Both the position numbers and the translations under genes were made by a program. Positions 1-64,000 of a DNA stretch of 64,000 nucleotides are shown here, piece by piece. Source of the DNA: Acholeplasmataceae bacterium (GTDB lineage Bacteria > Bacillota_I > Bacilli_A > Acholeplasmatales > Acholeplasmataceae); NCBI GenBank assembly GCA_007692425.1, contig RECG01000019.1:1-64000 (forward strand), in the 5' to 3' direction. A model generated the notes under the pieces. The model was not told where the DNA came from, ran no database searches, and worked only from the letters and a program-made list of their open reading frames with translations. Within the stretch, counting starts at the first letter, position 1; every line of letters starts with the position of its first letter.

Positions 1-2
1 AT

Positions 3-113
3 CATGAATGGCCTGCGCATGAAAAGGCGTATCCCTATTCGGGGATGATTGTATCATCCCTGAAGATTGACATCAAGCCGACGGACTGGTCTTGCGTGGC
101 CTTCAGGCCATGA
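3..113 (+). CDS. C-terminal end of an incoming plus-strand reading frame (partial, unrecognised)
   Basis: Frame 3 is open from the left edge to a TGA at 111-113 and encodes 36 residues with plausible protein composition (three Trp/Cys, mixed charge, good third-position GC). It would be the tail of a gene starting outside the window and would overlap the 3' end of the convergent vsr gene by 11 bp. No domain is recognisable in so short a tail. It could be chance; an antisense open frame of this length is not rare. Confidence 0.3.
   Translation, partial: HEWPAHEKAYPYSGMIVSSLKIDIKPTDWSCVAFRP
42..60. repeat. 8-bp inverted repeat near left edge
   Basis: GGGATGAT and ATCATCCC face each other across a 3-nt loop. 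There is no T-run on either side, so it is not a convincing intrinsic terminator. A second small hairpin (TGGCCT, TC, AGGCCA) lies at 97-110, at the end of vsr. Confidence 0.4.
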
Positions 114-525
114 TGGCGTCCATCTTGGTCTTCATCTCGTGCATGACAAAATCAAAATCCTGTTCGATCTCGCATTCCCAGACCAAAAAGACATGCCAGC
201 CCGTCGCTTTCAAGGTTTCAAAGACTTGCCGGTCGCGCGCCTGGTTGCGCGCGATCTTCTCCGCCCAGAAAGCAGACCTGCTTTGCGGTGGCTTGTATTT
301 CTTGCATCCTGGATGGCCATGCCAGAAACAGCCATGGACGAAGATGGCGATCTTATACTTCTTGATGGATATATCTGGTGAACCAGGGATTGACCTATTG
401 TGTTTGCGGTAGCGTAATCCGGCCTGATGAAGCCATCTCGCGACCATCCGTTCAATCCGTGTATCCTTGCCTTTGATCTTGCCCATCACCTCGCTGCGCT
501 TCTCTTTCGTGAAGACATCAGGCAT
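103..525 (-). CDS. vsr: Very short patch repair endonuclease (Vsr)
   Basis: Predicted nicking endonuclease that cuts at T:G mismatches made by deamination of 5-methylcytosine, starting short-patch repair. The 140-aa product has the usual family length and signatures: an N-terminal RSEVMGKIKGKDT segment, LHQAGLRYRKH, the PGSPDI segment with the catalytic Asp, the zinc-site region VHGCFWHGHPGC, and a C-terminal VWECE. A longer frame reaches 573, but ATG at 525 sits behind AGGGAGGTGG (531-540) and matches where homologues begin. Vsr normally partners a C5 cytosine methyltransferase; none is visible here, though one could lie left of the edge. MutS and MutL, its functional partners, are encoded about 33 kb away. 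Confidence 0.93.
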   Translation of the reverse strand: MPDVFTKEKRSEVMGKIKGKDTRIERMVARWLHQAGLRYRKHNRSIPGSPDISIKKYKIAIFVHGCFWHGHPGCKKYKPPQSRSAFWAEKIARNQARDRQVFETLKATGWHVFLVWECEIEQDFDFVMHEMKTKMDAIMA

Positions 526-577
526 GACGCCACCTCCCTTCAAAAGGTCTTCGTAAGAAAAAAGCAGACACAAGTGC

Positions 578-772
578 CTACTTTCTCATTTCGATTCTTA
601 GTTTTTGCTGGTCGATCGCTTCAGGATAGGGATATGCTTCTTCACGCATCCGCTTATAAAGAACATAGATCAAACCACGTTCCATATCAATGCGGGTGAT
701 GACCCCGAATCCTTTTTCATTTTCGACCTTGACCCTTTCGCCGATCAGGCGGGTCTCGTTGCTCCATGACAT
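578..772 (-). CDS. Small hypothetical protein, 64 aa
   Basis: Unrecognised small soluble protein. The sequence suggests a beta-rich fold: an RVKVENEKGFGVITRI stretch followed by LIYVLYKRMREE and a YPYPEAI motif, with a charged C-terminus. Two ATGs are available (778 and 772). The Shine-Dalgarno GAGGTG leaves only 2 nt before the first but 8 nt before the second, so 772 is preferred. It lies about 50 bp upstream of vsr in the same direction and is probably co-transcribed with it. An extended -10 promoter lies just upstream. Confidence 0.7.
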   Translation of the reverse strand: MSWSNETRLIGERVKVENEKGFGVITRIDMERGLIYVLYKRMREEAYPYPEAIDQQKLRIEMRK

Positions 773-792
773 GCTCATTTCACCTCAAGGAC

Positions 793-801
793 ATTATATC
801 A
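793..801 (-). promoter_or_regulatory. Extended -10 promoter for the small protein/vsr unit
   Basis: On the minus strand TATAAT is preceded by TGA, giving the extended -10 form TGnTATAAT, about 20 nt upstream of the start codon. No good -35 lies at 17 bp, which is common for extended -10 promoters. Confidence 0.55.
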
Positions 802-838
802 CAAATGATGGTGAATGATATCAAGACAACTTCAGGAT

Positions 839-1450
839 TCATGATTGGTTTTCCCGCAAAGGCTTACGCATGCAATAGACCTTGACATCATCGATCAAGG
901 TGTCCCCGGTCAGCGCATAACCAAAGCGCTTGTAATAATCAAGGTTGCGTTCGTTCTCGGTGTCCAGATAGACAAACACAGCCTTTGGATCGGCTTCAGC
1001 CTCTTGATGCACATGGTCAAGCAAGGCGGTCCCGATCCCCCTGCCTTGATTCTCGGGCATGACAGCCAGCCATAAAAGCGTATGGCAGGGGCTTTTTCTG
1101 CCTGTTTCGATGATACGGCCGTACCGGGTCATGAAACGGAACGCGCCAGGCGAAAGGTGCCTGAACAACCTGATGCACAGCCAAAGAAAAGAGGGCTTCA
1201 TCCGTTTCAGGTTTGTTTTGGAATGCTTCTTTTCCACACAGGCGACACCCATCAGGATGTCATTGTCAACATAGCCGGACACACGCTCCTGCTGGTTGAT
1301 TGCCTTTTTAAACAAAAACGTGGCAAGCGCCCGTCTTGCCTCTTGTGTCCTGGCAACCTTCGCATAGAGCGGGTCATCGGCGAACGCCGCGATGAGGATG
1401 GTGACGACCTGGTGTTGATGGGTACGGTCCAAAAGACGCACACCACGCAT
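839..1450 (-). CDS. GNAT family N-acetyltransferase
   Basis: Predicted acetyl-CoA-dependent acyltransferase of the GNAT superfamily; the substrate is unknown. The 203-aa protein has the acetyl-CoA pyrophosphate-binding loop NQGRGIGTALL at residues 134-144, preceded by the typical beta-4 strand (LLWLAVMPE) and followed by YLDTENERNLDYYKRFGY, the conserved motif-B region. Residues 85-105 are hydrophobic and aromatic, as in the middle part of the YdfB/PhnO-like members. ATG at 1450 is preceded by GAAGGTG. It starts 18 nt after the HEPN-motif gene and likely ends that transcript. Confidence 0.88.
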   Translation of the reverse strand: MRGVRLLDRTHQHQVVTILIAAFADDPLYAKVARTQEARRALATFLFKKAINQQERVSGYVDNDILMGVACVEKKHSKTNLKRMKPSFLWLCIRLFRHLSPGAFRFMTRYGRIIETGRKSPCHTLLWLAVMPENQGRGIGTALLDHVHQEAEADPKAVFVYLDTENERNLDYYKRFGYALTGDTLIDDVKVYCMRKPLRENQS

Positions 1451-1468
1451 GCGATCACCTTCTTTTCG

Positions 1469-2545
1469 TCACTTGCCGGATGATGTCTTCGGCCGGTAGG
1501 CCCGGATCATCGAACCGATCAGATAGACCTTCTGCTCGTCCTTGACGGCTGACAGCCAGTCCAGGATCTTGATCACGGACTTGTGGGTGGACATCGCTTT
1601 CAAGGCTTCAACGTCGCTTTCGAACAAGGGATGGTTGCCATCATGCAGATTGCCGATCAAAGGCAGGGCCTTGTCCTCATGCCTTCTGATGAAGCGGTAG
1701 AAACCATTCAATAACGTGGGCAGGCTGACATAAGGACTCCTTGCCTGACGCTTTTCCATGTCAAGGGCGATTTCATGCATCTTGATGGCCTGGACCCGGC
1801 TCATATACAAGATGAGCGCATTGAGTTCCTTATCGCGCTCCTCCCAGAGAATGAGACGTTCCAAAAGACCGGCCCGCCAAAGAAAACGGTGGTTCGAGGT
1901 AGGTTTGAGTCTATAAGTCTTGATGAACTCGGTTTTGATTTGCACCAAAAGTTTCTGATTCAAGGACTCGAACAGTCTAAAGACCTGTTCGGGAATGTCG
2001 GTCATGACTTCGTCATGGGTGACGTAGGCGTGGATGTCATCCAAGATTTTTTCCTGTTCTTTGGCATACGCCTCAAGCAAGGGCTTGAAATGGACTTCTC
2101 GCTTCTTGATGTCAAGCTTGTTCTTCTGATAGACATAGGTCTTATAGGTCAGGCAGTCCTTGCTTAAGACATCCAGATCAAGCATCGAAAAGCCGACACC
2201 CCCGTCCGGATAGGTCCGGTGGGTCGGATGACCGACGATGTCGTTACGGATGTATTTGAGTTCATGAAGGGTTTTGTTGATGTTGATGTTGATATGATAT
2301 TTGAATCTGGTCAGGCCGATGGCTAAATCATAAAGGGCATCGACACCGACAAAAAGGCCTTGCATCAAACCAAAGACATCCAAAAGCACCGCGCCGTTGT
2401 CGGCGTCTGAGTCCTCATGATAAGCCTCAATCATCAGATCAACGTTCTCAAGCATCGCGAAAGCGGCCGCGGCGCGGGCGCCATGGCTGTTCTTCTCGTC
2501 TTTGCCGATGTCTTCGACCATGTCTTTGAGCGCATGTCTGATCAT
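1469..2545 (-). CDS. Helical protein with a HEPN-type RX5H motif
   Basis: Unrecognised 358-aa protein, predicted almost wholly alpha-helical and cytosolic. The N-terminal part carries LKYIRNDIVGHPT (R100 to H106), which resembles the Rx4-6H catalytic motif of HEPN ribonucleases and HEPN-like toxins; assignment to HEPN is an inference from this motif and the helical context. The rest (about 150-358) has no motif I know. Its start overlaps the stop of the large TPR/GGDEF/EAL-like gene as ATGA (2542-2545), so the two are translationally coupled and probably act together. Confidence 0.75.
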   Translation of the reverse strand: MIRHALKDMVEDIGKDEKNSHGARAAAAFAMLENVDLMIEAYHEDSDADNGAVLLDVFGLMQGLFVGVDALYDLAIGLTRFKYHINININKTLHELKYIRNDIVGHPTHRTYPDGGVGFSMLDLDVLSKDCLTYKTYVYQKNKLDIKKREVHFKPLLEAYAKEQEKILDDIHAYVTHDEVMTDIPEQVFRLFESLNQKLLVQIKTEFIKTYRLKPTSNHRFLWRAGLLERLILWEERDKELNALILYMSRVQAIKMHEIALDMEKRQARSPYVSLPTLLNGFYRFIRRHEDKALPLIGNLHDGNHPLFESDVEALKAMSTHKSVIKILDWLSAVKDEQKVYLIGSMIRAYRPKTSSGK

Positions 2546-5529
2546 AGGCTTTCCTTGATCTTCTCCGTCAGGACCGCTCCAGGCAGTTGTTTATAAAGCG
2601 TGCCTTCCATATATTGGATGCCAAGCCGCTCCAAGCTTTCCTTCTGGTCTTTCGTCTTGACGCCTCTGACAATCAAAGCCATGTTGAAACCATCCAAGAG
2701 TTCCTTGACTTTGGATAGGTAACTGTGCCATTTGACGGTCGCCTTCTTGTGTTCGACATGCAACGCATGAAAGGGATAAGCCAAGGCCATGTCCAATGAC
2801 GTTGTATCAAGCGAGATGCCATGGTCGATCAGTTCCTGGATCTGGGTGGCGTAATGGCTGGCCCGGATGTCCATGTCGAACTTGAAGCGGATGAACTCAT
2901 AAGGGATGCCATATTGTTTGAACAACCCTGACACATACGCATTGAAGGTCGGTTCCAAAAAGGTCTCTTTGGAAATCGGAATGGTCAGCTTGATAAGCCG
3001 TTCCGTTTCTTTCTCAAGGGCGACCAAAAAGGTGCAGACCCGTTCGATATGAAACCGTTCCAAGTCCACGAGGCGGTTTCGTTTCCCGGCGATCGCCATC
3101 AAATACTTGCTGTCGATCGTCAAATTCGGCAACGACAATTCACTCTCATACTGCCAGACCCGGTTCTTCTTGATGTCCGTGATCTGGTTGAAGACGAGTG
3201 ATAGGCTCTTGGTCTCAATCGCGAGATTGAGATGGTCGATGACTTGTTGTTCAAAGAGTTCGTCCTCATAATCGCGGTAGACAAAGAAGACAAAGTGTTC
3301 CTCGCGGTCGCGTTTGGCCTTGTCAAGCGCGATATCCAAATACCTGAAGAGTTTGTCTCTGTTCTTGTCAATCGTGACGACCGGGAAACGGACGATGCCC
3401 ATGTTGCCCCGGTATTTCTCATACGGTAAAATCTTGGAGGTATAGCCTTCAAGATATCTAAAATAGTCTTTGACGAGCTTGGTGACGGTCCGGATGTCAT
3501 TGAAAGGCAAAATCACCAGAAGCTGGTTGAAATCAAAGCGGTAAGTCACACCGGCTTGGAAGAACTTCTTGGTGACCTGGGCGAACTCCTTGAAGTAATG
3601 GACCATCTTGTCGCTGCCATAAATGTGTTTGAGTTGTTGGTCGAGTTCGACCAACAACAAACTGGCCTTGTCTGTCAAATGGTCTTCGAAGGCCTCATGC
3701 AAGGCATGCATGTTGGCAAGCCCCGTCTCAGGATCAACCGTGGCCTGTTCGACCAGTTCCTTGGTCGCTTCAACCGTTTCCGATTGATCAGAAAACAGGC
3801 TCATGATATGAATGTCTTCACCGATTCTGATCGAGACCATTTTCTCGACGATGTGCTTGCCTTGATAGACATAAAGCAGTTCTTTGGTCTCACCCGGTTT
3901 GGCAAACAGTTTTTGGATCGCGTCTTTATAAGCATGGACGTATTCATAAGAAACATCACGCAAAAAGAGTTCCAGGTGATGATGACGGTCGATATGGAAA
4001 AGTTGCTGGGCGGCCTCGTTATAGGTCGAGCGGGCTTCGGACATTTCCCGGAAGGCGAAGAGCGGACTGTCGAGAATGCCTTGATAGGTCCTATTCTCAC
4101 GCTTGAAGCGGCTCGTCTTCTTTTCATCCAAGAGATGGGCATACAAAATATTCGCGACCAGTCTGAGCAGATCATAGTGGTCGCCGGGATCCTTGATGAT
4201 CGTTTCGAAATGGAAGAGCACAGCCCCGGCATCACCGATCGGAAAGGCATAGACGAACTTGACATCGTCGTCATAGTCTTTCTGGGTGATGACATTTTTA
4301 GGCCAGCGCATCGTCTGGGTTTCCTCGAAGATGTCTTCGTGTGATTCCAAGACTTTGGCAAGGACCGTGTCTTCAAGCTGGGCGCTGCCCAGTGTCTTGT
4401 CGTACAAACGCTCTTTCTTGTAGTGGAAGAAATTGGGCATCATCTGATGAAGATAGACGGCGATGTCCTTGGTTTTGATCTTGCCTTCCAGATGCATGAA
4501 GAACGTCCGCAGGTAATCCCGCAGAGGCAGCTTCTCATCAATCTGGTGGGAGAAGACGATCAGGTCGTTGGCCAGGTCGAGATGCTCGAGCACGTGGCCA
4601 CGACTCATCGTCTTCTTGGCCGGTGCTTCGACAACCACGACTTCCTTTTGTTCGGTCGCGGTGGTCTTGGCTTTCTTGTCGGTCGTCCGTTGCAGGCTTT
4701 TCAGTTTACGCGTATAGGCATCAAGCGAGAGCTTGTTGTCAAGCTTCTTATATAAGGCGATGGCCTGCTCATAAAAAGCGGTGCGCAGGACGTCGTCCTG
4801 CTTGTCGATCAGGTCTTCATGATTGGCTTCAAGCGTCATCGCCTTGTGGTGTTCACCGGTGGCGACATACGCGGCCAAAAGGGTCTGGACGGCCCAGGCG
4901 TTATCAGGATGTTCTTTCAAGGCGACAAGCGCTTTTTCGCTGGCTTCTTCAAAGCGTTTCAGTTTGAGTAACAACATCAACTCATCATTGTTATACTTAT
5001 GTTGCTGGTCCAGTTCAAAAAGTTTGTAAAGGCTTTCTAGGGCCTTTTCCGGTTGGTCTTCATGCTTGTGGATGGCATATAGTTCTTCCAGGCAGATGAT
5101 CTTGACAGGATCCGGAATGACGTCTTTGAGGACTTTCTGGACATCGTCTTCGTAAGGCAGGTTGAGGGCTTTCTTATAGGCGATCTCATCGAGGACACCC
5201 AAGTATTGCTTGAGCACCGGCAACAGCTGTTTCCGTTGTTCGATGTAGACTTTGGCGGCGTCGTACTTCTCGAGTTTGATGGCCGCTGTGATGACATGTT
5301 TCAACATCTTTTCCTGGTGGTCGGTGACCGCCTGGTTTTCGAGTTCCTTGATGACCCGCTCACCTTCATGGAAGACCATGTCCTCAAGACCAAGGGCAAT
5401 GCCGATGTCAAAGTAATGACTGAAAGCCGCCTGATAGTCAACGTGACCAAGCGGTTGTTCAAGATAGTCCTTGATGATGGACAAGCTATGGGGTTCTTTG
5501 GGAAGTTTCAAGATATCGGCAAGTCTCAT
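2542..5529 (-). CDS. TPR protein with degenerate GGDEF and EAL domains
   Basis: A 995-aa cytosolic protein. Residues 1-280 are TPR-like helical pairs; 285-310 are a charged linker; 315-595 may hold a GAF-like region (YAFPIGDAGAVLFHFE). From about 598 there is a GGDEF fold opening with DPETGLANMHAL (like DxLTGLxNR), but the active-site loop reads FDFNQ (665-669) instead of GGDEF. From about 763 an EAL fold is traceable: FNQITDIKKNRVWQYESEL in place of YEALLRW, ISLDTTSLDMALAYP in place of the DDFGTG region, and VRGVKTKDQ...YMEGTLYKQLP matching the end of the barrel. The metal ligands are mostly lost, so catalysis is unlikely; a c-di-GMP sensing or purely structural role is possible. SD GAAGGA precedes the start. 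It leads a coupled pair with the HEPN-motif gene. Confidence 0.85.
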   Translation of the reverse strand: MRLADILKLPKEPHSLSIIKDYLEQPLGHVDYQAAFSHYFDIGIALGLEDMVFHEGERVIKELENQAVTDHQEKMLKHVITAAIKLEKYDAAKVYIEQRKQLLPVLKQYLGVLDEIAYKKALNLPYEDDVQKVLKDVIPDPVKIICLEELYAIHKHEDQPEKALESLYKLFELDQQHKYNNDELMLLLKLKRFEEASEKALVALKEHPDNAWAVQTLLAAYVATGEHHKAMTLEANHEDLIDKQDDVLRTAFYEQAIALYKKLDNKLSLDAYTRKLKSLQRTTDKKAKTTATEQKEVVVVEAPAKKTMSRGHVLEHLDLANDLIVFSHQIDEKLPLRDYLRTFFMHLEGKIKTKDIAVYLHQMMPNFFHYKKERLYDKTLGSAQLEDTVLAKVLESHEDIFEETQTMRWPKNVITQKDYDDDVKFVYAFPIGDAGAVLFHFETIIKDPGDHYDLLRLVANILYAHLLDEKKTSRFKRENRTYQGILDSPLFAFREMSEARSTYNEAAQQLFHIDRHHHLELFLRDVSYEYVHAYKDAIQKLFAKPGETKELLYVYQGKHIVEKMVSIRIGEDIHIMSLFSDQSETVEATKELVEQATVDPETGLANMHALHEAFEDHLTDKASLLLVELDQQLKHIYGSDKMVHYFKEFAQVTKKFFQAGVTYRFDFNQLLVILPFNDIRTVTKLVKDYFRYLEGYTSKILPYEKYRGNMGIVRFPVVTIDKNRDKLFRYLDIALDKAKRDREEHFVFFVYRDYEDELFEQQVIDHLNLAIETKSLSLVFNQITDIKKNRVWQYESELSLPNLTIDSKYLMAIAGKRNRLVDLERFHIERVCTFLVALEKETERLIKLTIPISKETFLEPTFNAYVSGLFKQYGIPYEFIRFKFDMDIRASHYATQIQELIDHGISLDTTSLDMALAYPFHALHVEHKKATVKWHSYLSKVKELLDGFNMALIVRGVKTKDQKESLERLGIQYMEGTLYKQLPGAVLTEKIKESL

Positions 5530-5563
5530 ATGTGTGTCCTTCTATCCGTGTTCAAACGTATCC

Positions 5564-5586
5564 GGATGTCATGCGTGATGACATCC
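5564..5586. repeat. 9-bp perfect hairpin upstream of the TPR/GGDEF/EAL gene
   Basis: GGATGTCAT and ATGACATCC pair around a 5-nt loop, 35 bp upstream of the TPR gene start. There is no T-run. It could be a 5'-UTR hairpin or a protein-binding site. Confidence 0.5.
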
Positions 5587-5620
5587 AAAAGCGACAGCGG
5601 CGGCGGGGCCGGCCGTTGTC
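5587..5620 (-). terminator. Possible intrinsic terminator after the phosphoesterase gene
   Basis: On the minus strand GACAACGGC pairs with GCCGCTGTC (one A/C mismatch) around a GC-rich loop, followed by GCTTTT. It lies directly after the phosphoesterase stop at 5627. The T-run is short, so efficiency is uncertain. Confidence 0.45.
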
Positions 5621-5626
5621 ACTGGC

Positions 5627-6079
5627 TTATCTTGGATCCTGCATGTTTTTAAACTCTACTTGGCCATCCTCGTAGATGGCATAACTGTGAAGGCGGTCGC
5701 CAAGCGCGCCCGGATTGATAAACAGGATGCCTGCTTCATGCATCAGATGGCGCTGGTGCGTATGACCGAAAATGACGATGTCGGCGGCCAGTGACCTGGC
5801 CTTGACTTTAAGTCTTTCGAGTCCTAATTTGACATGTTCAATATGGCCGTGGGTCAACAAGATTTTCTTGTCTTCCAGATCGATCAGGCGAAACCAGGGC
5901 AGGTCGATGCCGAAATCGTTATTGCCTTTGACGGTGATGACCTGGTGCGTTTCATAAATGTGTGGTTTGATGCACATGTCACCGGCATTGAGATGAACCG
6001 TGATGTCCTTGTGGGTCTCGATGACTTTCAACAAACGTCCGGCATCACCGTGGACATCACTGGTGATCAAGAATGTCAT
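5627..6079 (-). CDS. yfcE: YfcE/MJ0936-type metallophosphoesterase
   Basis: Predicted dimetal phosphodiesterase of the small calcineurin-like family. The ligand motifs appear in order: TSDVHGD near the N-terminus, NAGD, GNND, THGH and FGHTHQ, giving about 150 residues, the usual length. A frame extends to 6115, but ATG at 6079 follows GGAGGAACTCG and matches family N-termini. It overlaps the 3' end of rdgB by 23 bp; the same RdgB-phosphoesterase pairing occurs in Bacillus (ysnA-ysnB). The physiological substrate is not known from sequence. Confidence 0.9.
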   Translation of the reverse strand: MTFLITSDVHGDAGRLLKVIETHKDITVHLNAGDMCIKPHIYETHQVITVKGNNDFGIDLPWFRLIDLEDKKILLTHGHIEHVKLGLERLKVKARSLAADIVIFGHTHQRHLMHEAGILFINPGALGDRLHSYAIYEDGQVEFKNMQDPR

Positions 6080-6647
6080 CGAGTTCCTCCTTGAGCCGGG
6101 CAAGGGCGATGGCACGATGAGAAATCTTGTTTTTGATTTTGGAATCGAGTTCGGCGAAAGTCATCTGATAGGTTTCACTGTAGAAGATCGGATCATAGCC
6201 AAAGCCCTTCTCGCCTTTTTCTTCCTTGGCGATCAGACCATCCACGCGACCCGTGTAGTCATGGCAGGTGCCATCTGGGAAACAGAGGGCGATGGCAGCG
6301 AAGAAATGGGCCTTGCGGTTATCCCTGCCTTCCATTTCGCGCAAGATCTTCTGGTTGTTTTGCATGTCCCCTTTACCGCTGTAGCGGGCTGAGTAGATGC
6401 CGGGCTGGCCATCGAGTGCTTCAACGACGATCCCTGAGTCATCCGCGACCGTGATCATGTCGTGTTTCCTGGCGAAATAAAGGGCTTTGAGCCTAGCGTT
6501 GTCTTTGAAGCTCATGCCTTTTTCGATGACCTCGGCCTTGTCGCCCAGGTCCGCGAGCGAGACCAGTTCGACCGGATAACCCTTGAAGATGCTTCGGAAC
6601 TCCTTGATTTTGTTGGCGTTGTGGCTGGCAACTAAAATTTTCCTCAT
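6057..6647 (-). CDS. rdgB: XTP/dITP pyrophosphatase (RdgB/HAM1)
   Basis: House-cleaning enzyme that hydrolyses non-canonical purine triphosphates (XTP, dITP, ITP) to monophosphates, keeping them out of nucleic acid. The family signatures are present: ILVASHNANKIKEF at the N-terminus, VADDSGIVVEALDGQPGIYSAR-like DDSG/RYSG core in the middle, and a C-terminal GFGYDPIFY followed by SHRAIAL. Length 196 aa is normal. An in-frame ATG at 6665 is also possible (GGAGAG upstream, 11-nt spacing), but 6647 with AAGGTGG 5 nt upstream gives the standard N-terminus. Confidence 0.93.
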   Translation of the reverse strand: MRKILVASHNANKIKEFRSIFKGYPVELVSLADLGDKAEVIEKGMSFKDNARLKALYFARKHDMITVADDSGIVVEALDGQPGIYSARYSGKGDMQNNQKILREMEGRDNRKAHFFAAIALCFPDGTCHDYTGRVDGLIAKEEKGEKGFGYDPIFYSETYQMTFAELDSKIKNKISHRAIALARLKEELDDILDHQ

Positions 6648-6735
6648 GGTTTCCACCTTGTCCATTTGATAGTTTTCTCTCCTTTTAGTTTATCATAATA
6701 TTTGCATTCGCGTGTGAAAAGCGACCAATTTACGA

Positions 6736-6741
6736 TATAAT
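6736..6741 (+). promoter_or_regulatory. -10 box (TATAAT) for the CPBP protease gene
   Basis: A perfect TATAAT lies 19 bp upstream of the chosen start. The sequence 17 bp further up (TGTGAA) is a poor -35. The very short distance argues against the alternative ATG at 6745. Confidence 0.5.
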
Positions 6742-6759
6742 GGAATGTGGGTGATTCAG

Positions 6760-7911
6760 ATGAAGAAAGAAAACAACTTGATTGAATTCGAAGACATATT
6801 CAAAGACGAGATTAAAGCCCGGAAGGAACAAAAAGATCCTTTCGACAAACGAAACTATGGCACTGCCATCATCATGTATGTGGTGGTCATGTTCCTGGTC
6901 GCTGTTTTTTTATTCGGCCTATTATCTCGTTTTGAACCGTTTCTCATCACTTATGACGAGCATGACCTGATTTTGGAACAACTCATCATCGAGGACCGCG
7001 GGTTCGCGGTCATGGATGGTGACATCTATGACCAGAAACGGGCGGAATACGGCCGGTTTTTGTCAACCATTGACCTTGATCATGACCATGTCCTGATTTA
7101 TCATCGAAGCAACGTCTTTATCGAAGAGACGCTTTATTCGTATGATGAGATTGAAGAGGAGACATTCCTTGATCCCTTGTTGGTCGAAGCCTTGTTCACG
7201 GGCGGGATTGACACCTGGGGGGATAGCGGCGCACCGGTGCTTTATATTTATGGTGAGACCATCGTGCTGCCCTTTGACATCACCATCGAAGGCGAAAGCG
7301 TCCTGGGGCCGGTGACCTCTTTATCAAGGCTTGGCTTGTCGGTGTTGAATTTTTTGGTCTATGTGATTTTGTTACCAATTTTGATTCGTTTCTTGAAACG
7401 TGACCTGGTCGAAGACTGGTCCGGTTTCAAATTGCAGAAAAACCAATGGTTCTCCATCATCATTGTCGGTTATCTATATCTATTGGCTGGTAATCTGATC
7501 GCCAATCTGCTGTCGAGCATGCTTGGCACGTTGTTACAAGTTGAAAGCAGTGTCAGTGTCAATCAGATGACCATCATCCGGACGTTGCATTCCAACGGGG
7601 CGGTCTTCATGATTGTCTCGGCTGTGATTCTCGGTCCAATCGTTGAAGAAATGATCTTCAGGAAGGCGATTTTCGGTCTGATCACGAACGAACGGATCGC
7701 CCTGACGGTCTCGACCTTGAGTTTCGGTTTCATTCACTTGATTGCCGAGGCATCGTTCATGCAGGCCCTTGTCAACGGCATCAGTTACTTTGTGATGGGG
7801 CTTGTCTTCGGCTTTATCTATATCCGCAACGGCAAGAACATCTGGCCGGTCATCATCATCCACATCATCACCAACCTGGTGGCGGTGCTGGGTATCTTAT
7901 ACATTTATTAG
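6760..7911 (+). CDS. CPBP family intramembrane metalloprotease
   Basis: Predicted membrane-embedded protease of the CAAX protease/bacteriocin-processing (Abi, Rce1-like) family. About 383 aa with a cytosolic charged N-terminus, one membrane span near residues 30-55, a long extracytoplasmic region (about 60-190), then several spans. Catalytic motifs are present: EEMIFRKAIFG (EExxxR), a following FGFIHL (FxxxH), and a C-terminal HIITN. The large external domain between the first and second spans is unusual for the family. The GH17-like gene follows after 11 nt, so the two form an operon. Substrate unknown. Confidence 0.87.
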   Translation: MKKENNLIEFEDIFKDEIKARKEQKDPFDKRNYGTAIIMYVVVMFLVAVFLFGLLSRFEPFLITYDEHDLILEQLIIEDRGFAVMDGDIYDQKRAEYGRFLSTIDLDHDHVLIYHRSNVFIEETLYSYDEIEEETFLDPLLVEALFTGGIDTWGDSGAPVLYIYGETIVLPFDITIEGESVLGPVTSLSRLGLSVLNFLVYVILLPILIRFLKRDLVEDWSGFKLQKNQWFSIIIVGYLYLLAGNLIANLLSSMLGTLLQVESSVSVNQMTIIRTLHSNGAVFMIVSAVILGPIVEEMIFRKAIFGLITNERIALTVSTLSFGFIHLIAEASFMQALVNGISYFVMGLVFGFIYIRNGKNIWPVIIIHIITNLVAVLGILYIY

Positions 7912-7922
7912 GAGGACATTTC

Positions 7923-8831
7923 ATGATTCCATATGGACGCGCCATCTGCTATTCCGGTTACCGACAAGGACAAAGCCCGATCACGGGTGTTTATCCTTCT
8001 TATGAGGAAGTCTTGGCAGATCTATTGATGCTTGAGCCCCATTTTGATTACATCCGCATGTATGATGTCTCGCTCCATGCGAAGACGGTGTTAGACGTCT
8101 TGAAAAAGGAAGGCATCGCGCTCAAGGTGATGCTCGGTGTCGAACCGAAAGGCGAGATCTCCAATCCGGGTTGTCCCTGGGGTGGCTTGCATAGCGAGGA
8201 GGCAATCGCTTCTCACAAGATCAGTAACTATGCCCAACTCGATCAAATGATCGATTTGTGCAATGCGTATGAGGATGTCGTACTGGCCGTCTCGGTCGGC
8301 AACGAATCGACCTCCGACTGGCATCCGAATCTGATGGATCCTAAAACACTCGCCGATCATATCCGTTACGTCAAGGCCAGGGTCAACCGGCCTGTGACGT
8401 TTTGTGAGGGAGCAGGTTTTTGGCTGACCAAAGGTGCACCGATCGCCGAAGCGGCTGATTTCTTGAGCATCCATTCCTATCCGCTATGGCACCGCATCTC
8501 TTTTGATCAGGCGGTCACCGCCACGATCAAGGACTATGAAGACAACCGGCAGGCTTATCCGGATAAACCAATCCTTTTCACCGAGTTCGGCTGGACCACG
8601 AAAGCCAATGAGAAAATGAACCGTCATGAAACCGACGAGGCCCATCAAAAACGGTATCTGGATGAGGTGCTGGCATGGAGTGAGACCAACAAGGTGACCA
8701 TGTTCATCTTCGAAGCCTTTGATGAACCCTGGAAGGGATCTGATGATCCCGATGAACCGGAAAAACACTGGGGCATTTGGACTGTTGACCGCACACCTAA
8801 GTTGTTTTTCAAAACATGGATCAACAAGTAA
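7923..8831 (+). CDS. Glycoside hydrolase family 17-like protein
   Basis: Predicted TIM-barrel glycosidase resembling bacterial GH17 beta-1,3-glucan-active enzymes. The 302-aa chain has the acid/base motif VGNES (E128), the nucleophile motif TEFGWTT (E221), an early IRMYDVS strand and SIHSYPLW near 182-190, in the order expected for clan GH-A. There is no signal peptide, so it probably acts in the cytosol, on imported oligosaccharides or as a glucan/glucosyl transferase. SD TTAGGAGG lies 7 nt before ATG. It is the second gene of the CPBP operon. Confidence 0.85.
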   Translation: MIPYGRAICYSGYRQGQSPITGVYPSYEEVLADLLMLEPHFDYIRMYDVSLHAKTVLDVLKKEGIALKVMLGVEPKGEISNPGCPWGGLHSEEAIASHKISNYAQLDQMIDLCNAYEDVVLAVSVGNESTSDWHPNLMDPKTLADHIRYVKARVNRPVTFCEGAGFWLTKGAPIAEAADFLSIHSYPLWHRISFDQAVTATIKDYEDNRQAYPDKPILFTEFGWTTKANEKMNRHETDEAHQKRYLDEVLAWSETNKVTMFIFEAFDEPWKGSDDPDEPEKHWGIWTVDRTPKLFFKTWINK

Positions 8832-8855
8832 CCTGTTTTTTACGTCAATATAGGG

Positions 8856-8885
8856 TTGCATCCCCCACCTGGACCATGCTACAAT
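8856..8885 (+). promoter_or_regulatory. Sigma-A-type promoter for the lipoprotein gene
   Basis: TTGCAT (8856-8861) and TACAAT (8880-8885) are separated by 18 bp and lie about 28 bp before the lipoprotein start. Confidence 0.65.
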
Positions 8886-8912
8886 TAAAAAAAAACATAA
8901 AGGGGATAAGCC

Positions 8913-9419
8913 ATGAAAAGAATGTTGGTACTTTCGGTCGTGCTGTTGTTGTCATTATCGCTTTTTGCCTGTGGTTCAGGCTCAAAGGACAATGACCAGA
9001 TTGGTAACGGAAACGGTTCACATGATGTTGACGATCGGGCGGTCATCGCTTTTCAAAGATTGATTGCCGAAGCTGAAACAAATGTCGATATCCAGGATGT
9101 CCGCTGGATTTGTTACATCAATCATTGGACGAATGACGATGTCGTGGATGGATGCATCTACTTCATTGCCTACAGACACTCTGGCGATTCGACTGATCGG
9201 TTTGCACGTGTCAGGGTCGTGGATCGTTCATGGCTGGAAAACACCAGTGTCAGTTTCAATACACTGGCCTCGCTTGCCGCGCTGAACAGTGATTATGATG
9301 ATGAATTGAGCATCGCACTGGCTGTTGAGCAAGAGTCTCACATCGCAACTTCGGATGTGACGACAGGCACGATGACGGCAGGAGAAATCAACGCGACGCT
9401 AAGCGCTGCATTGTCTTGA
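8913..9419 (+). CDS. Putative secreted lipoprotein, 168 aa
   Basis: Unrecognised exported protein. A type II signal peptide is clear: MKR, a hydrophobic run, then lipobox LFAC with Cys20, followed by a flexible Gly/Ser/Asn/Asp stretch. The mature part (about 45-168) is acidic and may be one small alpha/beta domain (VRWICYINHW, RFARVRVVDRSW). It is monocistronic: own promoter, SD AAAGGGG and an intrinsic terminator 23 nt after the stop. No function can be given. Confidence 0.85.
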   Translation: MKRMLVLSVVLLLSLSLFACGSGSKDNDQIGNGNGSHDVDDRAVIAFQRLIAEAETNVDIQDVRWICYINHWTNDDVVDGCIYFIAYRHSGDSTDRFARVRVVDRSWLENTSVSFNTLASLAALNSDYDDELSIALAVEQESHIATSDVTTGTMTAGEINATLSAALS

Positions 9420-9442
9420 CACCTTTGAATCTTGAATGACAA

Positions 9443-9471
9443 ATCCCGTTGCGGTTGCAACGGGATGTTTT
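9443..9471 (+). terminator. Intrinsic terminator of the lipoprotein gene
   Basis: ATCCCGTTGC, a GGTT loop and GCAACGGGAT form a perfect 10-bp stem, followed by GTTTTT. Confidence 0.9.
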
Positions 9472-9582
9472 TATGATGGGTTGTTGTTGCCACATTGACG
9501 GATGACACGCCTATGACCATGCCTTCTTCGCGACATCGCCCCTTCTCATGTTCCTTGGTAGAATAGAGACTGATGATCATCG

Positions 9583-10770
9583 TCAAATGTCATTTCCGAG
9601 CAAAAAACCAATGATATTCCTATGTTTGATTCCTTCACTTGACATATCGAGTTGATCCATGGATAGCACGTATTTAGGGAATTGGTCAGCGACTTTTAGT
9701 AATGATCTGAATTCTCTTTTCATCGTTGTTTCACTTGAAAGCATATAAGAAACTTGAATGTAGATCTTTTCATTCCCCTTTTCCGCAACAAAATCAATTT
9801 CATAATTGTCAATATTGCCAACATAGACTTTATAGCCTCTTCTGAGAAGTTCAAAATAGACAATATTTTCGAGTATTTTTTCAATGTCTCTTTGATTGTT
9901 AAAGAAAATGCTTCTAAATCCATGGTCGTTGATATATACTTTTTCGTTTGTCGTCAATAATTTTTTTCCATTGATGTCGTATCGTTGAGCACTATAAATG
10001 TAATAGGCATCTTTAGCATATCTGATATAGTTGTAAAGTGTTTCTTTTGAAATTGTCCGACCTTCATTTTTGAAATAGGCTGTGATGTTTTCTGCACTGA
10101 ACAAAGATGATGTTGTATTGTTCAAATACAACAAGTATTTTTCCAAAGAGCTGACATTTCGAATCTTGTGTCTTTCTGCAATGTCTTTGACAACGATCGA
10201 ATGATACAAATCCGTAAGAAGTGTTTTCTTCTCAGCATCACCTGAAAACATTTGGACTTGAGGAAATCCGCCATAAATAATGTAGTCATTGAAAATCTTC
10301 TCTTGAGATTTCTCCGGGTAATAGATAGAGAGCTCCTTAAAGGAAAATGGAAATACTTCAAATGATACATATCTTCCTGTCAGATAAGTCGCATACTCGC
10401 CTGATAACATTTTCGAATTCGAGCCTGTGAGGTATATGTCGACGTTTTGATAGGAATTCAGTGAATTGATGATGGTTTCAAATGCCTCGACTTCTTGAAT
10501 CTCATCGATAAACACATACGATTTCTCTTGATGGAGATGATCGATGATATATTGGTATAGGGCATCTTTGTATCGCAGGTGTTCATGCTGATAAAAGTCC
10601 AGGTTGAGATGGATGATTTGACTGGCGTCGACACCACCAGATATCAGTTCTTGTTGTATTTGTAATAACAAGGTTGATTTACCACTTCTTCGAATACCTG
10701 TGATGACTTTAACCAGATTTTTATGATAAAACGGGCGTATTTGTTTTAAGTAGTCTTCTCTTATCATCAT
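9583..10770 (-). CDS. AAA_14/DUF4143 ATPase
   Basis: ATPase of the widespread 'ATP-binding protein, DUF4143' family, whose role is not established; members are often mobile and lineage-specific. The 395-aa protein has Walker A GIRRSGKST (residues 25-33), Walker B YVFIDEIQE, sensor-like LTGSNSKM, then the C-terminal DUF4143 region with a restriction-endonuclease-like core (EIDFVAEKGNEKIYIQV). GTG at 10779 opens the frame, but ATG at 10770 is 8 nt behind GGAGG. The gene is clearly more AT-rich than its neighbours in codon use and sits in an island with a 400-bp non-coding flank, consistent with transfer. Confidence 0.9.
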   Translation of the reverse strand: MMIREDYLKQIRPFYHKNLVKVITGIRRSGKSTLLLQIQQELISGGVDASQIIHLNLDFYQHEHLRYKDALYQYIIDHLHQEKSYVFIDEIQEVEAFETIINSLNSYQNVDIYLTGSNSKMLSGEYATYLTGRYVSFEVFPFSFKELSIYYPEKSQEKIFNDYIIYGGFPQVQMFSGDAEKKTLLTDLYHSIVVKDIAERHKIRNVSSLEKYLLYLNNTTSSLFSAENITAYFKNEGRTISKETLYNYIRYAKDAYYIYSAQRYDINGKKLLTTNEKVYINDHGFRSIFFNNQRDIEKILENIVYFELLRRGYKVYVGNIDNYEIDFVAEKGNEKIYIQVSYMLSSETTMKREFRSLLKVADQFPKYVLSMDQLDMSSEGIKHRNIIGFLLGNDI

Positions 10771-10802
10771 GACGACCACCTCCTTACGACTCTATATTAA
10801 CA

Positions 10803-10854
10803 TTTTTGTTCGTTATAGTCTACCTAAATTCAATATTTCTTTTTTTTGTTCGTT
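10803..10854. repeat. Two 12-bp direct repeats upstream of the DUF4143 gene
   Basis: TTTTTGTTCGTT occurs at 10803-10814 and again at 10843-10854, 40 bp apart, within the presumed promoter region of the minus-strand ATPase gene. Confidence 0.6.
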
Positions 10855-11055
10855 TTGTCAGAAAATAATCAAGGTAGGTCTTCGCAACACTTTTCATGAT
10901 TGGTTTGCGCATCGTCCTTGTTTATCAACGAATATACCCACCCGTGATACTCGTATTAAATGACTAAAAACGCATTTGAAGTCCATTATCCAGAACCAAG
11001 ACCAATGCGTTGTTCACATTCACCAAAATCAGTTCCTCATCGCAACGCTTCCATG

Positions 11056-11094
11056 AATCAAATAGAATGAGCAACCTCGTTATTCTATTTGATT
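11056..11094. repeat. Perfect 13-bp inverted repeat
   Basis: AATCAAATAGAAT and ATTCTATTTGATT are exact reverse complements around a 13-nt loop. It is AT-rich and not followed by a T-run. It could be a terminator-like structure after tetR or a remnant of a mobile-element end. Confidence 0.55.
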
Positions 11095-11176
11095 GAATGA
11101 TCGTATGACAAGGAATCATGTTTATTGTGATGGTTGAGACAATTGTTTGACTCTGACCTTCATTGATGCAGGTGGT

Positions 11177-11779
11177 TTACTGGCGGATCACACGCATGAT
11201 GTTCTTGATGTAATATTGGCGGAACTCGGGATCACGAAAGGTATCAATTGCGATCGGTCCCATGGCCCGCATCTGCGAGATCTGGATGAACAAGGGAATC
11301 GAGAACATCGAAAAGAGCATCATGTATTTCGCGAACAACTCTTTCGGGTCGGAGATGCCAAGTGTCCGTTCCAGACTTTGATAGACCTGCTTGGTGAATG
11401 TATTATCGGAAAGAAAGGTGTCGACCAGCATGCTTGAAGACCGGTCTTTGAACTCATGAGAGAGAAACAGATAATGCAAAATGCCCATGTTTTCAAGCGA
11501 GAAATTGTAGATATAGGTCATCAAGGCTTCCAAGGTTTTCTCCGTCGGTTGTCCCCGATCACGGAAAATGACCTGTGTTTCAACGTACTGCTTGACATCG
11601 TTGATGGTTTCTTCGATGACAATGCGCATGAGCCGTTCCTTGCTGCCGAAATAGTAATTGACAGCGGCGATGTTGACAAAAGACGCCTCGGCGATGTCTT
11701 TGATCGTGACGGTGACGTTGTCTTGTAGGAGCTGTTTGGTGTTGTCAATCAACCGGCGGCGGATATCTTTTTCTTCCAT
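11177..11779 (-). CDS. TetR family transcriptional regulator
   Basis: Predicted dimeric DNA-binding repressor. The 200-aa protein has the TetR_N helix-turn-helix: TVTIKDIAEASFVNIAAVNYYFGSKERL at about residues 23-50, followed by a helical ligand domain. SD GAGGTG precedes ATG 11779. It is divergent from the polyprenol-kinase-like gene, and a 17-bp palindrome in the shared 130-bp intergenic region overlaps that gene's promoter, suggesting repression of the neighbour and itself. Effector unknown. Confidence 0.93.
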   Translation of the reverse strand: MEEKDIRRRLIDNTKQLLQDNVTVTIKDIAEASFVNIAAVNYYFGSKERLMRIVIEETINDVKQYVETQVIFRDRGQPTEKTLEALMTYIYNFSLENMGILHYLFLSHEFKDRSSSMLVDTFLSDNTFTKQVYQSLERTLGISDPKELFAKYMMLFSMFSIPLFIQISQMRAMGPIAIDTFRDPEFRQYYIKNIMRVIRQ

Positions 11780-11829
11780 GAATCTTTCACCTCGGATTCA
11801 AACATGATTTCAATTGGTGTTTCATACCT

Positions 11830-11846
11830 TGTTTATACCATAAACA
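11830..11846. promoter_or_regulatory. Candidate TetR operator palindrome
   Basis: TGTTTAT, ACC, ATAAACA is a perfect inverted repeat of 17 bp, the size and symmetry typical of TetR-family operators. It lies immediately upstream of a TATAAT (11850-11855). Confidence 0.6.
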
Positions 11847-11849
11847 GGT

Positions 11850-11855
11850 TATAAT
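11850..11855 (+). promoter_or_regulatory. -10 box for the polyprenol-kinase-like operon
   Basis: TATAAT lies 54 bp before the start codon. A TTGTTT 15 bp upstream is the best -35 and lies inside the candidate operator. Confidence 0.5.
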
Positions 11856-11909
11856 TAAAATGGTTATTTAAAATATCGATTTGAAATCTTGATCCAAGGT
11901 GGCGAAACC

Positions 11910-12647
11910 ATGGGACTGCCCATCCTGTATACCGTATTGATCTTGGTTTACCATGGCTGCATCCTCGGCTTGATGCCCATCGTCTTCAAACGATGGTGCA
12001 AGTGGCCGGATGAATGGGTGCGAAAATTTCAACATATCGGCTATGCGGCATCGATTTTCTTGATGGTGCATCTTTTTGATACGTGGTATCTGGCCTTGAT
12101 GCCAAGTGCCTTGTTGATTATTGTCGGTTATCCTTTGTTTTCGGTGATCGAAAAAAGACGGGCATACAACCGTTATTTTGTCGATCGCGACAAAAACGGC
12201 GGTGAAATGCGCAAGTCTTTGCTGTACGGTGCCTTGTCATTCGTGTTGTTGATCACCTTGTTCTGGGGCATGCTCGGTCCACAGTATCGTCACGTCATTC
12301 CGGTCGCGGTCATCGCCTGGGGCATCGGTGATGCCGCAGCCGCCCTTTTCGGCAAGCAATTCGGTAAAACGAAAATCCGGATTCCCGGTGTCGACCGGGC
12401 CAAGACCTGGTTCGGCAGCAATGCCAATACGATCGCGACCGGTTTGGTCGTGCTGTTGATGATGCCCTTGTATGCAAAACAACCATGGTTGTTCAGTTTC
12501 ATTGTCGCCGTGGTGGTCGCCCCCATCGCCTCAGGTCTTGAACTGATGTCGAAAGATGGTCTTGATACGTTGACCGTGCCCTTGGGTGTCGCCTTGACCA
12601 TGTACCTCTTATCGATCCTGTTTGGTTATCTGGGATGGTTGTCATGA
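11910..12647 (+). CDS. Dolichol/phytol kinase-like membrane protein
   Basis: Predicted CTP-dependent prenol or polyprenol kinase of the SEC59/VTE5/CdsA-like group. About 245 aa with seven or so membrane spans. Family marks: RKFQHIG after the first span, AWGIGDAAAALFGKQFGK (the GDxxAxxxGxxxGK nucleotide motif) at about 137-154, and KTWFGS shortly after. TTG at 11889 opens the frame, but ATG 11910 follows AAGGTGG. The stop overlaps the next gene (ATGA), so the two are coupled. The true substrate is not predictable. Confidence 0.8.
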   Translation: MGLPILYTVLILVYHGCILGLMPIVFKRWCKWPDEWVRKFQHIGYAASIFLMVHLFDTWYLALMPSALLIIVGYPLFSVIEKRRAYNRYFVDRDKNGGEMRKSLLYGALSFVLLITLFWGMLGPQYRHVIPVAVIAWGIGDAAAALFGKQFGKTKIRIPGVDRAKTWFGSNANTIATGLVVLLMMPLYAKQPWLFSFIVAVVVAPIASGLELMSKDGLDTLTVPLGVALTMYLLSILFGYLGWLS

Positions 12648-13267
12648 ACAAGATCCTGATGGACCGCAAAGAAAAAACGATGGTTTTGGCCATCGCCTTG
12701 AGCATCTGGGGACCGGTGGTCACCGGCATCGCCATGACCATGACCGATGCGTCAACCCAGATGGCCGACTTTTTAAGGCGGACCATCGAATTTCTGGTGT
12801 TGGTCACCGTCTGGCTCATGTATCGTTATCTCGCCCGTCATCAGGTCGAGGAACACCATGAGCAGCGCATCCACAACACGGCAAGGCTCATCATCGCCTT
12901 GGTCATTGGCTTTTCCGCGATTTCGACCATCATGCTCGCGGTCATCAAGACAACTGCACCCGTTATCCCGACAGGCAACGCCTATCTTGGCTTGTCAATC
13001 GCTTTTTTAGGGTTGCTGGTCAATGGTTCGTTCTGGCGACGATATCGACAGTTCGACCGTGAGACCCCTCATCCGATCATGCTCGCCCAAAGCCGCCTTT
13101 ATGGTGCGAAGACCGTGGTCGATTTTTGTGTCATCATCGCCCTGGGATCCACCATTGTCTTCAGTGGCCTGTGGGTAAGCTACTGGATTGATTTGTCAGG
13201 GACATACGTGATCGCCATCTATCTGCTGTTTTCCGTCTATCTTGCCAGTAAACGCAGGATCTTATAA
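12644..13267 (+). CDS. Six-TM membrane protein, distantly like cation diffusion facilitators
   Basis: 207-aa integral membrane protein with about six spans. The segment from about 115 to 200 (GLSIAFLGLLVNGSFWRR, a loop, LAQSRLYGAKTVVDF, then two spans) recalls TM3-TM6 of CDF metal transporters, but the HxxxD metal site of TM5 is replaced by SRLYGAKTVVD and no cytoplasmic C-terminal domain follows. It is therefore either a degenerate relative or an unrelated family. ATG 12644 overlaps the upstream stop by 4 nt; an ATG at 12635 is less likely. Controlled with the upstream gene, presumably by the TetR protein. Confidence 0.7.
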   Translation: MNKILMDRKEKTMVLAIALSIWGPVVTGIAMTMTDASTQMADFLRRTIEFLVLVTVWLMYRYLARHQVEEHHEQRIHNTARLIIALVIGFSAISTIMLAVIKTTAPVIPTGNAYLGLSIAFLGLLVNGSFWRRYRQFDRETPHPIMLAQSRLYGAKTVVDFCVIIALGSTIVFSGLWVSYWIDLSGTYVIAIYLLFSVYLASKRRIL

Positions 13268-13309
13268 CGATCACTCGTTCCAACCATGCGAACCGTCACA
13301 TCAAAGGGG

Positions 13310-13338
13310 TTGAGTGATGGTCCTTTTTGAGGTATAAT
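13310..13338 (+). promoter_or_regulatory. Sigma-A-type promoter for the YwaF-like gene
   Basis: TTGAGT (13310-13315), 17-bp spacer, TATAAT (13333-13338), 32 bp before the start. Confidence 0.75.
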
Positions 13339-13370
13339 AGCATCAAACAGATCAAACATAGAGGCATTTA

Positions 13371-14114
13371 ATGGGACAACTCTTTGATCTTAACCATATC
13401 GCCTACATCATCGTGTCACTCGCCTTGACCATCATCGTGCTGGTCTTAGGCAAGCGACATTTGAAATCAGCCTTCACCAAGGATGTTTTCTTGAAGTTTT
13501 TCGCCTTGTCGACCTTCTTCTTACATCTCAGTCCGCTTTGGGTTGATTATTTGCGTCATGGCGCTGCCAATGTCGCAGCCAATATGATTTTTCCGATTTT
13601 CTTTTGCAATCTATCCATGTACATGTTGGTCGTGGCCGCCTTTTGGGCCAACAAGCAAGGCAAATCGTTTCAAGCGTTTGCGATCGTCACGGCTTATGGT
13701 GGCGTTTTCGGTGCCTTGATCTCTTTATTTTATCCATCTTATTACCTAGGAGCCGCCAGCATGTTTGAATGGGGCGTCTTCAAGAGCCTGGTGTCGCACA
13801 GCACGATGCTCATCGGCGCGGCATGGCTCTTTATTGCCGGCTACTTCAAAATCCGCCTGACCAACACGCTGGTGTTCGCCTTCGGTTTGATTTTCTATGG
13901 TTTCGCGGGCGTCATCGTCAACACGTTGTATGAAGCTTTCGGTCTGCCTGATCCGAACGCGATGTACTTGTCTCAGCCACCTTTGGCCGAGGCACCTTTC
14001 TTGAATGCTTATGCCATCGCCTTGATCATGTTGATCTTGATTGGTGGCTTCTCATTGACCTATGAGCGATATGCCTGTGCCCCGTCGGAGCGGACCATCA
14101 AGCGTCTGGCATGA
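13371..14114 (+). CDS. YwaF/TP0381-type integral membrane protein
   Basis: 247-aa membrane protein with about seven spans that resembles the TP0381/YwaF (TIGR02206) family, whose function is not settled. Recognisable parts are the FFCNLSMYMLV span, HSTMLIGAAWLF, and NTLYEAFGLPDPNAMYL before the last span. SD-like AGAGG is 6 nt before ATG. It is a single-gene unit, with its own strong promoter and a strong bidirectional terminator 25 nt downstream. Family assignment is from memory of these motifs. Confidence 0.78.
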   Translation: MGQLFDLNHIAYIIVSLALTIIVLVLGKRHLKSAFTKDVFLKFFALSTFFLHLSPLWVDYLRHGAANVAANMIFPIFFCNLSMYMLVVAAFWANKQGKSFQAFAIVTAYGGVFGALISLFYPSYYLGAASMFEWGVFKSLVSHSTMLIGAAWLFIAGYFKIRLTNTLVFAFGLIFYGFAGVIVNTLYEAFGLPDPNAMYLSQPPLAEAPFLNAYAIALIMLILIGGFSLTYERYACAPSERTIKRLA

Positions 14115-14138
14115 TTCAAAGAACCACTGAGGATCAAC

Positions 14139-14173
14139 GAAAAAGCCGTTCGTTTTTCACGAACGGCTTTTTC
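14139..14173. terminator. Strong bidirectional terminator
   Basis: A 14-bp perfect stem (GAAAAAGCCGTTCG / CGAACGGCTTTTTC) with a 7-nt loop lies between convergent genes. The A-run and T-run allow termination of both the YwaF-like gene and the micropeptide/lipoprotein operon. Confidence 0.92.
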
Positions 14174-14200
14174 TTCTATGATGGAACCGGAATAAGGAGG

Positions 14201-14620
14201 TCAGGAATGTTGGATGTTGATGGAGACGGTGCCGCTGGCACCTTCACCGACGATCTTGATACGATAAACACCTTGGGAAAGTTGGATGTCAGTGGTTTCG
14301 CGAAGCAAGGTGACGACATCATAAGGGTCGATGAGGACCACCATGAAGCGACCTTCGGTCACGTGTTGGGAAACGGTGATGGACCGTGTGTCATGACCGG
14401 TGAATTGAAGCAATGTCTGGCTGCCTTCAAATCCTTTGAATTGGATGAAAGCGGATTGGTCATCAATGCTACCGGCACGTTCCACAAAAGTGTGGGAATC
14501 CTCAGGCGCGATGATGGCTTGATTGTCGTCGATGACGGGAATCGGATCGTGTGTCATGTCACATGCCTGAAGCATGAAAATGACGGCGAAGAGGGCGAGG
14601 ATCTTGATCAGGTTAGCCAT
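14201..14620 (-). CDS. Small lipoprotein, last gene of the micropeptide operon
   Basis: 139-aa exported lipoprotein: MANLIK, a hydrophobic stretch, lipobox LQAC (Cys20), then a mature beta-rich domain of about 110 residues (FIQFKGFEGSQTLLQF, a D/E-rich middle, VYRIKIVGEGASGTVSINI at the end) that could be one immunoglobulin- or PPC-like sandwich; this is inference. Its start sits 13 nt inside the end of the preceding 35-aa frame, so it is translationally coupled to it. AAAGGA lies 9 nt upstream and is part of that frame's coding sequence. The first six residues (MANLIK) match the starts of the preceding micro-ORFs. Confidence 0.82.
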   Translation of the reverse strand: MANLIKILALFAVIFMLQACDMTHDPIPVIDDNQAIIAPEDSHTFVERAGSIDDQSAFIQFKGFEGSQTLLQFTGHDTRSITVSQHVTEGRFMVVLIDPYDVVTLLRETTDIQLSQGVYRIKIVGEGASGTVSINIQHS

Positions 14621-14715
14621 AGGAGGTAGTCCTTTCTGTCTGTGGTGTGGTCGAGCTTGTGGTTGTATTTGATCGGTTCAATGTTTTTTTGGTTGTTTTT
14701 AATTAGTCTAGCCAT
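14608..14715 (-). CDS. Micro-ORF 3 of ladder, 35 aa
   Basis: Short frame beginning MARLIKNN and ending RKDYLLWLT. ATG follows AAAGGAG with good spacing. It overlaps the lipoprotein start by 13 nt at its end and micro-ORF 2 by 13 nt at its beginning. AGAAAGGA near its 3' end encodes Arg-Lys-Asp and is also the ribosome-binding site of the lipoprotein gene; TATGGCTAA encodes Leu-Trp-Leu and contains the next start. The peptide is basic and Asn/Lys-rich. Function unknown. Confidence 0.65.
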   Translation of the reverse strand: MARLIKNNQKNIEPIKYNHKLDHTTDRKDYLLWLT

Positions 14716-14807
14716 GAGAGAATCTCCTTTCTTTCAATGGTTTCGAGTGTGTGGATGTGTTTGTAGATTTTGGTTCTGACTGGATCGCTTCTTAATAGTT
14801 TAGCCAT
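14703..14807 (-). CDS. Micro-ORF 2 of ladder, 34 aa
   Basis: Short frame beginning MAKLLRSD and ending RKEILSWLD. AAAGGA lies 9 nt before ATG. It aligns without gaps to micro-ORF 1, sharing M1, R6, RTK at 11-13, H19, E22, RKE at 26-28 and WL at 32-33. It starts 16 nt before the end of micro-ORF 1. Its RKE codons contain the Shine-Dalgarno of micro-ORF 3. Function unknown. Confidence 0.65.
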   Translation of the reverse strand: MAKLLRSDPVRTKIYKHIHTLETIERKEILSWLD

Positions 14808-14899
14808 AGTTCGAATTCCTTTCTTCCGTGTGATTCAATCATGTGCATCATGTTGATGACCTTGGTTCTCATTTCATTTTTTCTAATTCTTGTCTTCAT
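14792..14899 (-). CDS. Micro-ORF 1 of ladder, 35 aa
   Basis: First frame of the operon, beginning MKTRIRKN and ending RKEFELWLNY. ATG is 8 nt after AAGGAG and about 45 nt downstream of the predicted transcription start, so it should be well translated. The peptide is strongly basic (8 Lys/Arg, 4 Glu) with a Met-rich middle (VINMMHMIE). Similar in length and C-terminal pattern to micro-ORFs 2 and 3. It could be a functional peptide or a translated leader. Confidence 0.65.
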   Translation of the reverse strand: MKTRIRKNEMRTKVINMMHMIESHGRKEFELWLNY

Positions 14900-14949
14900 T
14901 TTGTTTCTCCTTTTCCGTTTTTCAGTTGATTTTTTTAACTTACACCTTA

Positions 14950-14978
14950 ATTATATTCAATTCGATATCATTTGTCAA
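14950..14978 (-). promoter_or_regulatory. Perfect consensus sigma-A promoter of the micropeptide operon
   Basis: On the minus strand TTGACA (14973-14978), a 17-bp spacer and TATAAT (14950-14955). Both hexamers match the consensus exactly, the strongest promoter seen in the window. Confidence 0.85.
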
Positions 14979-15093
14979 CCCTTTTTTTGAAAAAAAGTTA
15001 ATTTTTTTAATTTTTATATTGATATTATTAATTGATGGCTTAATAGAAGCGTTATTTTTTAATATAAAAATCGTTTTTTTTCTATAATATGCT
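14979..15093. other. Very AT-rich spacer, no gene seen
   Basis: Runs of A and T upstream of the micropeptide promoter may serve as an UP element. An open plus-strand frame here (14890-15087) has no ribosome-binding site and an all-Phe/Ile/Leu composition expected from T-rich DNA. Confidence 0.5.
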
Positions 15094-15121
15094 AAAAAAA
15101 GACCCGTTTAGGTCTTTTTTT
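15094..15121. terminator. Terminator of the histidine-degradation operon
   Basis: AAAAAAAGACC, CGTTTA loop, GGTCTTTTTTT. It lies 30 bp after the fchA stop on the minus strand and is symmetrical, so it could also work on the plus strand. Confidence 0.85.
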
Positions 15122-15150
15122 GATTGATGATGGCGATATGGATTGTCAGG

Positions 15151-15795
15151 TCAAGCAATCGCGTCGTGCACTTTTTGCATCAATGCTGTTTTCATGGCAT
15201 GGGTGCGGACCAGCAGGTCTTGGGTGGTCGCCTGATGTTTTTCGATGTCTTCCGGATCATCAAGTGATGACACATTGATCATGACATTCAACAAGGCCCC
15301 TTCGATGCCGGCTGCCAACATCAACGCTGCGACCCCGACATCCGAGACGGCCTGCTTGTTTCCATAGGTGAGAATGATGTCCAGACGTTCCAGGGCGGCA
15401 AGCCCCAGGTTGGCGACCATGGCAGGCACCTTGATGGCTTCCCTGGTGCCGGCTTGGATTTTCTCATGGCGGGCCAGGACTTCCACATCATCAGTCTTGG
15501 GCATCCGGTAAGCCGCCATGATCAGGTTGAAGGCTTCGGTGTCCTTGTCAACCAGGTGAAGCAGTTCTTCCTCGATGGCGGTCAACGACTCGAACACCTG
15601 GCTGAAACGTTCCTGGATGTCTGGATCGAGTGCCTTGAACTTCTTCTTGCCGATGGAAAGATGGCCGACCATGCGGGCCAGGGCGGTTCCGAGGGTCGCG
15701 GCCAGGGCGGCGACCGAGCCTCCGCCCGGTGCCGGTGACGGACTGTCGACTTCTTGGACAAATGATTTGAGCGTGTGTTGAATCAGTTTTTTCAT
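15151..15795 (-). CDS. fchA: Formiminotetrahydrofolate cyclodeaminase
   Basis: Converts 5-formimino-THF to 5,10-methenyl-THF and ammonia, recovering the one-carbon unit of histidine breakdown. The 214-aa protein has the family opening with SPSPAPGGGSVAALAATLG and is all helical, with SDVGVAALMLAAGIEGALLNV late in the chain. In animals this domain is fused to the formiminotransferase (FTCD); here it is separate. The start overlaps the hutI stop (ATGA) and follows GGAGG. It is the last gene of the seven-gene operon. Confidence 0.93.
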   Translation of the reverse strand: MKKLIQHTLKSFVQEVDSPSPAPGGGSVAALAATLGTALARMVGHLSIGKKKFKALDPDIQERFSQVFESLTAIEEELLHLVDKDTEAFNLIMAAYRMPKTDDVEVLARHEKIQAGTREAIKVPAMVANLGLAALERLDIILTYGNKQAVSDVGVAALMLAAGIEGALLNVMINVSSLDDPEDIEKHQATTQDLLVRTHAMKTALMQKVHDAIA

Positions 15796-17057
15796 GGGTT
15801 CCTCCTTGTGATCTGGCGGTCATGGACGACGCGTTGACCACCGATGTAGACATCTTTGACATGATTGATGCCGAAATGATAAAGCGTATAAGCGAGATTG
15901 GGGGCATCCAGCACGACCAGGTCGGCTTGTTTGCCGGTGGCGATCGAGCCGGTTTGTCCGGACAGACCAAGATGATAAGCGGCGTTCAACGTCACGGCGG
16001 ACAAGACTTCGCCCGGTTTCATTTTCAGCTGGTTGGCCGCGAGTTGCATGATCAACATGAAGTTCTCGGTCGGACAGCTGCCGGGGTTGTAGTCACCGGC
16101 CACGGCGACAGCCACCCCTTTGTCAATCATCGTGCGTGCGCGCGCGTACGCCCTGTTTAAATGGAAGGATGTGCCAGGCAGGATGTTGGCGACAGTATCG
16201 CTATCCGCCAGGCGTTCGATGTCGTCATTGGTGATGGCCATCAGGTGGTCGACGCTGGTCGCGCCCAGTTTGACACCTAAAGCCGTGCCTCCCAAAGAGA
16301 CGATTTCATCGGCGTGAATCTTGACCTTGAAGCCTTTGCGTTGGGCGGCGGTCAGGATGGTTTTCGCCTCTTGGACCGTGAAGGCGTTTTTCTCACAAAA
16401 AATATCGACAGCTTCAGCCAGGTCTTCCTTTTTGATGACATCGAGATCGCGGATGACCTGGTCGATGAAGGTCTTGCGTTTGTTGGTATAAGCTTTCGGC
16501 AAGGCGTGTGCGCCCATATAGGTCGAGATCAGACGTACCGGGTGTTGTTGGTTGAGTTGGCGTGCCACCTGAAGCTGTTTGCGTTCGGTTGCGCGTTCAA
16601 GCCCGTAACCGCTTTTGGCTTCAAGTGTCGTGACCCCGTGTGCCATCATCCGGTCAAGTGACGTATAGGCCTGTTTGAAAAGGGCCTCCGGTGTGGCCTC
16701 CTGGGTTTTTTTGACCGTGCCGTGGATGCCGCCACCCTTGGCCAGGATGTCAAGATAAGGGACACCTTCGCGTAAAAGGGCGAACTCATCTTCGCGGGAA
16801 CCGGCATGGACCAGATGAGAATGACCGTCAATGAACCCGGGACAGACGATGGCGCCGGCAAGATCATGGACAGTGGTCGACTCATCAATATGCTGCGCAC
16901 CGTCGCCCGCGCCAAAACCGATGATCACGCCATCCTTGATGGCGAGATAGGCATCATCGATACTCAGGATGTCATTCAGCTCCTGATGTCTGAGCGGTGG
17001 CTCATGATGGGGCGTATACAATGTTTTGATGTTGTAGAGGACAAGATCGGCGATCAT
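15792..17057 (-). CDS. hutI: Imidazolonepropionase
   Basis: Hydrolyses 4-imidazolone-5-propionate to N-formiminoglutamate, step 3 of histidine degradation. Amidohydrolase-fold protein of 421 aa with the metal and substrate motifs of the family: GFIDGHSHLVHAGSR (HxH) near residue 78, IHADEIVSLGG in the middle, and AGDYNPGSCPTEN with the late metal Asp. GTG at 17060 also opens the frame, but ATG 17057 is 8 nt after GGAG. It lies 12 nt after ftcD. Confidence 0.95.
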   Translation of the reverse strand: MIADLVLYNIKTLYTPHHEPPLRHQELNDILSIDDAYLAIKDGVIIGFGAGDGAQHIDESTTVHDLAGAIVCPGFIDGHSHLVHAGSREDEFALLREGVPYLDILAKGGGIHGTVKKTQEATPEALFKQAYTSLDRMMAHGVTTLEAKSGYGLERATERKQLQVARQLNQQHPVRLISTYMGAHALPKAYTNKRKTFIDQVIRDLDVIKKEDLAEAVDIFCEKNAFTVQEAKTILTAAQRKGFKVKIHADEIVSLGGTALGVKLGATSVDHLMAITNDDIERLADSDTVANILPGTSFHLNRAYARARTMIDKGVAVAVAGDYNPGSCPTENFMLIMQLAANQLKMKPGEVLSAVTLNAAYHLGLSGQTGSIATGKQADLVVLDAPNLAYTLYHFGINHVKDVYIGGQRVVHDRQITRRNP

Positions 17058-17069
17058 CACGGACGCTCC

Positions 17070-18035
17070 TTATGATAAATTGGCTTCGATGATTTTCAAC
17101 CTGTCGAAGTCACGCAGTTTAAGATATCGGATCGAGGCGTCGACCACGTCGTCAAGCGTCATGTCCTTGTCAAAAGGTTGACCGGTGACGCCATGATAAT
17201 ATTTGAGGGAATCGGTCAAGGCGGCTTTGGGAAACAAACCGACCACTTCTGAAGCGGTCACGTCGACCTGATAGCGGGCCGCTTCCATCTTGACGGTCTC
17301 GAAAATCCGGTATACCGGGTTTTTCTTGAAATCCAGGATGTTCATGGTCACCTGCACATGACCTTTGTCTTCAAGAAAAGCAGGACCGGCCTGGACGTAT
17401 TGAAAACCGCCGGTTGATTGGCGGATGGCCCTGGCGATCGCTTTCGCGATCTTCATGTCATCCGTGGCCAGATCGATGTTATAGGCCAACAAAGGGATGC
17501 GTGCGCCGATGGCGACCACACCGAAAGTCGGATGGATGGCCGCCGGACCAAAGTCAGGCTTCCAGTCAGATGTCTTGATCTTGTCTTTCATGCCTTCAAA
17601 TTCGCCTTTCCGGATCGCGGGCAAACGGGTTCTTGACGGCTCTTTGGCGGCGTCAGCGTAGAGATAGACGGGGATGTCCAAGGTTTCGGCGACTGTCTTG
17701 GCCAAGGTTTCAGCGTGGTCGATGCAATCCTCGATCGTGATTCCCTGGATGGGGATGAACGGGACGACATCAACCGCGCCCATGCGTGGATGTTCACCTT
17801 GGTGGGTGTTCATGTCGATCAGTTCGGCCGCCTTCTTGAAAAAGGCCAAAAGCGGTTTTTGCATGGCCATGGGGTCACCAATCAAGGTGATGACGGTGCG
17901 ATGATAGTCTTGATCGGGTTCAAGGCTGATCAGCTTGAAACCAGGTTGGTCTTTCAGGGGCTCGGTAATGGCGTGGATTTTAGCCAAATCCCTGCCTTCG
18001 GAAAGATTGGGTACGCATTGTACAATCGGGGTCAT
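17070..18035 (-). CDS. ftcD: Glutamate formiminotransferase
   Basis: Transfers the formimino group of N-formiminoglutamate to tetrahydrofolate, releasing glutamate. 321 aa, the stand-alone formiminotransferase size. Typical segments: VQCVPNLSEGRD at the N-terminus, HRTVITLIGDP, DMNTHQGEHPRMGAVDVVPFIP (folate/active-site His region) around residues 75-95, and GPAAIHPTFGVVAIGAR. SD AAGGAGG is inside the end of hutU. With fchA next door the organism uses the THF route instead of formiminoglutamase HutG. Confidence 0.95.
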   Translation of the reverse strand: MTPIVQCVPNLSEGRDLAKIHAITEPLKDQPGFKLISLEPDQDYHRTVITLIGDPMAMQKPLLAFFKKAAELIDMNTHQGEHPRMGAVDVVPFIPIQGITIEDCIDHAETLAKTVAETLDIPVYLYADAAKEPSRTRLPAIRKGEFEGMKDKIKTSDWKPDFGPAAIHPTFGVVAIGARIPLLAYNIDLATDDMKIAKAIARAIRQSTGGFQYVQAGPAFLEDKGHVQVTMNILDFKKNPVYRIFETVKMEAARYQVDVTASEVVGLFPKAALTDSLKYYHGVTGQPFDKDMTLDDVVDASIRYLKLRDFDRLKIIEANLS

Positions 18036-18036
18036 G

Positions 18037-20037
18037 TCATCGTCCTCCTTTGAAATATTGCTTGATGGTCTGTGTCACCAATGTCTCATCAGCCGTTTCC
18101 GGCCATGTGACCTGGGCGTTTGCTTCATCTTGATTGAACCGGGCGGTCACCTCGAGCGCGGCCTTGTTGCCGGCCCAGGCACGTCTGGCGACGCCGGTCA
18201 TGACATCGTGGATCAACGCTTCCTTGAGAATCGCATCGACCCGCTCGGAACCGTCTAACACCATGCCGTAGCCACCATTGATTGACCGGCCGATGCCGAC
18301 ACCACCGCCGTTATGGAGGGCGACCAGGCTCATGCCACGGGCGGCGTTGCCCAAAGCGACCTGAGTCGCCATGTCAGCCATGATGTTGGAACCATCCTTG
18401 ATGTTGGCGGTCTCACGGAATGGTGAATCGGTCCCACCCGTGTCATGGTGGTCACGACCGAGCATGATGGGGCCGGTCTCTTGTCTGCGGACCATGTCGT
18501 TGAACTTAAGGGCGATCTTGAGTCGGCCGGCGGCATCCTGATAAAGGATGCGGGCCTTGGTGCCGACAACCAGATTGTTCTTGTCGGCATCGTGGATCCA
18601 GTTGTAGTTGTCCTTGTCCTGGAAGCGTCTTTCAGGATCGATCATCGCCATCGCCGCCTGGTCGGTCTTGTCAAGATCTTCATCAAGACCGGATAGACAA
18701 ACCCAGCGGAAAGGACCGTAGCCATAATCGAACAAGACCGGTCCCATGATGTCTTCGACGTAGGAAGGATAAATGAAACCGTCAAGGTCGTCGCGTTGGT
18801 TTTTACAGATGTCCTTGACGCCGGCATCATAAAGCGCTTTTAAGAAACTGTTGCCATAATCAAAGAAATAGGTGCCGCGTTCAACGAGTGTCTTGACTGC
18901 CTGATGATGTTGGATAAGACTTTGGTCAACGGCCTTTTTGAAAGCCTTGGGATCCTCATCAAGCAGTTTGGTTCTTTGTTCAAAGGTCAGGCCTTGCGGG
19001 CAATAGCCCCCTTCATAAACCGCGTGACAGCTCGTCTGATCACTTAATAAATCGATGGCGATGTGTTTGTCGACCGCGTGTTGTAACAAATCGACGATAT
19101 TGCCATCAAAGGCGATGGCCAAAGGCTGTTTTTGCGTCATGGCTTCCTTGGCATAAGCAAAAGCCTCACCAGGATCATGGGCGACTTTGGAGACCCAGCC
19201 TTGGGCGAACCTGGTCTCGATCCGGGAACGGTCGACTTCGGCGATGATGCCCACACCCCCGGCGATTTCAACCGCCTTGCCTTGCGCGCCACTCATGCCA
19301 CCCAGACCGGATGAGACGAACAGGCGACCGGCCAGATCACCCGAGGCGATGCCCAGTTTCATCCGACCGGCATTGAGCAAGGTCGAATAGGTGCCATGGA
19401 CGATGCCCTGCGGGCCGATATACATCCAGCCGCCGGCCGTCATCTGGCCATAATTGGCAACACCGAGCGCGGCGGCCCGGTTGAATTGTTCCTGGTTGTC
19501 ATACATGCCGACCATCAAGCCGTTGGTCGTGATCACGCGCGGGGCGCGTGGGTGTGCGTCAAAAAGACCAAGCGGATGACCGGACATGACCACCAGCGTC
19601 TGGTGGTCGTTCATCTGGGCGAGATAGGCCTTGACAAGATGATACTGCATCCAGTTTTGCAAGACCTGTCCGGTTTCACCATAGGTGACCAGTTCATAGG
19701 GGTAAAGCGCGACATCGACGTCAAGGTTGTTGTCGATCATGACCTGGAAGGCCTTGCCTTCCAAGGTCTTACCGGGATACTTGTCGACCGGCAAGCCTTT
19801 GATGTCATGGTCCGGACGGAAACGATAACCGTAGATCCGTCCCATGGTCATCAGTTCTTTCGCGAATTCCGAGGCGAGCGTCTCATGCCATTTGACGGGG
19901 ATATAACGCAGGGCGTTCTTGAGTGCCTGCCGGCATTCGTCTTCCGATAACAGCAAGGCGCGCCTGGGTGCGCGCCGGATGCCCTTTTTAAATGTTGGAT
20001 GTTCAGGCAGGGATGGGAAAATCTGGTCTATTGTCAT
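18037..20037 (-). CDS. hutU: Urocanate hydratase
   Basis: Adds water to urocanate with tightly bound NAD as an electrophile, giving imidazolonepropionate; step 2 of the pathway. At 666 aa it belongs to the longer type of urocanase, unlike the roughly 550-aa Bacillus/Pseudomonas form. NAD-site motif GLGGMSGAQGKAVEIAGG and the C-terminal HNGGGVGIGRSINGGYGM are clear. GTG at 20046 opens the frame; ATG 20037 after GGAG is preferred and puts the start 6 nt beyond the hutH stop. Confidence 0.95.
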   Translation of the reverse strand: MTIDQIFPSLPEHPTFKKGIRRAPRRALLLSEDECRQALKNALRYIPVKWHETLASEFAKELMTMGRIYGYRFRPDHDIKGLPVDKYPGKTLEGKAFQVMIDNNLDVDVALYPYELVTYGETGQVLQNWMQYHLVKAYLAQMNDHQTLVVMSGHPLGLFDAHPRAPRVITTNGLMVGMYDNQEQFNRAAALGVANYGQMTAGGWMYIGPQGIVHGTYSTLLNAGRMKLGIASGDLAGRLFVSSGLGGMSGAQGKAVEIAGGVGIIAEVDRSRIETRFAQGWVSKVAHDPGEAFAYAKEAMTQKQPLAIAFDGNIVDLLQHAVDKHIAIDLLSDQTSCHAVYEGGYCPQGLTFEQRTKLLDEDPKAFKKAVDQSLIQHHQAVKTLVERGTYFFDYGNSFLKALYDAGVKDICKNQRDDLDGFIYPSYVEDIMGPVLFDYGYGPFRWVCLSGLDEDLDKTDQAAMAMIDPERRFQDKDNYNWIHDADKNNLVVGTKARILYQDAAGRLKIALKFNDMVRRQETGPIMLGRDHHDTGGTDSPFRETANIKDGSNIMADMATQVALGNAARGMSLVALHNGGGVGIGRSINGGYGMVLDGSERVDAILKEALIHDVMTGVARRAWAGNKAALEVTARFNQDEANAQVTWPETADETLVTQTIKQYFKGGR

Positions 20038-20042
20038 CAGGT

Positions 20043-21563
20043 TCACTCCTTGTCGGCATGCAACAATGCATCGATAAAGGCCTGGTCTGCCAATAAGGCA
20101 TCCATCTTGTGCAGATGGGGCTGCATCACCTCGTCCGAGGCAATAAAGGGAATGTTTTGGCGGATCATCTTGTGTGCTTTGGCAGTTTGTCTGGCGAGTT
20201 TATCCTTATCTCTAAAGTCGATGGCTTGGGCAGCTGTCATCATCTCCATGGCTACCACCTGACGCGTGTTTTCAAGGATCATGCCGGCCTTGCGGGCGGC
20301 AATCGACCCCATCGAGACATGGTCTTCCTGTCCGGCCGATGAAGGAATCGAATCGACCGAAGCCGGATGGGCGAGCACCTTGTTTTCGCTGACCAGCGAG
20401 GCCGCCGCGTATTGGACGATCATGAAACCTGAATTCAGACCGCACACCTTGATCAAAAAGGGTGGGAGCCCGTTGGACAAATGGGGATTGACCATCCGTT
20501 CCAAGCGGCGTTCACTGATGTTGGCCAGTTCGGCCAGCGCGATGCCCAGGTAATCGAAAGCGAGGGCGAGGGGCTGGCCATGGAAATTGCCGGCACTGAT
20601 GGCACGTTGTTGATCTATTAAAATGATGGGATTGTCGGTGACAGCGTTCATTTCCCGTTCGATGATGGCCTTGACGTGTTGGAACGCTTCCAATGAAGCG
20701 CCGTGCACCTGCGGGATACACCGCAGGCTATAGGCGTCCTGGACCCGTTTCTCACCTTGTCCGGTCACGAGACGACTGCCTTCCAGATGGGTGCGGATGA
20801 CTTTGGCAATCTCCATCTGGCCTTGGTGGTTCCTGACTTCATGAATGACGGGATGGAAGGCATCGATGATCCCCGTCAAGGCTTCTAAAGACATGGCGGC
20901 CGACAGATTGGCGGCCTCGAGCACATCAAAGGCGTCTGCAAGTGCGAGACCGCCAATCGCAGTCATCGCCTGCGTGCCGTTGATCAAAGACAGGCCTTCT
21001 TTGGCATGAAGCCGTTCGAGCGGCTTGATGCCTGTCTGTCTGAATCCTTCCTTGGTCGTCATTCTGACACCATCAATCCAAACTTCGCCAAGTCCGACAA
21101 GCGGCAGGCTCATGTGTGAAAGCAAAGCCAGGTCGCCACTCGCGCCCAGACTGCCTTTCTCAAACACCACCGGGATGACATTCTTGTTCAATAGTTCGAC
21201 CATTTTGTCAAGCGTGTCAAGACGGATGCCGCTATAGCCTTTGACCAAGGCATTGATGCGGAGGGCGAGCATCGCCCTGACAATGTCTTGAGACAGCGGT
21301 GCACCGACGCCGCAGGCGTGGCTTTTCAACAAGTTCATCTGCAATTCGCCGACATTGCCGTTGTCAATCGTCACATTGGCCAGTTCGCCGAAACCGGTAT
21401 TGATACCATAGACCGGTGTCTTGCCTTGGGCGGCTTCCGCGACAAAAGCACTGGCCTTGTCGACCAGTGTCCTGCTAGCCTCGTCAATGGCGACCTGCGC
21501 ATGATGACGGGCGATTTGCTTCAGACTTTCCAAATTGAGGGTCTTGCCATCGAGAATGATCAT
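20043..21563 (-). CDS. hutH: Histidine ammonia-lyase
   Basis: Removes ammonia from L-histidine to give urocanate, committing histidine to catabolism. 506 aa, normal length. The MIO cofactor is formed from Ala141-Ser142-Gly143 in GSLGASGDLALLSH, and the active-site Tyr lies in VYGINTGFGE (about residue 52). SD AGAGG precedes ATG. It lies 18 nt after ptb and its stop overlaps the Shine-Dalgarno of hutU. Confidence 0.97.
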   Translation of the reverse strand: MIILDGKTLNLESLKQIARHHAQVAIDEASRTLVDKASAFVAEAAQGKTPVYGINTGFGELANVTIDNGNVGELQMNLLKSHACGVGAPLSQDIVRAMLALRINALVKGYSGIRLDTLDKMVELLNKNVIPVVFEKGSLGASGDLALLSHMSLPLVGLGEVWIDGVRMTTKEGFRQTGIKPLERLHAKEGLSLINGTQAMTAIGGLALADAFDVLEAANLSAAMSLEALTGIIDAFHPVIHEVRNHQGQMEIAKVIRTHLEGSRLVTGQGEKRVQDAYSLRCIPQVHGASLEAFQHVKAIIEREMNAVTDNPIILIDQQRAISAGNFHGQPLALAFDYLGIALAELANISERRLERMVNPHLSNGLPPFLIKVCGLNSGFMIVQYAAASLVSENKVLAHPASVDSIPSSAGQEDHVSMGSIAARKAGMILENTRQVVAMEMMTAAQAIDFRDKDKLARQTAKAHKMIRQNIPFIASDEVMQPHLHKMDALLADQAFIDALLHADKE

Positions 21564-21581
21564 GTCTGTCCTCTTTTGATG

Positions 21582-22484
21582 TTATTGTTTGTCTGCCACC
21601 AGGCAGGCCAGGGCGATCGAATAAAACTTGTCTTCGGTCGCGTCGGCACGACTGGTCAGCACAATCGGCTTTTTGGCGCCGGCGATGATGCTGGCGCTTT
21701 TCGCACCCGCCAGAAACATCATGCTCTTGTAAAAGATGTTGCCGGATTCGATTGACGGCATCAGCAGAAAGTCGACATTGCCAGCCATCGGATCCGTGAC
21801 GCCCTTATGCAAGGCGGCTTCCTTGTTGATGGCATTGTCAAAGCCGAAAGGGCCGCCGACGGCACAGCCTTTGATGCGACCGTTCCGATAGCGGCTGACG
21901 AGTTCCTCGGCATCCAGGGTGGCTTGCATCTTCGGGTTGATTTTTTCAACTGCGGCGATACAGGCGACATTGGGTTTCTTGATGCCGAGGGCATAGGCGA
22001 TTTCAAGTCCGTTTTCAATGATTTCCTGTTTGGTGTCGACATCGGGGTCGATGTTCATCCCGCCGTCGCTCATCAAAACAATTTTATGATACTTGGGGAT
22101 TTCCAAGACGCTGACGTGTGACAGGCGGTTGGGCGTGCGCAGGCCATAATCGCGGTTGAGTGCAGCACGCAAAATGACAGATGTGTCGACAAACCCCTTC
22201 ATGAGGATATGTCCGCTGTGCTTGTGAACCAGCTTGACGGCTTCTTCACAGGCTTGGGTCTCATCCGCGACATCGATGATTTGCACATCGCTTTGGGGAA
22301 TCTTTAGCTGCGACAATGTCGCTTGGATGGCTTTTTTATCGCCGACCAAAACAGCCTGGATGATGCCGGCTTTCCTGGCCATGTGGACGGCCTCCAGGAC
22401 GGGTTGGTCATTGGCGGCGGCAACCACCAGCGTTTTCGGTTTGAGCAGCTGGGCCGCCTTGATCAAATCTTGCATGGTTTTCAT
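21582..22484 (-). CDS. ptb: Phosphate butyryltransferase
   Basis: Interconverts butyryl-CoA and butyryl-phosphate, feeding butyrate kinase. 300 aa, the length of Ptb and shorter than typical Pta. Family features: LVVAAANDQPVLEAV near the N-terminus, MKGFVDTSVILRAALN, LMSDGGMNIDPD, CAVGGPFGFDNAI and LLMPSIESGNIFYKSM. It sits between buk and hutH with gaps of 12 and 18 nt, so it is in the same transcript. Branched-chain acyl-CoAs are possible alternative substrates. Confidence 0.93.
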   Translation of the reverse strand: MKTMQDLIKAAQLLKPKTLVVAAANDQPVLEAVHMARKAGIIQAVLVGDKKAIQATLSQLKIPQSDVQIIDVADETQACEEAVKLVHKHSGHILMKGFVDTSVILRAALNRDYGLRTPNRLSHVSVLEIPKYHKIVLMSDGGMNIDPDVDTKQEIIENGLEIAYALGIKKPNVACIAAVEKINPKMQATLDAEELVSRYRNGRIKGCAVGGPFGFDNAINKEAALHKGVTDPMAGNVDFLLMPSIESGNIFYKSMMFLAGAKSASIIAGAKKPIVLTSRADATEDKFYSIALACLVADKQ

Positions 22485-22496
22485 GTCATCACCTGC

Positions 22497-23567
22497 TTAC
22501 GCATATGTTTTGGCTTCTTCTTCGCCTTTGAGGACGCGAAGCGCACCAAAGGCAAGGGCTTCCATTTCATCTTCGCCCGGATAGACCAGGACCTTGGCGA
22601 TGAAACGGACACGACTTTCAATCTGGTCGACGGCCCGTTTGTCATGGGCCAGTCCGCCGGTCAGCACGATGGCGTCGATGTCACCTTTGAGCACCGTCGC
22701 ACCGGCACCGATTTCCTTGGCGATCTGGTAGCACATGGCGTCAAAGATGACACGGGCTTTTTCATCACCAGCTTCGATGCGACGGCGGATTTCGCTGCCG
22801 TCATTGGTACCGAGATGGGCCACCAGTCCACCTTTGCCATAATTCTTGCGTTTGATTTCCGGCAAGGTGTACTTCCCGGAAAAGATCATTTTATACAAAG
22901 GTCCCATGGGCACGGAACCACTTCGTTCCGGTGACATCGGTCCATCACCGTCGAGGGCGTTGTTGACATCGATGACACGGCCCTTGCGATGGATACCGAC
23001 GCTGATGCCGCCGCCCAGATGGGCGACAATCATGTTAAGATCGTGGTAAGGTTTGCCGAGATCCTTGGCGACCTTGCGGGCGACGGCCTTTTGATTGAGG
23101 GCGTGGAAGAGGCTGTCACGTTGGATCTCCGGCATGCCGGTGATCCTGGCAATGTCGTCCATTTCATCGACCGCGACCGGATCGACGATGAAACTCGGGA
23201 TGCCATACCGGTCGGCGATGTCCTTGGCCAGCACGCAACCGAGATTGGAGGCATGCTCGCCGCGTGTCGCATTTTTCATATAATCGACCATGGCGTCATT
23301 GACTGCAAACGTGCCGCTTTCAATCGGTTTGAGCATGCCGCCACGACCGACGACCGCTGACAAGCCGGACAGGTCGATGCCCGCTTCAGCCAGGGCATCC
23401 AAGATGGTTTGCTTGCGAAAAGGGTACTGATCGATGATCTGGGTGTATGCCATGATTTCCTCGGTCGTGTGCTTGACCGAATGTTCAAACACACACCGTT
23501 CATCTTCATAAACGGCCAGCTTGGTGCTGGTCGATCCCGGGTTGATGGCAAGGATGCGATAAGTCAT
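22497..23567 (-). CDS. buk: Butyrate kinase
   Basis: Makes ATP from butyryl-phosphate (ASKHA fold), the last step of butyrate fermentation. 356 aa. The frame is open to 23705, but ATG 23567 follows GGGAGG and starts with the family N-terminus, MTYRILAINPGSTSTK (phosphate loop). Other motifs: GRGGMLKP, NMIVAHLGGGISVG and DGDGPMSPERSG. It is the promoter-proximal gene of the hut operon, and a cre site lies in the promoter. Confidence 0.95.
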   Translation of the reverse strand: MTYRILAINPGSTSTKLAVYEDERCVFEHSVKHTTEEIMAYTQIIDQYPFRKQTILDALAEAGIDLSGLSAVVGRGGMLKPIESGTFAVNDAMVDYMKNATRGEHASNLGCVLAKDIADRYGIPSFIVDPVAVDEMDDIARITGMPEIQRDSLFHALNQKAVARKVAKDLGKPYHDLNMIVAHLGGGISVGIHRKGRVIDVNNALDGDGPMSPERSGSVPMGPLYKMIFSGKYTLPEIKRKNYGKGGLVAHLGTNDGSEIRRRIEAGDEKARVIFDAMCYQIAKEIGAGATVLKGDIDAIVLTGGLAHDKRAVDQIESRVRFIAKVLVYPGEDEMEALAFGALRVLKGEEEAKTYA

Positions 23568-23604
23568 GTTTTCCTCCCTGTTTTGTACGTGAAAACCATC
23601 TATC

Positions 23605-23633
23605 ATTATACCATGTGAGCGCTTGCAACACAA
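23605..23633 (-). promoter_or_regulatory. Promoter of the buk-ptb-hut operon
   Basis: On the minus strand TTGTGT (23628-23633), 17-bp spacer, TATAAT (23605-23610), 38 bp upstream of buk. Confidence 0.8.
23613..23628 (-). promoter_or_regulatory. CcpA-type cre site in the buk-hut promoter
   Basis: Minus-strand TTGCAAGCGCTCACAT matches the Bacillus cre consensus WTGNNARCGNWWWCAW at all but one fixed position. It fills the spacer between -35 and -10, the placement expected for repression when preferred sugars are present. Confidence 0.75.
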
Positions 23634-23678
23634 CCACCTGACAGGCAAAGAACAGACGATTTTTAAGACTTGTCGATC

Positions 23679-23702
23679 AAAAAACACCTCTTTCGAGGTG
23701 TT
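23679..23702 (-). terminator. Terminator of the ankyrin gene
   Basis: Minus-strand AACACCTC, GAAA loop, GAGGTGTT and a T6 run, 12 bp after the ankyrin gene stop. Confidence 0.9.
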
Positions 23703-23713
23703 CATGGTATGAA

Positions 23714-24679
23714 TTAAGTGCCGCCGTTGACTTCGACATCACGCAACAGGCCCACACACAAGGAAAGATTGTATTCCTTGGCATAGTCAAGCGCGGTTTT
23801 CTGACGGCGGTCACGCCGCATCGGCACCGCTTTTTCGACCAGTTGCCGGAGACTCACGTGATCACGGTTGAGTACCGCCAAAGCCAAAGCCTGCTTTTCG
23901 ACCAGTCTTTCATATTTAGGGGTCGCCATGTATTCAAGCAAGTATTTCAGTTCTTCCTTCCGATCAAAGATCATGGCCGTGTCGAGCGGTGTTTCATAAC
24001 GACGGTTCAGGATTTCAATGTAGGCCTCGTTAGCCAGAAGCAAACGGATGGTTTCAATCGTTCCGAAACGGACCGCGTTGAAAATCGGTGTTTCAAATTG
24101 GTCATTCAGGGCATTGGGATCAAGATTCTGGTTTAAAAGCAGGTCCAGAACGGCCACGCTCGAGGTCTTGGCCGCGACATGCAAAAAGGTGTTGCCGGCC
24201 GAATCCTTGGTCTGCCAGGATTGTCCGCCTTCCTTGAGCAGGTAGGCAATCACATCACTTTTTCCATTTTGAATGGCATAATGGACTGGCAATTTGTCAT
24301 CATAGGTCTTTCTATTGGTATGTGCGCCGCTTTCAATCAACAACTTGAGCATGTCCATATCGCCTTTGGCGGCAGCCAGATGGAGCACGGTTTCACCGTG
24401 CCGGTTCTCGATGTTGACCTGGGCGAACTTGGCAATCAGCAGTTTGGCGATGTCAAGCTTGCCCTTGCGGGCGCAGTCGAACAAGGCGGTCTCGCCATGT
24501 TCATCAGCCAGGTTGATGTTGATGTCCTGGCTGAGCAAATAATGGATAACATCAAATGCGCTGCCAAGGACAGCATAATGCAAGAGGTTTTTCTTTTTGT
24601 CGTCGACCATTTCAAGGTGCGTCATGTGCGCCTTGACATATTCGACATTGTTTTCCGATGCCTTCAAGAAAATCTCCAT
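23714..24679 (-). CDS. Ankyrin-repeat protein
   Basis: 321-aa soluble protein built of about eight ankyrin repeats, e.g. HGETALFDCARKGKLDIAK, HGETVLHLAAAKGDMDMLK, AGNTFLHVAAKTSSVAVLD and FETPIFNAVRFGTIETIR, with a final KTALDYAKEYNLSLCVGLL. Such proteins bind partner proteins; there is no enzymatic domain. No signal peptide or membrane span is visible, so a cytosolic role is likely. SD GGTG precedes ATG. It lies between the HU terminator and its own terminator, thus a single-gene unit. The partner is unknown. Confidence 0.92.
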   Translation of the reverse strand: MEIFLKASENNVEYVKAHMTHLEMVDDKKKNLLHYAVLGSAFDVIHYLLSQDININLADEHGETALFDCARKGKLDIAKLLIAKFAQVNIENRHGETVLHLAAAKGDMDMLKLLIESGAHTNRKTYDDKLPVHYAIQNGKSDVIAYLLKEGGQSWQTKDSAGNTFLHVAAKTSSVAVLDLLLNQNLDPNALNDQFETPIFNAVRFGTIETIRLLLANEAYIEILNRRYETPLDTAMIFDRKEELKYLLEYMATPKYERLVEKQALALAVLNRDHVSLRQLVEKAVPMRRDRRQKTALDYAKEYNLSLCVGLLRDVEVNGGT

Positions 24680-24729
24680 GCAAACACCGCCTTCACCTTA
24701 TATTTTAACCGATTTTAATGATTTCGATG

Positions 24730-24763
24730 AAAAAAAAGCACGTATCATCACGATAGGTGCTTT
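24730..24763 (-). terminator. Terminator of the HU gene
   Basis: Minus-strand AAAGCAC and GTGCTTT enclose a smaller TATC/GATA pairing, followed by a T7 run. Confidence 0.8.
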
Positions 24764-24780
24764 CTGATCACATGATAAGC

Positions 24781-25056
24781 TTATTTGACGGCTTGTTTCA
24801 AAAGTTTGCCGGCTCTGAACGCTGGTGTCTTCTGTTCGGGAACAGTGATCAGTTCGCCAGTGCGCGGGTTCTTGCCTGTTCTTTGTACACGGTTTCTGAC
24901 TTCGAAGGTACCAAATCCGGTGACGACAACCTTTTCACCACGTCTGCCCAATGTTTCAGATACAGTGTCTGTGAAAGCTTCAAGAACATCTTCTGCGACT
25001 TTTTGTGTGACATTCGCACGATTTGCAATTACCGAGATCAATTCTGTCTTGTTCAT
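24781..25056 (-). CDS. hup: HU family DNA-binding protein
   Basis: Histone-like dimeric protein that bends and compacts DNA. 91 aa, canonical length, with MNKTELISVIA, the conserved GFGTFEVRNR and the DNA-binding arm RTGKNPRTGELITVPEQKTPAFRAGKLLK. SD GGGAGG, its own promoter and terminator make it a strong single-gene unit. Its position beside gpsA/der matches hbs in Bacillus. Confidence 0.97.
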   Translation of the reverse strand: MNKTELISVIANRANVTQKVAEDVLEAFTDTVSETLGRRGEKVVVTGFGTFEVRNRVQRTGKNPRTGELITVPEQKTPAFRAGKLLKQAVK

Positions 25057-25085
25057 TGATTTTCCTCCCTTTTCAAGATGGCTTA

Positions 25086-25114
25086 ATTATAACAAATATT
25101 TGCAGTTTGTGCAA
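25086..25114 (-). promoter_or_regulatory. Sigma-A-type promoter of hup
   Basis: Minus-strand TTGCAC (25109-25114), 17-bp spacer, TATAAT (25086-25091). Confidence 0.8.
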
Positions 25115-25164
25115 TGATTTGCGCTGTTTTAATGCTTTTTTATGGCTTAATAAGGCATTTTTTG

Positions 25165-26160
25165 TCAAAAATCCTCGGATTTAAGCGTTCTTTTCAATAA
25201 ATGGCTCGTTGCTTCACTTGCGCTGACGCGTCCTTGTAAAATGCCATATGCGGCCTCGATCAGCGGCAATTCAATCCCTTTTTGGGCCGCCAGATGATGC
25301 ATTGCCTCGATCGTGCGGATACCTTCGATGGTCTGTTTTTCCTCGGCATATATCTGCGCGACGGTCATGCCTTGGCCGATCTTCTTGCCGGCCCTGAAAT
25401 TACGGGAATGTTCGGATGAGGCGGTGACAATCAGGTCACCGATGCCGGTCAGGCCGAAGGCGGTTTCTTTCCGGCCGCCCATCGCTTCGACAACGCGGAC
25501 GATTTCGACGATGCCGCGGGTGATGACGGCGGCACGTGCGTTTTCGCCGAGATTGAGACCCGTACATGCACCACTGATGACGGCAATCGCGTTTTTGACG
25601 GCGCCACCGAGCTCGCAACCGATGACATCGGTCGAGGTGTAGATGCGCAGGTAGTCCTCGTTGTTAAATACTTGCCGGACTTGTTTGGCCAGGGCTTCAT
25701 CTTCGCTGGCCGAGACGAGCAAGGTCGGACGACGCAAAATCACTTCTTCGGCATGCGACGGTCCGGTCAGGACGACATAGCCCTTGAGAAATTCAGGCGG
25801 GATGACTTCCTTGGTGATCTCGCTGATCCGTTTGGACGTGTCCGGTTCAATGCCTTTGGCGACATTGATGATGACGACAGGGCGGAAGAGATGGGGTTTG
25901 ATGGCTGACAAGGCATCACGCACCGCCTTGCTGGGCATGCTCAAGACGAGCCAGTCGGCAAACGCCAGGGCTTCATCGAGATGATTGGTTGCTTTAATGT
26001 TGGTCGGAATCTGGCAATCATAAAAAGGATGACGATGGGTGTTGATGATGTCGATGGTCGTCTGGTTGATGTCATAAATCAGGGGTTGATGACCGTTGTC
26101 CGTCAACACCTGGGCAAGCGTGGTGCCCCAGGCACCCCCGCCGATGATGGTGATGTTCAT
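25165..26160 (-). CDS. gpsA: NAD(P)-dependent glycerol-3-phosphate dehydrogenase
   Basis: Reduces dihydroxyacetone phosphate to sn-glycerol-3-phosphate for phospholipid synthesis. 331 aa. Rossmann motif IGGGAWGTTLA at the N-terminus, NVAKGIEPDT, TGPSHAEEV, the catalytic-Lys segment GCELGGAVKNAIAV, and EHSRNFRAGKKIGQG. TTG at 26166 opens the frame; ATG 26160 follows AGAAGG and begins 3 nt after the der stop. The der-gpsA pairing is as in Bacillus. Confidence 0.96.
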   Translation of the reverse strand: MNITIIGGGAWGTTLAQVLTDNGHQPLIYDINQTTIDIINTHRHPFYDCQIPTNIKATNHLDEALAFADWLVLSMPSKAVRDALSAIKPHLFRPVVIINVAKGIEPDTSKRISEITKEVIPPEFLKGYVVLTGPSHAEEVILRRPTLLVSASEDEALAKQVRQVFNNEDYLRIYTSTDVIGCELGGAVKNAIAVISGACTGLNLGENARAAVITRGIVEIVRVVEAMGGRKETAFGLTGIGDLIVTASSEHSRNFRAGKKIGQGMTVAQIYAEEKQTIEGIRTIEAMHHLAAQKGIELPLIEAAYGILQGRVSASEATSHLLKRTLKSEDF

Positions 26161-26162
26161 AT

Positions 26163-27467
<1,305 letters not shown>

Positions 27468-27488
27468 GTCGAAACCTTCTTTATGATG

Positions 27489-28880
27489 CTATTTTTTCAT
27501 TTCATCCTCGAAGAGGTCACCGATGGTGACGCCTTCGTCTTGTTCTTCGTCTTCAAGATATTGCTCAAAGGAATCACGTTCGACTTTTTCAAGCACACGG
27601 CGGATGGACAGTTTCAAACTCCATTGCTCGCGGTTGGCTTCAATGACGACGGCATCGACTTCATCGTCGATGGCGAAATATTCATCAGGACGGCCGATTT
27701 TCTCAATTGACAACTCGTTGCTGGGAATCAGCCCTTCGGCGCCTTGGACCATGACCTTGAGGCCTTCCTTGGTCACTTCAAGCACTTTGGCCTTGACCAC
27801 GTCGCCACGTTTGACGGTGACGTTTTTCCACGGGTTGTCTTCCAATGCTTTTTTACTCAAGGAGATTTTTTCTTTCTTGAGATCAAGGTTGACGATGGAC
27901 AATGTCAACTCGTCACCGATTTTGACAAAGGCGTCGAAATTGTCATTTGGATTCCAGGAATACTCGTTTTTATGCAACAAGCCCCTGACATCCTTGTCGA
28001 CTTCGACAATGATGCCGAACGGCAGTTTTTGAAAAGCCGTGCCCGTGACGGTGTCACCGACCTTGTGCGTGTCATAAAACTCTTCGTAAGGTGTCTTGAT
28101 CAAGGCTTTCATGGAGAGGTCGAGGCGGTTGCCTTCCTTCTTGATGACCTTGACATCGATTTCGTCCCCGAGTGACAAGACATCTTCGATCTTATCAATG
28201 CGATAATGGCTTACCTGGGAGATGCGTAACAAGCCGACGACATGATCGAAACGGATGGTCGCGGCATGCGGTTCGAGTTTGTCGACCTTGCCCTTGAGGA
28301 TATCACCGGTGTTGATGTGTTCGAGTTCGTCCTGTCTGGCTTTGAGACGGGTCTCATAGGCTTCCTGACGTTCACGTTCGAAGATGGCCTTGCGGGAGGC
28401 GACGATGCGTCGGCTGCGACCGCGCATGGTCGCTTCGATGATCTGGATTTCAAGTGTCTTGCCAGGCAGTTCTTCCTTGGTTTTGACCAGGTCGAAATCA
28501 AGCAGGCTGTAAGGCAGGAAGACATCGTTCTCAAGATAACTCAAAATGAGTCCCTTTTCAAGGATTTTCTTGACTTTGGCGTTGACGGTTTCACCGCTTT
28601 CCACCAAAGATTCGATTTTCAGAAATTTTTCGTCTGACAACAAGGGCAGACGTGATAAAAGAATCTGGGCCGGGTCATCCGTGATTTTCATCACGCGGGC
28701 GCGGACCTTGTCACCGATCTTGACCAGACCTTCAAATGTCTGGGGTGCGGGCTTGTCGTAATTATCCAGATGGATTTTGCCCTCTGTCGTGTATTGCACG
28801 TCCAGATAGATCGTGTTCTCTTCAACTTTGATGACCGTGCCTTCTACCACGTGGCCGACCCTCAACACATTAATCTCCAT
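27489..28880 (-). CDS. rpsA: S1-domain RNA-binding protein (30S ribosomal protein S1 homologue, YpfD-like)
   Basis: 463-aa protein with five recognisable S1 units, each starting near a GxVV/GDxVxxxV strand: GHVVEGTVIKVEENTIYLDV, GETVNAKVKKILEKGLILS, GDILKGKVDKL, GDTVTGTAFQKLPFGIIVEV and GDVVKAKVLEVTKEGLKVMV. An acidic tail (QYLEDEEQDEG) ends the chain. It binds RNA and may help ribosomes load mRNA. In Bacillus the equivalent YpfD follows cmk, as here; its start lies within the last 11 nt of cmk. Confidence 0.92.
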   Translation of the reverse strand: MEINVLRVGHVVEGTVIKVEENTIYLDVQYTTEGKIHLDNYDKPAPQTFEGLVKIGDKVRARVMKITDDPAQILLSRLPLLSDEKFLKIESLVESGETVNAKVKKILEKGLILSYLENDVFLPYSLLDFDLVKTKEELPGKTLEIQIIEATMRGRSRRIVASRKAIFERERQEAYETRLKARQDELEHINTGDILKGKVDKLEPHAATIRFDHVVGLLRISQVSHYRIDKIEDVLSLGDEIDVKVIKKEGNRLDLSMKALIKTPYEEFYDTHKVGDTVTGTAFQKLPFGIIVEVDKDVRGLLHKNEYSWNPNDNFDAFVKIGDELTLSIVNLDLKKEKISLSKKALEDNPWKNVTVKRGDVVKAKVLEVTKEGLKVMVQGAEGLIPSNELSIEKIGRPDEYFAIDDEVDAVVIEANREQWSLKLSIRRVLEKVERDSFEQYLEDEEQDEGVTIGDLFEDEMKK

Positions 28881-29541
28881 GTACGTTCTCCTTTTGTTCT
28901 ATGAATGCTATGATTTTCTTGACCACGTCTTTGATGGTCAAGGATGTCGTGTCAATGACAATGGCATCTTCGGCCTGCCTGAGCGGTGATGCTTCGCGGG
29001 TCGAGTCCTTGCGATCGCGGTTGACGATTTCCTCGATCATTTGTGCCATCGGTTCTTGTTTGCCTTTTTGGACGCGTTCGGCGTAACGGCGCTTGGCGCG
29101 CTCTTCGACGTTCGCGGTCAAAAAGATTTTCAGTTCGGCATCCGGCAGGACGACGGTGCCGATATCACGGCCATCCATGATGATGTTGCCGGTCGTCTTG
29201 GCCGCGGCTTGCTGCAAGCCTACCAACATCTTCCTGACATACGGGAAGCTCGAGACCAGTGAGACGTTCCTGGTGACCTTGTCACTACGGATGGCTTCGG
29301 TCACGTCACGGTCGTCAATGTAGATGCGGTCATGGTCATAATGGATATGGCAGGTCTCTAAAAAACGGTATGCCGCTTCATCGTTGAGATCGATGCCGAG
29401 CTCGATCGCCTGCAAGGTGACCGCCCGATACATCGCACCCGTGTCGATGTGCGTCCAACCGAGTGTTTTGGCAATGGTTGAACTGATGGTGCTTTTCCCT
29501 GAACCTGCCGGCCCGTCAATGGCGACCCGAAATCCAGACAT
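28870..29541 (-). CDS. cmk: Cytidylate kinase
   Basis: Phosphorylates CMP and dCMP using ATP. 223 aa. P-loop AIDGPAGSGKST at residues 7-18, DTGAMYRAVTL, and MDGRDIGTVVLPDAELKIFLTA with the LID region RAKRRYAE. SD CGGAGG lies upstream. It begins the cmk-rpsA-der-gpsA run. Confidence 0.97.
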   Translation of the reverse strand: MSGFRVAIDGPAGSGKSTISSTIAKTLGWTHIDTGAMYRAVTLQAIELGIDLNDEAAYRFLETCHIHYDHDRIYIDDRDVTEAIRSDKVTRNVSLVSSFPYVRKMLVGLQQAAAKTTGNIIMDGRDIGTVVLPDAELKIFLTANVEERAKRRYAERVQKGKQEPMAQMIEEIVNRDRKDSTREASPLRQAEDAIVIDTTSLTIKDVVKKIIAFIEQKENVHGD

Positions 29542-29563
29542 ACATGACCTCCGTACATAGATA

Positions 29564-29569
29564 ATTATA
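29564..29569 (-). promoter_or_regulatory. -10 box for the cmk operon
   Basis: Minus-strand TATAAT 23 bp before the start. The best -35 is TTGCAC with a short 15-bp spacer. Confidence 0.5.
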
Positions 29570-29598
29570 ACATAAAAGCGTGATGTGCAACGATGTGA

Positions 29599-30336
29599 TC
29601 AAGACATTTTCAAAGGTTTGTGTGCATACAAACGTTTAATCTCATGGATTTTCAAAGGACGATAGGTGCCTCGTTCGACCCCTTCCAATGTCAGAAAGTC
29701 ATAACGGACACGGGTCAGTTTCTTGACCTTGTGGCCGATGGCCTCGATCATCTTGCGGACCTGCTTGTTACGGCCTTCGACCAAAGTGATGGACAACAGG
29801 GTGCTTTGATGGCCTTTATCGAGTTCAACCAGGCGGACCGCGCGTGGCACCGCCCGGTAGTCGTCATCGATGATGACGCCTTCGCGCAGTTTTTTGATGG
29901 TTTTACGGATGATGATGCCGTCGACCCGGACCAGATACTCTTTTTCGACTTCATGTCCGGGATGGGTGAGGATCTGGGTCAGTTCGCCGTCATTGGTTAA
30001 AAGCAAAAGGCCGGCGGTATCAAAATCAAGGCGTCCCACGGGATAGACACGGGTGGCCCGGTCTTCTTCCGTAAGCAGGTCAAGCACGGTCTTGCGTTTT
30101 TTGTCATCATCAGCCGTGGAGACGACTCCGGTCGGCTTATTCAAGAGATAATAGCAAAGATCTGCCATGATGATCTGTTTGCCGTCGACTTCGATATCAT
30201 CCTTGCGGCTGACTTTGAAACCCAGTTCCGTGATCACCTTGCCATTGACCTTGACGCGACCTGCCGAAATCATTTCCTCGGCTTTGCGGCGTGAGGCGAT
30301 ATTGGCTTGTGCGAGGACTTTTTGCAATCGTTCCAT
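29599..30336 (-). CDS. rluB: Pseudouridine synthase, RsuA/RluB family
   Basis: Isomerises a uridine in rRNA, likely U2605-type in 23S. 245 aa: an N-terminal S4 RNA-binding domain (MERLQKVLAQANIASRRKAEEMI) and a catalytic domain with YPVGRLDFDTAGLLLLTNDGE, where the Asp after RL is the nucleophile. The C-terminal EGRNKQVRKMIEAIGHKV is a family hallmark. RluB and RsuA are hard to separate by eye; RluB fits the genomic position. Confidence 0.92.
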   Translation of the reverse strand: MERLQKVLAQANIASRRKAEEMISAGRVKVNGKVITELGFKVSRKDDIEVDGKQIIMADLCYYLLNKPTGVVSTADDDKKRKTVLDLLTEEDRATRVYPVGRLDFDTAGLLLLTNDGELTQILTHPGHEVEKEYLVRVDGIIIRKTIKKLREGVIIDDDYRAVPRAVRLVELDKGHQSTLLSITLVEGRNKQVRKMIEAIGHKVKKLTRVRYDFLTLEGVERGTYRPLKIHEIKRLYAHKPLKMS

Positions 30337-30353
30337 CTGTATTCACCCGATTC

Positions 30354-30359
30354 ATTATA
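30354..30359 (-). promoter_or_regulatory. -10 box upstream of rluB
   Basis: Minus-strand TATAAT 18 bp before the start; the 17-bp-distant -35 (TCTCAC) is poor. The spacer contains a palindrome at 30361-30377. Confidence 0.45.
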
Positions 30360-30360
30360 G

Positions 30361-30377
30361 CATACATTCCATGTATG
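30361..30377. repeat. 17-bp palindrome in the rluB promoter spacer
   Basis: CATACAT, TCC, ATGTATG is a perfect inverted repeat directly adjoining the -10 box, the position of an operator. Confidence 0.5.
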
Positions 30378-30472
30378 TGAGAATGCAAGAGACAAAAACA
30401 CACATTCAATCACATCAGATGCACAAATCAATATATTTCTCGAAAAATCTGCGTTTTTTGTCATGATCAAAC

Positions 30473-30514
30473 CAAAAAAAGATGCCAGTAGTCTTCTTTG
30501 TGCCTACTCGCATC
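30473..30514 (-). terminator. Terminator of efp
   Basis: Minus-strand GATGC-G-AGTAG pairs with CTACT-G-GCATC (one mismatch) around a 14-nt loop, followed by a T7 run. Confidence 0.82.
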
Positions 30515-30579
30515 TCACCTTCTCGATTGATTGATGACTGATTGTCGCTATTTCATCATATGAATCGATGTCAACAGGG

Positions 30580-31143
30580 TTACTTTTCCCTTGACACATA
30601 ACTGCCGTCTTGGGTGCTGACAATGATGCGTTCGCCTCGTTCAATGAACATCGGCACCTTGACCAGCAGACCGGTCTGCATCACGGCATCCTTGCTCGCA
30701 TTGGTCTTGGTATCGCCCCGGACACCCGGGACGGTATCCGCGACTTCAAGCACGACCTTGTCGGGCAATGAGAGACCGAGGATCTCGACACCGTTGTAAA
30801 ACATGACCTGGACTTCCATGCCCTCATAGATGAAATTGAGTTCATGCTTGATTTGAGCGGCAGGGATGTCAAGTTGTTCATAGGTCTCGGTGTTCATGAA
30901 GACATGCTGGTCGCCTGATGCGTACAGGTACTGCATGATGGTCTTGTCGATCTGGGCCCGTTCGACCTTGGTGCCGGCATTGAAGGTATGATCAACGACA
31001 GCGCCCGTTCTCAGATTGCGCAGCTTGCTTCTCACGAAGGCCGCGCCCTTGCCGGGCTTGACATGCAAAAACTCAATGATTTGATAAATATTGCCTTCAA
31101 ACATGATGGTATGGCCGGTTTTGAATTCATTAGTGCTGATCAT
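30580..31143 (-). CDS. efp: Elongation factor P
   Basis: Relieves ribosome stalling at polyproline stretches. 187 aa in three beta-barrel domains. The P-site loop is [10 protein letters not shown] with Lys32, the residue modified in Bacillus EF-P. The C-terminal signature [10 protein letters not shown]...[10 protein letters not shown] is intact. It has its own promoter and terminator although it follows aroQ closely. Confidence 0.97.
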
Positions 31144-31175
31144 GATTATGGACTCCTTCTGGGTTTGCCTGTTTC

Positions 31176-31204
31176 ATTATAGCCGATTGTTGTCATTTAG
31201 ACAA
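31176..31204 (-). promoter_or_regulatory. Sigma-A-type promoter of efp
   Basis: Minus-strand TTGTCT (31199-31204), 17-bp spacer, TATAAT (31176-31181). The -35 overlaps the end of aroQ. Confidence 0.75.
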
Positions 31205-31631
31205 CCGCTTTGGCCTCTAAAAAACGGACGGCCTCGAGATAGCTGTCCAATTGGCGGCCGGCAAAGGTGGCGTCCACCACATCCCGGATGACATTGACAT
31301 GTCGGAAAGGCTCCCGGTTGTCGACCTCTGAAAGGTGGACCTCGACCTTGGGAACCGTCAAGATTTCAAGGGCATCGCGGATGGCGATGCTGGTATGGGT
31401 GTAAGCACCCGGATTGATGAGCAATGCATCGTAAGGTTGGTCGCAGGCATCTTGAAGCAAATCGATGATTTCGCCTTCATGATTCGTTTGATAGAACGTG
31501 AAGTCAAGCATGGGAAACGCATCGATGAGTGCTTGATAAAGCTGTTCAAGCGTGAGCGTGCCATAATGTTGAGGATCACGTCTGCCTAACATGTTGAGAT
31601 TCGGGCCATGAATGACAAGAATGTTTTTCAT
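31197..31631 (-). CDS. aroQ: 3-dehydroquinate dehydratase, type II
   Basis: Converts 3-dehydroquinate to 3-dehydroshikimate in the shikimate pathway. 144 aa, as expected. ILVIHGPNLNMLGRRDPQHYG carries the active-site Arg and Tyr; INPGAYTHTSIAIRDAL and VEVHLSEVDNREPFR carry the substrate-binding Asn and His. The start overlaps the aroK stop (ATGA). The lid Tyr is shifted slightly (QHYG). Confidence 0.95.
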   Translation of the reverse strand: MKNILVIHGPNLNMLGRRDPQHYGTLTLEQLYQALIDAFPMLDFTFYQTNHEGEIIDLLQDACDQPYDALLINPGAYTHTSIAIRDALEILTVPKVEVHLSEVDNREPFRHVNVIRDVVDATFAGRQLDSYLEAVRFLEAKAVV

Positions 31632-32116
31632 ATGGGGTTCTCCTGCAAGGTTTTGATGATAAAGGAAACGGTATCCGTGAGCTCGCCGTCGTTGGACACC
31701 ACCAGGTCGGCGAAATCCTGATATTGAAGGAAACGTGCTTCATGAAGCGCTTCAAGCGACATTGTTTTAAGCAGTGGCCTTGGTGGGCCCTGCGACAATC
31801 TTTCCTGAATGATGGACAAATCGACATCCAGCAAAATGACGCGTCCGTTCATCAGTGTTTTGTTTTCGCGTCGGGTGACGATGCCTCCGCCGCAGGCGAT
31901 GACGGCGTCGGTTGCCGTGATGTCGGCCAGGGCTTTGGTCTCCAGACGTCTGAATGCGTCTTCACCATGACGTTCGAAAATCTCATCAATGAACATGAGG
32001 GCGTCCTGTTCGATGATCCCGTCAAGATCAAGATAAGGCCGGTTCAGCTTTTCAGCCAAGGCGGCCGCCACCTTGTTTTTACCCGAACCGGGCATGCCGA
32101 TGAGATAGATGTTCAT
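31628..32116 (-). CDS. aroK: Shikimate kinase
   Basis: Phosphorylates shikimate at the 3-OH. 162 aa. P-loop GMPGSGKNKVA: the residue after the invariant Lys is Asn, where Ser or Thr normally binds Mg, which is unusual. The substrate motifs LDGIIE (DxD-like), FRRLETKAL and ACGGGIV are present, and PPRPLL is in the lid. Activity is likely but the Asn substitution deserves notice. It sits between miaA (3-nt gap) and aroQ. Confidence 0.9.
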   Translation of the reverse strand: MNIYLIGMPGSGKNKVAAALAEKLNRPYLDLDGIIEQDALMFIDEIFERHGEDAFRRLETKALADITATDAVIACGGGIVTRRENKTLMNGRVILLDVDLSIIQERLSQGPPRPLLKTMSLEALHEARFLQYQDFADLVVSNDGELTDTVSFIIKTLQENPI

Positions 32117-32119
32117 GAC

Positions 32120-32989
32120 CTACTCCTTCAAAAAAGCCTGGACATGACGCATCGCGTCCGCGAACAAGGTCGGACTGAGCGCATCAAGCAGCTTCGGGCT
32201 CATCTGGTTGAAAAACCAGGTCTTTTGTTTTTTGGCGAGTCTGCGACTTGCCTTGATGATGGCTTCCTTCGCGGTCTCAAGATCAATCTCTCCCTGACAA
32301 TACCGGTAAAGTTCACGATAGCCGATCGCGTTGACGGCAATGCCTTTGCCGGCCAACATCCTGACCTCTTCAATGAACCCTTCCTCGAGCTGTTTATCCA
32401 AACGTTGTCGCAACCGTTCGGTCAAGACGTCCCTGTCAAGATCGAGATAGAGGACGAGCATGTCGTAAAGTGGCACATCCTTGCGTGTCTTGCTGGAACG
32501 GGGTGTCCCCGCGACGGCTTGTTCAAGCGCCCGCAAGAGACGTCTGCGGTTGTTGACATCGATGGCGATGTCAGGGTCTTTTTCCCGTAAGAGGTCTTGG
32601 AGTTCGGCATTGGTCAGATGGGCGTTCGCTTCCGCAAACGCCAGATCCCTGGCACTTTCGATGAATTCATAATCGTAAAGGGCGGCCTTGATGTAAAGGC
32701 CGGTTCCTCCGACAATGACCGGAACCTTGATCGTGTCGATCAAGGCCCTGGCATCTTGTTGAAAATGATAGACGGTGTAGGCATCCTTGGGATCGCGGAT
32801 GCTCACCAGATGGTGGGGGATGCCCGCCATGTCTCGGGGCAAAATCTTGGCTGAGCCGACATCAAGATCCTTGTAGACCTGGACGGCGTCACCGTTGATA
32901 ATCTCACCCATGACCGCCTGGGCGATCCGCAAGGACAAGACTGTTTTACCAGATGCCGTCGGACCGACAATCACAATAACTTTTTTCAT
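32120..32989 (-). CDS. miaA: tRNA dimethylallyltransferase
   Basis: Adds a dimethylallyl group to N6 of A37 in tRNAs reading UNN codons; the product is the substrate of MiaB, encoded 6 kb away. 289 aa. P-loop IVGPTASGKT, INGDAVQVYKDLDVGSAK, PHHLVSIRDP, and VIVGGTGLYIKA. The final Gln-rich region is short. The start overlaps the mutL stop by one base. Confidence 0.96.
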   Translation of the reverse strand: MKKVIVIVGPTASGKTVLSLRIAQAVMGEIINGDAVQVYKDLDVGSAKILPRDMAGIPHHLVSIRDPKDAYTVYHFQQDARALIDTIKVPVIVGGTGLYIKAALYDYEFIESARDLAFAEANAHLTNAELQDLLREKDPDIAIDVNNRRRLLRALEQAVAGTPRSSKTRKDVPLYDMLVLYLDLDRDVLTERLRQRLDKQLEEGFIEEVRMLAGKGIAVNAIGYRELYRYCQGEIDLETAKEAIIKASRRLAKKQKTWFFNQMSPKLLDALSPTLFADAMRHVQAFLKE

Positions 32990-34671
32990 TATATCACCCG
33001 CTTGAACATACGTTCGATTTCATGTTCGGAAAGTTTGATGACCGTCGGACGGCCATGTGGACACGTGTAAGGATTCTGACAACGTTTGAGGTTGGCCACC
33101 AATCCGTCGATCTCAATCCTGGATAACGGTTGGTTGGCCTTGATCGCGCCTTTGCAGCTGATGTCTTTAGCCAGACGGTCACGCAAGACCGACAAGTCGA
33201 TTTCGGTTTTTTCTTCGAGCATCGACAACATCGTCTCGATGGCGATGTCGACTTCGTCTTCGATCAGCCAGACCGGGATGCCGGTCAGCGTGACGTCGTC
33301 ATCAAAGTCGAACCCATGGGCGATGAAGACGGCACGGTGGTGCCTGATCTGGTCAAGGTCTTTATTCAGCAGGTTTAATGGATAGGGGATCATCAAGGGC
33401 CGCGTCGCCTTGACCGGATGGGCCAGCGCTTTGAAATAATGCTCGTAACGGATCCGTTCTTCAGCGGCATGCTGGTCCATCATGAACAAGCCCTCGTCAT
33501 TTTGAAAAATCAAATACGTGCCGGCATAAGTGCCGACATAATCGAAGGTCGGCAGTTTCGGGGTGTCGGCAGTGGCGGCCGGTTGATTGTCGCCACGGGT
33601 CGGTGCATCCAGGTCCAGTTGCTGGATGTGGATGTCGCCGATGGTCTCACTGGCAATCGTTTTAAGACCTTCCGGGAGCCGGTGGTTCTTTTTGAGCAGG
33701 GCGTTCTTGACCTGGTGTTCGATGTGATAGGCCAGCAGGCTCTCGTTGGCGAACTTGACTTCGGTTTTCTGGGGATGGACATTGACATCCAAAAGACTCG
33801 GATCCATCACGAGATGGATCAGGGCGATCGGATAACGGTTGACCATCAGAAAACTGTGATAGCCGTCGATGACGGCCTGGACCAGGGCGTAATTTTTGAT
33901 GGTCCTGCCGTTGACAAAGAGATGGACATCCTTCTTGCGGGCCCGGTTGATCTGCGGTGAAAGCAGATAACCGGTCAACTTGATTTTCTGGATGTCGGTT
34001 TCAAAAACGGTCATGTCCCGGGTCATGCGCGACCCGTGGATCTGGTCGATCAAGGCATAGAAGTCATTGTTGCCATAGGTTTGTTTGACCATGTTGCCAT
34101 CCATCGTCAACGTCATGCGGATGCCGGGATTGGCCAGCGCCAGACGATCAAAGATGTCGATGATGGCGTGTTTTTCAGCCTGCTCGCTCTTGATGTATTT
34201 GAAACGGGCCGGTGTATTGAAAAAGAGGTCGGTGACTTCAACGACCGTTCCTTCGTTCAAGGTCGCGGCGCCTTCGCCTTGCAGGCTGCTCCCATGATAA
34301 GTGACATAGACACCTTCGGCATCCTTCTGCCGTGTTTTCAAGGTGACCTTGCTGACAGCGGCGATGGCGGCCAGCGCTTCACCCCTGAATCCGAGGGTCG
34401 CGATATGATTGAGATCACCGGGATGGGCGATTTTGCTGGTGGCGTGACGTAAAAACGCCAGATGGGCGTCTTCGGCGTCCATGCCGCTGCCGTTATCGGT
34501 GACGATGATGGCTTTCATGCCCATCGCTTCGATGTCGACGGTGATGCGGTTGGCATTGGCGTCAATCGCGTTTTCCACGAGTTCCTTGACGATGGAGGCG
34601 GGACGGTCGACCACTTCGCCGGCGGCGATCATGTCGGCCAGTCTGGCATCCATTTGTTTGATGATCGGCAT
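32989..34671 (-). CDS. mutL: DNA mismatch repair protein MutL
   Basis: Matchmaker ATPase of mismatch repair. 560 aa, somewhat shorter than the 627-aa Bacillus protein, mostly in the linker. GHKL motifs: ELVENAIDANA, TDNGSGMD and TLGFRGEALAAIAAVS. The C-terminal endonuclease motif MDQHAAEERIRYE is intact, and CPHGRPTVIKL near the end is the zinc-site motif, so this is a nicking MutL as in organisms without MutH. TTG at 34674 precedes ATG 34671, which follows AAAGGA. Confidence 0.97.
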   Translation of the reverse strand: MPIIKQMDARLADMIAAGEVVDRPASIVKELVENAIDANANRITVDIEAMGMKAIIVTDNGSGMDAEDAHLAFLRHATSKIAHPGDLNHIATLGFRGEALAAIAAVSKVTLKTRQKDAEGVYVTYHGSSLQGEGAATLNEGTVVEVTDLFFNTPARFKYIKSEQAEKHAIIDIFDRLALANPGIRMTLTMDGNMVKQTYGNNDFYALIDQIHGSRMTRDMTVFETDIQKIKLTGYLLSPQINRARKKDVHLFVNGRTIKNYALVQAVIDGYHSFLMVNRYPIALIHLVMDPSLLDVNVHPQKTEVKFANESLLAYHIEHQVKNALLKKNHRLPEGLKTIASETIGDIHIQQLDLDAPTRGDNQPAATADTPKLPTFDYVGTYAGTYLIFQNDEGLFMMDQHAAEERIRYEHYFKALAHPVKATRPLMIPYPLNLLNKDLDQIRHHRAVFIAHGFDFDDDVTLTGIPVWLIEDEVDIAIETMLSMLEEKTEIDLSVLRDRLAKDISCKGAIKANQPLSRIEIDGLVANLKRCQNPYTCPHGRPTVIKLSEHEIERMFKRVI

Positions 34672-34683
34672 CAAATCAGTCCT

Positions 34684-37215
34684 TTACTTCTTGTTTTTCA
34701 AGCGACTCTGATAATGTTTGAGCATGATCAGGGCATCCAACGGCGTGGTCTGGTCGGTATCAAGTTTAAGCAACTCTTCAAGGATGGAGAGGTCGTCGGC
34801 ATCGACGACGTCACCATTGGCTTCTTCAAAGGCTTCATAATTGAACAAATCCAGCACGGTCCGGTTCTCTTTTTGTTCGAGTGCTTCAAGAATCTGCTTG
34901 CTGCGCGCAATCAGGCTTTTCGGCAGATGGGCCAATGAGGCGACCTGGATGCCGTATGATTTGTCGCTTGCGCCTCGTTCGACATGGTGCAGGAAGACCA
35001 TCGTGTTGTTTTCTTCCCTGGCTTTGACATTCAGATTGGTCAGACGCGAAAGACTTTGTTCAAGTACCGTCAATTCGTGATAATGGGTGGAAAAGAGGGT
35101 CTGGGCCTTGATTTTCTCATGGATGTATTCAATCATCCCCTGGGCCAGCGCCATGCCGTCATAGGTGGCGGTGCCACGGCCGATCTCGTCAAACAAGATC
35201 AGGCTCTTGTCGGTGGCGCGTATCAGGGCCTCGTTGCTTTCCACCATTTCGACCATGAAAGTCGACTTGCCGCCTGCCAGGTCATCCGATGAACCGATTC
35301 TGGTAAACAAGGCGTCATAGACGGGTAAAGCGGCGGACTCAGCAGGCACGAAACACCCGCACTGGGCCATATAGACGATGATGGCGAACATGCGCATGTA
35401 CGTTGACTTGCCGCTCATGTTGGGGCCGGTGATCAAAAAGATTTCGCCTTCTTTCATGATGACGTCGTTGGCGACAAACTGCGTGAACCGTTCCACCACG
35501 GGGTGACGGGCCTTGATGACATCAACCTGACGTTTCTCATGGAGCACCGGTCTGACAAAGCGGTGTTTTTCACTGACGATCGCCAAGGCCAGGAACGCAT
35601 CGATATCGGCAATGCGACGACTCAGTTCCTGCAGGCTGTGCGTATGGGTGGCGACATGGTCGCGGATCTCTTTGAACAAGGCGTACTCGAGCGCCATGCC
35701 CTTTTCTTTGGCATGGAGGATGTCATCTTCCTTGCTTTTGAGTTCGGGCGTGATGAAGCGCTCGCTGTTGGTCAGGGTCTGCTTGCGTTCATAACCATAT
35801 TCTTCCTTGACCAGGGCGGCGTTGCCTTTGGTAACCTCGATGTAATAACCGAAGACACGGTTGTAACCGACACGCAGGTTCTTGATGCCGGTCCGTTCTT
35901 TTTCGGTTTGTTCGAATTCAGACAACCATGACCGGCCATGGTCGTCGATGTCACGTAGCGCATCCAGGTCTTCATGCCAGCCCGGTTTGATGATGCCGCC
36001 CTCCTTGATGCTCAAGGGCGGATCGGGCATGAGTGCGGCATCAAGATGGGCGGCCAGCGCTTCATGCGCGTCCATCTCCTGCAAGACCTCATCAATCATC
36101 GGGTGATCATATTTGGCCAAGGCTTCTTTAAGTCCCGGCACCTGCAACAGCGTCTCTTTCAGCTGATAGAGGTCGCGGGCGTTGCTGGTCTGGAACGTGA
36201 CCCGGCCGATGATGCGGTTGATGTCATAAATGTAACGGAGCCGCTCCAGCACTTCTTCACGTGGCTGATAAGGCGTCAAGGCGTCAATCATGTCATAACG
36301 CCGGTTCAAGGCTTCCTGGTCGGCAAGCGGATGGTTAAGCATGCTTAAAAGACGTCTCGAGCCCATCGCGGTCTGGGTCTTGTTAAGCCAATGGGCCAGT
36401 GTCGTCTGGGTGTTGCCGGTGAAGGATTCATTGATTTCCAAATGTTTTTTGACACGGTAATCGACCGCCATGTGATGGGTGCGTTCGATGATGACAAACG
36501 GCATCAGATGATGGATGTCTTGTTTCTGGGTCTGATGCAGATAGTTCAACAGGTGGCTGGCTGCTCTTTTTTGTTCGCGGGTCAGGTTTTCCATGTATCG
36601 GGAATGGCTCAGGGTGAAGTCTCCGCTTCTCGAGACCAGACGTTCCTTGTCTTCAAGGAAGCGGACCGCGTCCTCATCGAAATGGACCGGCAGCACGACT
36701 TCGCGGATGTCAAGGCTCTGCACCCTGTCAAGCGCATCCTGGCGGGACAGTCCGTCTGTCAGAAAACTCTCGCCGGTCGAGATGTCGACATGGGTGAGCA
36801 CATAATCTTTTTCGGTCAGGATGATGCTGGCGATGAAATTGTTCGTTTTGTCATCTAATATGCCGTCTTCAAGGACGGTGCCGGGTGTGATCAGGCGGAC
36901 GACTTCACGTTTGACCAGTCCCTTGCCCGGTTCGGTCACCTGTTCGGCGATGGCGATCTTGAACCCTTTTTCAATCAATTTCTGGATGTAGGCCTTGACG
37001 GCATGGTGGGGCACGCCGCACATGGGGACCTTCGAGCCGGCATCCCTTGATGTCAAGGCGATCTCAAGCACCTTGGAGGCCAGGATGGCATCATCGAAAA
37101 ACATTTCGTAAAAATCGCCCAGTCTAAAAAAGACTATCGCGTCAGCGTAGTCTTCTTTGATATCAAGATATTGCTGCATCATCGGGGTGTAATCTTGCTT
37201 TTGTCGTGTGTCCAT
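34684..37215 (-). CDS. mutS: DNA mismatch repair protein MutS
   Basis: Recognises mismatches and small loops. 843 aa. The mismatch-reading motif FFRLGDFYEMF is near residue 30-40; the ATPase has ITGPNMSGKSTYMR and LFDEIGRGTATYDGMALAQ. The C-terminus is helical. SD AAGGGGG precedes ATG. mutS-mutL-miaA are nearly contiguous and likely co-transcribed from upstream of the 534-aa membrane protein gene. Confidence 0.98.
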   Translation of the reverse strand: MDTRQKQDYTPMMQQYLDIKEDYADAIVFFRLGDFYEMFFDDAILASKVLEIALTSRDAGSKVPMCGVPHHAVKAYIQKLIEKGFKIAIAEQVTEPGKGLVKREVVRLITPGTVLEDGILDDKTNNFIASIILTEKDYVLTHVDISTGESFLTDGLSRQDALDRVQSLDIREVVLPVHFDEDAVRFLEDKERLVSRSGDFTLSHSRYMENLTREQKRAASHLLNYLHQTQKQDIHHLMPFVIIERTHHMAVDYRVKKHLEINESFTGNTQTTLAHWLNKTQTAMGSRRLLSMLNHPLADQEALNRRYDMIDALTPYQPREEVLERLRYIYDINRIIGRVTFQTSNARDLYQLKETLLQVPGLKEALAKYDHPMIDEVLQEMDAHEALAAHLDAALMPDPPLSIKEGGIIKPGWHEDLDALRDIDDHGRSWLSEFEQTEKERTGIKNLRVGYNRVFGYYIEVTKGNAALVKEEYGYERKQTLTNSERFITPELKSKEDDILHAKEKGMALEYALFKEIRDHVATHTHSLQELSRRIADIDAFLALAIVSEKHRFVRPVLHEKRQVDVIKARHPVVERFTQFVANDVIMKEGEIFLITGPNMSGKSTYMRMFAIIVYMAQCGCFVPAESAALPVYDALFTRIGSSDDLAGGKSTFMVEMVESNEALIRATDKSLILFDEIGRGTATYDGMALAQGMIEYIHEKIKAQTLFSTHYHELTVLEQSLSRLTNLNVKAREENNTMVFLHHVERGASDKSYGIQVASLAHLPKSLIARSKQILEALEQKENRTVLDLFNYEAFEEANGDVVDADDLSILEELLKLDTDQTTPLDALIMLKHYQSRLKNKK

Positions 37216-37235
37216 GTCAAACCCCCTTGCTCAGG

Positions 37236-38840
37236 TCACATGCCGAGCATATCCAAAAGTGCATCGATCCAACCGAGCATCATGCCGATGATCGGCGTGT
37301 CTTGCATGCCGGTCAGAAGATTGTCGATGAAGGCGGCGTTGGTCGCCCGGCCGATGGCGGCGAATGCACCAAGCAGGATGAAGATGGTGCCAAAGATGAT
37401 CGCCAGCACAATCAGGATGACAAACATGACTTTGAAAAATCGTCGGGTGGCCTTGCTACCGGAACTTTCCGGTTGATAAACTTGTGGTGCCGCATCGACA
37501 GCCACGCCGATGCCAGATTGTTTCTTGAAGGCTTCGATGAAGGTTTCACGGTCGTCCGCTTCATCGTTGCGGATGATTTTCTTCAGTGTTTTGACATTGC
37601 CGTAAAACTCGGCCGAGTTTAACACGACAGGCTCTTTTCGGCCCGGGACGCCGGTGGCAGGCTTGGACTCGTCGAAATCGACCGGTGAGGCTTCGCCTTC
37701 CATGGCTTCGGCCGGATGGACGATTTCTTCAACGAGTTCACGCAAACGGCGGAGTTCTGCCACCAACTCGGAAAGATTGGTAAACACTTGATGGTCAACC
37801 TCATGGGCCTGCAGATATTGGCCCGATTGCTTGGCAACTGGTGTTTCTTGGACGGGTTCAGGTGCGTCCTCTTCCTCGACATCGTCTTTCGGGGGTGCTT
37901 CTTCAGAAGGGGTTTCGCTGACGGGTTCAGGTTTGGGTGTGGGCGTGTCCTCGGCTTCCGGTTGTTCAGCGACCTGGTCAGGCTCCATCTCGTAGACTTC
38001 CTGTGATTCAGGAACGAAATACGTTTCCTTGGTCTCCTTCGCGTTGGCCAGGATGTATTCGATGATTTCCTCTTTCTTGAGTTCGGTCGATGCCTTGATG
38101 TCATGGTCCATGGCGTAGCGCTGCATCTGCAACACGGACATGCCACGGATTTCGGTCTCCAATACATCGGTATGGGTGTTGCGTTCTTGAAGTTCGTTGA
38201 TGATGATGTTGGCCAGTTCGTTTTTCTTCAGACGACGTGGGACATCGACGCCGTATTTGGCACCGAGGTCACGGACTTCAGACAAGGTTGAACTCTTAAA
38301 GAGGACCGGTCTGAATTTTTGCTGGGTCAGTCCGTCAATCCGGCCGAAACTGTCGAAGAACAGGTCTTTGAGTTCGCGGTTATAGGTTCTGATGTTGGGA
38401 AAGACGAGTCCGGCACTTTTAACATGGTCGACGCTTTCGTCGACCAGGCGGCGGAGGTCTTTGGCCAACACACCCTTTTCAACCATATAGGAGAAAAGGT
38501 CGGTCCAGAATTCTTCTAGAAATTGCTTGTCGAGGTCGCGGTCGTCATAAAAGACCAGCAGGTTTTCCAACTGTGTTTCGGTAAACTCGGAAAACCATGA
38601 CAAGCGATAATTGAGCTCGTCAGCCAACGTCAGACGGTTCTTGCGTGTCTGGGCGACACGCTCCCTGAGGATTTCCCGCAAGACAAACATCCTGAGTTCG
38701 CGGGGAGCATTCAGGCCGATGTCATTGAAAAAAGCCTTGACCTTTTCCGCAGGCAGGTAGATGATGGTTTTCAGGACGTCATCAATCTTGACTTTCTTGT
38801 TTCCCAAATTTAGTTCTGAATCTCTGGTTAATCTTGCCAT
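37236..38840 (-). CDS. Unrecognised membrane protein with tandem SAP/Rho-N-like motifs
   Basis: 534 aa, no family recognised. Residues 1-180 are helical and charged. Two segments, 184-215 (LSEVRDLGAKYGVDVPRRLK, then KNEL) and 234-264 (SVLQMQRYAMDHDIKASTEL, then KKEEI), both follow the Lx2(A/Y)xxxxIxxxxxLxKxELI pattern of SAP/Rho-N helix-extended-helix modules, which often bind nucleic acid. Residues 270-345 are an acidic, Pro-rich disordered linker; 352-375 look coiled-coil; 469-491 are one strong membrane span; a short tail follows. The bulk is probably cytosolic. It precedes mutS by 20 nt in place of cotE of Bacillus. SD GGAGGT is strong. Confidence 0.8.
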   Translation of the reverse strand: MARLTRDSELNLGNKKVKIDDVLKTIIYLPAEKVKAFFNDIGLNAPRELRMFVLREILRERVAQTRKNRLTLADELNYRLSWFSEFTETQLENLLVFYDDRDLDKQFLEEFWTDLFSYMVEKGVLAKDLRRLVDESVDHVKSAGLVFPNIRTYNRELKDLFFDSFGRIDGLTQQKFRPVLFKSSTLSEVRDLGAKYGVDVPRRLKKNELANIIINELQERNTHTDVLETEIRGMSVLQMQRYAMDHDIKASTELKKEEIIEYILANAKETKETYFVPESQEVYEMEPDQVAEQPEAEDTPTPKPEPVSETPSEEAPPKDDVEEEDAPEPVQETPVAKQSGQYLQAHEVDHQVFTNLSELVAELRRLRELVEEIVHPAEAMEGEASPVDFDESKPATGVPGRKEPVVLNSAEFYGNVKTLKKIIRNDEADDRETFIEAFKKQSGIGVAVDAAPQVYQPESSGSKATRRFFKVMFVILIVLAIIFGTIFILLGAFAAIGRATNAAFIDNLLTGMQDTPIIGMMLGWIDALLDMLGM

Positions 38841-38927
38841 GATGCGACCTCCGTTTAATACTATCTATTTATATCTTATAATATTTCAATCATTTTATCA
38901 AATGTTTCAGGTTTTTGACAAACAAAA

Positions 38928-38944
38928 GGACGCTCGTGGCGTCC
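38928..38944 (-). terminator. Terminator after the ricA-like gene
   Basis: Minus-strand GGACGC, CACGA loop, GCGTCC then TTTTG, immediately after the stop codon. Confidence 0.75.
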
Positions 38945-39277
38945 CTATTGTTCCCAATCATCATTGATGCCGGTTTCAAGGATCTCCATGATGGCCTTCA
39001 TCATGTCATTTATATCGCTTTGTAAGGCGAAATACTCGGACATGAGCGGATAATCTTCAATCGTCTCGATCATCGTTTCAACCTGTTGTTCAAAATGCTT
39101 GACCGCTTCCTTCTTATTCATTTCGCGGGCATTGACCAACTGCTGTTGCATCTGTTTGAGCGTGTCCATCTTCACTTGGATCTCGGAATCTTGATTAATG
39201 ATCGCTTCAAGTTGGCGATATCGCCTGATAGAGGGATTTTCTCGAATCATGGCTAACAGTTTTTCTTTTTCATTCAT
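38945..39277 (-). CDS. ricA: YlbF/YmcA family protein (RicA-like)
   Basis: Helical protein of about 110 aa of the YlbF/YmcA family, whose Bacillus members RicA, RicF and RicT form an Fe-S complex that directs RNase Y to maturation of certain operon transcripts. The position right after miaB is that of ymcA (ricA) in Bacillus, and rny lies 2 kb upstream. The frame opens at 39301, but ATG 39277 follows AGGAGA and overlaps the miaB stop. No cysteine is seen, so Fe-S binding as in Bacillus is doubtful. Confidence 0.8.
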   Translation of the reverse strand: MNEKEKLLAMIRENPSIRRYRQLEAIINQDSEIQVKMDTLKQMQQQLVNAREMNKKEAVKHFEQQVETMIETIEDYPLMSEYFALQSDINDMMKAIMEILETGINDDWEQ

Positions 39278-40713
39278 ACGGTTTCTCCTAACAGGAACCA
39301 TGTCTTGGCGGTCGTGATTTTGACATCGACAATCTGACCGATCAAGGCGGAATCGCCCTTGAAGTTGACCAATTTGTTGTGTTCACTGTATCCGGCCAAT
39401 ACCTGGTCATCATATTTTGAGACGCCGTCGACCAGCACCTTGACGGTCTGACCCAGAAATCGTTTGCTGCCTGCAAGATAGGCGGCGTTGATTTTTTCAT
39501 TGAGGAGTTGTAGTCTTTCTTTCTTGCGTGCCAGCGGGGTGTCATCGTCATAGGTGGCTGCTGGCGTGCCCTCCCTTTTTGAAAAGACAAACGTGAAAGC
39601 ACCGTCGAAGCCGGCCCGTTCGACAAGGTCGAGGGTGTCTTCGAAATCCGCTTCGGTCTCGCCGGGAAAACCGACGATGATGTCGGTCGTCACGGCAATG
39701 CCGGGAACGGTTTGCTTGAGTTGGTTCAAAACGGCAAGATAACTTTCCTTGGTGTAATGCCGGTTCATTTTTTTCAAGATTTTATCCGAGCCCGACTGGA
39801 CCGGCAAATGGAAAAACGGCATGATGTGTCCGCCTTCGGCCATCGCCCTCATCGTCTTTTGGTCAAGGTCGTGGGGATGGCTTGTCATGAAACGGATGCG
39901 GGCGATGCCCGTCTTGTCCAAATCCGACAGCAAGTCACCAAACGTATAATCCTTGTCTTTGAAATCCTTGCCGTAGGCGTTGACATTCTGACCCAGCAAG
40001 GTGATTTCCTGGTAGCCTTCTTTGACCAGTTCATGCACTTCGGCCAAGATCTCATCTTTTGACCTTGAACGTTCCTTGCCGCGGGTGTAGGGGACAATGC
40101 AATACGTGCAGAACTCATCACAGCCGAACATGATGTTGACCCAGGCCTTGAAGCGGTGGCTTCTGACCTTCGGCAGGTTTTCGATGATGCCGCCTTCCTG
40201 GGAATAGACCTCGACCACCTTTTCTTTGGCGAACATGGCGGTGGCGATGTACTCAGGCAGTTTGTAGATGTTGTGGGTGCCAAAGACAAGATCGACATGG
40301 TGATACGTCTTGAGGACCCGTTCCACGACATATTCTTCCTGAGGCATGCATCCCGCCAGCGCGAGCATGAGATCCGGGTTTTTCCGTTTGTAAGCCTTGA
40401 GTCTGCCCAGTTCACCCCAGATCCGGTTTTCCGCGTTTTCGCGGATGGCACACGTGTTGATGATGATCAGATCGCTATCCATCTCATCTTGGGCAGGTGT
40501 GAAACCCATCATCTCGAGGATGCCGGCCATGGTCTCGCCGTCTGCTTCATTGCCCTGGCAGCCATAGGTCTGGATCAGGTAGGTCTTGCCCAAGCCGATT
40601 TGCTCATGGGCATCGGCCAAGTCAAAACGGACCTCCTCGGTGGTCCCTCTGCTTCTTTTTCTGGCCTTTTTCAGGTCAGGTTTGAAATAGGATTCGATGT
40701 CAATGTCTTTCAT
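39274..40713 (-). CDS. miaB: tRNA-2-methylthio-N6-dimethylallyladenosine synthase
   Basis: Radical-SAM enzyme that methylthiolates i6A37 in tRNA. 479 aa. An N-terminal UPF0004 domain with cluster Cys residues (TYGCQGNEAD, INTCAIRENA, LAGCMPQE), the radical-SAM motif CDEFCTYC, and a C-terminal TRAM domain. The N-terminal basic extension of about 50 residues is usual. SD CAGGTG. Works on the product of MiaA, which is also encoded here. Confidence 0.97.
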   Translation of the reverse strand: MKDIDIESYFKPDLKKARKRSRGTTEEVRFDLADAHEQIGLGKTYLIQTYGCQGNEADGETMAGILEMMGFTPAQDEMDSDLIIINTCAIRENAENRIWGELGRLKAYKRKNPDLMLALAGCMPQEEYVVERVLKTYHHVDLVFGTHNIYKLPEYIATAMFAKEKVVEVYSQEGGIIENLPKVRSHRFKAWVNIMFGCDEFCTYCIVPYTRGKERSRSKDEILAEVHELVKEGYQEITLLGQNVNAYGKDFKDKDYTFGDLLSDLDKTGIARIRFMTSHPHDLDQKTMRAMAEGGHIMPFFHLPVQSGSDKILKKMNRHYTKESYLAVLNQLKQTVPGIAVTTDIIVGFPGETEADFEDTLDLVERAGFDGAFTFVFSKREGTPAATYDDDTPLARKKERLQLLNEKINAAYLAGSKRFLGQTVKVLVDGVSKYDDQVLAGYSEHNKLVNFKGDSALIGQIVDVKITTAKTWFLLGETV

Positions 40714-40742
40714 GTCATCACCTGCCTGGGTCGTGCTGCTTC

Positions 40743-41504
40743 CTAATCATGCGCCATGAATCGTTGGATCCGCTCCATGGTGTGTTGAACAAGATCGATG
40801 ATGACCGCGTTGAGTTGTCTCGGTCCGGATGCGGTCTTGTTATACGTTGAATAGCCTTTGGTAAAACGTTCGATGACGATTTCCTTTTGGACGCCGATGA
40901 CCCCTTCGAGGGGACCGGTCATGCCGACATCGGTGATGTAGAGCGTACCCTTGGGCAAACGTCGGTTATCAGCGGTTTGGACATGGGTGTGCGTGCCGAC
41001 GATGACATCCACGCGGCCATCGAAGACATGGGCGAAAGCGATCTTCTCACTGGTCGCCTCAGCATGGAAATCGATGAATACGACATCGGCCTCGACCGTG
41101 TCCAGCACCTGGCTGGTCCGTGTGAACGGACAATCGAGATTGGGATTCATGAACGTCCTGCCGAGCGCGTTGATGACCAGGATGCGCTTGTTGTTATAAT
41201 TGAGCACCTGGTAGCCTTTGCCAGGGGCATCCGGATAATTGACGGGACGGACGATGTTGGCGTCTTCCAAAAACGCGAACAGCTCCTTGTTGCCCCAGAC
41301 CCAGTTACCCATGGTGAGCACATGGATGCCCATGGTCATCATGGTCTTGTATTGGTCTTGCGTGATGCCGCGGCCCGAGGCCGCGTTTTCGGCATTGGCG
41401 ATAATCAGATTGGGTTGATAGGTGGCTTTCAGCTCGGGCAGGGTGGCTTCGAGCATCTCGATGCCGGCCTTGCCGAAGATATCACCAATAAACAAAATTC
41501 TCAT
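40743..41504 (-). CDS. ymdB: YmdB-type metallophosphoesterase with a substituted active-site residue
   Basis: Homologue of Bacillus YmdB, a dimetal phosphodiesterase acting on 2',3'-cAMP/cGMP and linked to biofilm and motility control. 253 aa from ATG 41504 (AGGA 6 nt upstream; ATG 41510 is too close). Ligands Asp8, Glu39-Asn40, Asn67, FHAE and GTHTH are in place. Position 68, His in the usual GNHxW motif and thought to act as general acid, is Trp here (GNWVWGNKE). Activity may be changed. It follows rny as in Bacillus. Confidence 0.93.
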   Translation of the reverse strand: MRILFIGDIFGKAGIEMLEATLPELKATYQPNLIIANAENAASGRGITQDQYKTMMTMGIHVLTMGNWVWGNKELFAFLEDANIVRPVNYPDAPGKGYQVLNYNNKRILVINALGRTFMNPNLDCPFTRTSQVLDTVEADVVFIDFHAEATSEKIAFAHVFDGRVDVIVGTHTHVQTADNRRLPKGTLYITDVGMTGPLEGVIGVQKEIVIERFTKGYSTYNKTASGPRQLNAVIIDLVQHTMERIQRFMAHD

Positions 41505-41524
41505 AAACATTCCTTTCTAACAAA

Positions 41525-41542
41525 AAGAGGCCGAAGCCTCTT
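41525..41542 (-). terminator. UUCG-loop terminator between rny and ymdB
   Basis: Minus-strand AAGAGGC, TTCG, GCCTCTT, then TTTG. It overlaps the rny stop codon. It may reduce rather than block expression of ymdB. Confidence 0.75.
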
Positions 41543-43115
41543 ATTTGGCAACGTCGGTTGCACGGGTCTCGCGGATCACGGTGACTTTGATGGTGCCTGG
41601 ATAGGTCATCTTCTCTTCAATCTGCTCTTTGATCTCACGGGCGATCTTGAAGGTTGACAGGTCATCGATCTGCTCTGGCTTGACAAGCACGCGGATTTCC
41701 CTGCCGGCTTGGATCGCATACGATTTCTCAACGCCTGGAATGTCATTGGAAATGGTTTCCAGTTGTTCAAGACGCTTGATATAATTCTCCATCGATTCGC
41801 TTCTCGCTCCCGGACGGGCGGCGGAGAGGGCATCTGCCGCGGCAATCAAGACCGCGATGTTGCTTTCTGCATCCTTGTCGCCATGATGGGAGGCGATGGC
41901 ATCGATGACTTCTTTCGGTTCTTTGTAACGGCTGACCAGGTTGACGCCGATTTCGACGTGTCCGCCTTCGACCTCGTGGTCGACAGCCTTGCCGATGTCG
42001 TGCAACAATCCGGCACGACGGGCCAATATTTCATCTTCACCGATTTCCGCGGCCAATTTGCCTGCGAGGAAGGCGGTTTCGATTGAATGCTTCAAGACAT
42101 TTTGTCCATAACTGGTTCTGAAACTGAGACGGCCCAGCAGCTTCACCAAATCAGGGTGGATGCGGCCGATACCGGTGGTGAAGACGGCATCTTCGCCAGC
42201 TTCACGAATAAACATGTCTACCTCGACGCGGGCTTTCTCAACCACTTCTTCAATGCGTCCGGGGTGAATACGTCCGTCTGAGACGAGGGTGGTCAGGGCA
42301 CGTTTGGCGATTTCTCGACGTACCGGGTCAAAACCGCTCAACACGACCGCCTCAGGCGTATCGTCGATGATCAGGTCGACACCGGTCAACGCTTCGATGG
42401 TCCGGATGTTGCGTCCCTCGCGTCCGATGATCCGTCCCTTCATTTCGTCGTTTGGCAAATCGACGACCGAGACAGTGCGTTCCGTGGTGGTCTCGCTGGC
42501 ATACTTCTGCATGGCGAGCGAGAGCAGTTGTTTGGCACGGGTTTGTGCTTCATCCTTGGCACGATCTTCTTCATCCTTGATGTAGCCTGCGATTTCATCG
42601 GCAAGGTTTTCACGTACCCGTGACATGATGATGTCTTTGGCCTCGTCAATAGACAGGCTTGAGATCTCCATCAGTTTTGCTTCTTGTTGCTTCAATACTT
42701 CTTCCACTTTGCTATTCAATTGTTCAAGTTGTTCTTTTCGCTCATCGAGCTTTTCTTCACGCAGAGATAATGTTTCTTCGCGTTTGTCCAAATGGACGGC
42801 TCGACGGTTCAATGTTTCTTCACGCTGCGTGACCTTGTTTTCAAGGGTGACGACGACTTGTCTGCGCTCGCGCATGTCGTTTTCAAATTCCTTGCGTAAG
42901 GCGAATATTTCCTGTTTCGCCTCTAAAACACTTTCACGCTTGGCCTTCTCGGCCTCTTTTTTTCCATCTTCAACAATTTTTTCGGCTTGTTGGCGCGCTT
43001 TCTTCAGGCCATGTTCGCGATGCCAAACGCGAATGAGATAGCCCAAGACAAACGTACCGGCTGCTAGCAAAATGGAGATGATGATTGATACATCGGTGAA
43101 TGCTATGGTTAACAT
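41541..43115 (-). CDS. rny: Ribonuclease Y
   Basis: Membrane-anchored endoribonuclease that starts mRNA decay. 524 aa: one N-terminal span (about 8-28), a long coiled coil (30-180), a KH domain with [17 protein letters not shown], and an HD domain with [12 protein letters not shown] and an IASHHGD segment. The frame opens at 43175 but ATG 43115 follows GGAGGTG and gives the canonical N-terminus. It has its own strong promoter. Confidence 0.98.
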
Positions 43116-43186
43116 TCTAACACCTCCATTTATTTGATTGTAACGACTGGCTGACTCAAAATGATTGGACTTCAAGTCACTTTAAT

Positions 43187-43215
43187 ATTATATCTTAGAT
43201 AGGCTTTCAAGTCAA
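43187..43215 (-). promoter_or_regulatory. Strong sigma-A promoter of rny
   Basis: Minus-strand TTGACT (43210-43215), 17-bp spacer, TATAAT (43187-43192), giving a leader of about 65 nt. Confidence 0.85.
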
Positions 43216-43317
43216 TCAAATAACCGGATGGATGTGGTTTTGATTGATGATTGGCCGTCAATCGGTGAAAAACATGGTCATGATGTAGAAATCCCTCGCA
43301 TTTTGGCGAATGTATTG

Positions 43318-43323
43318 TATAAT
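43318..43323 (+). promoter_or_regulatory. -10 box for the plus-strand membrane-anchored protein gene
   Basis: TATAAT 31 bp before the start codon; no convincing -35. Confidence 0.45.
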
Positions 43324-43354
43324 GGTACATGAATATGTATGAAGGAGACTCAAG

Positions 43355-43966
43355 ATGCCCAAAACACAAACCAAACAAACCTTCTGGAGTTGGGTCCACC
43401 AAAATCGTTTGAAGGTTGTCACACTCATGTTTCTGGTGTTGACACCGATTGCCTTGGTGATGATTGCCTATATCGGATCTTATACGGCAAACCGCCAATT
43501 TCACTTTGATCTTGAAGTGACGGAGGAGACCGTTTTTATCAAGGATTTTCAGGATATTGATGACACCAATCCCATTACCTTGACCATCGAATGGCTCGAG
43601 CTCAGGCATCCGGTTGAAAACGAAGATGGCTCGCTGAGCGGCGGTTATTATCGTTTCAGTATCGGTTATGAAGTCGAACAAGGCTTCGCCATTAGCCAGG
43701 TCAGGGTGACCTCGTTGTTGCAGACCGACTGGGTGCCCATGCGTGCACTGGGCCCGGTCATGCAGGCGATTGCCACCACGGGCACAAACGTCACGGTCCA
43801 GTTCAACTATCGTCTGCCGGTCAGTCCATTGTGGTTTGTCACGGTGGAAGAGCCGACTTTGTATCTGCGTGTGAATTACACGCAGACGATTGCTGACATT
43901 CCGACACAGCGCGAGATTTACATCCGTTATCCCCTCAAGGACATCAATCCCAACACCGTCAATTGA
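43355..43966 (+). CDS. Membrane-anchored hypothetical protein, 203 aa
   Basis: Unrecognised. A basic N-terminus (MPKTQTKQ), one membrane span at about 20-42, then an extracytoplasmic, beta-rich domain of about 160 residues (FHFDLEVTEETVFIKDF, TLTIEWLELRHP, TLYLRVNYTQTI). It looks like a signal-anchored beta-sandwich. SD GAAGGAG, a TATAAT and a strong terminator make it a single plus-strand gene set between rny and recA. There is no evidence for function. Confidence 0.8.
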   Translation: MPKTQTKQTFWSWVHQNRLKVVTLMFLVLTPIALVMIAYIGSYTANRQFHFDLEVTEETVFIKDFQDIDDTNPITLTIEWLELRHPVENEDGSLSGGYYRFSIGYEVEQGFAISQVRVTSLLQTDWVPMRALGPVMQAIATTGTNVTVQFNYRLPVSPLWFVTVEEPTLYLRVNYTQTIADIPTQREIYIRYPLKDINPNTVN

Positions 43967-43976
43967 TCATTAAATC

Positions 43977-44011
43977 AAAGCCCTGTCCATCCGGAACAGG
44001 GCTTTTTTTTA
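43977..44011. terminator. Bidirectional terminator between the hypothetical gene and recA
   Basis: AAAGCCCTGT and ACAGGGCTTT pair around a 9-nt loop, followed by more T on the plus strand; the A-run before the stem serves recA less well. Confidence 0.88.
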
Positions 44012-45010
44012 TGCTGAGTACTTAATATTGTAATGATCAAGAACTTGTTGATGGAGCGCATCGTAGACATCGGGATGGTCGACCAGGTATTGTTTGGCGT
44101 TTTCTCGTCCTTGACCGATTTTTTCGCCCTTGTAGGCGAACCAGGCACCCGATTTTTGAATCAGGTCGAGGTCGGTCGCGAGATCGACCAGTTCGCCGGT
44201 CTTGGAGATGCCCTGTCCGTAAATGATGTCGACCGCCGCCACCTTGAACGGGGGTGCGACCTTGTTTTTGACAACCTTGATGTTGGCCTTGTTGCCAATG
44301 ACATCAGCACCGTTCTTGATTTGTTCGCTTCGTCTGATTTCCAGACGGACCGACGAATAAAACTTGAGGGCGCGCCCGCCCGGCGTGATTTCGGGATTGC
44401 CGAACATGATGCCGACCTTCTCCCTGATCTGGTTGATGAAAATCGCCATGGTGCCTGATTTCGAGATGGCACCTGACAGTTTGCGCATCGCCTGGCTCAT
44501 CAGCCTGGCCTGCAGACCGACATGGGAATCCCCCATCTCACCATTGATTTCCGCTTCCGGTACCAGCGCGGCGACCGAGTCGATGACCACGGCATCGACC
44601 GAACCGCTGCGAATCAGCGCTTCAGCGATTTCCAAGGCCTGCTCGCCCGTATCGGGTTGTGAGAGAATCAGGTTGTCGATATCCACGCCAAGTCTTTTGG
44701 CATACTGGGGGTCAAGCGCATGTTCAGCATCGATGAACGCCACATAGCCGCCCCTTTTCTGGACTTCGGCGATGGCATGCAACGCCAAGGTGGTTTTCCC
44801 TGAGCTTTCCGGCCCATAAATCTCGATGATCCGGCCTTTGGGGTAACCACCGATCCCTAAGGCGATATCCAAGGCAAGCGATCCCGTGGGCATCGCGGCG
44901 ACATGACGGTCAGCCTCGTCACCCAGACGCATGATCGCACCTTTTCCATATTGTTTTTCAATTTGTCGCATTGCGTTTTCAAGCGCTTGGCCACGTTTGT
45001 CCTTGTCCAT
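44009..45010 (-). CDS. recA: Recombinase RecA
   Basis: Strand-exchange ATPase of homologous recombination and SOS induction. 333 aa. Walker [10 protein letters not shown] at about 66-74, [20 protein letters not shown] (Walker B and loop 1), [26 protein letters not shown] (loop 2 region). The C-terminal acidic tail is short. TTG at 45025 opens the frame; ATG 45010 follows GGAGGA. No LexA-like box was seen upstream; it lies 45 nt after pgsA. Confidence 0.98.
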
Positions 45011-45055
45011 GAAATGTTCCTCCAACTCATGATAGTGTCACGTTGATGATTTTAC

Positions 45056-45625
45056 TTATACTTGTTCGAAAATGGTGGCATTGTTTTTGATGAGATAGTC
45101 AATCCCGCTGACAGCCGTCAGGATGATCGCCAGCCAAAAGACCAGGTTGCCGACCAGCAAAGGCATCGAAAAATCATTGAAAAGCAAGATGAAAAGGGCC
45201 AGCATCGTCACCAATGTCTTGACTTTGCCGAACGGCGAAGCAGCAATGACCTTGCCTTTGTCGACGGCGAGAAGACGGATGCCGGTCACCATGAACTCAC
45301 GCATGATGACAATCAGGACCGCCCACATCGGAATACGGTCGGGTTGTTTGAGCATGACGGCCAGCAAGGCTGTCACGATTAACATCTTGTCAGCGAGCGG
45401 ATCGAGAAATTTGCCAAAGTTGGTGATTTGGCCGTTTTTTCTCGCAACCAGGCCGTCAAAATAATCGGTCCAGGCGGCGATGACAAACAAGATGCCGAAA
45501 ATCAACTCTCCGAGGGTCAACCCTAAAAAGCCGCTGTCTGCGGCCAGCACATCAATGGAAATGACGATGACCATGACGGGGATGACAAAGATTCTCGAAA
45601 GGGTCAATTTATTGGCAAGTGTCAT
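45056..45625 (-). CDS. pgsA: CDP-diacylglycerol-glycerol-3-phosphate 3-phosphatidyltransferase
   Basis: Makes phosphatidylglycerophosphate, the precursor of phosphatidylglycerol. 189 aa with about five spans and the CDP-alcohol phosphotransferase motif: TDYFDGLVARKNGQITNFGKFLDPLADK (DxxDGxxARxxxxxxxxGxxxDxxxD). SD GAGGAG. It precedes recA as in Bacillus (pgsA-cinA-recA), but cinA is absent. Confidence 0.96.
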   Translation of the reverse strand: MTLANKLTLSRIFVIPVMVIVISIDVLAADSGFLGLTLGELIFGILFVIAAWTDYFDGLVARKNGQITNFGKFLDPLADKMLIVTALLAVMLKQPDRIPMWAVLIVIMREFMVTGIRLLAVDKGKVIAASPFGKVKTLVTMLALFILLFNDFSMPLLVGNLVFWLAIILTAVSGIDYLIKNNATIFEQV

Positions 45626-45679
45626 CTGTCGCTCCTCTTTCTATCTGTTTCTATTTTAACATATTTTGGTGGTTTGCAG

Positions 45680-45708
45680 TTGCATTTTGAAATGCCTTTT
45701 GGTACAAT
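45680..45708 (+). promoter_or_regulatory. Sigma-A-type promoter of rpsT
   Basis: TTGCAT (45680-45685), 17-bp spacer, TACAAT (45703-45708), 28 bp before the start. Confidence 0.78.
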
Positions 45709-45736
45709 AAGTTTGCGCGTTATGGGAGGTGAAATC

Positions 45737-45997
45737 ATGGCGAACATCAAACAACAAGCCAAACGGAATAAAACCAATGAAAAACGTCGTTTGCGGAACG
45801 CTGCTTTCAAGTCATCTGTCAAAACCGCGATCAAGCATGTCGAGCGTGCTGTTGCAGCCAATGACAAGGAAAAAGCGGTCGCTTCGCTGTCGTTGGCCAA
45901 CAAGAAGTTGGACAAGGGTTTGACGAAGGGTATTTATCACAAGAACTTCGTGGCCAGACACAAATCCCAATTGGCACAAATGATCAATAACATGTAA
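45737..45997 (+). CDS. rpsT: 30S ribosomal protein S20
   Basis: Small-subunit protein that binds 16S rRNA near the 5' domain. 86 aa, canonical length, starting MANIKQQAKRNKTNEKRRLRN and ending HKSQLAQMINNM. Longer frames reach 45674, but ATG 45737 follows GGGAGGT. It is monocistronic and on the opposite strand from holA, as in Bacillus. Confidence 0.97.
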   Translation: MANIKQQAKRNKTNEKRRLRNAAFKSSVKTAIKHVERAVAANDKEKAVASLSLANKKLDKGLTKGIYHKNFVARHKSQLAQMINNM

Positions 45998-46024
45998 GAT
46001 GCATCCCGGATGTGTCTTTTTTTT
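45998..46024 (+). terminator. Terminator of rpsT
   Basis: GATGCA and TGTGTC (with two G-U pairs) around TCCCGGA, then T8. It reaches the end of the convergent exonuclease gene. Confidence 0.65.
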
Positions 46025-46677
46025 CAGCTTTTTTCAATCTCCCTCATCCCGCCTCTTTGCGGGACATAACGGACATGGGGCAGGCGCAGGCCCGAGACCG
46101 CATATTTGGGATTGTAGCCGATGACATTGACATAGGCGTCAATGTTGTCCTGTTCCGCCTGCATGGCCTTAAGGACCGCATATGTCGCCCGGACATCGTC
46201 AATGCCGCGATGGGTGTTTTTCACATCGACCTGATAAGTCTGGACCGCGCTTTCAAGACGATGTGGATAAGGGTGACGGTCACGATAGACGGCCATCACA
46301 TCGAGGATATCGTTCTTGATTTCGAATTGCGGCTGCCAATAACGGCGGATGAACGCATGCAAAAACGACAAATCGAACTGCAGGTTGTAGGCGACCAGCA
46401 ACGTGTGCGCGTCATAAAGATTGAACAATTGTTGAAAAGCTGATTCAGGTGACACGCCATCGGTCCGAAGCATCGCATCGGTGATGCCGGTGATCTGGGT
46501 GATTTTCAAAGGCAATGGATGACCGACTTGGACCAGGATATTAAGATGATCGACCTCTTCGAAACCATTGTCTTTTTTAGACAAGACAATCGCGCCGATT
46601 TCGATAATCTGGTCGAACTGGGGATGAAGACCGGTCGTTTCAAAATCAAAGACCAGGATCTTGTCATGACGGTTCAT
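46024..46677 (-). CDS. DnaQ-like 3'-5' exonuclease (DEDDh)
   Basis: Stand-alone exonuclease of the DNA polymerase III epsilon/PolC-exo family. 217 aa with motif I FDFETTGL (Asp10, Glu12), motif II VAYNLQFDLSFLH, and motif III HRGIDDVRATYAVLKA (His and Asp). The C-terminal 45 residues are an extension without known motif (YAVSGLRLPHVRY). It could act in proofreading, repair or RNA turnover. It follows holA by 4 nt and is an insertion relative to the Bacillus order. Confidence 0.88.
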   Translation of the reverse strand: MNRHDKILVFDFETTGLHPQFDQIIEIGAIVLSKKDNGFEEVDHLNILVQVGHPLPLKITQITGITDAMLRTDGVSPESAFQQLFNLYDAHTLLVAYNLQFDLSFLHAFIRRYWQPQFEIKNDILDVMAVYRDRHPYPHRLESAVQTYQVDVKNTHRGIDDVRATYAVLKAMQAEQDNIDAYVNVIGYNPKYAVSGLRLPHVRYVPQRGGMREIEKS

Positions 46678-46681
46678 GCGT

Positions 46682-47629
46682 TCACGCTCCTAATAAATAC
46701 AGCTCGACACCGAGCTTTTTTTCGATTTTACCGGACTTGATCTCGAAATCGAGCAAGGCCAGTTTTTTCAGGTGTCTCTCGAGCATGTCTAAAGACAATG
46801 CCTTGGCATTTTTCACCAAATAGTAGGCACGTCCGCTTTTGATGTTGAAATGATTGGCGATCTGGTCCTGGCGATACCCTTTGTCGAGCAGCAGTTTGGC
46901 ATGCATCAGCTCACGGATCTTGCCGGCGATATTCGACAAGATACGCAAGGGGTCCTCGTTCAAGGCGACCAGGTCGTAAAAAATCTCGATGGTTTTGGCT
47001 TGGTTGTTGTCCAAGAGGGCGTTGGTCAGTTCGAAAATGTTTTCTTCGAGGTTTCGGCTGACCAGGCCGATGACGTCATCGGTCTGGATGCGTTTGCCTT
47101 CGTAGGCAAAAAGCATCAACTTCTCCGCTTCCTGGCAAAACAGATACAAGTCATGACCAACCCGTTCGATCAAGGCTTCGACTGCCTCGTCGCTGATTTG
47201 ATAATCGTGTGTTTGAAAATGCTTTTTAATAAAGTCAGGCAAATCCTTTTTATCGATGTCGGGCACATCTTCGATATAGGCGTGGTTGAAAAGCGCTTCA
47301 CCCAGGGGCGTCGATTCCGGCAGGATTTCATCAAGGGCGATGATCAGGGTGACGTCGGGGTTGGGCTTTTTCAAGTAGGTTGTCCAGGCCTTGATGATGT
47401 CGTCTTCTTCTTTCGCGAGTGCCTGCAGGTTGTCTACGACGATGATTTTGCGCTCAGCAAAAAAGGAGACCGTCTGCAAGTCTTCCAAGACGTCATCAGA
47501 ACTGTTTTCCAACAAATCATAACGGATGATGTTGATGTCATCGACAGCCAACGAGCGGATTTTGTCTTCGATGGCCCGGCTGACCAGAAAATCATTTTTG
47601 CCGTGATAGAGATAGATCAATTCAGCCAT
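46682..47629 (-). CDS. holA: DNA polymerase III subunit delta
   Basis: Clamp-loader subunit that opens the sliding clamp. 315 aa; the sequence has the family layout with LIYLYHGKNDFLVSRAIEDKI at the N-terminus, RKIIVVDNL, the NPDVTLIIALDE strand, and a C-terminal helical collar (RILSNIAGKIRELMHAKLLLDKGY). Position after comEC matches Bacillus yqeN. Confidence 0.94.
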   Translation of the reverse strand: MAELIYLYHGKNDFLVSRAIEDKIRSLAVDDINIIRYDLLENSSDDVLEDLQTVSFFAERKIIVVDNLQALAKEEDDIIKAWTTYLKKPNPDVTLIIALDEILPESTPLGEALFNHAYIEDVPDIDKKDLPDFIKKHFQTHDYQISDEAVEALIERVGHDLYLFCQEAEKLMLFAYEGKRIQTDDVIGLVSRNLEENIFELTNALLDNNQAKTIEIFYDLVALNEDPLRILSNIAGKIRELMHAKLLLDKGYRQDQIANHFNIKSGRAYYLVKNAKALSLDMLERHLKKLALLDFEIKSGKIEKKLGVELYLLGA

Positions 47630-47668
47630 GGGACACTTCCTTCCTGACTTGTTCTCATTATACCAAAG

Positions 47669-49759
47669 TCACGCGTCGAATGGTAGGTATAGCACCCACT
47701 TTTCGCGCTTTTTGAGACGACTGAAAAGGACGGTGCCCATCGTGTCGGTGCGATAAATGAGCGCACCGTGACCGGCCAGTCTGGCCATGACACAATCGTG
47801 GGGAAAACGATGCCGGTTTTCAAAGCCGAGTGAGATGACGGCGACCGTCGGATCGACATGCTCAAGAAAACGTGACGTGGTCGATGTCCGCGAGCCATGA
47901 TGACCGACTTTCAAGACATCGCTTTTCAAACGGATGCCATAATGATCGACGAGATCATGCTCAGCTTCCATTTCCATGTCGCCCGTGAACATGAAGATTG
48001 TGCCTGACAAATTGACTTGCAAGACCAGTGAATTGTTGTTGGGGGATCCATAATCCTGGAGCGGCCCCAGCACATGGAAGACAAACGGATGACAATGCAA
48101 CAGCGTGCCGGCTGCAGGACGCGTGACATGGACGTGGCTGACCGGATAATCATCATAGGGACTCAAGACCAGTCGATCCGTGCGGATCCGGCCAAGCACA
48201 TCATCTGCTTCGCGGATGTGGTCCATGTGACTGTGGGTGAGCACCAGATAGTCAAGCCGGTGGATACCATGATTGTTTAAGAATGAGACGACGCCGACAT
48301 ACGCGTCGATGACCACGTTGCATGTCCGGCTCTGGATGACGATCGAATCGCCTTGACCGACATCCAAAACATAGACTTTCACGTCGTGCGGATGGAGATG
48401 GTAAACCAGTGCCAGCACGAAGACGCCGGCCAGCAAGGCCAGTCGTCTGATGAACACCAGTGGACGCTCTGACATCAACAGAAAGGCGAGCATGACGCCG
48501 TACGTGATCATCAAGACAAGCGGCAAGGCCGGCAACTCAAACACGACATGGCGTTGTTCGAGGGCCTGGATGAACGTTTCAAACAGCACGGTCAGCCGAT
48601 GATAAGGTTGATCGAAAGCAGGCATCACGCCGACAATCAACGCACCGAGGAAAAGCGGTCTGGTCAACCACCAGATGAACACGGGCATCAACACCCAGGA
48701 CAACGGGGCGACCCGCAGAAAGAATGGCAGGGCCGTCAACTGGACAATGATGACAATCCTCAAGCCTTTCATGTATCCCTCATGATGTTCATAGGAAGAT
48801 TCGGTCAGCGTCAATGCCAGCAAGATGAGAAATGAAAGCAAGAAACCGAGGTGAAACAGCCAGGCGATGTTGACAAGCAACATGACATAAAAGACGACAA
48901 ACAAGCCATCAAGACGGACATATCCCCATTCGAAACGACGATTGAGACCATCAAACACAAACTTAAGAAAGAGACGTACCACCGCGATCGAAAAGGCTTG
49001 AAGATAGAGACACACACCGAAAAACAACAACATGATGATCGTTTGGAGATGGGTCGGGACGTCTAAGACAAACAGCATGCGTCTGACAATCCCCATCAAG
49101 ACATAAAGATGGAGTCCTGACACGCTGAATAAATAAAGAACGCCGGTGGCCCTGAAGACGGCTTGTTGTTCATGGTCGAATGCGCGTTCACCGAAGATGA
49201 ACGCCTGGAGATAATCTTTGGAGGCGAGGTCGTCAAAGCGCTCGATCCATGTCTGCCGTGGCTGCCAGAGTGAGAAGCCGGTCGTGACATGAGTCACCTC
49301 ATCGATGACCATCCGGCCACGGACACCTTTGGCCAGATGGAAGGTGTGGGCGTCGAATCCGAAAGGGACGGTTTGTCTGCGGTAGAGACGTGTCTGTCCG
49401 CGGAGAAACAACGCATCGCCCAAGGCATGTGCGCCGTGGGGTCGGCGCACATGATAAAGACCCCCTTCGTGACGGATGGTGAGACGGTCTTGAAATGACA
49501 AGGTCTCAATGTTGACGACTTTTACTTTCGCGTCGATCCGTTCCGGGACCGGGTGTTGGATGAACAGCGTGAATCTGACAAAAATCAAAGAGGCAAGCAC
49601 CGACAGCCAGATCAAAGGCAGTTGCTTGCGCAAGCACCAGGTGTAGCCCAGGAAGACGATCAACACCCACGGATGCACCAACCCCAGGACAAAGATGAAA
49701 AGACCGAGTCCCAGGACATGCAGGTCAGTTAAGCGTGACGTAAGGTCTGATTTTCTCAA
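47669..49759 (-). CDS. comEC: Competence protein ComEC (DNA uptake channel)
   Basis: Polytopic membrane protein that carries single-stranded transforming DNA into the cytosol. 696 aa: N-terminal spans and OB-like external part (VPERIDAKVKVVN, FLRGQTRL), a central competence domain with many spans (FIFGERAFDHEQQAVFRATG onward), and a C-terminal beta-lactamase-like domain with VGQGDSIVIQ, LTHSHMDHIREADD and VGHHGSRTSTT. The start is uncertain: the frame opens with TTG at 49759 inside comEA without a clear Shine-Dalgarno; a later GTG or TTG start is possible. Confidence 0.94.
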   Translation of the reverse strand: MRKSDLTSRLTDLHVLGLGLFIFVLGLVHPWVLIVFLGYTWCLRKQLPLIWLSVLASLIFVRFTLFIQHPVPERIDAKVKVVNIETLSFQDRLTIRHEGGLYHVRRPHGAHALGDALFLRGQTRLYRRQTVPFGFDAHTFHLAKGVRGRMVIDEVTHVTTGFSLWQPRQTWIERFDDLASKDYLQAFIFGERAFDHEQQAVFRATGVLYLFSVSGLHLYVLMGIVRRMLFVLDVPTHLQTIIMLLFFGVCLYLQAFSIAVVRLFLKFVFDGLNRRFEWGYVRLDGLFVVFYVMLLVNIAWLFHLGFLLSFLILLALTLTESSYEHHEGYMKGLRIVIIVQLTALPFFLRVAPLSWVLMPVFIWWLTRPLFLGALIVGVMPAFDQPYHRLTVLFETFIQALEQRHVVFELPALPLVLMITYGVMLAFLLMSERPLVFIRRLALLAGVFVLALVYHLHPHDVKVYVLDVGQGDSIVIQSRTCNVVIDAYVGVVSFLNNHGIHRLDYLVLTHSHMDHIREADDVLGRIRTDRLVLSPYDDYPVSHVHVTRPAAGTLLHCHPFVFHVLGPLQDYGSPNNNSLVLQVNLSGTIFMFTGDMEMEAEHDLVDHYGIRLKSDVLKVGHHGSRTSTTSRFLEHVDPTVAVISLGFENRHRFPHDCVMARLAGHGALIYRTDTMGTVLFSRLKKREKWVLYLPFDA

Positions 49760-50234
49760 GCGTGACCGGACCGATGTATTTGACCTTGATCAGATCGTCG
49801 ACATGCTGGAAAGGACCATGCGACTCACGATAGACCAGAAGCGACACCGCGATTTGTTCGTTGATGCCGGGGACAAGCAATAGTTCCTGGAATGATGCCG
49901 TGTTGACATTGACCAGCAAGACCGGGTTTGACTCCTGGGTTTGTTTCCGGTGGACGGTGACCTGGCGTTTACCACTGATCAATTCCCCGAAATGAAGCCC
50001 GTTCCAATCGGCCTCATCCGTCAAGCCACCGGCCAGGGTGATGACCGTGTCCAACGTGACCGGCTCATAAAAATGATAAGTGCCTGGAAAAACCACTTCT
50101 CCCATGATCTCGACGGTAAACGCAGGGGGCAGCATCGCCGCTTGGTCTTCGTGGATGACGGGGTCGGTCGTGGGAAAAAGCCATACGTTTAAAACAGCGG
50201 TGACCAGCAAGGTCAGATAGAACGCTTGTTTCAT
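49725..50234 (-). CDS. comEA: Competence protein ComEA (DNA receptor)
   Basis: Membrane-anchored DNA receptor for transformation. 169 aa: N-terminal signal anchor (about 4-20), an SLBB-like part (VEIMGEVVFPGTYHFYEPVT) and two helix-hairpin-helix units (TASFQELLLVPGINEQIA and VDDLIKVKYIGPVTLEKI). Overlaps comEC by 35 nt. The order comEA-comEC lacks comEB between, unlike Bacillus. With comEC it indicates capacity for natural transformation, though pilus genes are not in the window. Confidence 0.95.
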   Translation of the reverse strand: MKQAFYLTLLVTAVLNVWLFPTTDPVIHEDQAAMLPPAFTVEIMGEVVFPGTYHFYEPVTLDTVITLAGGLTDEADWNGLHFGELISGKRQVTVHRKQTQESNPVLLVNVNTASFQELLLVPGINEQIAVSLLVYRESHGPFQHVDDLIKVKYIGPVTLEKIRPYVTLN

Positions 50235-50278
50235 GATGATCCCTCCTGCCTTATATTAGGAGAAACCATCCTCTTTGC

Positions 50279-50947
50279 TTAAAACAAAAAATCGCCCGTT
50301 CGACGGGCGATGATGACATGTTTGCGGGGGTCGGGACCTTTGCTGACCTTGACCTTGAATCCGGTCGTCACGAGCATATCCAAAACCTCATGAAGGGGAT
50401 GGACATATTGCCTGATGACGGCTTCACCACCCGCATACTTGATGTGATGAAGCAACATCTTCCGACCGGCTTTGATGGTCCAGCGGTAAGGCATCGGGTC
50501 CTCTTCTTCCTCCACGAAATCCCGATAAAGGACGGGCACTGCCTCGGTATAAAGGTCAAAGATGAACAGCCCGCCGGGTTTCAAGGCGGCATGTATGTTT
50601 TGCAGGACTGTTTTGATGCCTTTGAAATAATTGATGACATCAAACATGGCCAAGACGACATCCACCTTGATGCCGAGTCTTTGACGCAAATCATGTTCAA
50701 AAAGCGGTGTGGAAAGACCTTGTTCCAACAGACGCTCCCGCGCAAGCGACAACATCATGGGATCGGCATCGATGCCAATGGCCTCATGACCGTTCGCCAG
50801 TAACAGGGCGAGCAGATAACCGCTGCCGCAACCCGCATCGACGATGGTGTCGTGTTCGCTCAAATAAGGTTTGATCATATCGTATATGGCTTGGTAATCA
50901 ACATCCGCCATCAACGTGTCATAAAGACGGGCAAAACGGTCAGACAA
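50279..50947 (-). CDS. yqeM: SAM-dependent methyltransferase (YqeM-like)
   Basis: Class I methyltransferase, 222 aa. Motif I IVDAGCGSGYLLALLLANG, motif II IGIDADP, a DVVLAMFDVINYF strand and LKPGGLFIFDLYTE. The substrate is unknown. It occupies the yqeM slot after rsfS, with 8-nt overlap. The last dozen codons form an intrinsic terminator. Confidence 0.9.
   Translation of the reverse strand: MSDRFARLYDTLMADVDYQAIYDMIKPYLSEHDTIVDAGCGSGYLLALLLANGHEAIGIDADPMMLSLARERLLEQGLSTPLFEHDLRQRLGIKVDVVLAMFDVINYFKGIKTVLQNIHAALKPGGLFIFDLYTEAVPVLYRDFVEEEEDPMPYRWTIKAGRKMLLHHIKYAGGEAVIRQYVHPLHEVLDMLVTTGFKVKVSKGPDPRKHVIIARRTGDFLF
50281..50311 (-). terminator. Intrinsic terminator embedded in the 3' end of yqeM
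   Basis: Minus-strand ATCGCCCGT, CGA loop, ACGGGCGAT and TTTTTTGTTTT, all before the stop codon at 50279-50281. It would separate comEA-comEC from the upstream operon. Confidence 0.88.
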
Positions 50948-51254
50948 TGCGTTTCACACCCATCAGTCGTTGATCAAATCCGTAAAAGACGCGGTCTTCT
51001 TCACGGAAAAGGTGAATGATGACATCATGCGTGTCAATCAACACCCAGGTGCCCCCTTTGCCTTCGACATGTTTGATGTCATCGGCCATCAGCGCTTTTT
51101 TCAAATAGTTGATGGCGGCGTTACCTTGGCGCTCGTTGGTGGTGGCGATGACGAAATAATCATAAAAGGGCGATCTGTTTTCAAAGTCATAGACCGCCAG
51201 GTCCCTGACTTTCAAATCTTCAAGCGTCTTGATGATGGTATCAAGTTTCTCCAC
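50940..51254 (-). CDS. rsfS: Ribosomal silencing factor RsfS
   Basis: Binds L14 and blocks subunit joining in starvation. 104 aa; VRDLAVYDFENRSPFYDYFVIATTNERQGNAA and KGGTWVLIDTHDVIIHLF are typical. Starts 1 nt after the yqeK stop. Confidence 0.95.
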   Translation of the reverse strand: MEKLDTIIKTLEDLKVRDLAVYDFENRSPFYDYFVIATTNERQGNAAINYLKKALMADDIKHVEGKGGTWVLIDTHDVIIHLFREEDRVFYGFDQRLMGVKRIV

Positions 51255-51255
51255 G

Positions 51256-51813
51256 TCATTCCTCCTTTTGGTAGTGGTGATAAGCCTCGAGTTGTTCGGG
51301 ATGAGGCCTCAATCCCGATTGGTTGAGATGGTCGATGATGATCTTCATGGCCATGAGAACGGCGTTGTCAAGATTCTTGGTGGCGAGCTGATACAATGCT
51401 TCGGTATCGATGAACCCTCTACCGGGTTCGCACAAATCAGCGACGAAGATGATTTGTTCAAGCCGGCCCATGCCGGCCCTGCCCCAGACATGATGACGGA
51501 TCGCGTCAAGCACCTCCGGATCACGGATGTTGAAGTCTCGTTCAAGCGCGACGGCCGCCGCATGGGCGTGGTATTGCACGGGCATATCCGCATAGCGTTT
51601 GATGATGGTGTCATCAAGCAGTGCGGTCTGGTCGTTGACATCATCGTTTTTCATGATGTCGTGATACCAGGCGGCCATGGCTGTCTTTTCAAGGTCGACA
51701 TCATGGATGCCGGCCAGTTTCAAGGCGGTATCGACCACGCCTTGGACATGGCCAAGCCGTCCGGGATCGTTTTTGAGTTTGTCAACGACACGTTTCCGGA
51801 TGGCGTCAATCAT
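51256..51813 (-). CDS. yqeK: HD-domain nucleotide phosphohydrolase YqeK
   Basis: Predicted Ap4A hydrolase (symmetrical), giving ADP. 185 aa with HD motifs RLGHVQGVVDTALKLA, AAWYHDIMKND, YHAHAAAVAL, IRHHVWGRAGMG and FVADLCEPGR. In many Bacillota nadD is directly upstream or fused; here yqeH is upstream with ATGA overlap. HHVWG replaces the usual HHTxG, a mild variation. Confidence 0.92.
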   Translation of the reverse strand: MIDAIRKRVVDKLKNDPGRLGHVQGVVDTALKLAGIHDVDLEKTAMAAWYHDIMKNDDVNDQTALLDDTIIKRYADMPVQYHAHAAAVALERDFNIRDPEVLDAIRHHVWGRAGMGRLEQIIFVADLCEPGRGFIDTEALYQLATKNLDNAVLMAMKIIIDHLNQSGLRPHPEQLEAYHHYQKEE

Positions 51814-52838
51814 TGAAACAACGCCTCCGTCAGGCTGAGATGCATGCCTTTGGGATAAGTCACTGTCACATGGGCGGGTCCGGTGAGATGGACCATGCCC
51901 ATGTCGGCCAAGGTGATTTGCTGTTTGCCGGCAGGCAGTCTGATGGGTCGCTCCGCGTACGCATCGACATGCACGCGGAACTGGCGTTTGCGGTCATCTA
52001 AAAGCGGTACGATCCGGGCTTGATTGGTCCGATGGATGTCGACCAGCCTGCTGACATACAACACGACCGACACCATGTCCTTGCCGGTGTTGGCAAGGGC
52101 GATGAGGCCTTCGAGAAACACCGCATGTCCAGGCTGGAGCTGATATACCCTGGGTTTGATCTCCCGGTCCGGAATCAGATCCTTGTAGGTGGCATAAGGC
52201 AACATCGTATGGATGTAGCCTTCCTGATAAAGACCAGGCATGTCATACAAGGTTTTCGACCCGAAGGGCGCGGTCAGCGCCTGCTGGGTCAGACCGGCTT
52301 TTTTGAAGGCCAGTGCTTCCGTCTGGTTGGACAAGGCTTTGAACAAGGTGGTCTTACCACTGTTCTGGACACCGAGCAGATAGATGTCTTGTTGTTTGAA
52401 ACGTTTGAGATAATCCTTGAAGGCGTCGATGTCGTGCCGGTTGTTGGCCGACATCAGGATGATGTCCTGATATGGCACGTGGTGAAGTCCGGCCTTGCGG
52501 GTGATGTTTTTAAGTAGCAGGTCGAGATTGGTGCTTGCTGGCAACAAGTCGATCTGGTTGATGACATAAACATAGGTCGCCTTCGGTTGATAGCGATAAA
52601 CCGGATGCGAAAACAGCAAATCAAGGTGAAGGACCGAACTGATCATGACAATCAAGGCGTCCTTGGCCAAAGATGGCATGTCTTCGGGATGAAAATGGCT
52701 GTTGGCCTCACCATAATGAAGCAGGCGGTAACACGCCTGGCAATACAGATGTTCCAAAGACAAGACATAGCCGGGCATATCCGGTTTTTGACGTTGCAGG
52801 ACTGCGCCGCAACCCTTGCATTTAGTGGCTGTCGACAT
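51810..52838 (-). CDS. yqeH: Circularly permuted ribosome-assembly GTPase YqeH
   Basis: GTPase for 30S assembly. 342 aa: an N-terminal zinc ribbon (CKGCGAVLQ and CQAC), then the permuted G domain with G4 VINQIDLLP before G1 GVQNSGKTTLFKAL and G3 DMPGLYQ, and a C-terminal RNA-binding domain. G1 has the normal Lys-Thr. It overlaps yqeG (17 nt) and yqeK. Confidence 0.95.
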   Translation of the reverse strand: MSTATKCKGCGAVLQRQKPDMPGYVLSLEHLYCQACYRLLHYGEANSHFHPEDMPSLAKDALIVMISSVLHLDLLFSHPVYRYQPKATYVYVINQIDLLPASTNLDLLLKNITRKAGLHHVPYQDIILMSANNRHDIDAFKDYLKRFKQQDIYLLGVQNSGKTTLFKALSNQTEALAFKKAGLTQQALTAPFGSKTLYDMPGLYQEGYIHTMLPYATYKDLIPDREIKPRVYQLQPGHAVFLEGLIALANTGKDMVSVVLYVSRLVDIHRTNQARIVPLLDDRKRQFRVHVDAYAERPIRLPAGKQQITLADMGMVHLTGPAHVTVTYPKGMHLSLTEALFQ

Positions 52839-53379
52839 AGGCTTTCAAACGGGACTCATAGAGTGCCGGTTCTTTTTTCTTGATGGTCTTGAGGACCCGG
52901 GCCTCCAAACGGCGGTTGAAACGGGTGATCGCATGATCGGAAGTCCGTTTCACGGACCCGACCAACAAGACTTTCAAGCCGGTTCGTTTGCCACCCAAGA
53001 CATCGGTCATCATCTGATCACCGATGACAAGCGTTTCCTCTCTGGTGGCACCGACCAGGCGCAGGGCCTTCTTGAATCCTGACTTGAACGGTTTCTTGGC
53101 ATGCCAGACATAAGGGATGCCATGTGGTTCAAGCGGTGCCAGCGCTTTGGAGACGCGCCGGTGGCCACTGTTGGAAATGATGACGATCTTGAATGTCTCT
53201 TTTAAACGTGCCAGCAGGTCGACATGACGGTCATCCAGGACTTCTTGGTCATAGCTGATGATCGTGTTGTCCAAGTCAAAAAGCAAGGTATGGATGCCTT
53301 GCGCTGTCAATGTGTCGTATGGGATTTCAAAGATGGATGCCGCATACGCATCTGGAATGCATTGTTGATAAAAAGCCAT
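52822..53379 (-). CDS. yqeG: HAD phosphatase YqeG
   Basis: HAD family IIIA phosphatase of 185 aa, substrate uncertain (phosphatidylglycerophosphate phosphatase activity is known for relatives). Motif I LLFDLDNTIISYD with the nucleophile Asp, motif II IISNSG, motif III Lys in WHAKKPFKSGF and motif IV VIGDQMMTDVLGGKR. Its start abuts the greA stop. Could supply the step after PgsA. Confidence 0.92.
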   Translation of the reverse strand: MAFYQQCIPDAYAASIFEIPYDTLTAQGIHTLLFDLDNTIISYDQEVLDDRHVDLLARLKETFKIVIISNSGHRRVSKALAPLEPHGIPYVWHAKKPFKSGFKKALRLVGATREETLVIGDQMMTDVLGGKRTGLKVLLVGSVKRTSDHAITRFNRRLEARVLKTIKKKEPALYESRLKAYVDSH

Positions 53380-53864
53380 TAGTTGATGTCAACAATTTCA
53401 ATGAAGAACTCTTGTCCGGTGTCTGATACAATCTGCACCTTGTCACCCTTTTGGTGGTTCTTGATGGCTTTGCCGATGGGCGATTCAATCGAGATCTTGC
53501 CGACTTTCGGATCGGCTTCAAGGCTGCTGATCATGTGAAATTCACGGACTTGTTCTTCCGCTTTGCCGTTTTTGATAAAACGCACCTTGACGGTTTTGCC
53601 GATATTGACAATTGCTTCGTCGGTGGTTTTGATGATTTTGGCGTGTTTGATAATGTTTTCAATCTCGAGAATGCGGGCTTCGATGCGTGCCTGCTCGTTA
53701 CGGGCGGCATCATAATCGGCGTTTTCTGACAAATCGCCTTGGGCGCGCGCCTCCTTGAGGGCTTCGAGATTTTCGATGCGCTTGACGTCTTTCAGATTGG
53801 TGAGTTCTTCTTTAAGCTTGTCGACACCTTCCTGCGTCAGTTGATAGGTTTGTTTGATTGCCAT
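53379..53864 (-). CDS. greA: Transcription elongation factor GreA
   Basis: Rescues backtracked RNA polymerase by stimulating transcript cleavage. 161 aa: N-terminal coiled coil with the acidic tip QGDLSENADYDAARNEQ, and C-terminal FKBP-like part with SIESPIGKAIKNHQKGDKVQI. SD CCAGGAGG. A TATAAT (53891-53896) lies upstream. Confidence 0.97.
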   Translation of the reverse strand: MAIKQTYQLTQEGVDKLKEELTNLKDVKRIENLEALKEARAQGDLSENADYDAARNEQARIEARILEIENIIKHAKIIKTTDEAIVNIGKTVKVRFIKNGKAEEQVREFHMISSLEADPKVGKISIESPIGKAIKNHQKGDKVQIVSDTGQEFFIEIVDIN

Positions 53865-53890
53865 GCTGTACCTCCTGGGATTTCTAACAT

Positions 53891-53896
53891 ATTATA
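53891..53896 (-). promoter_or_regulatory. -10 box upstream of greA
   Basis: Minus-strand TATAAT, 27 bp before the start; the -35 region is weak (TAGCAA). Confidence 0.4.
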
Positions 53897-53905
53897 CCTT
53901 ATTTT

Positions 53906-54571
53906 TCAGGGAATTGCTACAAGTTTCAAGTCTTTCTGCCAGACCTTGTAATCCGGCATGAGTCGTCCTAACAATGTATAGAATGCGGGTGAGTGATTGA
54001 AAATCACGGCGTGCGCATATTCGTGATAAACGACATAAAGCAGGTAGACCGGTTTGAGTCGGGCCAGATAGCTGTTCAAGGTGATTTCCTGTTTTCGTTT
54101 ATGATAACTGCCAAATTTCGATTTGAGATACTTGATCTTGACGGCCCGGGTGGGAATGTCGTGTCTGTCAAGCGTTTGCCGGATGTCGGCATCAAGCATG
54201 TTCAAGCGCTTTTCAAGCTCTTTGGCATAAATCGCCTTTTTGAGTGCATCACTGTCTTCCCGTCTGCCGTGCACGATGACCTGCCGGTCTGCGATGACAT
54301 AGCGGAACACGGGTTGGTCGACAAATGACAAGCCATGTCGTTCACCCCATAACGTGATGACATCATCCGGCTCATGTCCGGGTTGTTGGTTCAGTTTATG
54401 GTAAAGGGCATCAAAGCGTTGACGAAGATAGGCGATGATCTGTTTTTCCGGCATGAACCGGTTGGTGGTGACCAGGACATGGTCACTCTTGATGCGGAAA
54501 TAGGTGTTTTTGATTGGTTTGCGCTGAATCACATAAGGCAGTGTTTGACCTTGTTTGTCCAACATGTTCAT
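53906..54571 (-). CDS. YgjP-type zincin-like metalloprotein (DUF45)
   Basis: 221-aa cytosolic protein of the YgjP/DUF45 (M48-related) family. The zinc motif is YHEYAHAVIFNHSPAFY, i.e. HExxH with the third ligand His a few residues on. The N-terminal beta-rich part begins with YVIQRKPIKNTYFRI. True protease activity is unproven for the family. The start overlaps the U32 gene stop by 4 nt (ATGA); this gene takes the udk position of Bacillus. Confidence 0.88.
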   Translation of the reverse strand: MNMLDKQGQTLPYVIQRKPIKNTYFRIKSDHVLVTTNRFMPEKQIIAYLRQRFDALYHKLNQQPGHEPDDVITLWGERHGLSFVDQPVFRYVIADRQVIVHGRREDSDALKKAIYAKELEKRLNMLDADIRQTLDRHDIPTRAVKIKYLKSKFGSYHKRKQEITLNSYLARLKPVYLLYVVYHEYAHAVIFNHSPAFYTLLGRLMPDYKVWQKDLKLVAIP

Positions 54572-55749
54572 GTCCGCCTCCTGAGCAAGGCATAAGGAGA
54601 AACCGGGAAAGGCGGACGCATCCGGACGATCTGCCGGGCATGACGGGCGGTATCGATGGCGATACCGTCTTCATCTTCCATCGCCTCAAGCACGAAATGC
54701 TTGATTGAGCCATCCGGTTCAAGCACCTCGATCTCGTCACCTAAGACAAAATGGTTACGTTGCTCGATGACGGCTTCACCGAATACGGCATCATAAGTTC
54801 TGACCAGACCGATGAAAAGACCGGTCGGTTGTTCGCTGCGCATGTTGAATAGTTGTCCTTCGATGCCGGGCTCGCCTTCGAGCCAGCCTTCAGCGGTCAA
54901 CCGGTTTTCAGCTTTGTGAAGTTCGCTGACAAACGGACTCATGTCGTCAATGGACCTGGTTTGAAGATATTGGTCGATCAAACGACGGTAGGTCGAGACC
55001 ACGGTCGCGATGTAATGGATGCTTTTCATGCGTCCTTCGATCTTCAAGGCGGTGACGCCGGCATCGATTAAATCAGGGATTTGACGCAAGGCTGCCAAAT
55101 CCTTGGATGACATCGAGAAGGGCGTGTCAAAAACAGGTTTTCCATCTGCCAGAAAAGCATAGTGCCAGCGGCATGAATGGGCACATCCACCCCGGTTGGC
55201 ATCGCGGTCGGTCAGGTTGTCAGATAGACTGCATCGCCCGGAATAAGACATGCACATGCCGCCGTGGATAAAGACCTCGAGGTCGACATCGACGGCCTGG
55301 GCAAGCGCTTTGATCTGCTGTTTGTCCAATTCGCGGGCCAGCACGATGCGTGTGACGCCACGATCCTGCCAGAAGCGGACGGTTTCATGGTTAGTCACAG
55401 ATTGTTGCGTGGACAGGTGGATCTCGAGTCGCGTGTGTGCCATCGCTTGTTCGATGATATGGGGCGAAGCCGCAATCAGACCGTCCACCTGGCAGGCTTC
55501 GAGTGCCTGCAGGTAAGGCACCAGGCCTTCAACATCTTCCTCATGGGGGATGATGTTGGTCGTCACATAAACCTTTTTACCGAGGTCGTGTGCGAAACGC
55601 ACACCTGCCTTGATATCATCAAGGCTGAAATTAGACGCCCTGGCGCGCAAGGAAAAAGACTGTCCGCCGACATAGACGGCATCAGCACCATATAGTAATG
55701 CGATTTTCAGTTTTTCAAGGTCTCCGGCCGGAGCAAGCAGTTCAACCAT
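54568..55749 (-). CDS. yrrO: U32 family protein, tRNA hydroxylation (TrhP2/YrrO-like)
   Basis: 393-aa protein of the peptidase-U32 family; Bacillus YrrN and YrrO (TrhP) are required for forming 5-hydroxyuridine at tRNA position 34 and are not now thought to be proteases. The signature YSGRCSLSDNLTDRDANRGGCAHSCRWHY with four-Cys set is present, suggesting an Fe-S site. TIM-barrel start MVELLAPAGDLEKLKIALLYG is typical. Three nt after yrrN. Confidence 0.93.
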   Translation of the reverse strand: MVELLAPAGDLEKLKIALLYGADAVYVGGQSFSLRARASNFSLDDIKAGVRFAHDLGKKVYVTTNIIPHEEDVEGLVPYLQALEACQVDGLIAASPHIIEQAMAHTRLEIHLSTQQSVTNHETVRFWQDRGVTRIVLARELDKQQIKALAQAVDVDLEVFIHGGMCMSYSGRCSLSDNLTDRDANRGGCAHSCRWHYAFLADGKPVFDTPFSMSSKDLAALRQIPDLIDAGVTALKIEGRMKSIHYIATVVSTYRRLIDQYLQTRSIDDMSPFVSELHKAENRLTAEGWLEGEPGIEGQLFNMRSEQPTGLFIGLVRTYDAVFGEAVIEQRNHFVLGDEIEVLEPDGSIKHFVLEAMEDEDGIAIDTARHARQIVRMRPPFPVSPYALLRRRT

Positions 55750-55752
55750 GGG

Positions 55753-56631
55753 TCATCCTTTGGTGAGATAGATGGTTTTTTGATGCAGGAAGCCGTCATC
55801 CCATGTTTCATCATAAGTCTGTTGCAAGACTTTGATGACGGCGTCATTTTTCTCTTTTACATGATATAGCGGCAAGACCTTGAGCGCATAATCATCATCC
55901 TTGAAGATGGTGTCAATGAGCAGGTAATCGACCAGCTTTGCCAGGTCTTGCAAGTCGTCAAGACTTGACATGACCTTGGCCCGGAAGACATGTGTTCCCG
56001 CCTCGTCCTCAAGGACGGGCATGGCGTCATCAAGCCGTGTTTCTTCAATCAAACGAAGACTGCGGGCATCATGATAAGGATGGTCATCACCGTGGAACCG
56101 CATGTATGTTTCCACCAGTTGACGCTTGGTGTAAAACATCGACAAATGACCATGGCCGTGCATGAACAATGCATAGGACGTTGATCCGGCGATGGTCTTG
56201 ATGTCCGCGAGCGTGATTTCTTTGGCGACGAACGCCCCGAAAATGCCTTCGCGGCTCAAAAAATTGAAATCATGACGGTTGGTCAACAAGGTATCGGGAT
56301 GATAGACGACCTTGCCGGCGTGCCCCCATGCCTTGAGCAGGCGGACCGCACCCAGGTCTGAGACAATCACACCGGTCACACGGTCAAGATCAAGCTGACG
56401 CATATCGTGTGTGAAACGGTCTAATTCCTGATCGCTGAAAAGCCGGTTGGCTTGAAGAAAGACTTCTTGATGCAAAGCACCGGCCTCGTCGATGATGGCG
56501 TTAAGGTCAGACAGGCTGAAACTGACGGTCAGCCTGGTGCCGGTGGCGTCGTTACCCACGACAAAACCGCCCGCAAAAGGGGCCAGTGTCTTCATCATGG
56601 CCTTGTCATGCAACGTGGTCAGCAATCTCAT
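55753..56631 (-). CDS. yrrN: U32 family partner protein (YrrN-like)
   Basis: 292-aa U32-family protein without the cysteine signature, the smaller partner of the next gene, as in Bacillus yrrN-yrrO. Barrel segments such as VTGVIVSDLGAVRLLKAWG and SYALFMHGHGHLSMFYTKR are visible. ATG 56631 follows GGAAGG; the frame extends to 56658 without a better site. Probably works in tRNA U34 hydroxylation with YrrO. Confidence 0.86.
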   Translation of the reverse strand: MRLLTTLHDKAMMKTLAPFAGGFVVGNDATGTRLTVSFSLSDLNAIIDEAGALHQEVFLQANRLFSDQELDRFTHDMRQLDLDRVTGVIVSDLGAVRLLKAWGHAGKVVYHPDTLLTNRHDFNFLSREGIFGAFVAKEITLADIKTIAGSTSYALFMHGHGHLSMFYTKRQLVETYMRFHGDDHPYHDARSLRLIEETRLDDAMPVLEDEAGTHVFRAKVMSSLDDLQDLAKLVDYLLIDTIFKDDDYALKVLPLYHVKEKNDAVIKVLQQTYDETWDDGFLHQKTIYLTKG

Positions 56632-56650
56632 CTGGTTTTCCTTCCGTCTT

Positions 56651-56699
56651 AAAAACAAAAGCCCCCCGTCACGGATGACAGGTGCCGATCGGGCTTTTG
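56651..56699 (-). terminator. Terminator after yrzB with a nested hairpin
   Basis: Minus-strand CAAAAGCCC and GGGCTTTTG pair over 26 nt, inside which TGTCA-type arms (GTCA/TGAC, 56668-56679) form a second small hairpin. TTTTT follows. Confidence 0.72.
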
Positions 56700-56715
56700 C
56701 ATGTTTTGATATCGA

Positions 56716-57006
56716 TCAGGCGGGTTCTTCTTCGTCTTCTTCCTCATCGAGTTCTGCATCAATTTCATCATAAAACTTTTGCAGGACATCGTCGAGCATG
56801 GCCCATTCCTCTTCGGTTTCGATGTCTTCGAATGTGCCTTCTTGTTCGTTTTCACCGGGGACATAGATGGCGGCGCTGACTTCCTCGGAATCGACGAATT
56901 CAAACACCACATACTGCTTGCCGTCTACCTCGTGCGTGAACAAAATCTCACAAATGGATTCGACACCGTTCTCATCGGTAACCATGATTTGATTCTCTTT
57001 CAACAT
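56716..57006 (-). CDS. yrzB: DUF1292 protein (YrzB-like)
   Basis: 96-aa acidic protein of the DUF1292/UPF0473 family, found after ruvX in Bacillota. A beta-rich first half (CEILFTHEVDGKQYVVFEF) is followed by an acidic helix and a D/E-rich tail. ATG 57006 is 9 nt after GGAG; ATG 57015 is too close to it. Function unknown. Confidence 0.9.
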   Translation of the reverse strand: MLKENQIMVTDENGVESICEILFTHEVDGKQYVVFEFVDSEEVSAAIYVPGENEQEGTFEDIETEEEWAMLDDVLQKFYDEIDAELDEEEDEEEPA

Positions 57007-57021
57007 GATGATCATCTCCTT

Positions 57022-57444
57022 TTATGTTCTGGATTGGTAATCAAGATAGTTTTGTAAAATGATGACAGCAGCCAGGGCGTCTTTCTTTTGCTTTTGCGTT
57101 TTGCGTGACTGGTCGGCCTTGACCATCGTCTTGATGGCGGTCTGGGTCGAAAGACGTTCGTCCCACAAGACGACCTCGATGGGTCGGAGCGTGAGAATGC
57201 CTTCCCTGACGGATTCACTGATCTTGCCGCGGATGCCGACATCATTGTTCATGTGCTTGGGATAACCAAGCACCACGACGTTGATGTCGTGTGCATCAAT
57301 CAAGCTGATGATGATGTCGATGGCATCGCCATAAGCGCCATCCGGAAAACGATGCGTGTCCAAGGCGTGGGCGATGATGCCCGATTCACTCAAGGCGACA
57401 CCGAGTGTGCGGCTGCCGAGATCAAGTCCTAAATACCGTTTCAT
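57022..57444 (-). CDS. ruvX: Putative pre-16S rRNA nuclease / RuvX (YqgF family)
   Basis: RNase H-fold nuclease for 16S rRNA 5'-end processing. 140 aa with LGLDLGSRTLGVALS, VVLGYPKHMNNDVGIRG, VLWDERLSTQTA and KKDALAAVIILQNYLD, which hold the acidic active-site residues. Start overlaps the alaS stop (ATGA). Confidence 0.95.
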   Translation of the reverse strand: MKRYLGLDLGSRTLGVALSESGIIAHALDTHRFPDGAYGDAIDIIISLIDAHDINVVVLGYPKHMNNDVGIRGKISESVREGILTLRPIEVVLWDERLSTQTAIKTMVKADQSRKTQKQKKDALAAVIILQNYLDYQSRT

Positions 57445-60020
57445 AACAGTTCCTCGATGGCTTTGAGTGCGGCTTCAAGCTTGTCTTTGTGCGAGGTGCC
57501 GCCCTGGGCCATGTGCGGCTTTCCGCCACCTGAACCGTCGGTCAATCCGGCGGCTTTTTTAATGAGCACATCGGCATTACCGAGGGCGCTCTTGCACAGG
57601 AAGGTCACTTTGTCATCATTGACATTCGCGATGAAAATGACCTCTGCCTTTATTTTATCATAGAGTGCGTCCATCAACTGTTTCAAAATCCTGCCATCGA
57701 TGTCATGGGTGATGACCAGTTGACGTTTGTTCGCAGGATCGGTGATGAAATCATCGAGACGTTTGAGCACGTCATGCTGTTTTTGAAGGTTGATTTCCTT
57801 TTCGAGCTGACGGATGATGTCTTTAAGTAATGATAGGTGTTGCCGGCCATTGATGATATCTTGATAACTGCCCGTCACGACGGGTGCTTTGGGCAGGTCG
57901 GCTTTGGGCGAAAGTCTTGTAATCTTGTCTTCAAGCAATTGCCGTTCGTTGTCAATCGGCTCCAGATAGGTGGTCATGTCGGCTTTGAGATCCGGGCCTG
58001 TCACCCCTTCCATGCGGTAGATGCCTGAGCCGATCGATTCATAGGAAGTGATGGCGAAATCAATGATTTGCCGGGTGTTGTCGACGTGCGTGCCGCCGCA
58101 AAGCTCCTTGCTCCAACCCATGTCGACGACCCTGACGACATCACCGTATTTCTCGCCGAACAAGGCTAACGCGCCATATTGTCTCGCATCATCTAGTGAC
58201 ATGTGCCGGATGTTGACATCAAGCGGTTCGTCATGGATATGATGTTTGACCAGACGTTCGACTTCAAGGATGGTCTGGTCGCCTTCGGTCTCATAATGGT
58301 TGAAGTCAAAGCGCCAGGCTTTGGGGGCGACCTGTGACCCTTGCTGGTTGGTATGTTTGCCCATGATGTCTTTGATGGCCTGATGAAAAAGGTGGGCGGC
58401 GCTATGGTTGCGGATGGTGCGCTGCCGTTTTTTGGCATCGACGATGGCGAGCACCTCGTCACCTTCCGTCAAGTCACCTTCGACCACGTGCAGATGCTGA
58501 CCGTTGGGCAGTTTGATGACATCGGTGACCGTCAGTCCGTTGATCGTGCCCTCATCGGCGACCTGGCCCCCGCTGGCAGCATAAAACGGCGTCTGGTCCA
58601 GGATGATGCCTTCAGGGAACACCTTGATGACCTTGGCTTCAGCCTGCAAGGTCTCATAACCGATGAACAGGGACGATGTCTTGAACTTGAGATAGGCTTC
58701 TTCCTGTGTTTTCATGCCACCCTTGACGGAACGGGCGCTGCGGGAACGCTTTTTTTGCTCTTCGAGGGCTTGCTGAAAAGCGTGTTCATCGACCTTGACG
58801 CCTAGTTCTTCGGCGTATTCCAAGGTCAGTTCGATCGGAAAACCATACGTGTCATAGAGTTTGAAGGCGGTCTGTCCGGACACTGTGTCACCTTCTTTGG
58901 CGATGGCCTCCATCAAGTGTTTCTCACCCTCGTTGATGGTCTCTAAAAACTTCTCTTCTTCTTTCAAAATCAGTTTGGCAACGATGTCTTTGGTCTCATG
59001 CAGGTTTTGATAAAAGACACCCATGGTGTCGACGACATCATCGACCAACCGGTAAAGGAATGGTTCGTTCAGGTTGAGTTGACGGCCGTATTTGACGGCC
59101 CGACGCAACAACCGACGCAAGACATAGCCGCGTCCCTCGTTGGATAAAATCGCGCCGTCGCTGATGGCAAAGACGAGTGCCTTGACATGGTCGGCGATGA
59201 CCTTGTAGGCCATCTGGCCTTCATAGGGAACGCCGCTCAAGGCTTCGGTGTGCTTGATGATCGGGAAAAAGAGGTCGGTCTCAAAATTGGTTTCGGTGCC
59301 TTGGATGACGCAGGCGAAACGCTCGAGACCGGCACCGGTGTCGATGTTCTGGTTGGGCAGTTCGGGATATTGGTCGCGGGTCAGTCCCGGTTTGGCATTA
59401 AACTGTGAGAAGACGATGTTCCAGATTTCGATGTAACGATCATTTTCGATATCCTGCTCGAGCAGTTCGATGCCGCGTGTGTCATGGGCTTCGCCGCGGT
59501 CGAAATAAATCTCGGTATCCGGTCCGCAGGGGCCGGGACCAATCTCCCAGTAGTTATCGCTTCTGGGGATGACATGAGTGGGATCGACGCCACAGTCGAG
59601 CCAATGTTGTCTGGCTTCCTCGTCATCCGGATAATAGGTCATGTAGAGCTTGTCTTGGGGAAAGCCGAACCATTTTGGATCGGTCAAGAGCTCAAAACCC
59701 CATTGGATGGCTTCCTTCTTGAAATAATCGCCAATCGAAAAATTGCCAAGCATCTCGAAGAAGGTATGATGGCGCGCAGTCTTCCCGACATGCTCGATGT
59801 CGTTGGTGCGGATGCACTTCTGGACATTGACAAGACGGGGGTTGGGGGGTGTCTCGGTGCCGTCGAAGTATTTCTTCAACGGGGCGACACCGGCATTGAT
59901 CCAAAGCAGGGTCGGATCGTTTTGGGGCACGAGCGAGGCGGACGCCTCGATCCGGTGCCGTTTGCTTTCGAAAAACGAAAGCCAGGTGTTTCTGATTTCA
60001 GCTGCGGTCATGGTCTTCAT
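57441..60020 (-). CDS. alaS: Alanyl-tRNA synthetase
   Basis: Charges tRNA-Ala; includes editing. 859 aa. N-terminal catalytic core (AAEIRNTWLSFFESKRH, class II motif regions), editing domain with the zinc motif RNHSAAHLFHQAI and CGGTHVDNT, C-terminal C-Ala region. The frame is open to 60101 through the T-box, but ATG 60020 follows GGAGGA and begins with MKTMTAAEIR. Expression is controlled by the upstream T-box. Confidence 0.98.
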   Translation of the reverse strand: MKTMTAAEIRNTWLSFFESKRHRIEASASLVPQNDPTLLWINAGVAPLKKYFDGTETPPNPRLVNVQKCIRTNDIEHVGKTARHHTFFEMLGNFSIGDYFKKEAIQWGFELLTDPKWFGFPQDKLYMTYYPDDEEARQHWLDCGVDPTHVIPRSDNYWEIGPGPCGPDTEIYFDRGEAHDTRGIELLEQDIENDRYIEIWNIVFSQFNAKPGLTRDQYPELPNQNIDTGAGLERFACVIQGTETNFETDLFFPIIKHTEALSGVPYEGQMAYKVIADHVKALVFAISDGAILSNEGRGYVLRRLLRRAVKYGRQLNLNEPFLYRLVDDVVDTMGVFYQNLHETKDIVAKLILKEEEKFLETINEGEKHLMEAIAKEGDTVSGQTAFKLYDTYGFPIELTLEYAEELGVKVDEHAFQQALEEQKKRSRSARSVKGGMKTQEEAYLKFKTSSLFIGYETLQAEAKVIKVFPEGIILDQTPFYAASGGQVADEGTINGLTVTDVIKLPNGQHLHVVEGDLTEGDEVLAIVDAKKRQRTIRNHSAAHLFHQAIKDIMGKHTNQQGSQVAPKAWRFDFNHYETEGDQTILEVERLVKHHIHDEPLDVNIRHMSLDDARQYGALALFGEKYGDVVRVVDMGWSKELCGGTHVDNTRQIIDFAITSYESIGSGIYRMEGVTGPDLKADMTTYLEPIDNERQLLEDKITRLSPKADLPKAPVVTGSYQDIINGRQHLSLLKDIIRQLEKEINLQKQHDVLKRLDDFITDPANKRQLVITHDIDGRILKQLMDALYDKIKAEVIFIANVNDDKVTFLCKSALGNADVLIKKAAGLTDGSGGGKPHMAQGGTSHKDKLEAALKAIEELL

Positions 60021-60035
60021 GCTGACTCCTCCTTT

Positions 60036-60067
60036 AAAACAAAACGCCCTCAGAATATCTAAGGACG
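60036..60067 (-). terminator. T-box terminator hairpin (alaS leader)
   Basis: Minus-strand CGTCCTTAGA and TCTGAGGGCG (with G-U pairs) around a 3-nt loop, then TTTTGTTTT. The upstream strand competes with the antiterminator at 60077-60090. Confidence 0.88.
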
Positions 60068-60240
60068 TATGATCTACGCGGTACCACCTTAGTTCTAGCA
60101 ATGCTAGCCCTCTTATGTCGTTAAGGCCGACTGACCGGTTGCTCCCAAACAGCGTTCACAGGGGCCATGCTTCGTTTCCACCAACCACGAAGTCTCTGGT
60201 TCAAGACACACCTGTTACTCCTTTTGTTCATCGCAATCAT
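60036..60240 (-). ncRNA. T-box riboswitch of alaS
   Basis: Leader RNA of about 205 nt that senses uncharged tRNA-Ala. The conserved T-box AAGGTGGTACCGCG lies at 60077-60090 on the minus strand; its UGGA-like bulge reads the tRNA acceptor end. Stem I lies upstream with an AGTA-type and GAA S-turn; GAAC followed by GCT at 60151-60153 gives a candidate alanine specifier codon. A terminator follows. The specifier position is my inference from placement. Confidence 0.93.
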
Positions 60241-60269
60241 ATTTTAACACAGGGCATGACGATTGTAAA
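60241..60269 (-). promoter_or_regulatory. Promoter of the alaS T-box transcript
   Basis: Minus-strand TTTACA (60264-60269), 17-bp spacer, TAAAAT (60241-60246). Confidence 0.7.
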
Positions 60270-60282
60270 GCATCAGAAAGGG

Positions 60283-60723
60283 TTATCGGTTTTCATGAAT
60301 CATTTCAAAATGAAGAATATCTTCTTCCATATAAGGTCCTTTGACGACTTTGAAGCCGAATGACTCATAATAGTCACGCAAATAGGCCTGCCCGGAAATC
60401 CGGACCGGTTGACCCTTGATGTCGTTCATGGCGGCCATGATGATCGTCCGGGCCAGTCCCCTGCTGCGGTAATCAGGATCGGTCGCGACCCGGCTGAAGG
60501 CATATTCGTCAAACTTGTGTCCCGGCGGGATGAGCCTGAGGTAGCAGATCATCTTGCCGTTGTCCAACATGAAATAATGGACGCTCGGCTGATCCCGGTA
60601 ATCCGTATCAAGATAAAGGATCTGCTGTTCCATGATGAAGACTTTGTTGCGTAGGTCGATGATTTGATATAGTTCTTGGTTGGTTAATGCGTCAAACGGC
60701 TTTTTGATGATAGGGTAGGACAT
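60283..60723 (-). CDS. GNAT acetyltransferase (ElaA-like)
   Basis: 146-aa acyltransferase resembling ElaA. Features are LRNKVFIMEQQI early, the acetyl-CoA loop DPDYRSRGLARTIIMAA, and YLRDYYESFGFKVV. ATG 60723 gives the usual N-terminus; the frame opens at 60765. Its start overlaps the PAP2 gene by 32 nt and the SD is weak, so translation may depend on coupling. Confidence 0.85.
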   Translation of the reverse strand: MSYPIIKKPFDALTNQELYQIIDLRNKVFIMEQQILYLDTDYRDQPSVHYFMLDNGKMICYLRLIPPGHKFDEYAFSRVATDPDYRSRGLARTIIMAAMNDIKGQPVRISGQAYLRDYYESFGFKVVKGPYMEEDILHFEMIHENR

Positions 60724-61558
60724 GTTTGAAGACCCACGGTGCGCCCAGCGCAGCCCAGATGCCAATCAGGAAATAGCGGAAGAAATCAAAGAGACTCGTA
60801 TCGGGAAACACGACTTTCAACCCTTCTTTGATCAAGATCGCGACCACCAGACCGGTCACCACTTTGACAATCTGCACCCACAAAGGTGCCCTGACCTCAA
60901 AACCGACTTTCAACTTCTCAACAGCGTAACCGATGGCAAACCCGGTCATGCCGCCACCGGCGATGACGAGATTGCGGTCGGTGACGAAAAACAATAACGG
61001 TGGAATGATGGCCAACAGATACAGGGTCACCAAGTGTTCTTTGTCTTTCATCAAAGGCGACAATTTGAACGCGGCGTATCCGGACAAGAGTCCGAGGAAG
61101 GTCCCCACGATGACATCACTGAGATAGTGCTGTCCAAGATAAATCCGTGACAAAGGCACGAAAATCAAAATGAAAATCGCGCTGTACATCAACCAGGAAA
61201 GGTTTGTCCGACGCTTGCCTTCAAGCATGGTATAACCGATGACACCGGCGGCTTGTGAGTGTCCGCTCGGAAAGGAATAGCCGGCTGTTTCAACACCGGG
61301 CAGGTCGGGCACACGGACCCCTTCCTGGGTGAAAGGACGTGGTCTTTGAAAGATTTCTTTTAATGAGGCGTTGAGAATGGCGGAAATCAGAAAGGCCAGC
61401 ACGAAGGCGTGCGCGTATTTCTTGTTGATGGTCCAGTAAAGAATGGCGGCGATGACAATGAAGACATACTGGTCGCCGATTTGTGTGACAATGTAGAAAA
61501 ACCAGTCGAATAGCGGATTGCTCAGTTGTTGAAACGCTTTGACAAATTCAAGATCCAT
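60692..61558 (-). CDS. PAP2-type membrane phosphatase
   Basis: 288-aa polytopic protein with the PAP2 acid phosphatase motifs KEIFQRPRPF (KxxxxxxRP), YSFPSGHSQAAG (PSGH) and SRIYLGQHYLSDVIVG (SRxxxxxHxxxD). Eight or so spans. Likely a lipid-phosphate phosphatase acting on phosphatidate, undecaprenyl- or sphingoid-type phosphates; the substrate cannot be told. Overlaps the patatin gene by 11 nt. Confidence 0.93.
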   Translation of the reverse strand: MDLEFVKAFQQLSNPLFDWFFYIVTQIGDQYVFIVIAAILYWTINKKYAHAFVLAFLISAILNASLKEIFQRPRPFTQEGVRVPDLPGVETAGYSFPSGHSQAAGVIGYTMLEGKRRTNLSWLMYSAIFILIFVPLSRIYLGQHYLSDVIVGTFLGLLSGYAAFKLSPLMKDKEHLVTLYLLAIIPPLLFFVTDRNLVIAGGGMTGFAIGYAVEKLKVGFEVRAPLWVQIVKVVTGLVVAILIKEGLKVVFPDTSLFDFFRYFLIGIWAALGAPWVFKHVLPYHQKAV

Positions 61559-62453
61559 GTTCTGTTTCCTTTCCTTTTATCGTTTTGTGAATAGTATGTT
61601 CCACATCTTTGTCCAGACGGACATACTGATGATTGTCCGGAACCGTGAAGCGGTGATGGTCATCAAGATGACCTTGATGAATCAGTTTGTCGAGCATGGC
61701 CTTGCCGATTTCAAAACCGTATGCCGATTTTTCCTTGACACTTTCAGGTTTGAAATCAAACACGTCATAAGGGATTTTATGAAAGAGATAGCGGGGTTCA
61801 AAGTCAACCAGCAAGACAGGTGCATCCTCATATTTTTGCGGTTTGAAGAATTTATGGATCGGGACGGCCAAAATGATGTTGCATCCCGCATCAAGTAAAG
61901 GTTGGACTGGGCAGTTGTCAAGCGCGCCGCCGTCCACATAGGACTTGTCGTCAATCGTGGTCGAGCCGAAGACAAGAGGGATGGATGCCGAGGCAAGCAC
62001 CGCCTTGTGGGGATCCTTGAAATCATTCAAGTGAAAGACTTCTTTTTCCATGCGGTGGATCATGACTTGTTCGATCAGCTTGTCTTTACGGATCTTGGCA
62101 GCGGTCGCGTAACCATGAACACGACTGTCGCGGATTTCCGAGAGGGTGATTTCACGGACCAGTTCATCATAGAGTTTCTGCAAACTGAATAAACCTAGCC
62201 GGTCATCCTTGAGACGGGCCAGACCTTGTCCGTAAACATCCGCATTCTCGATTCTTTCCCAGATTTCACACATCCGTTCATGGCTCAGACGCGCCATCAC
62301 CAACAAGGTGTTGATGGCGCCGATGGAGGTGCCGGATACGTGTTGGATGTCTTTGAGAATACCGGCTTCATCAAGCGCTTTGAGGATGCCGATCTGATAA
62401 CTTCCGCGGGCCCCGCCGCCACCGAGCGCCAGGCCAATGACCGGTTTGTTCAT
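61548..62453 (-). CDS. Patatin-like phospholipase (RssA family)
   Basis: Serine acyl-hydrolase, 301 aa. Oxyanion loop LGGGGARGSYQIGIL, nucleophile motif SGTSIGAINT and catalytic Asp in YVDGGALDNCPV. No signal peptide: cytosolic, membrane-facing. In the same transcript as the PAP2 phosphatase, suggesting shared lipid turnover. Confidence 0.93.
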   Translation of the reverse strand: MNKPVIGLALGGGGARGSYQIGILKALDEAGILKDIQHVSGTSIGAINTLLVMARLSHERMCEIWERIENADVYGQGLARLKDDRLGLFSLQKLYDELVREITLSEIRDSRVHGYATAAKIRKDKLIEQVMIHRMEKEVFHLNDFKDPHKAVLASASIPLVFGSTTIDDKSYVDGGALDNCPVQPLLDAGCNIILAVPIHKFFKPQKYEDAPVLLVDFEPRYLFHKIPYDVFDFKPESVKEKSAYGFEIGKAMLDKLIHQGHLDDHHRFTVPDNHQYVRLDKDVEHTIHKTIKGKETEHGS

Positions 62454-62457
62454 GGCA

Positions 62458-62901
62458 TCACCTTGGTTTCAGGATCTTGCGCATGCGCATTTCCTGGTCT
62501 TTATCTTTCAGACTTTGTCGTTTATCATGTAACTTCTTGCCTTTGGCAAGACCGACTTCCAGTTTGGCAAGTCCTTCTTTCATGTAGAGTTTCAAGGGTA
62601 TGACCGTGTAACCTTGTTCCCGGGTCTTGCTGAAGAGTTTGGTGATTTCATGTTTGTGCAACAACAATTTGCGGGGACGGGTCTCTTCATGGTTGTGCCG
62701 GTTGCTGAAATCATATTTTGATATATGCATGTTGCTGACGTAAGCCTCGCCTTCCTTGAAAGAGACGTACGCATCATTGACGTTGACCTTGCCTTGCCGG
62801 ATGGATTTGATTTCGCTGCCTAAAAGCTGGAGACCGGCTTCATAAGTGTCCTCGATGAAATATTCAAAACGGGCCTTCTTGTTTTGAGTGATGATTTTCA
62901 T
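62458..62901 (-). CDS. smpB: SsrA-binding protein SmpB
   Basis: Brings tmRNA to stalled ribosomes. 147 aa; begins KIITQNKKARFEYFIEDTYEAGLQLLGSE and ends KDKDQEMRMRKILKPR, both conserved. Overlaps the rnr stop by 4 nt (ATGA), the common rnr-smpB arrangement; the tmRNA gene itself was not found in the window. Confidence 0.97.
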   Translation of the reverse strand: MKIITQNKKARFEYFIEDTYEAGLQLLGSEIKSIRQGKVNVNDAYVSFKEGEAYVSNMHISKYDFSNRHNHEETRPRKLLLHKHEITKLFSKTREQGYTVIPLKLYMKEGLAKLEVGLAKGKKLHDKRQSLKDKDQEMRMRKILKPR

Positions 62902-64000
62902 GATGATGACCTTCTTTTTTTAGACCGGGTCTTGTCAACCATGGTGAAATCGATCTTGCGGGTGGCAAGATCGACACCGACGAGTTCGACCGTGACTTCA
63001 TCACCTAAACGATAGCGTGTGCCCCGGTTGCCGACAAAGACCAGATTGGCTTCATGATAAGAGAAATAATCGTTGAGTTCACGTAAAGGGACAAACCCTT
63101 CAATGCCGTTTTGCAGCCTGACAAACATGCCGGAAGGCATCATCTGGGTGATGGTCGCCTTGAATCGTTGACCGAGCTTGTCAAGCAAAAACTCACAACT
63201 CTTGAGCTTGGCGACATCCCGTTCCATCTGGATGGCCTTGCGCTCCTGGTCGGAGGTGTGTTGGGCGATGTCATGCATGATATAGTCGTAATGCTTGATG
63301 TCTTTGGCATAACGTTTGCTTTCACCGAGCACGAAAAGATGGATCATGCGATGCAACATCAAATCGGGATAACGCCGGATCGGTGAGGTGAAATGACTGT
63401 AATGTCTGGCACCAAGTCCATAATGGATGTCGTTGATGTCGCTGTATTTGGCCTTTTGCATCGAACGCAACAACAACATATGGATGATGGGGCCATAATT
63501 TGTCTGGGCGGTGCTCTTGGTCAGGTGTTGAAGAGGGCGGGGGTTGCCAAGCTGTTTCAAATTGACCGGAATCCCGAGTTTTTGAATGGTCAAGAGGGCG
63601 GTCCTCAGTTTTTCCACATCCGGTTTTTCATGGATCCGGTAAAGGGCCGGAAGCTTGGCATGATGCATATGGGCGGCTACTGTTTCGTTGGCGACCAGCA
63701 TCAACGATTCAATCAGTTCCTCGGCTTCATCCGTGAGCCGTTCGTAGACGTCAAGGACACGACCTTTCTGGTCGAGGACAAAACCGATTTCTGTGCTTTC
63801 AAACTCAATTTCACCACGCTGTTTCCGTAATTTTTTAAGTTTTTGCGACAGTTCGTTCATCTGTGTCAACATCGTTTCAAGCGTCTTGTTGCTGAGGGTG
63901 ACGCCCTTCTTCAAGAAAGCATTGACTTCATCGTAATTGAGTCTTCTTTTGCTTTCGATGATGGTTTTTTCAATCTTATGGGACACCACTTTCGCCTCTT
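62898..64000 (-). CDS. rnr: Ribonuclease R, C-terminal part (5' end outside the window)
   Basis: 3'-5' exoribonuclease that degrades structured RNA. The open frame continues past 63989 to the window edge (EAKVVSHKIEKTII), so this is the last 367 or so residues of a protein of 700-800 aa. The end of the RNB catalytic domain is present (HYGLGARHYSHFTSPIRRYPDL), then the S1 domain (FKATITQMMPSGMFVRL) and a short basic tail. Confidence 0.95.
   Translation of the reverse strand, partial: EAKVVSHKIEKTIIESKRRLNYDEVNAFLKKGVTLSNKTLETMLTQMNELSQKLKKLRKQRGEIEFESTEIGFVLDQKGRVLDVYERLTDEAEELIESLMLVANETVAAHMHHAKLPALYRIHEKPDVEKLRTALLTIQKLGIPVNLKQLGNPRPLQHLTKSTAQTNYGPIIHMLLLRSMQKAKYSDINDIHYGLGARHYSHFTSPIRRYPDLMLHRMIHLFVLGESKRYAKDIKHYDYIMHDIAQHTSDQERKAIQMERDVAKLKSCEFLLDKLGQRFKATITQMMPSGMFVRLQNGIEGFVPLRELNDYFSYHEANLVFVGNRGTRYRLGDEVTVELVGVDLATRKIDFTMVDKTRSKKRRSSS

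Follow-up and report, generated by a model that had tools for sequence, protein, structure and literature searches.

Three short reading frames lie between a promoter and a lipoprotein gene in the 64,000-nucleotide stretch of Acholeplasmataceae DNA analyzed here (the window; the genome that holds it is called G000 and its relatives are named by G-number), and each of them ends inside the beginning of the next. The locus raises the question of whether these frames are genes in their own right and, if so, how they arose and what controls them. The original prediction was that they may be tandem copies of a translation-start unit that act as coupled peptide genes or as a regulatory leader.

Geometry of the interlocked frames

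The minus-strand starts at 14899, 14807, 14715 and 14620 and the stops at 14792, 14703 and 14608 proved exact, and the start-to-start spacings were 92, 92 and 95 nt as predicted. In order, the overlaps are 16 nt (ORF1/ORF2), 13 nt (ORF2/ORF3) and 13 nt (ORF3/lipoprotein gene). The features of the transcribed region are as follows.

14907..14913, minus strand: Shine-Dalgarno (SD) site of ORF1, AAAGGAG, 7 nt before the ATG
14792..14899, minus strand: micro-ORF1, 35 aa, MKTRIRKNEMRTKVINMMHMIESHGRKEFELWLNY; conserved in frame, with a G001 counterpart of equal length and promoter distance
14801..14824, minus strand: junction 1, AGAAAGGA-N9-ATGGCTA; SD site and start of ORF2 within the end of ORF1
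14703..14807, minus strand: micro-ORF2, 34 aa, MAKLLRSDPVRTKIYKHIHTLETIERKEILSWLD; frame read, periodicity
14709..14732, minus strand: junction 2, AGAAAGGAG-N8-ATGGCTA; SD site and start of ORF3 within the end of ORF2
14608..14715, minus strand: micro-ORF3, 35 aa, MARLIKNNQKNIEPIKYNHKLDHTTDRKDYLLWLT; frame read, periodicity
14614..14637, minus strand: junction 3, AGAAAGGA-N9-ATGGCTA; SD site and start of the lipoprotein gene within the end of ORF3
14201..14620, minus strand: lipoprotein gene, 139 aa, with LQAC at the end of the signal peptide; genera g1 and g3 have orthologues
14139..14172, minus strand: hairpin resembling an intrinsic terminator, downstream of the lipoprotein gene, AAAAAGCCGTTCGT-loop-ACGAACGGCTTTTT, read from the sequence and absent from the consensus-scan list

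Each start of the ladder is preceded by an exact SD match of 7-9 nt at a spacing of 7-9 nt; a search for the anti-SD sequence in the G000 assembly found no 16S rRNA end. The 64-kb window contains three copies of the pattern AGAAAGGA-N8/9-ATGGCTA, all of them at the ladder, with 0.00 expected. When frames of 20-60 aa with an SD site were collected from both strands, the ladder was the sole overlapping chain in the window, and the longest chain in 30 Markov-simulated 64-kb strands had one member (11 strands), two (18 strands) or three (one strand). The ladder is real and not a chance arrangement.

The gapless alignment of ORF1 with ORF2 that had been predicted was obtained, with 12/34 residues identical. 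The shared C-terminal RK(E/D) and WL residues are also present, but they do not serve as peptide evidence. AGAAAGGA is read as R-K-E/D, and ATGGCTA read one base later gives TGG CTA, or W-L, so that both motifs are the next SD site and start in another frame. They are forced by the interlock and are one DNA-level fact rather than two independent ones.

Arrays in sister species

A DNA search of 60 relatives with the ladder, the check suggested with the original prediction, returned no homologue, since the array diverges too fast at the DNA level. The lipoprotein sequence was used as the anchor for finding the array in relatives. Arrays occupy the same place, from an FTCD_C gene to the lipoprotein gene, in all three species of the genus, G000 included; the genus is known from these three species, all of them metagenome assemblies as far as named, and the FTCD_C-like neighbor was assigned in G001 (isolate M50B101) and G002 (isolate M55B151) by sequence likeness. 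The two other species have three and four micro-ORFs of 33-43 aa. The three of G002 (35, 43 and 33 aa) are interlocked and lead into the lipoprotein gene with overlaps of 16/16/16 nt and start-to-start distances of 92, 116 and 86 nt. The four micro-ORFs of G001 (35-37 aa) stand in tandem without overlap, and an SD site precedes every one of them; three of the four are 131-nt direct repeats. Interlocking is thus not essential to the array.

A micro-ORF1/2 profile searched against the whole family reached E < 1e-17 in two species, at this locus alone; all other matches had E values of at least 0.0045. Absence of the ladder from loci that keep the lipoprotein gene, put forward earlier as an observation that would count against the prediction, does occur outside the genus, but inside it 3/3 species have an array. 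The best reading of these comparisons is a genus-specific, ordered set of micro-protein genes that would have arisen by tandem duplication.

Coding character of the micro-ORFs

Codon periodicity was scored on interior codons only, with the start and junction parts excluded. GC contents at codon positions 1/2/3 were.34/.23/.61,.56/.24/.56 and.57/.32/.52 in the three species (P=0.001 each). All six interlocked spacings (92, 92, 95; 92, 116, 86) equal 2 mod 3 while departing from 92 by 3, 24 and 6 nt, indicating that the frame survived changes in length.

In G001 the first ORF is as long as ORF1 and lies equally far from TATAAT (56 to 164). The two peptides align without gaps with 12/35 residues identical at a DNA identity of 54%, and five of the 12 shared residues are encoded by different codons. 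The match is confined to frame 0 (frame scores 51/-1/13; P=1e-5). A profile made from the G001 peptides only put ORF1 at the top of all 2,222 window frames (E=2.2e-4; the next frame had E=0.34). The G002 profile placed ORF3 first and ORF2 second, weakly (E=0.28 and 0.5) and partly via junction residues. Substitutions among the G001 copies are largely amino-acid changing, which suggests loose constraint on single copies.

It is highly improbable that these are chance frames or the outcome of neutral tandem duplication without translation. Tandem repeats expand easily, and the chance of an open interior is about 0.2-0.36 for each frame (the product over ten interiors, about 3e-6, is an overstatement because the copies are related), but codon periodicity in three species, the frame-keeping spacings and in-frame conservation against 54% DNA identity all argue against this. 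The frames have their own SD sites and starts and codon-type periodicity, together with in-frame conservation in the case of ORF1. Sequence comparison thus gives strong evidence that ORF1 encodes a conserved peptide and moderate evidence, from similarity and periodicity, that ORF2 and ORF3 are coding. The idea of peptide genes therefore holds for ORF1 through conservation and for the arrays as a whole through periodicity, with ORF2 and ORF3 individually less supported. Pfam and NCBIfam searches gave nothing for the micro-ORFs.

The lipoprotein gene and its leaders

Searches of Pfam and NCBIfam gave weak matches only for the lipoprotein. Its structure model is a beta-sandwich (pLDDT 82), with which a PDB fold search found weak beta-sandwich/cupin-like matches only (TM at most about 0.5). 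The immediate neighbors of the unit are the FTCD_C gene and a TMEM164-like gene, the latter encoding a TMEM164-family membrane protein (PF14808; 13371-14114, plus strand) and convergent with the lipoprotein gene. Within the genus, G001 and G002 have orthologues of the lipoprotein, and so does genus g3, including Peloplasma aerotolerans. In g3 the same promoter is followed by a leader of about 75-120 nt without a micro-ORF array, and the operators described below are kept. These g3 leaders (L037, L039, L041, L042, L038, L040 and L045) have two conserved hairpins, the second of which runs into the SD site, and four predicted pairs are changed on both sides. A lipoprotein relative from Clostridium tertium (L046) is distant (31% identity) and lacks the promoter element.

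Could the micro-ORFs serve only to deliver ribosomes to the lipoprotein start, or to protect a long leader, the peptides themselves being inert? Such a role would fit the interlocked junction geometry, kept in 6/6 cases, and an SD/start unit that is the most conserved DNA of the array; the leader is no more structured than its shuffles, and short ORFs with ribosome delivery as their only role have been described (PMC12548453). However, the peptide sequence of ORF1 has been kept across species with differing junctions, the lipoprotein start has a strong SD site of its own, coupling is reduced by overlaps beyond -4 nt (PMC12548453) and the sister-genus lipoprotein genes manage without an array. 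We regard this explanation as unlikely.

A leader in which translation of the micro-ORFs senses an amino acid, an antibiotic or translation stress and thereby switches the lipoprotein gene is more doubtful still. Short frames do lie directly upstream of a putatively regulated gene, and Trp and Leu codons stand near the interlocked stops, but that W-L pair follows of necessity from ATGGCTA read in the other frame, and G001 does not have it. A scan of the G000 leader detected no terminator-like site or hairpin, and the leader has no excess structure (z +1.2 to +2.6); this structural check concerns G000, the G001 and G002 leaders having been scored for overall folding energy only. The peptides contain no single-amino-acid run, and no Rfam family was found at the ladder locus. 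The proposal of a regulatory leader, insofar as it means attenuation through an alternative RNA structure, a terminator or a sequestered SD site, is thus not borne out in G000.

Promoter, putative operators and a probable link to DUF2089 proteins

The TTGACA-17-TATAAT promoter was confirmed with a 12/12 match. Four features mark this region.

14950..14978, minus strand: promoter TTGACA-17-TATAAT
14998..15010, minus strand: operator-like direct repeat TTAAAAAAATTAA (TYAANAAAATYAA) upstream of the -35 element, at -55 from TATAAT, a position common to other promoters of the set
14926..14938, minus strand: second operator-like repeat TTAAAAAAATCAA, just past the inferred transcription start, at the +17 position that is occupied in 23 promoters
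14935..14955, minus strand: conserved -10/initially transcribed element TATAATTAAGGTGTAAGTTAA, found in 34/88 family genomes

With one mismatch allowed, TATAATNAANGTGTAARTTAA was present in those 34 of the 88 family genomes, usually once or twice in each, and the reversed-pattern control gave 0. TYAANWAAATYAA repeats stand at fixed positions from TATAAT (-76, -55, +17 and +47), and operator sites numbered 73 in 44 promoter regions versus four in the 257 kb around them. The window has two copies of TYAANAAAATYAA, both at this promoter (0.10 expected). Among the 12 copies in the whole G000 genome, paired same-strand sites are found only here and at the promoter of the DUF2089 operon; of the eight single sites, seven lie inside frames of 262-601 codons and the eighth inside a 128-codon frame.

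Three kinds of genes follow the promoter element: (i) an operon that encodes a protein of 117 aa together with a Zn-ribbon/HTH protein of the DUF2089 type (PF09862, PF22747) and, where read, a SHOCT-like protein (PF22746); (ii) the lipoprotein gene; and (iii) genes for small proteins of 44-69 aa, alone or in pairs. A few matches are unrelated promoters. Across the family the flanking TYAANAAAATYAA repeats are shared mainly with the promoter of the DUF2089 operon, and an operator is common to that operon and the micro-ORF/lipoprotein promoter; the DUF2089 gene of G000 lies on another contig than the ladder. We infer that a DUF2089 protein binds the putative TYAANAAAATYAA operators, and the shared operators suggest that the ladder unit is probably controlled by a DUF2089-type regulator. 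The 117-aa/DUF2089 operon looks autoregulated, judging from its promoter sequences. DUF2089 proteins have been tied by gene neighborhood to envelope-stress systems (PMC11237479), and an envelope-stress signal may act on the unit.

The operon of the 117-aa protein (without a Pfam match), the DUF2089 protein and the SHOCT-like protein nearly always stands behind the same operator/promoter. Its loci are G000:C29:16500-21500 (L104), L014-L016, L025, L034, L036, L073-L077, L080, L081, L083, L086-L088, L090, L096 and L101. The lone or paired small-protein genes (44-69 aa) with the same promoter element are found in other genera (L024, L026, L032, L082, L018 and L084), and an (E)LFMASNDY-like motif is common to the small proteins of G011, G024 and G027. 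A link between the micro-ORFs and these G011, G024 and G027 proteins was not significant.

The DUF2089 connection also brings leaderless bacteriocins to mind, with the lipoprotein as immunity factor. Such clusters can have tandem homologous small-peptide genes beside a DUF2089 gene, as in thucin A (PMC9484092), enterocin DD14 (PMC7332713) and bawcin (PMC10707071), and thucin A resembles the ladder in having three tandem homologous leaderless small-peptide genes and a DUF2089 protein in the system. However, the micro-proteins (about 35 aa) are soluble, polar and basic (net charge +1 to +5) with modest hydrophobic moments, and are strongly hydrophilic (GRAVY -0.46 to -1.45), whereas average hydrophobicities of +0.20 and -0.11 are given for enterocin DD14 (PMC7332713). 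No exporter was found among the immediate neighbors, which the exporter/immunity check covered, the DUF2089 gene is unlinked and a lipoprotein gene is downstream. Hydrophilic peptides and the lack of an adjoining exporter gene do not support membership in this class, and we consider a bacteriocin-like array very improbable.

Proposed origin and expression of the array

The reading that we favor, and think probable, is that of a DUF2089-type regulon unit in which a duplicated micro-protein array and a lipoprotein gene would be translated from their own SD sites with some re-initiation. A strong promoter flanked by TYAANAAAATYAA operators would yield an A-rich mRNA encoding first the micro-proteins, which may have a function as peptides, and then the envelope lipoprotein.

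The array would have grown by tandem duplication of a unit made up of a short frame with its start codon and SD site, and in G000 and G002 duplication would have interlocked the units so that every frame runs 13-16 nt into the following one. The predicted duplication of a translation-start unit finds support in the SD/start segment, which is a direct repeat in G000 and in the interlocked G002 array, and in the likeness of the N-termini: MANLIK of the lipoprotein resembles MAKLLR of ORF2 and MARLIK of ORF3. The interlock is therefore best explained by duplication with breakpoints in the translation-start region.

The individual SD sites and a leader without unusual structure indicate that each frame can initiate alone, and each micro-ORF is probably translated from its own site. 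Ribosomes that terminate shortly beyond the following start may re-initiate there to some extent, so that peptides and lipoprotein would be produced jointly once the operon is turned on. Coupling weakens as the overlap grows, and one study found none at -25 nt, which places overlaps of 13-16 nt in the range of reportedly weak coupling (PMC12548453). For this reason we put independent translation first, together with weak translational coupling, which is plausible from the geometry.

A bolder version, which is possible but which we hold only tentatively, is an expandable interlocking cassette through which a stress regulon doses a micro-protein family and passes ribosomes to the lipoprotein gene. 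Here the start unit would double as the C-terminal code of the preceding micro-protein, so that copies could be gained or lost with all frames and starts kept.

Comparison with known systems

The statement that no system of this form has been described is too strong, given the parallel with mycobacterial interspersed repetitive units (MIRUs; Supply et al. 1997). According to a review (PMC12548453), MIRUs carry a small ORF that ends across the next start codon, couple at -4 nt, appear mobile and occupy many loci. As there described, a small ORF within a repeat overlaps the start of the following frame, and this is also found in the ladder and in G002. The spacing differs from -4 nt, the overlap being 13-16 nt in the ladder and nil in G001; unlike the MIRUs of that account, the ladder is neither interspersed nor mobile, with strong profile matches at a single locus only, its starts each have a strong SD site and the array leads a transcript. 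By this analogy MIRUs are the nearest known parallel.

Upstream ORFs and leader peptides, such as the E. coli TopAI-YjhQ uORF (PMC12121999), likewise place short frames between a promoter and a regulated gene. The present arrays differ in consisting of three interlocked or four tandem frames, in lacking an attenuator structure and in the conservation of ORF1 across species. The DUF2089 ZnR-HTH-SHOCT-like systems linked to PSP/Lia envelope stress (PMC11237479) share a gene order in which a SHOCT-like gene comes after a DUF2089 ZnR+HTH gene. What that paper reports is gene neighborhoods, whereas in the present case the DUF2089 operon has its operator in common with a gene unlinked to it, be it of the micro-ORF/lipoprotein or of the small-protein kind. 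Judged by sequence features, the array resembles known kinds (uORFs or coupled small ORFs, and tandem small-protein genes), and its putative regulatory context is well supported.

Genes of fewer than 50 codons are usually omitted from annotation. Here a conserved micro-gene array and its apparent promoter logic could be read from the DNA alone, giving peptides that can be tested. One DNA word serving as start signal and C-terminal code would permit tandem growth without broken frames, and the uncharacterized DUF2089 regulators gain a predicted operator and target set in the Acholeplasmataceae. Elsewhere in the window, a T-box leader (RF00230, 107 bits) lies at 60058-60240 on the minus strand.
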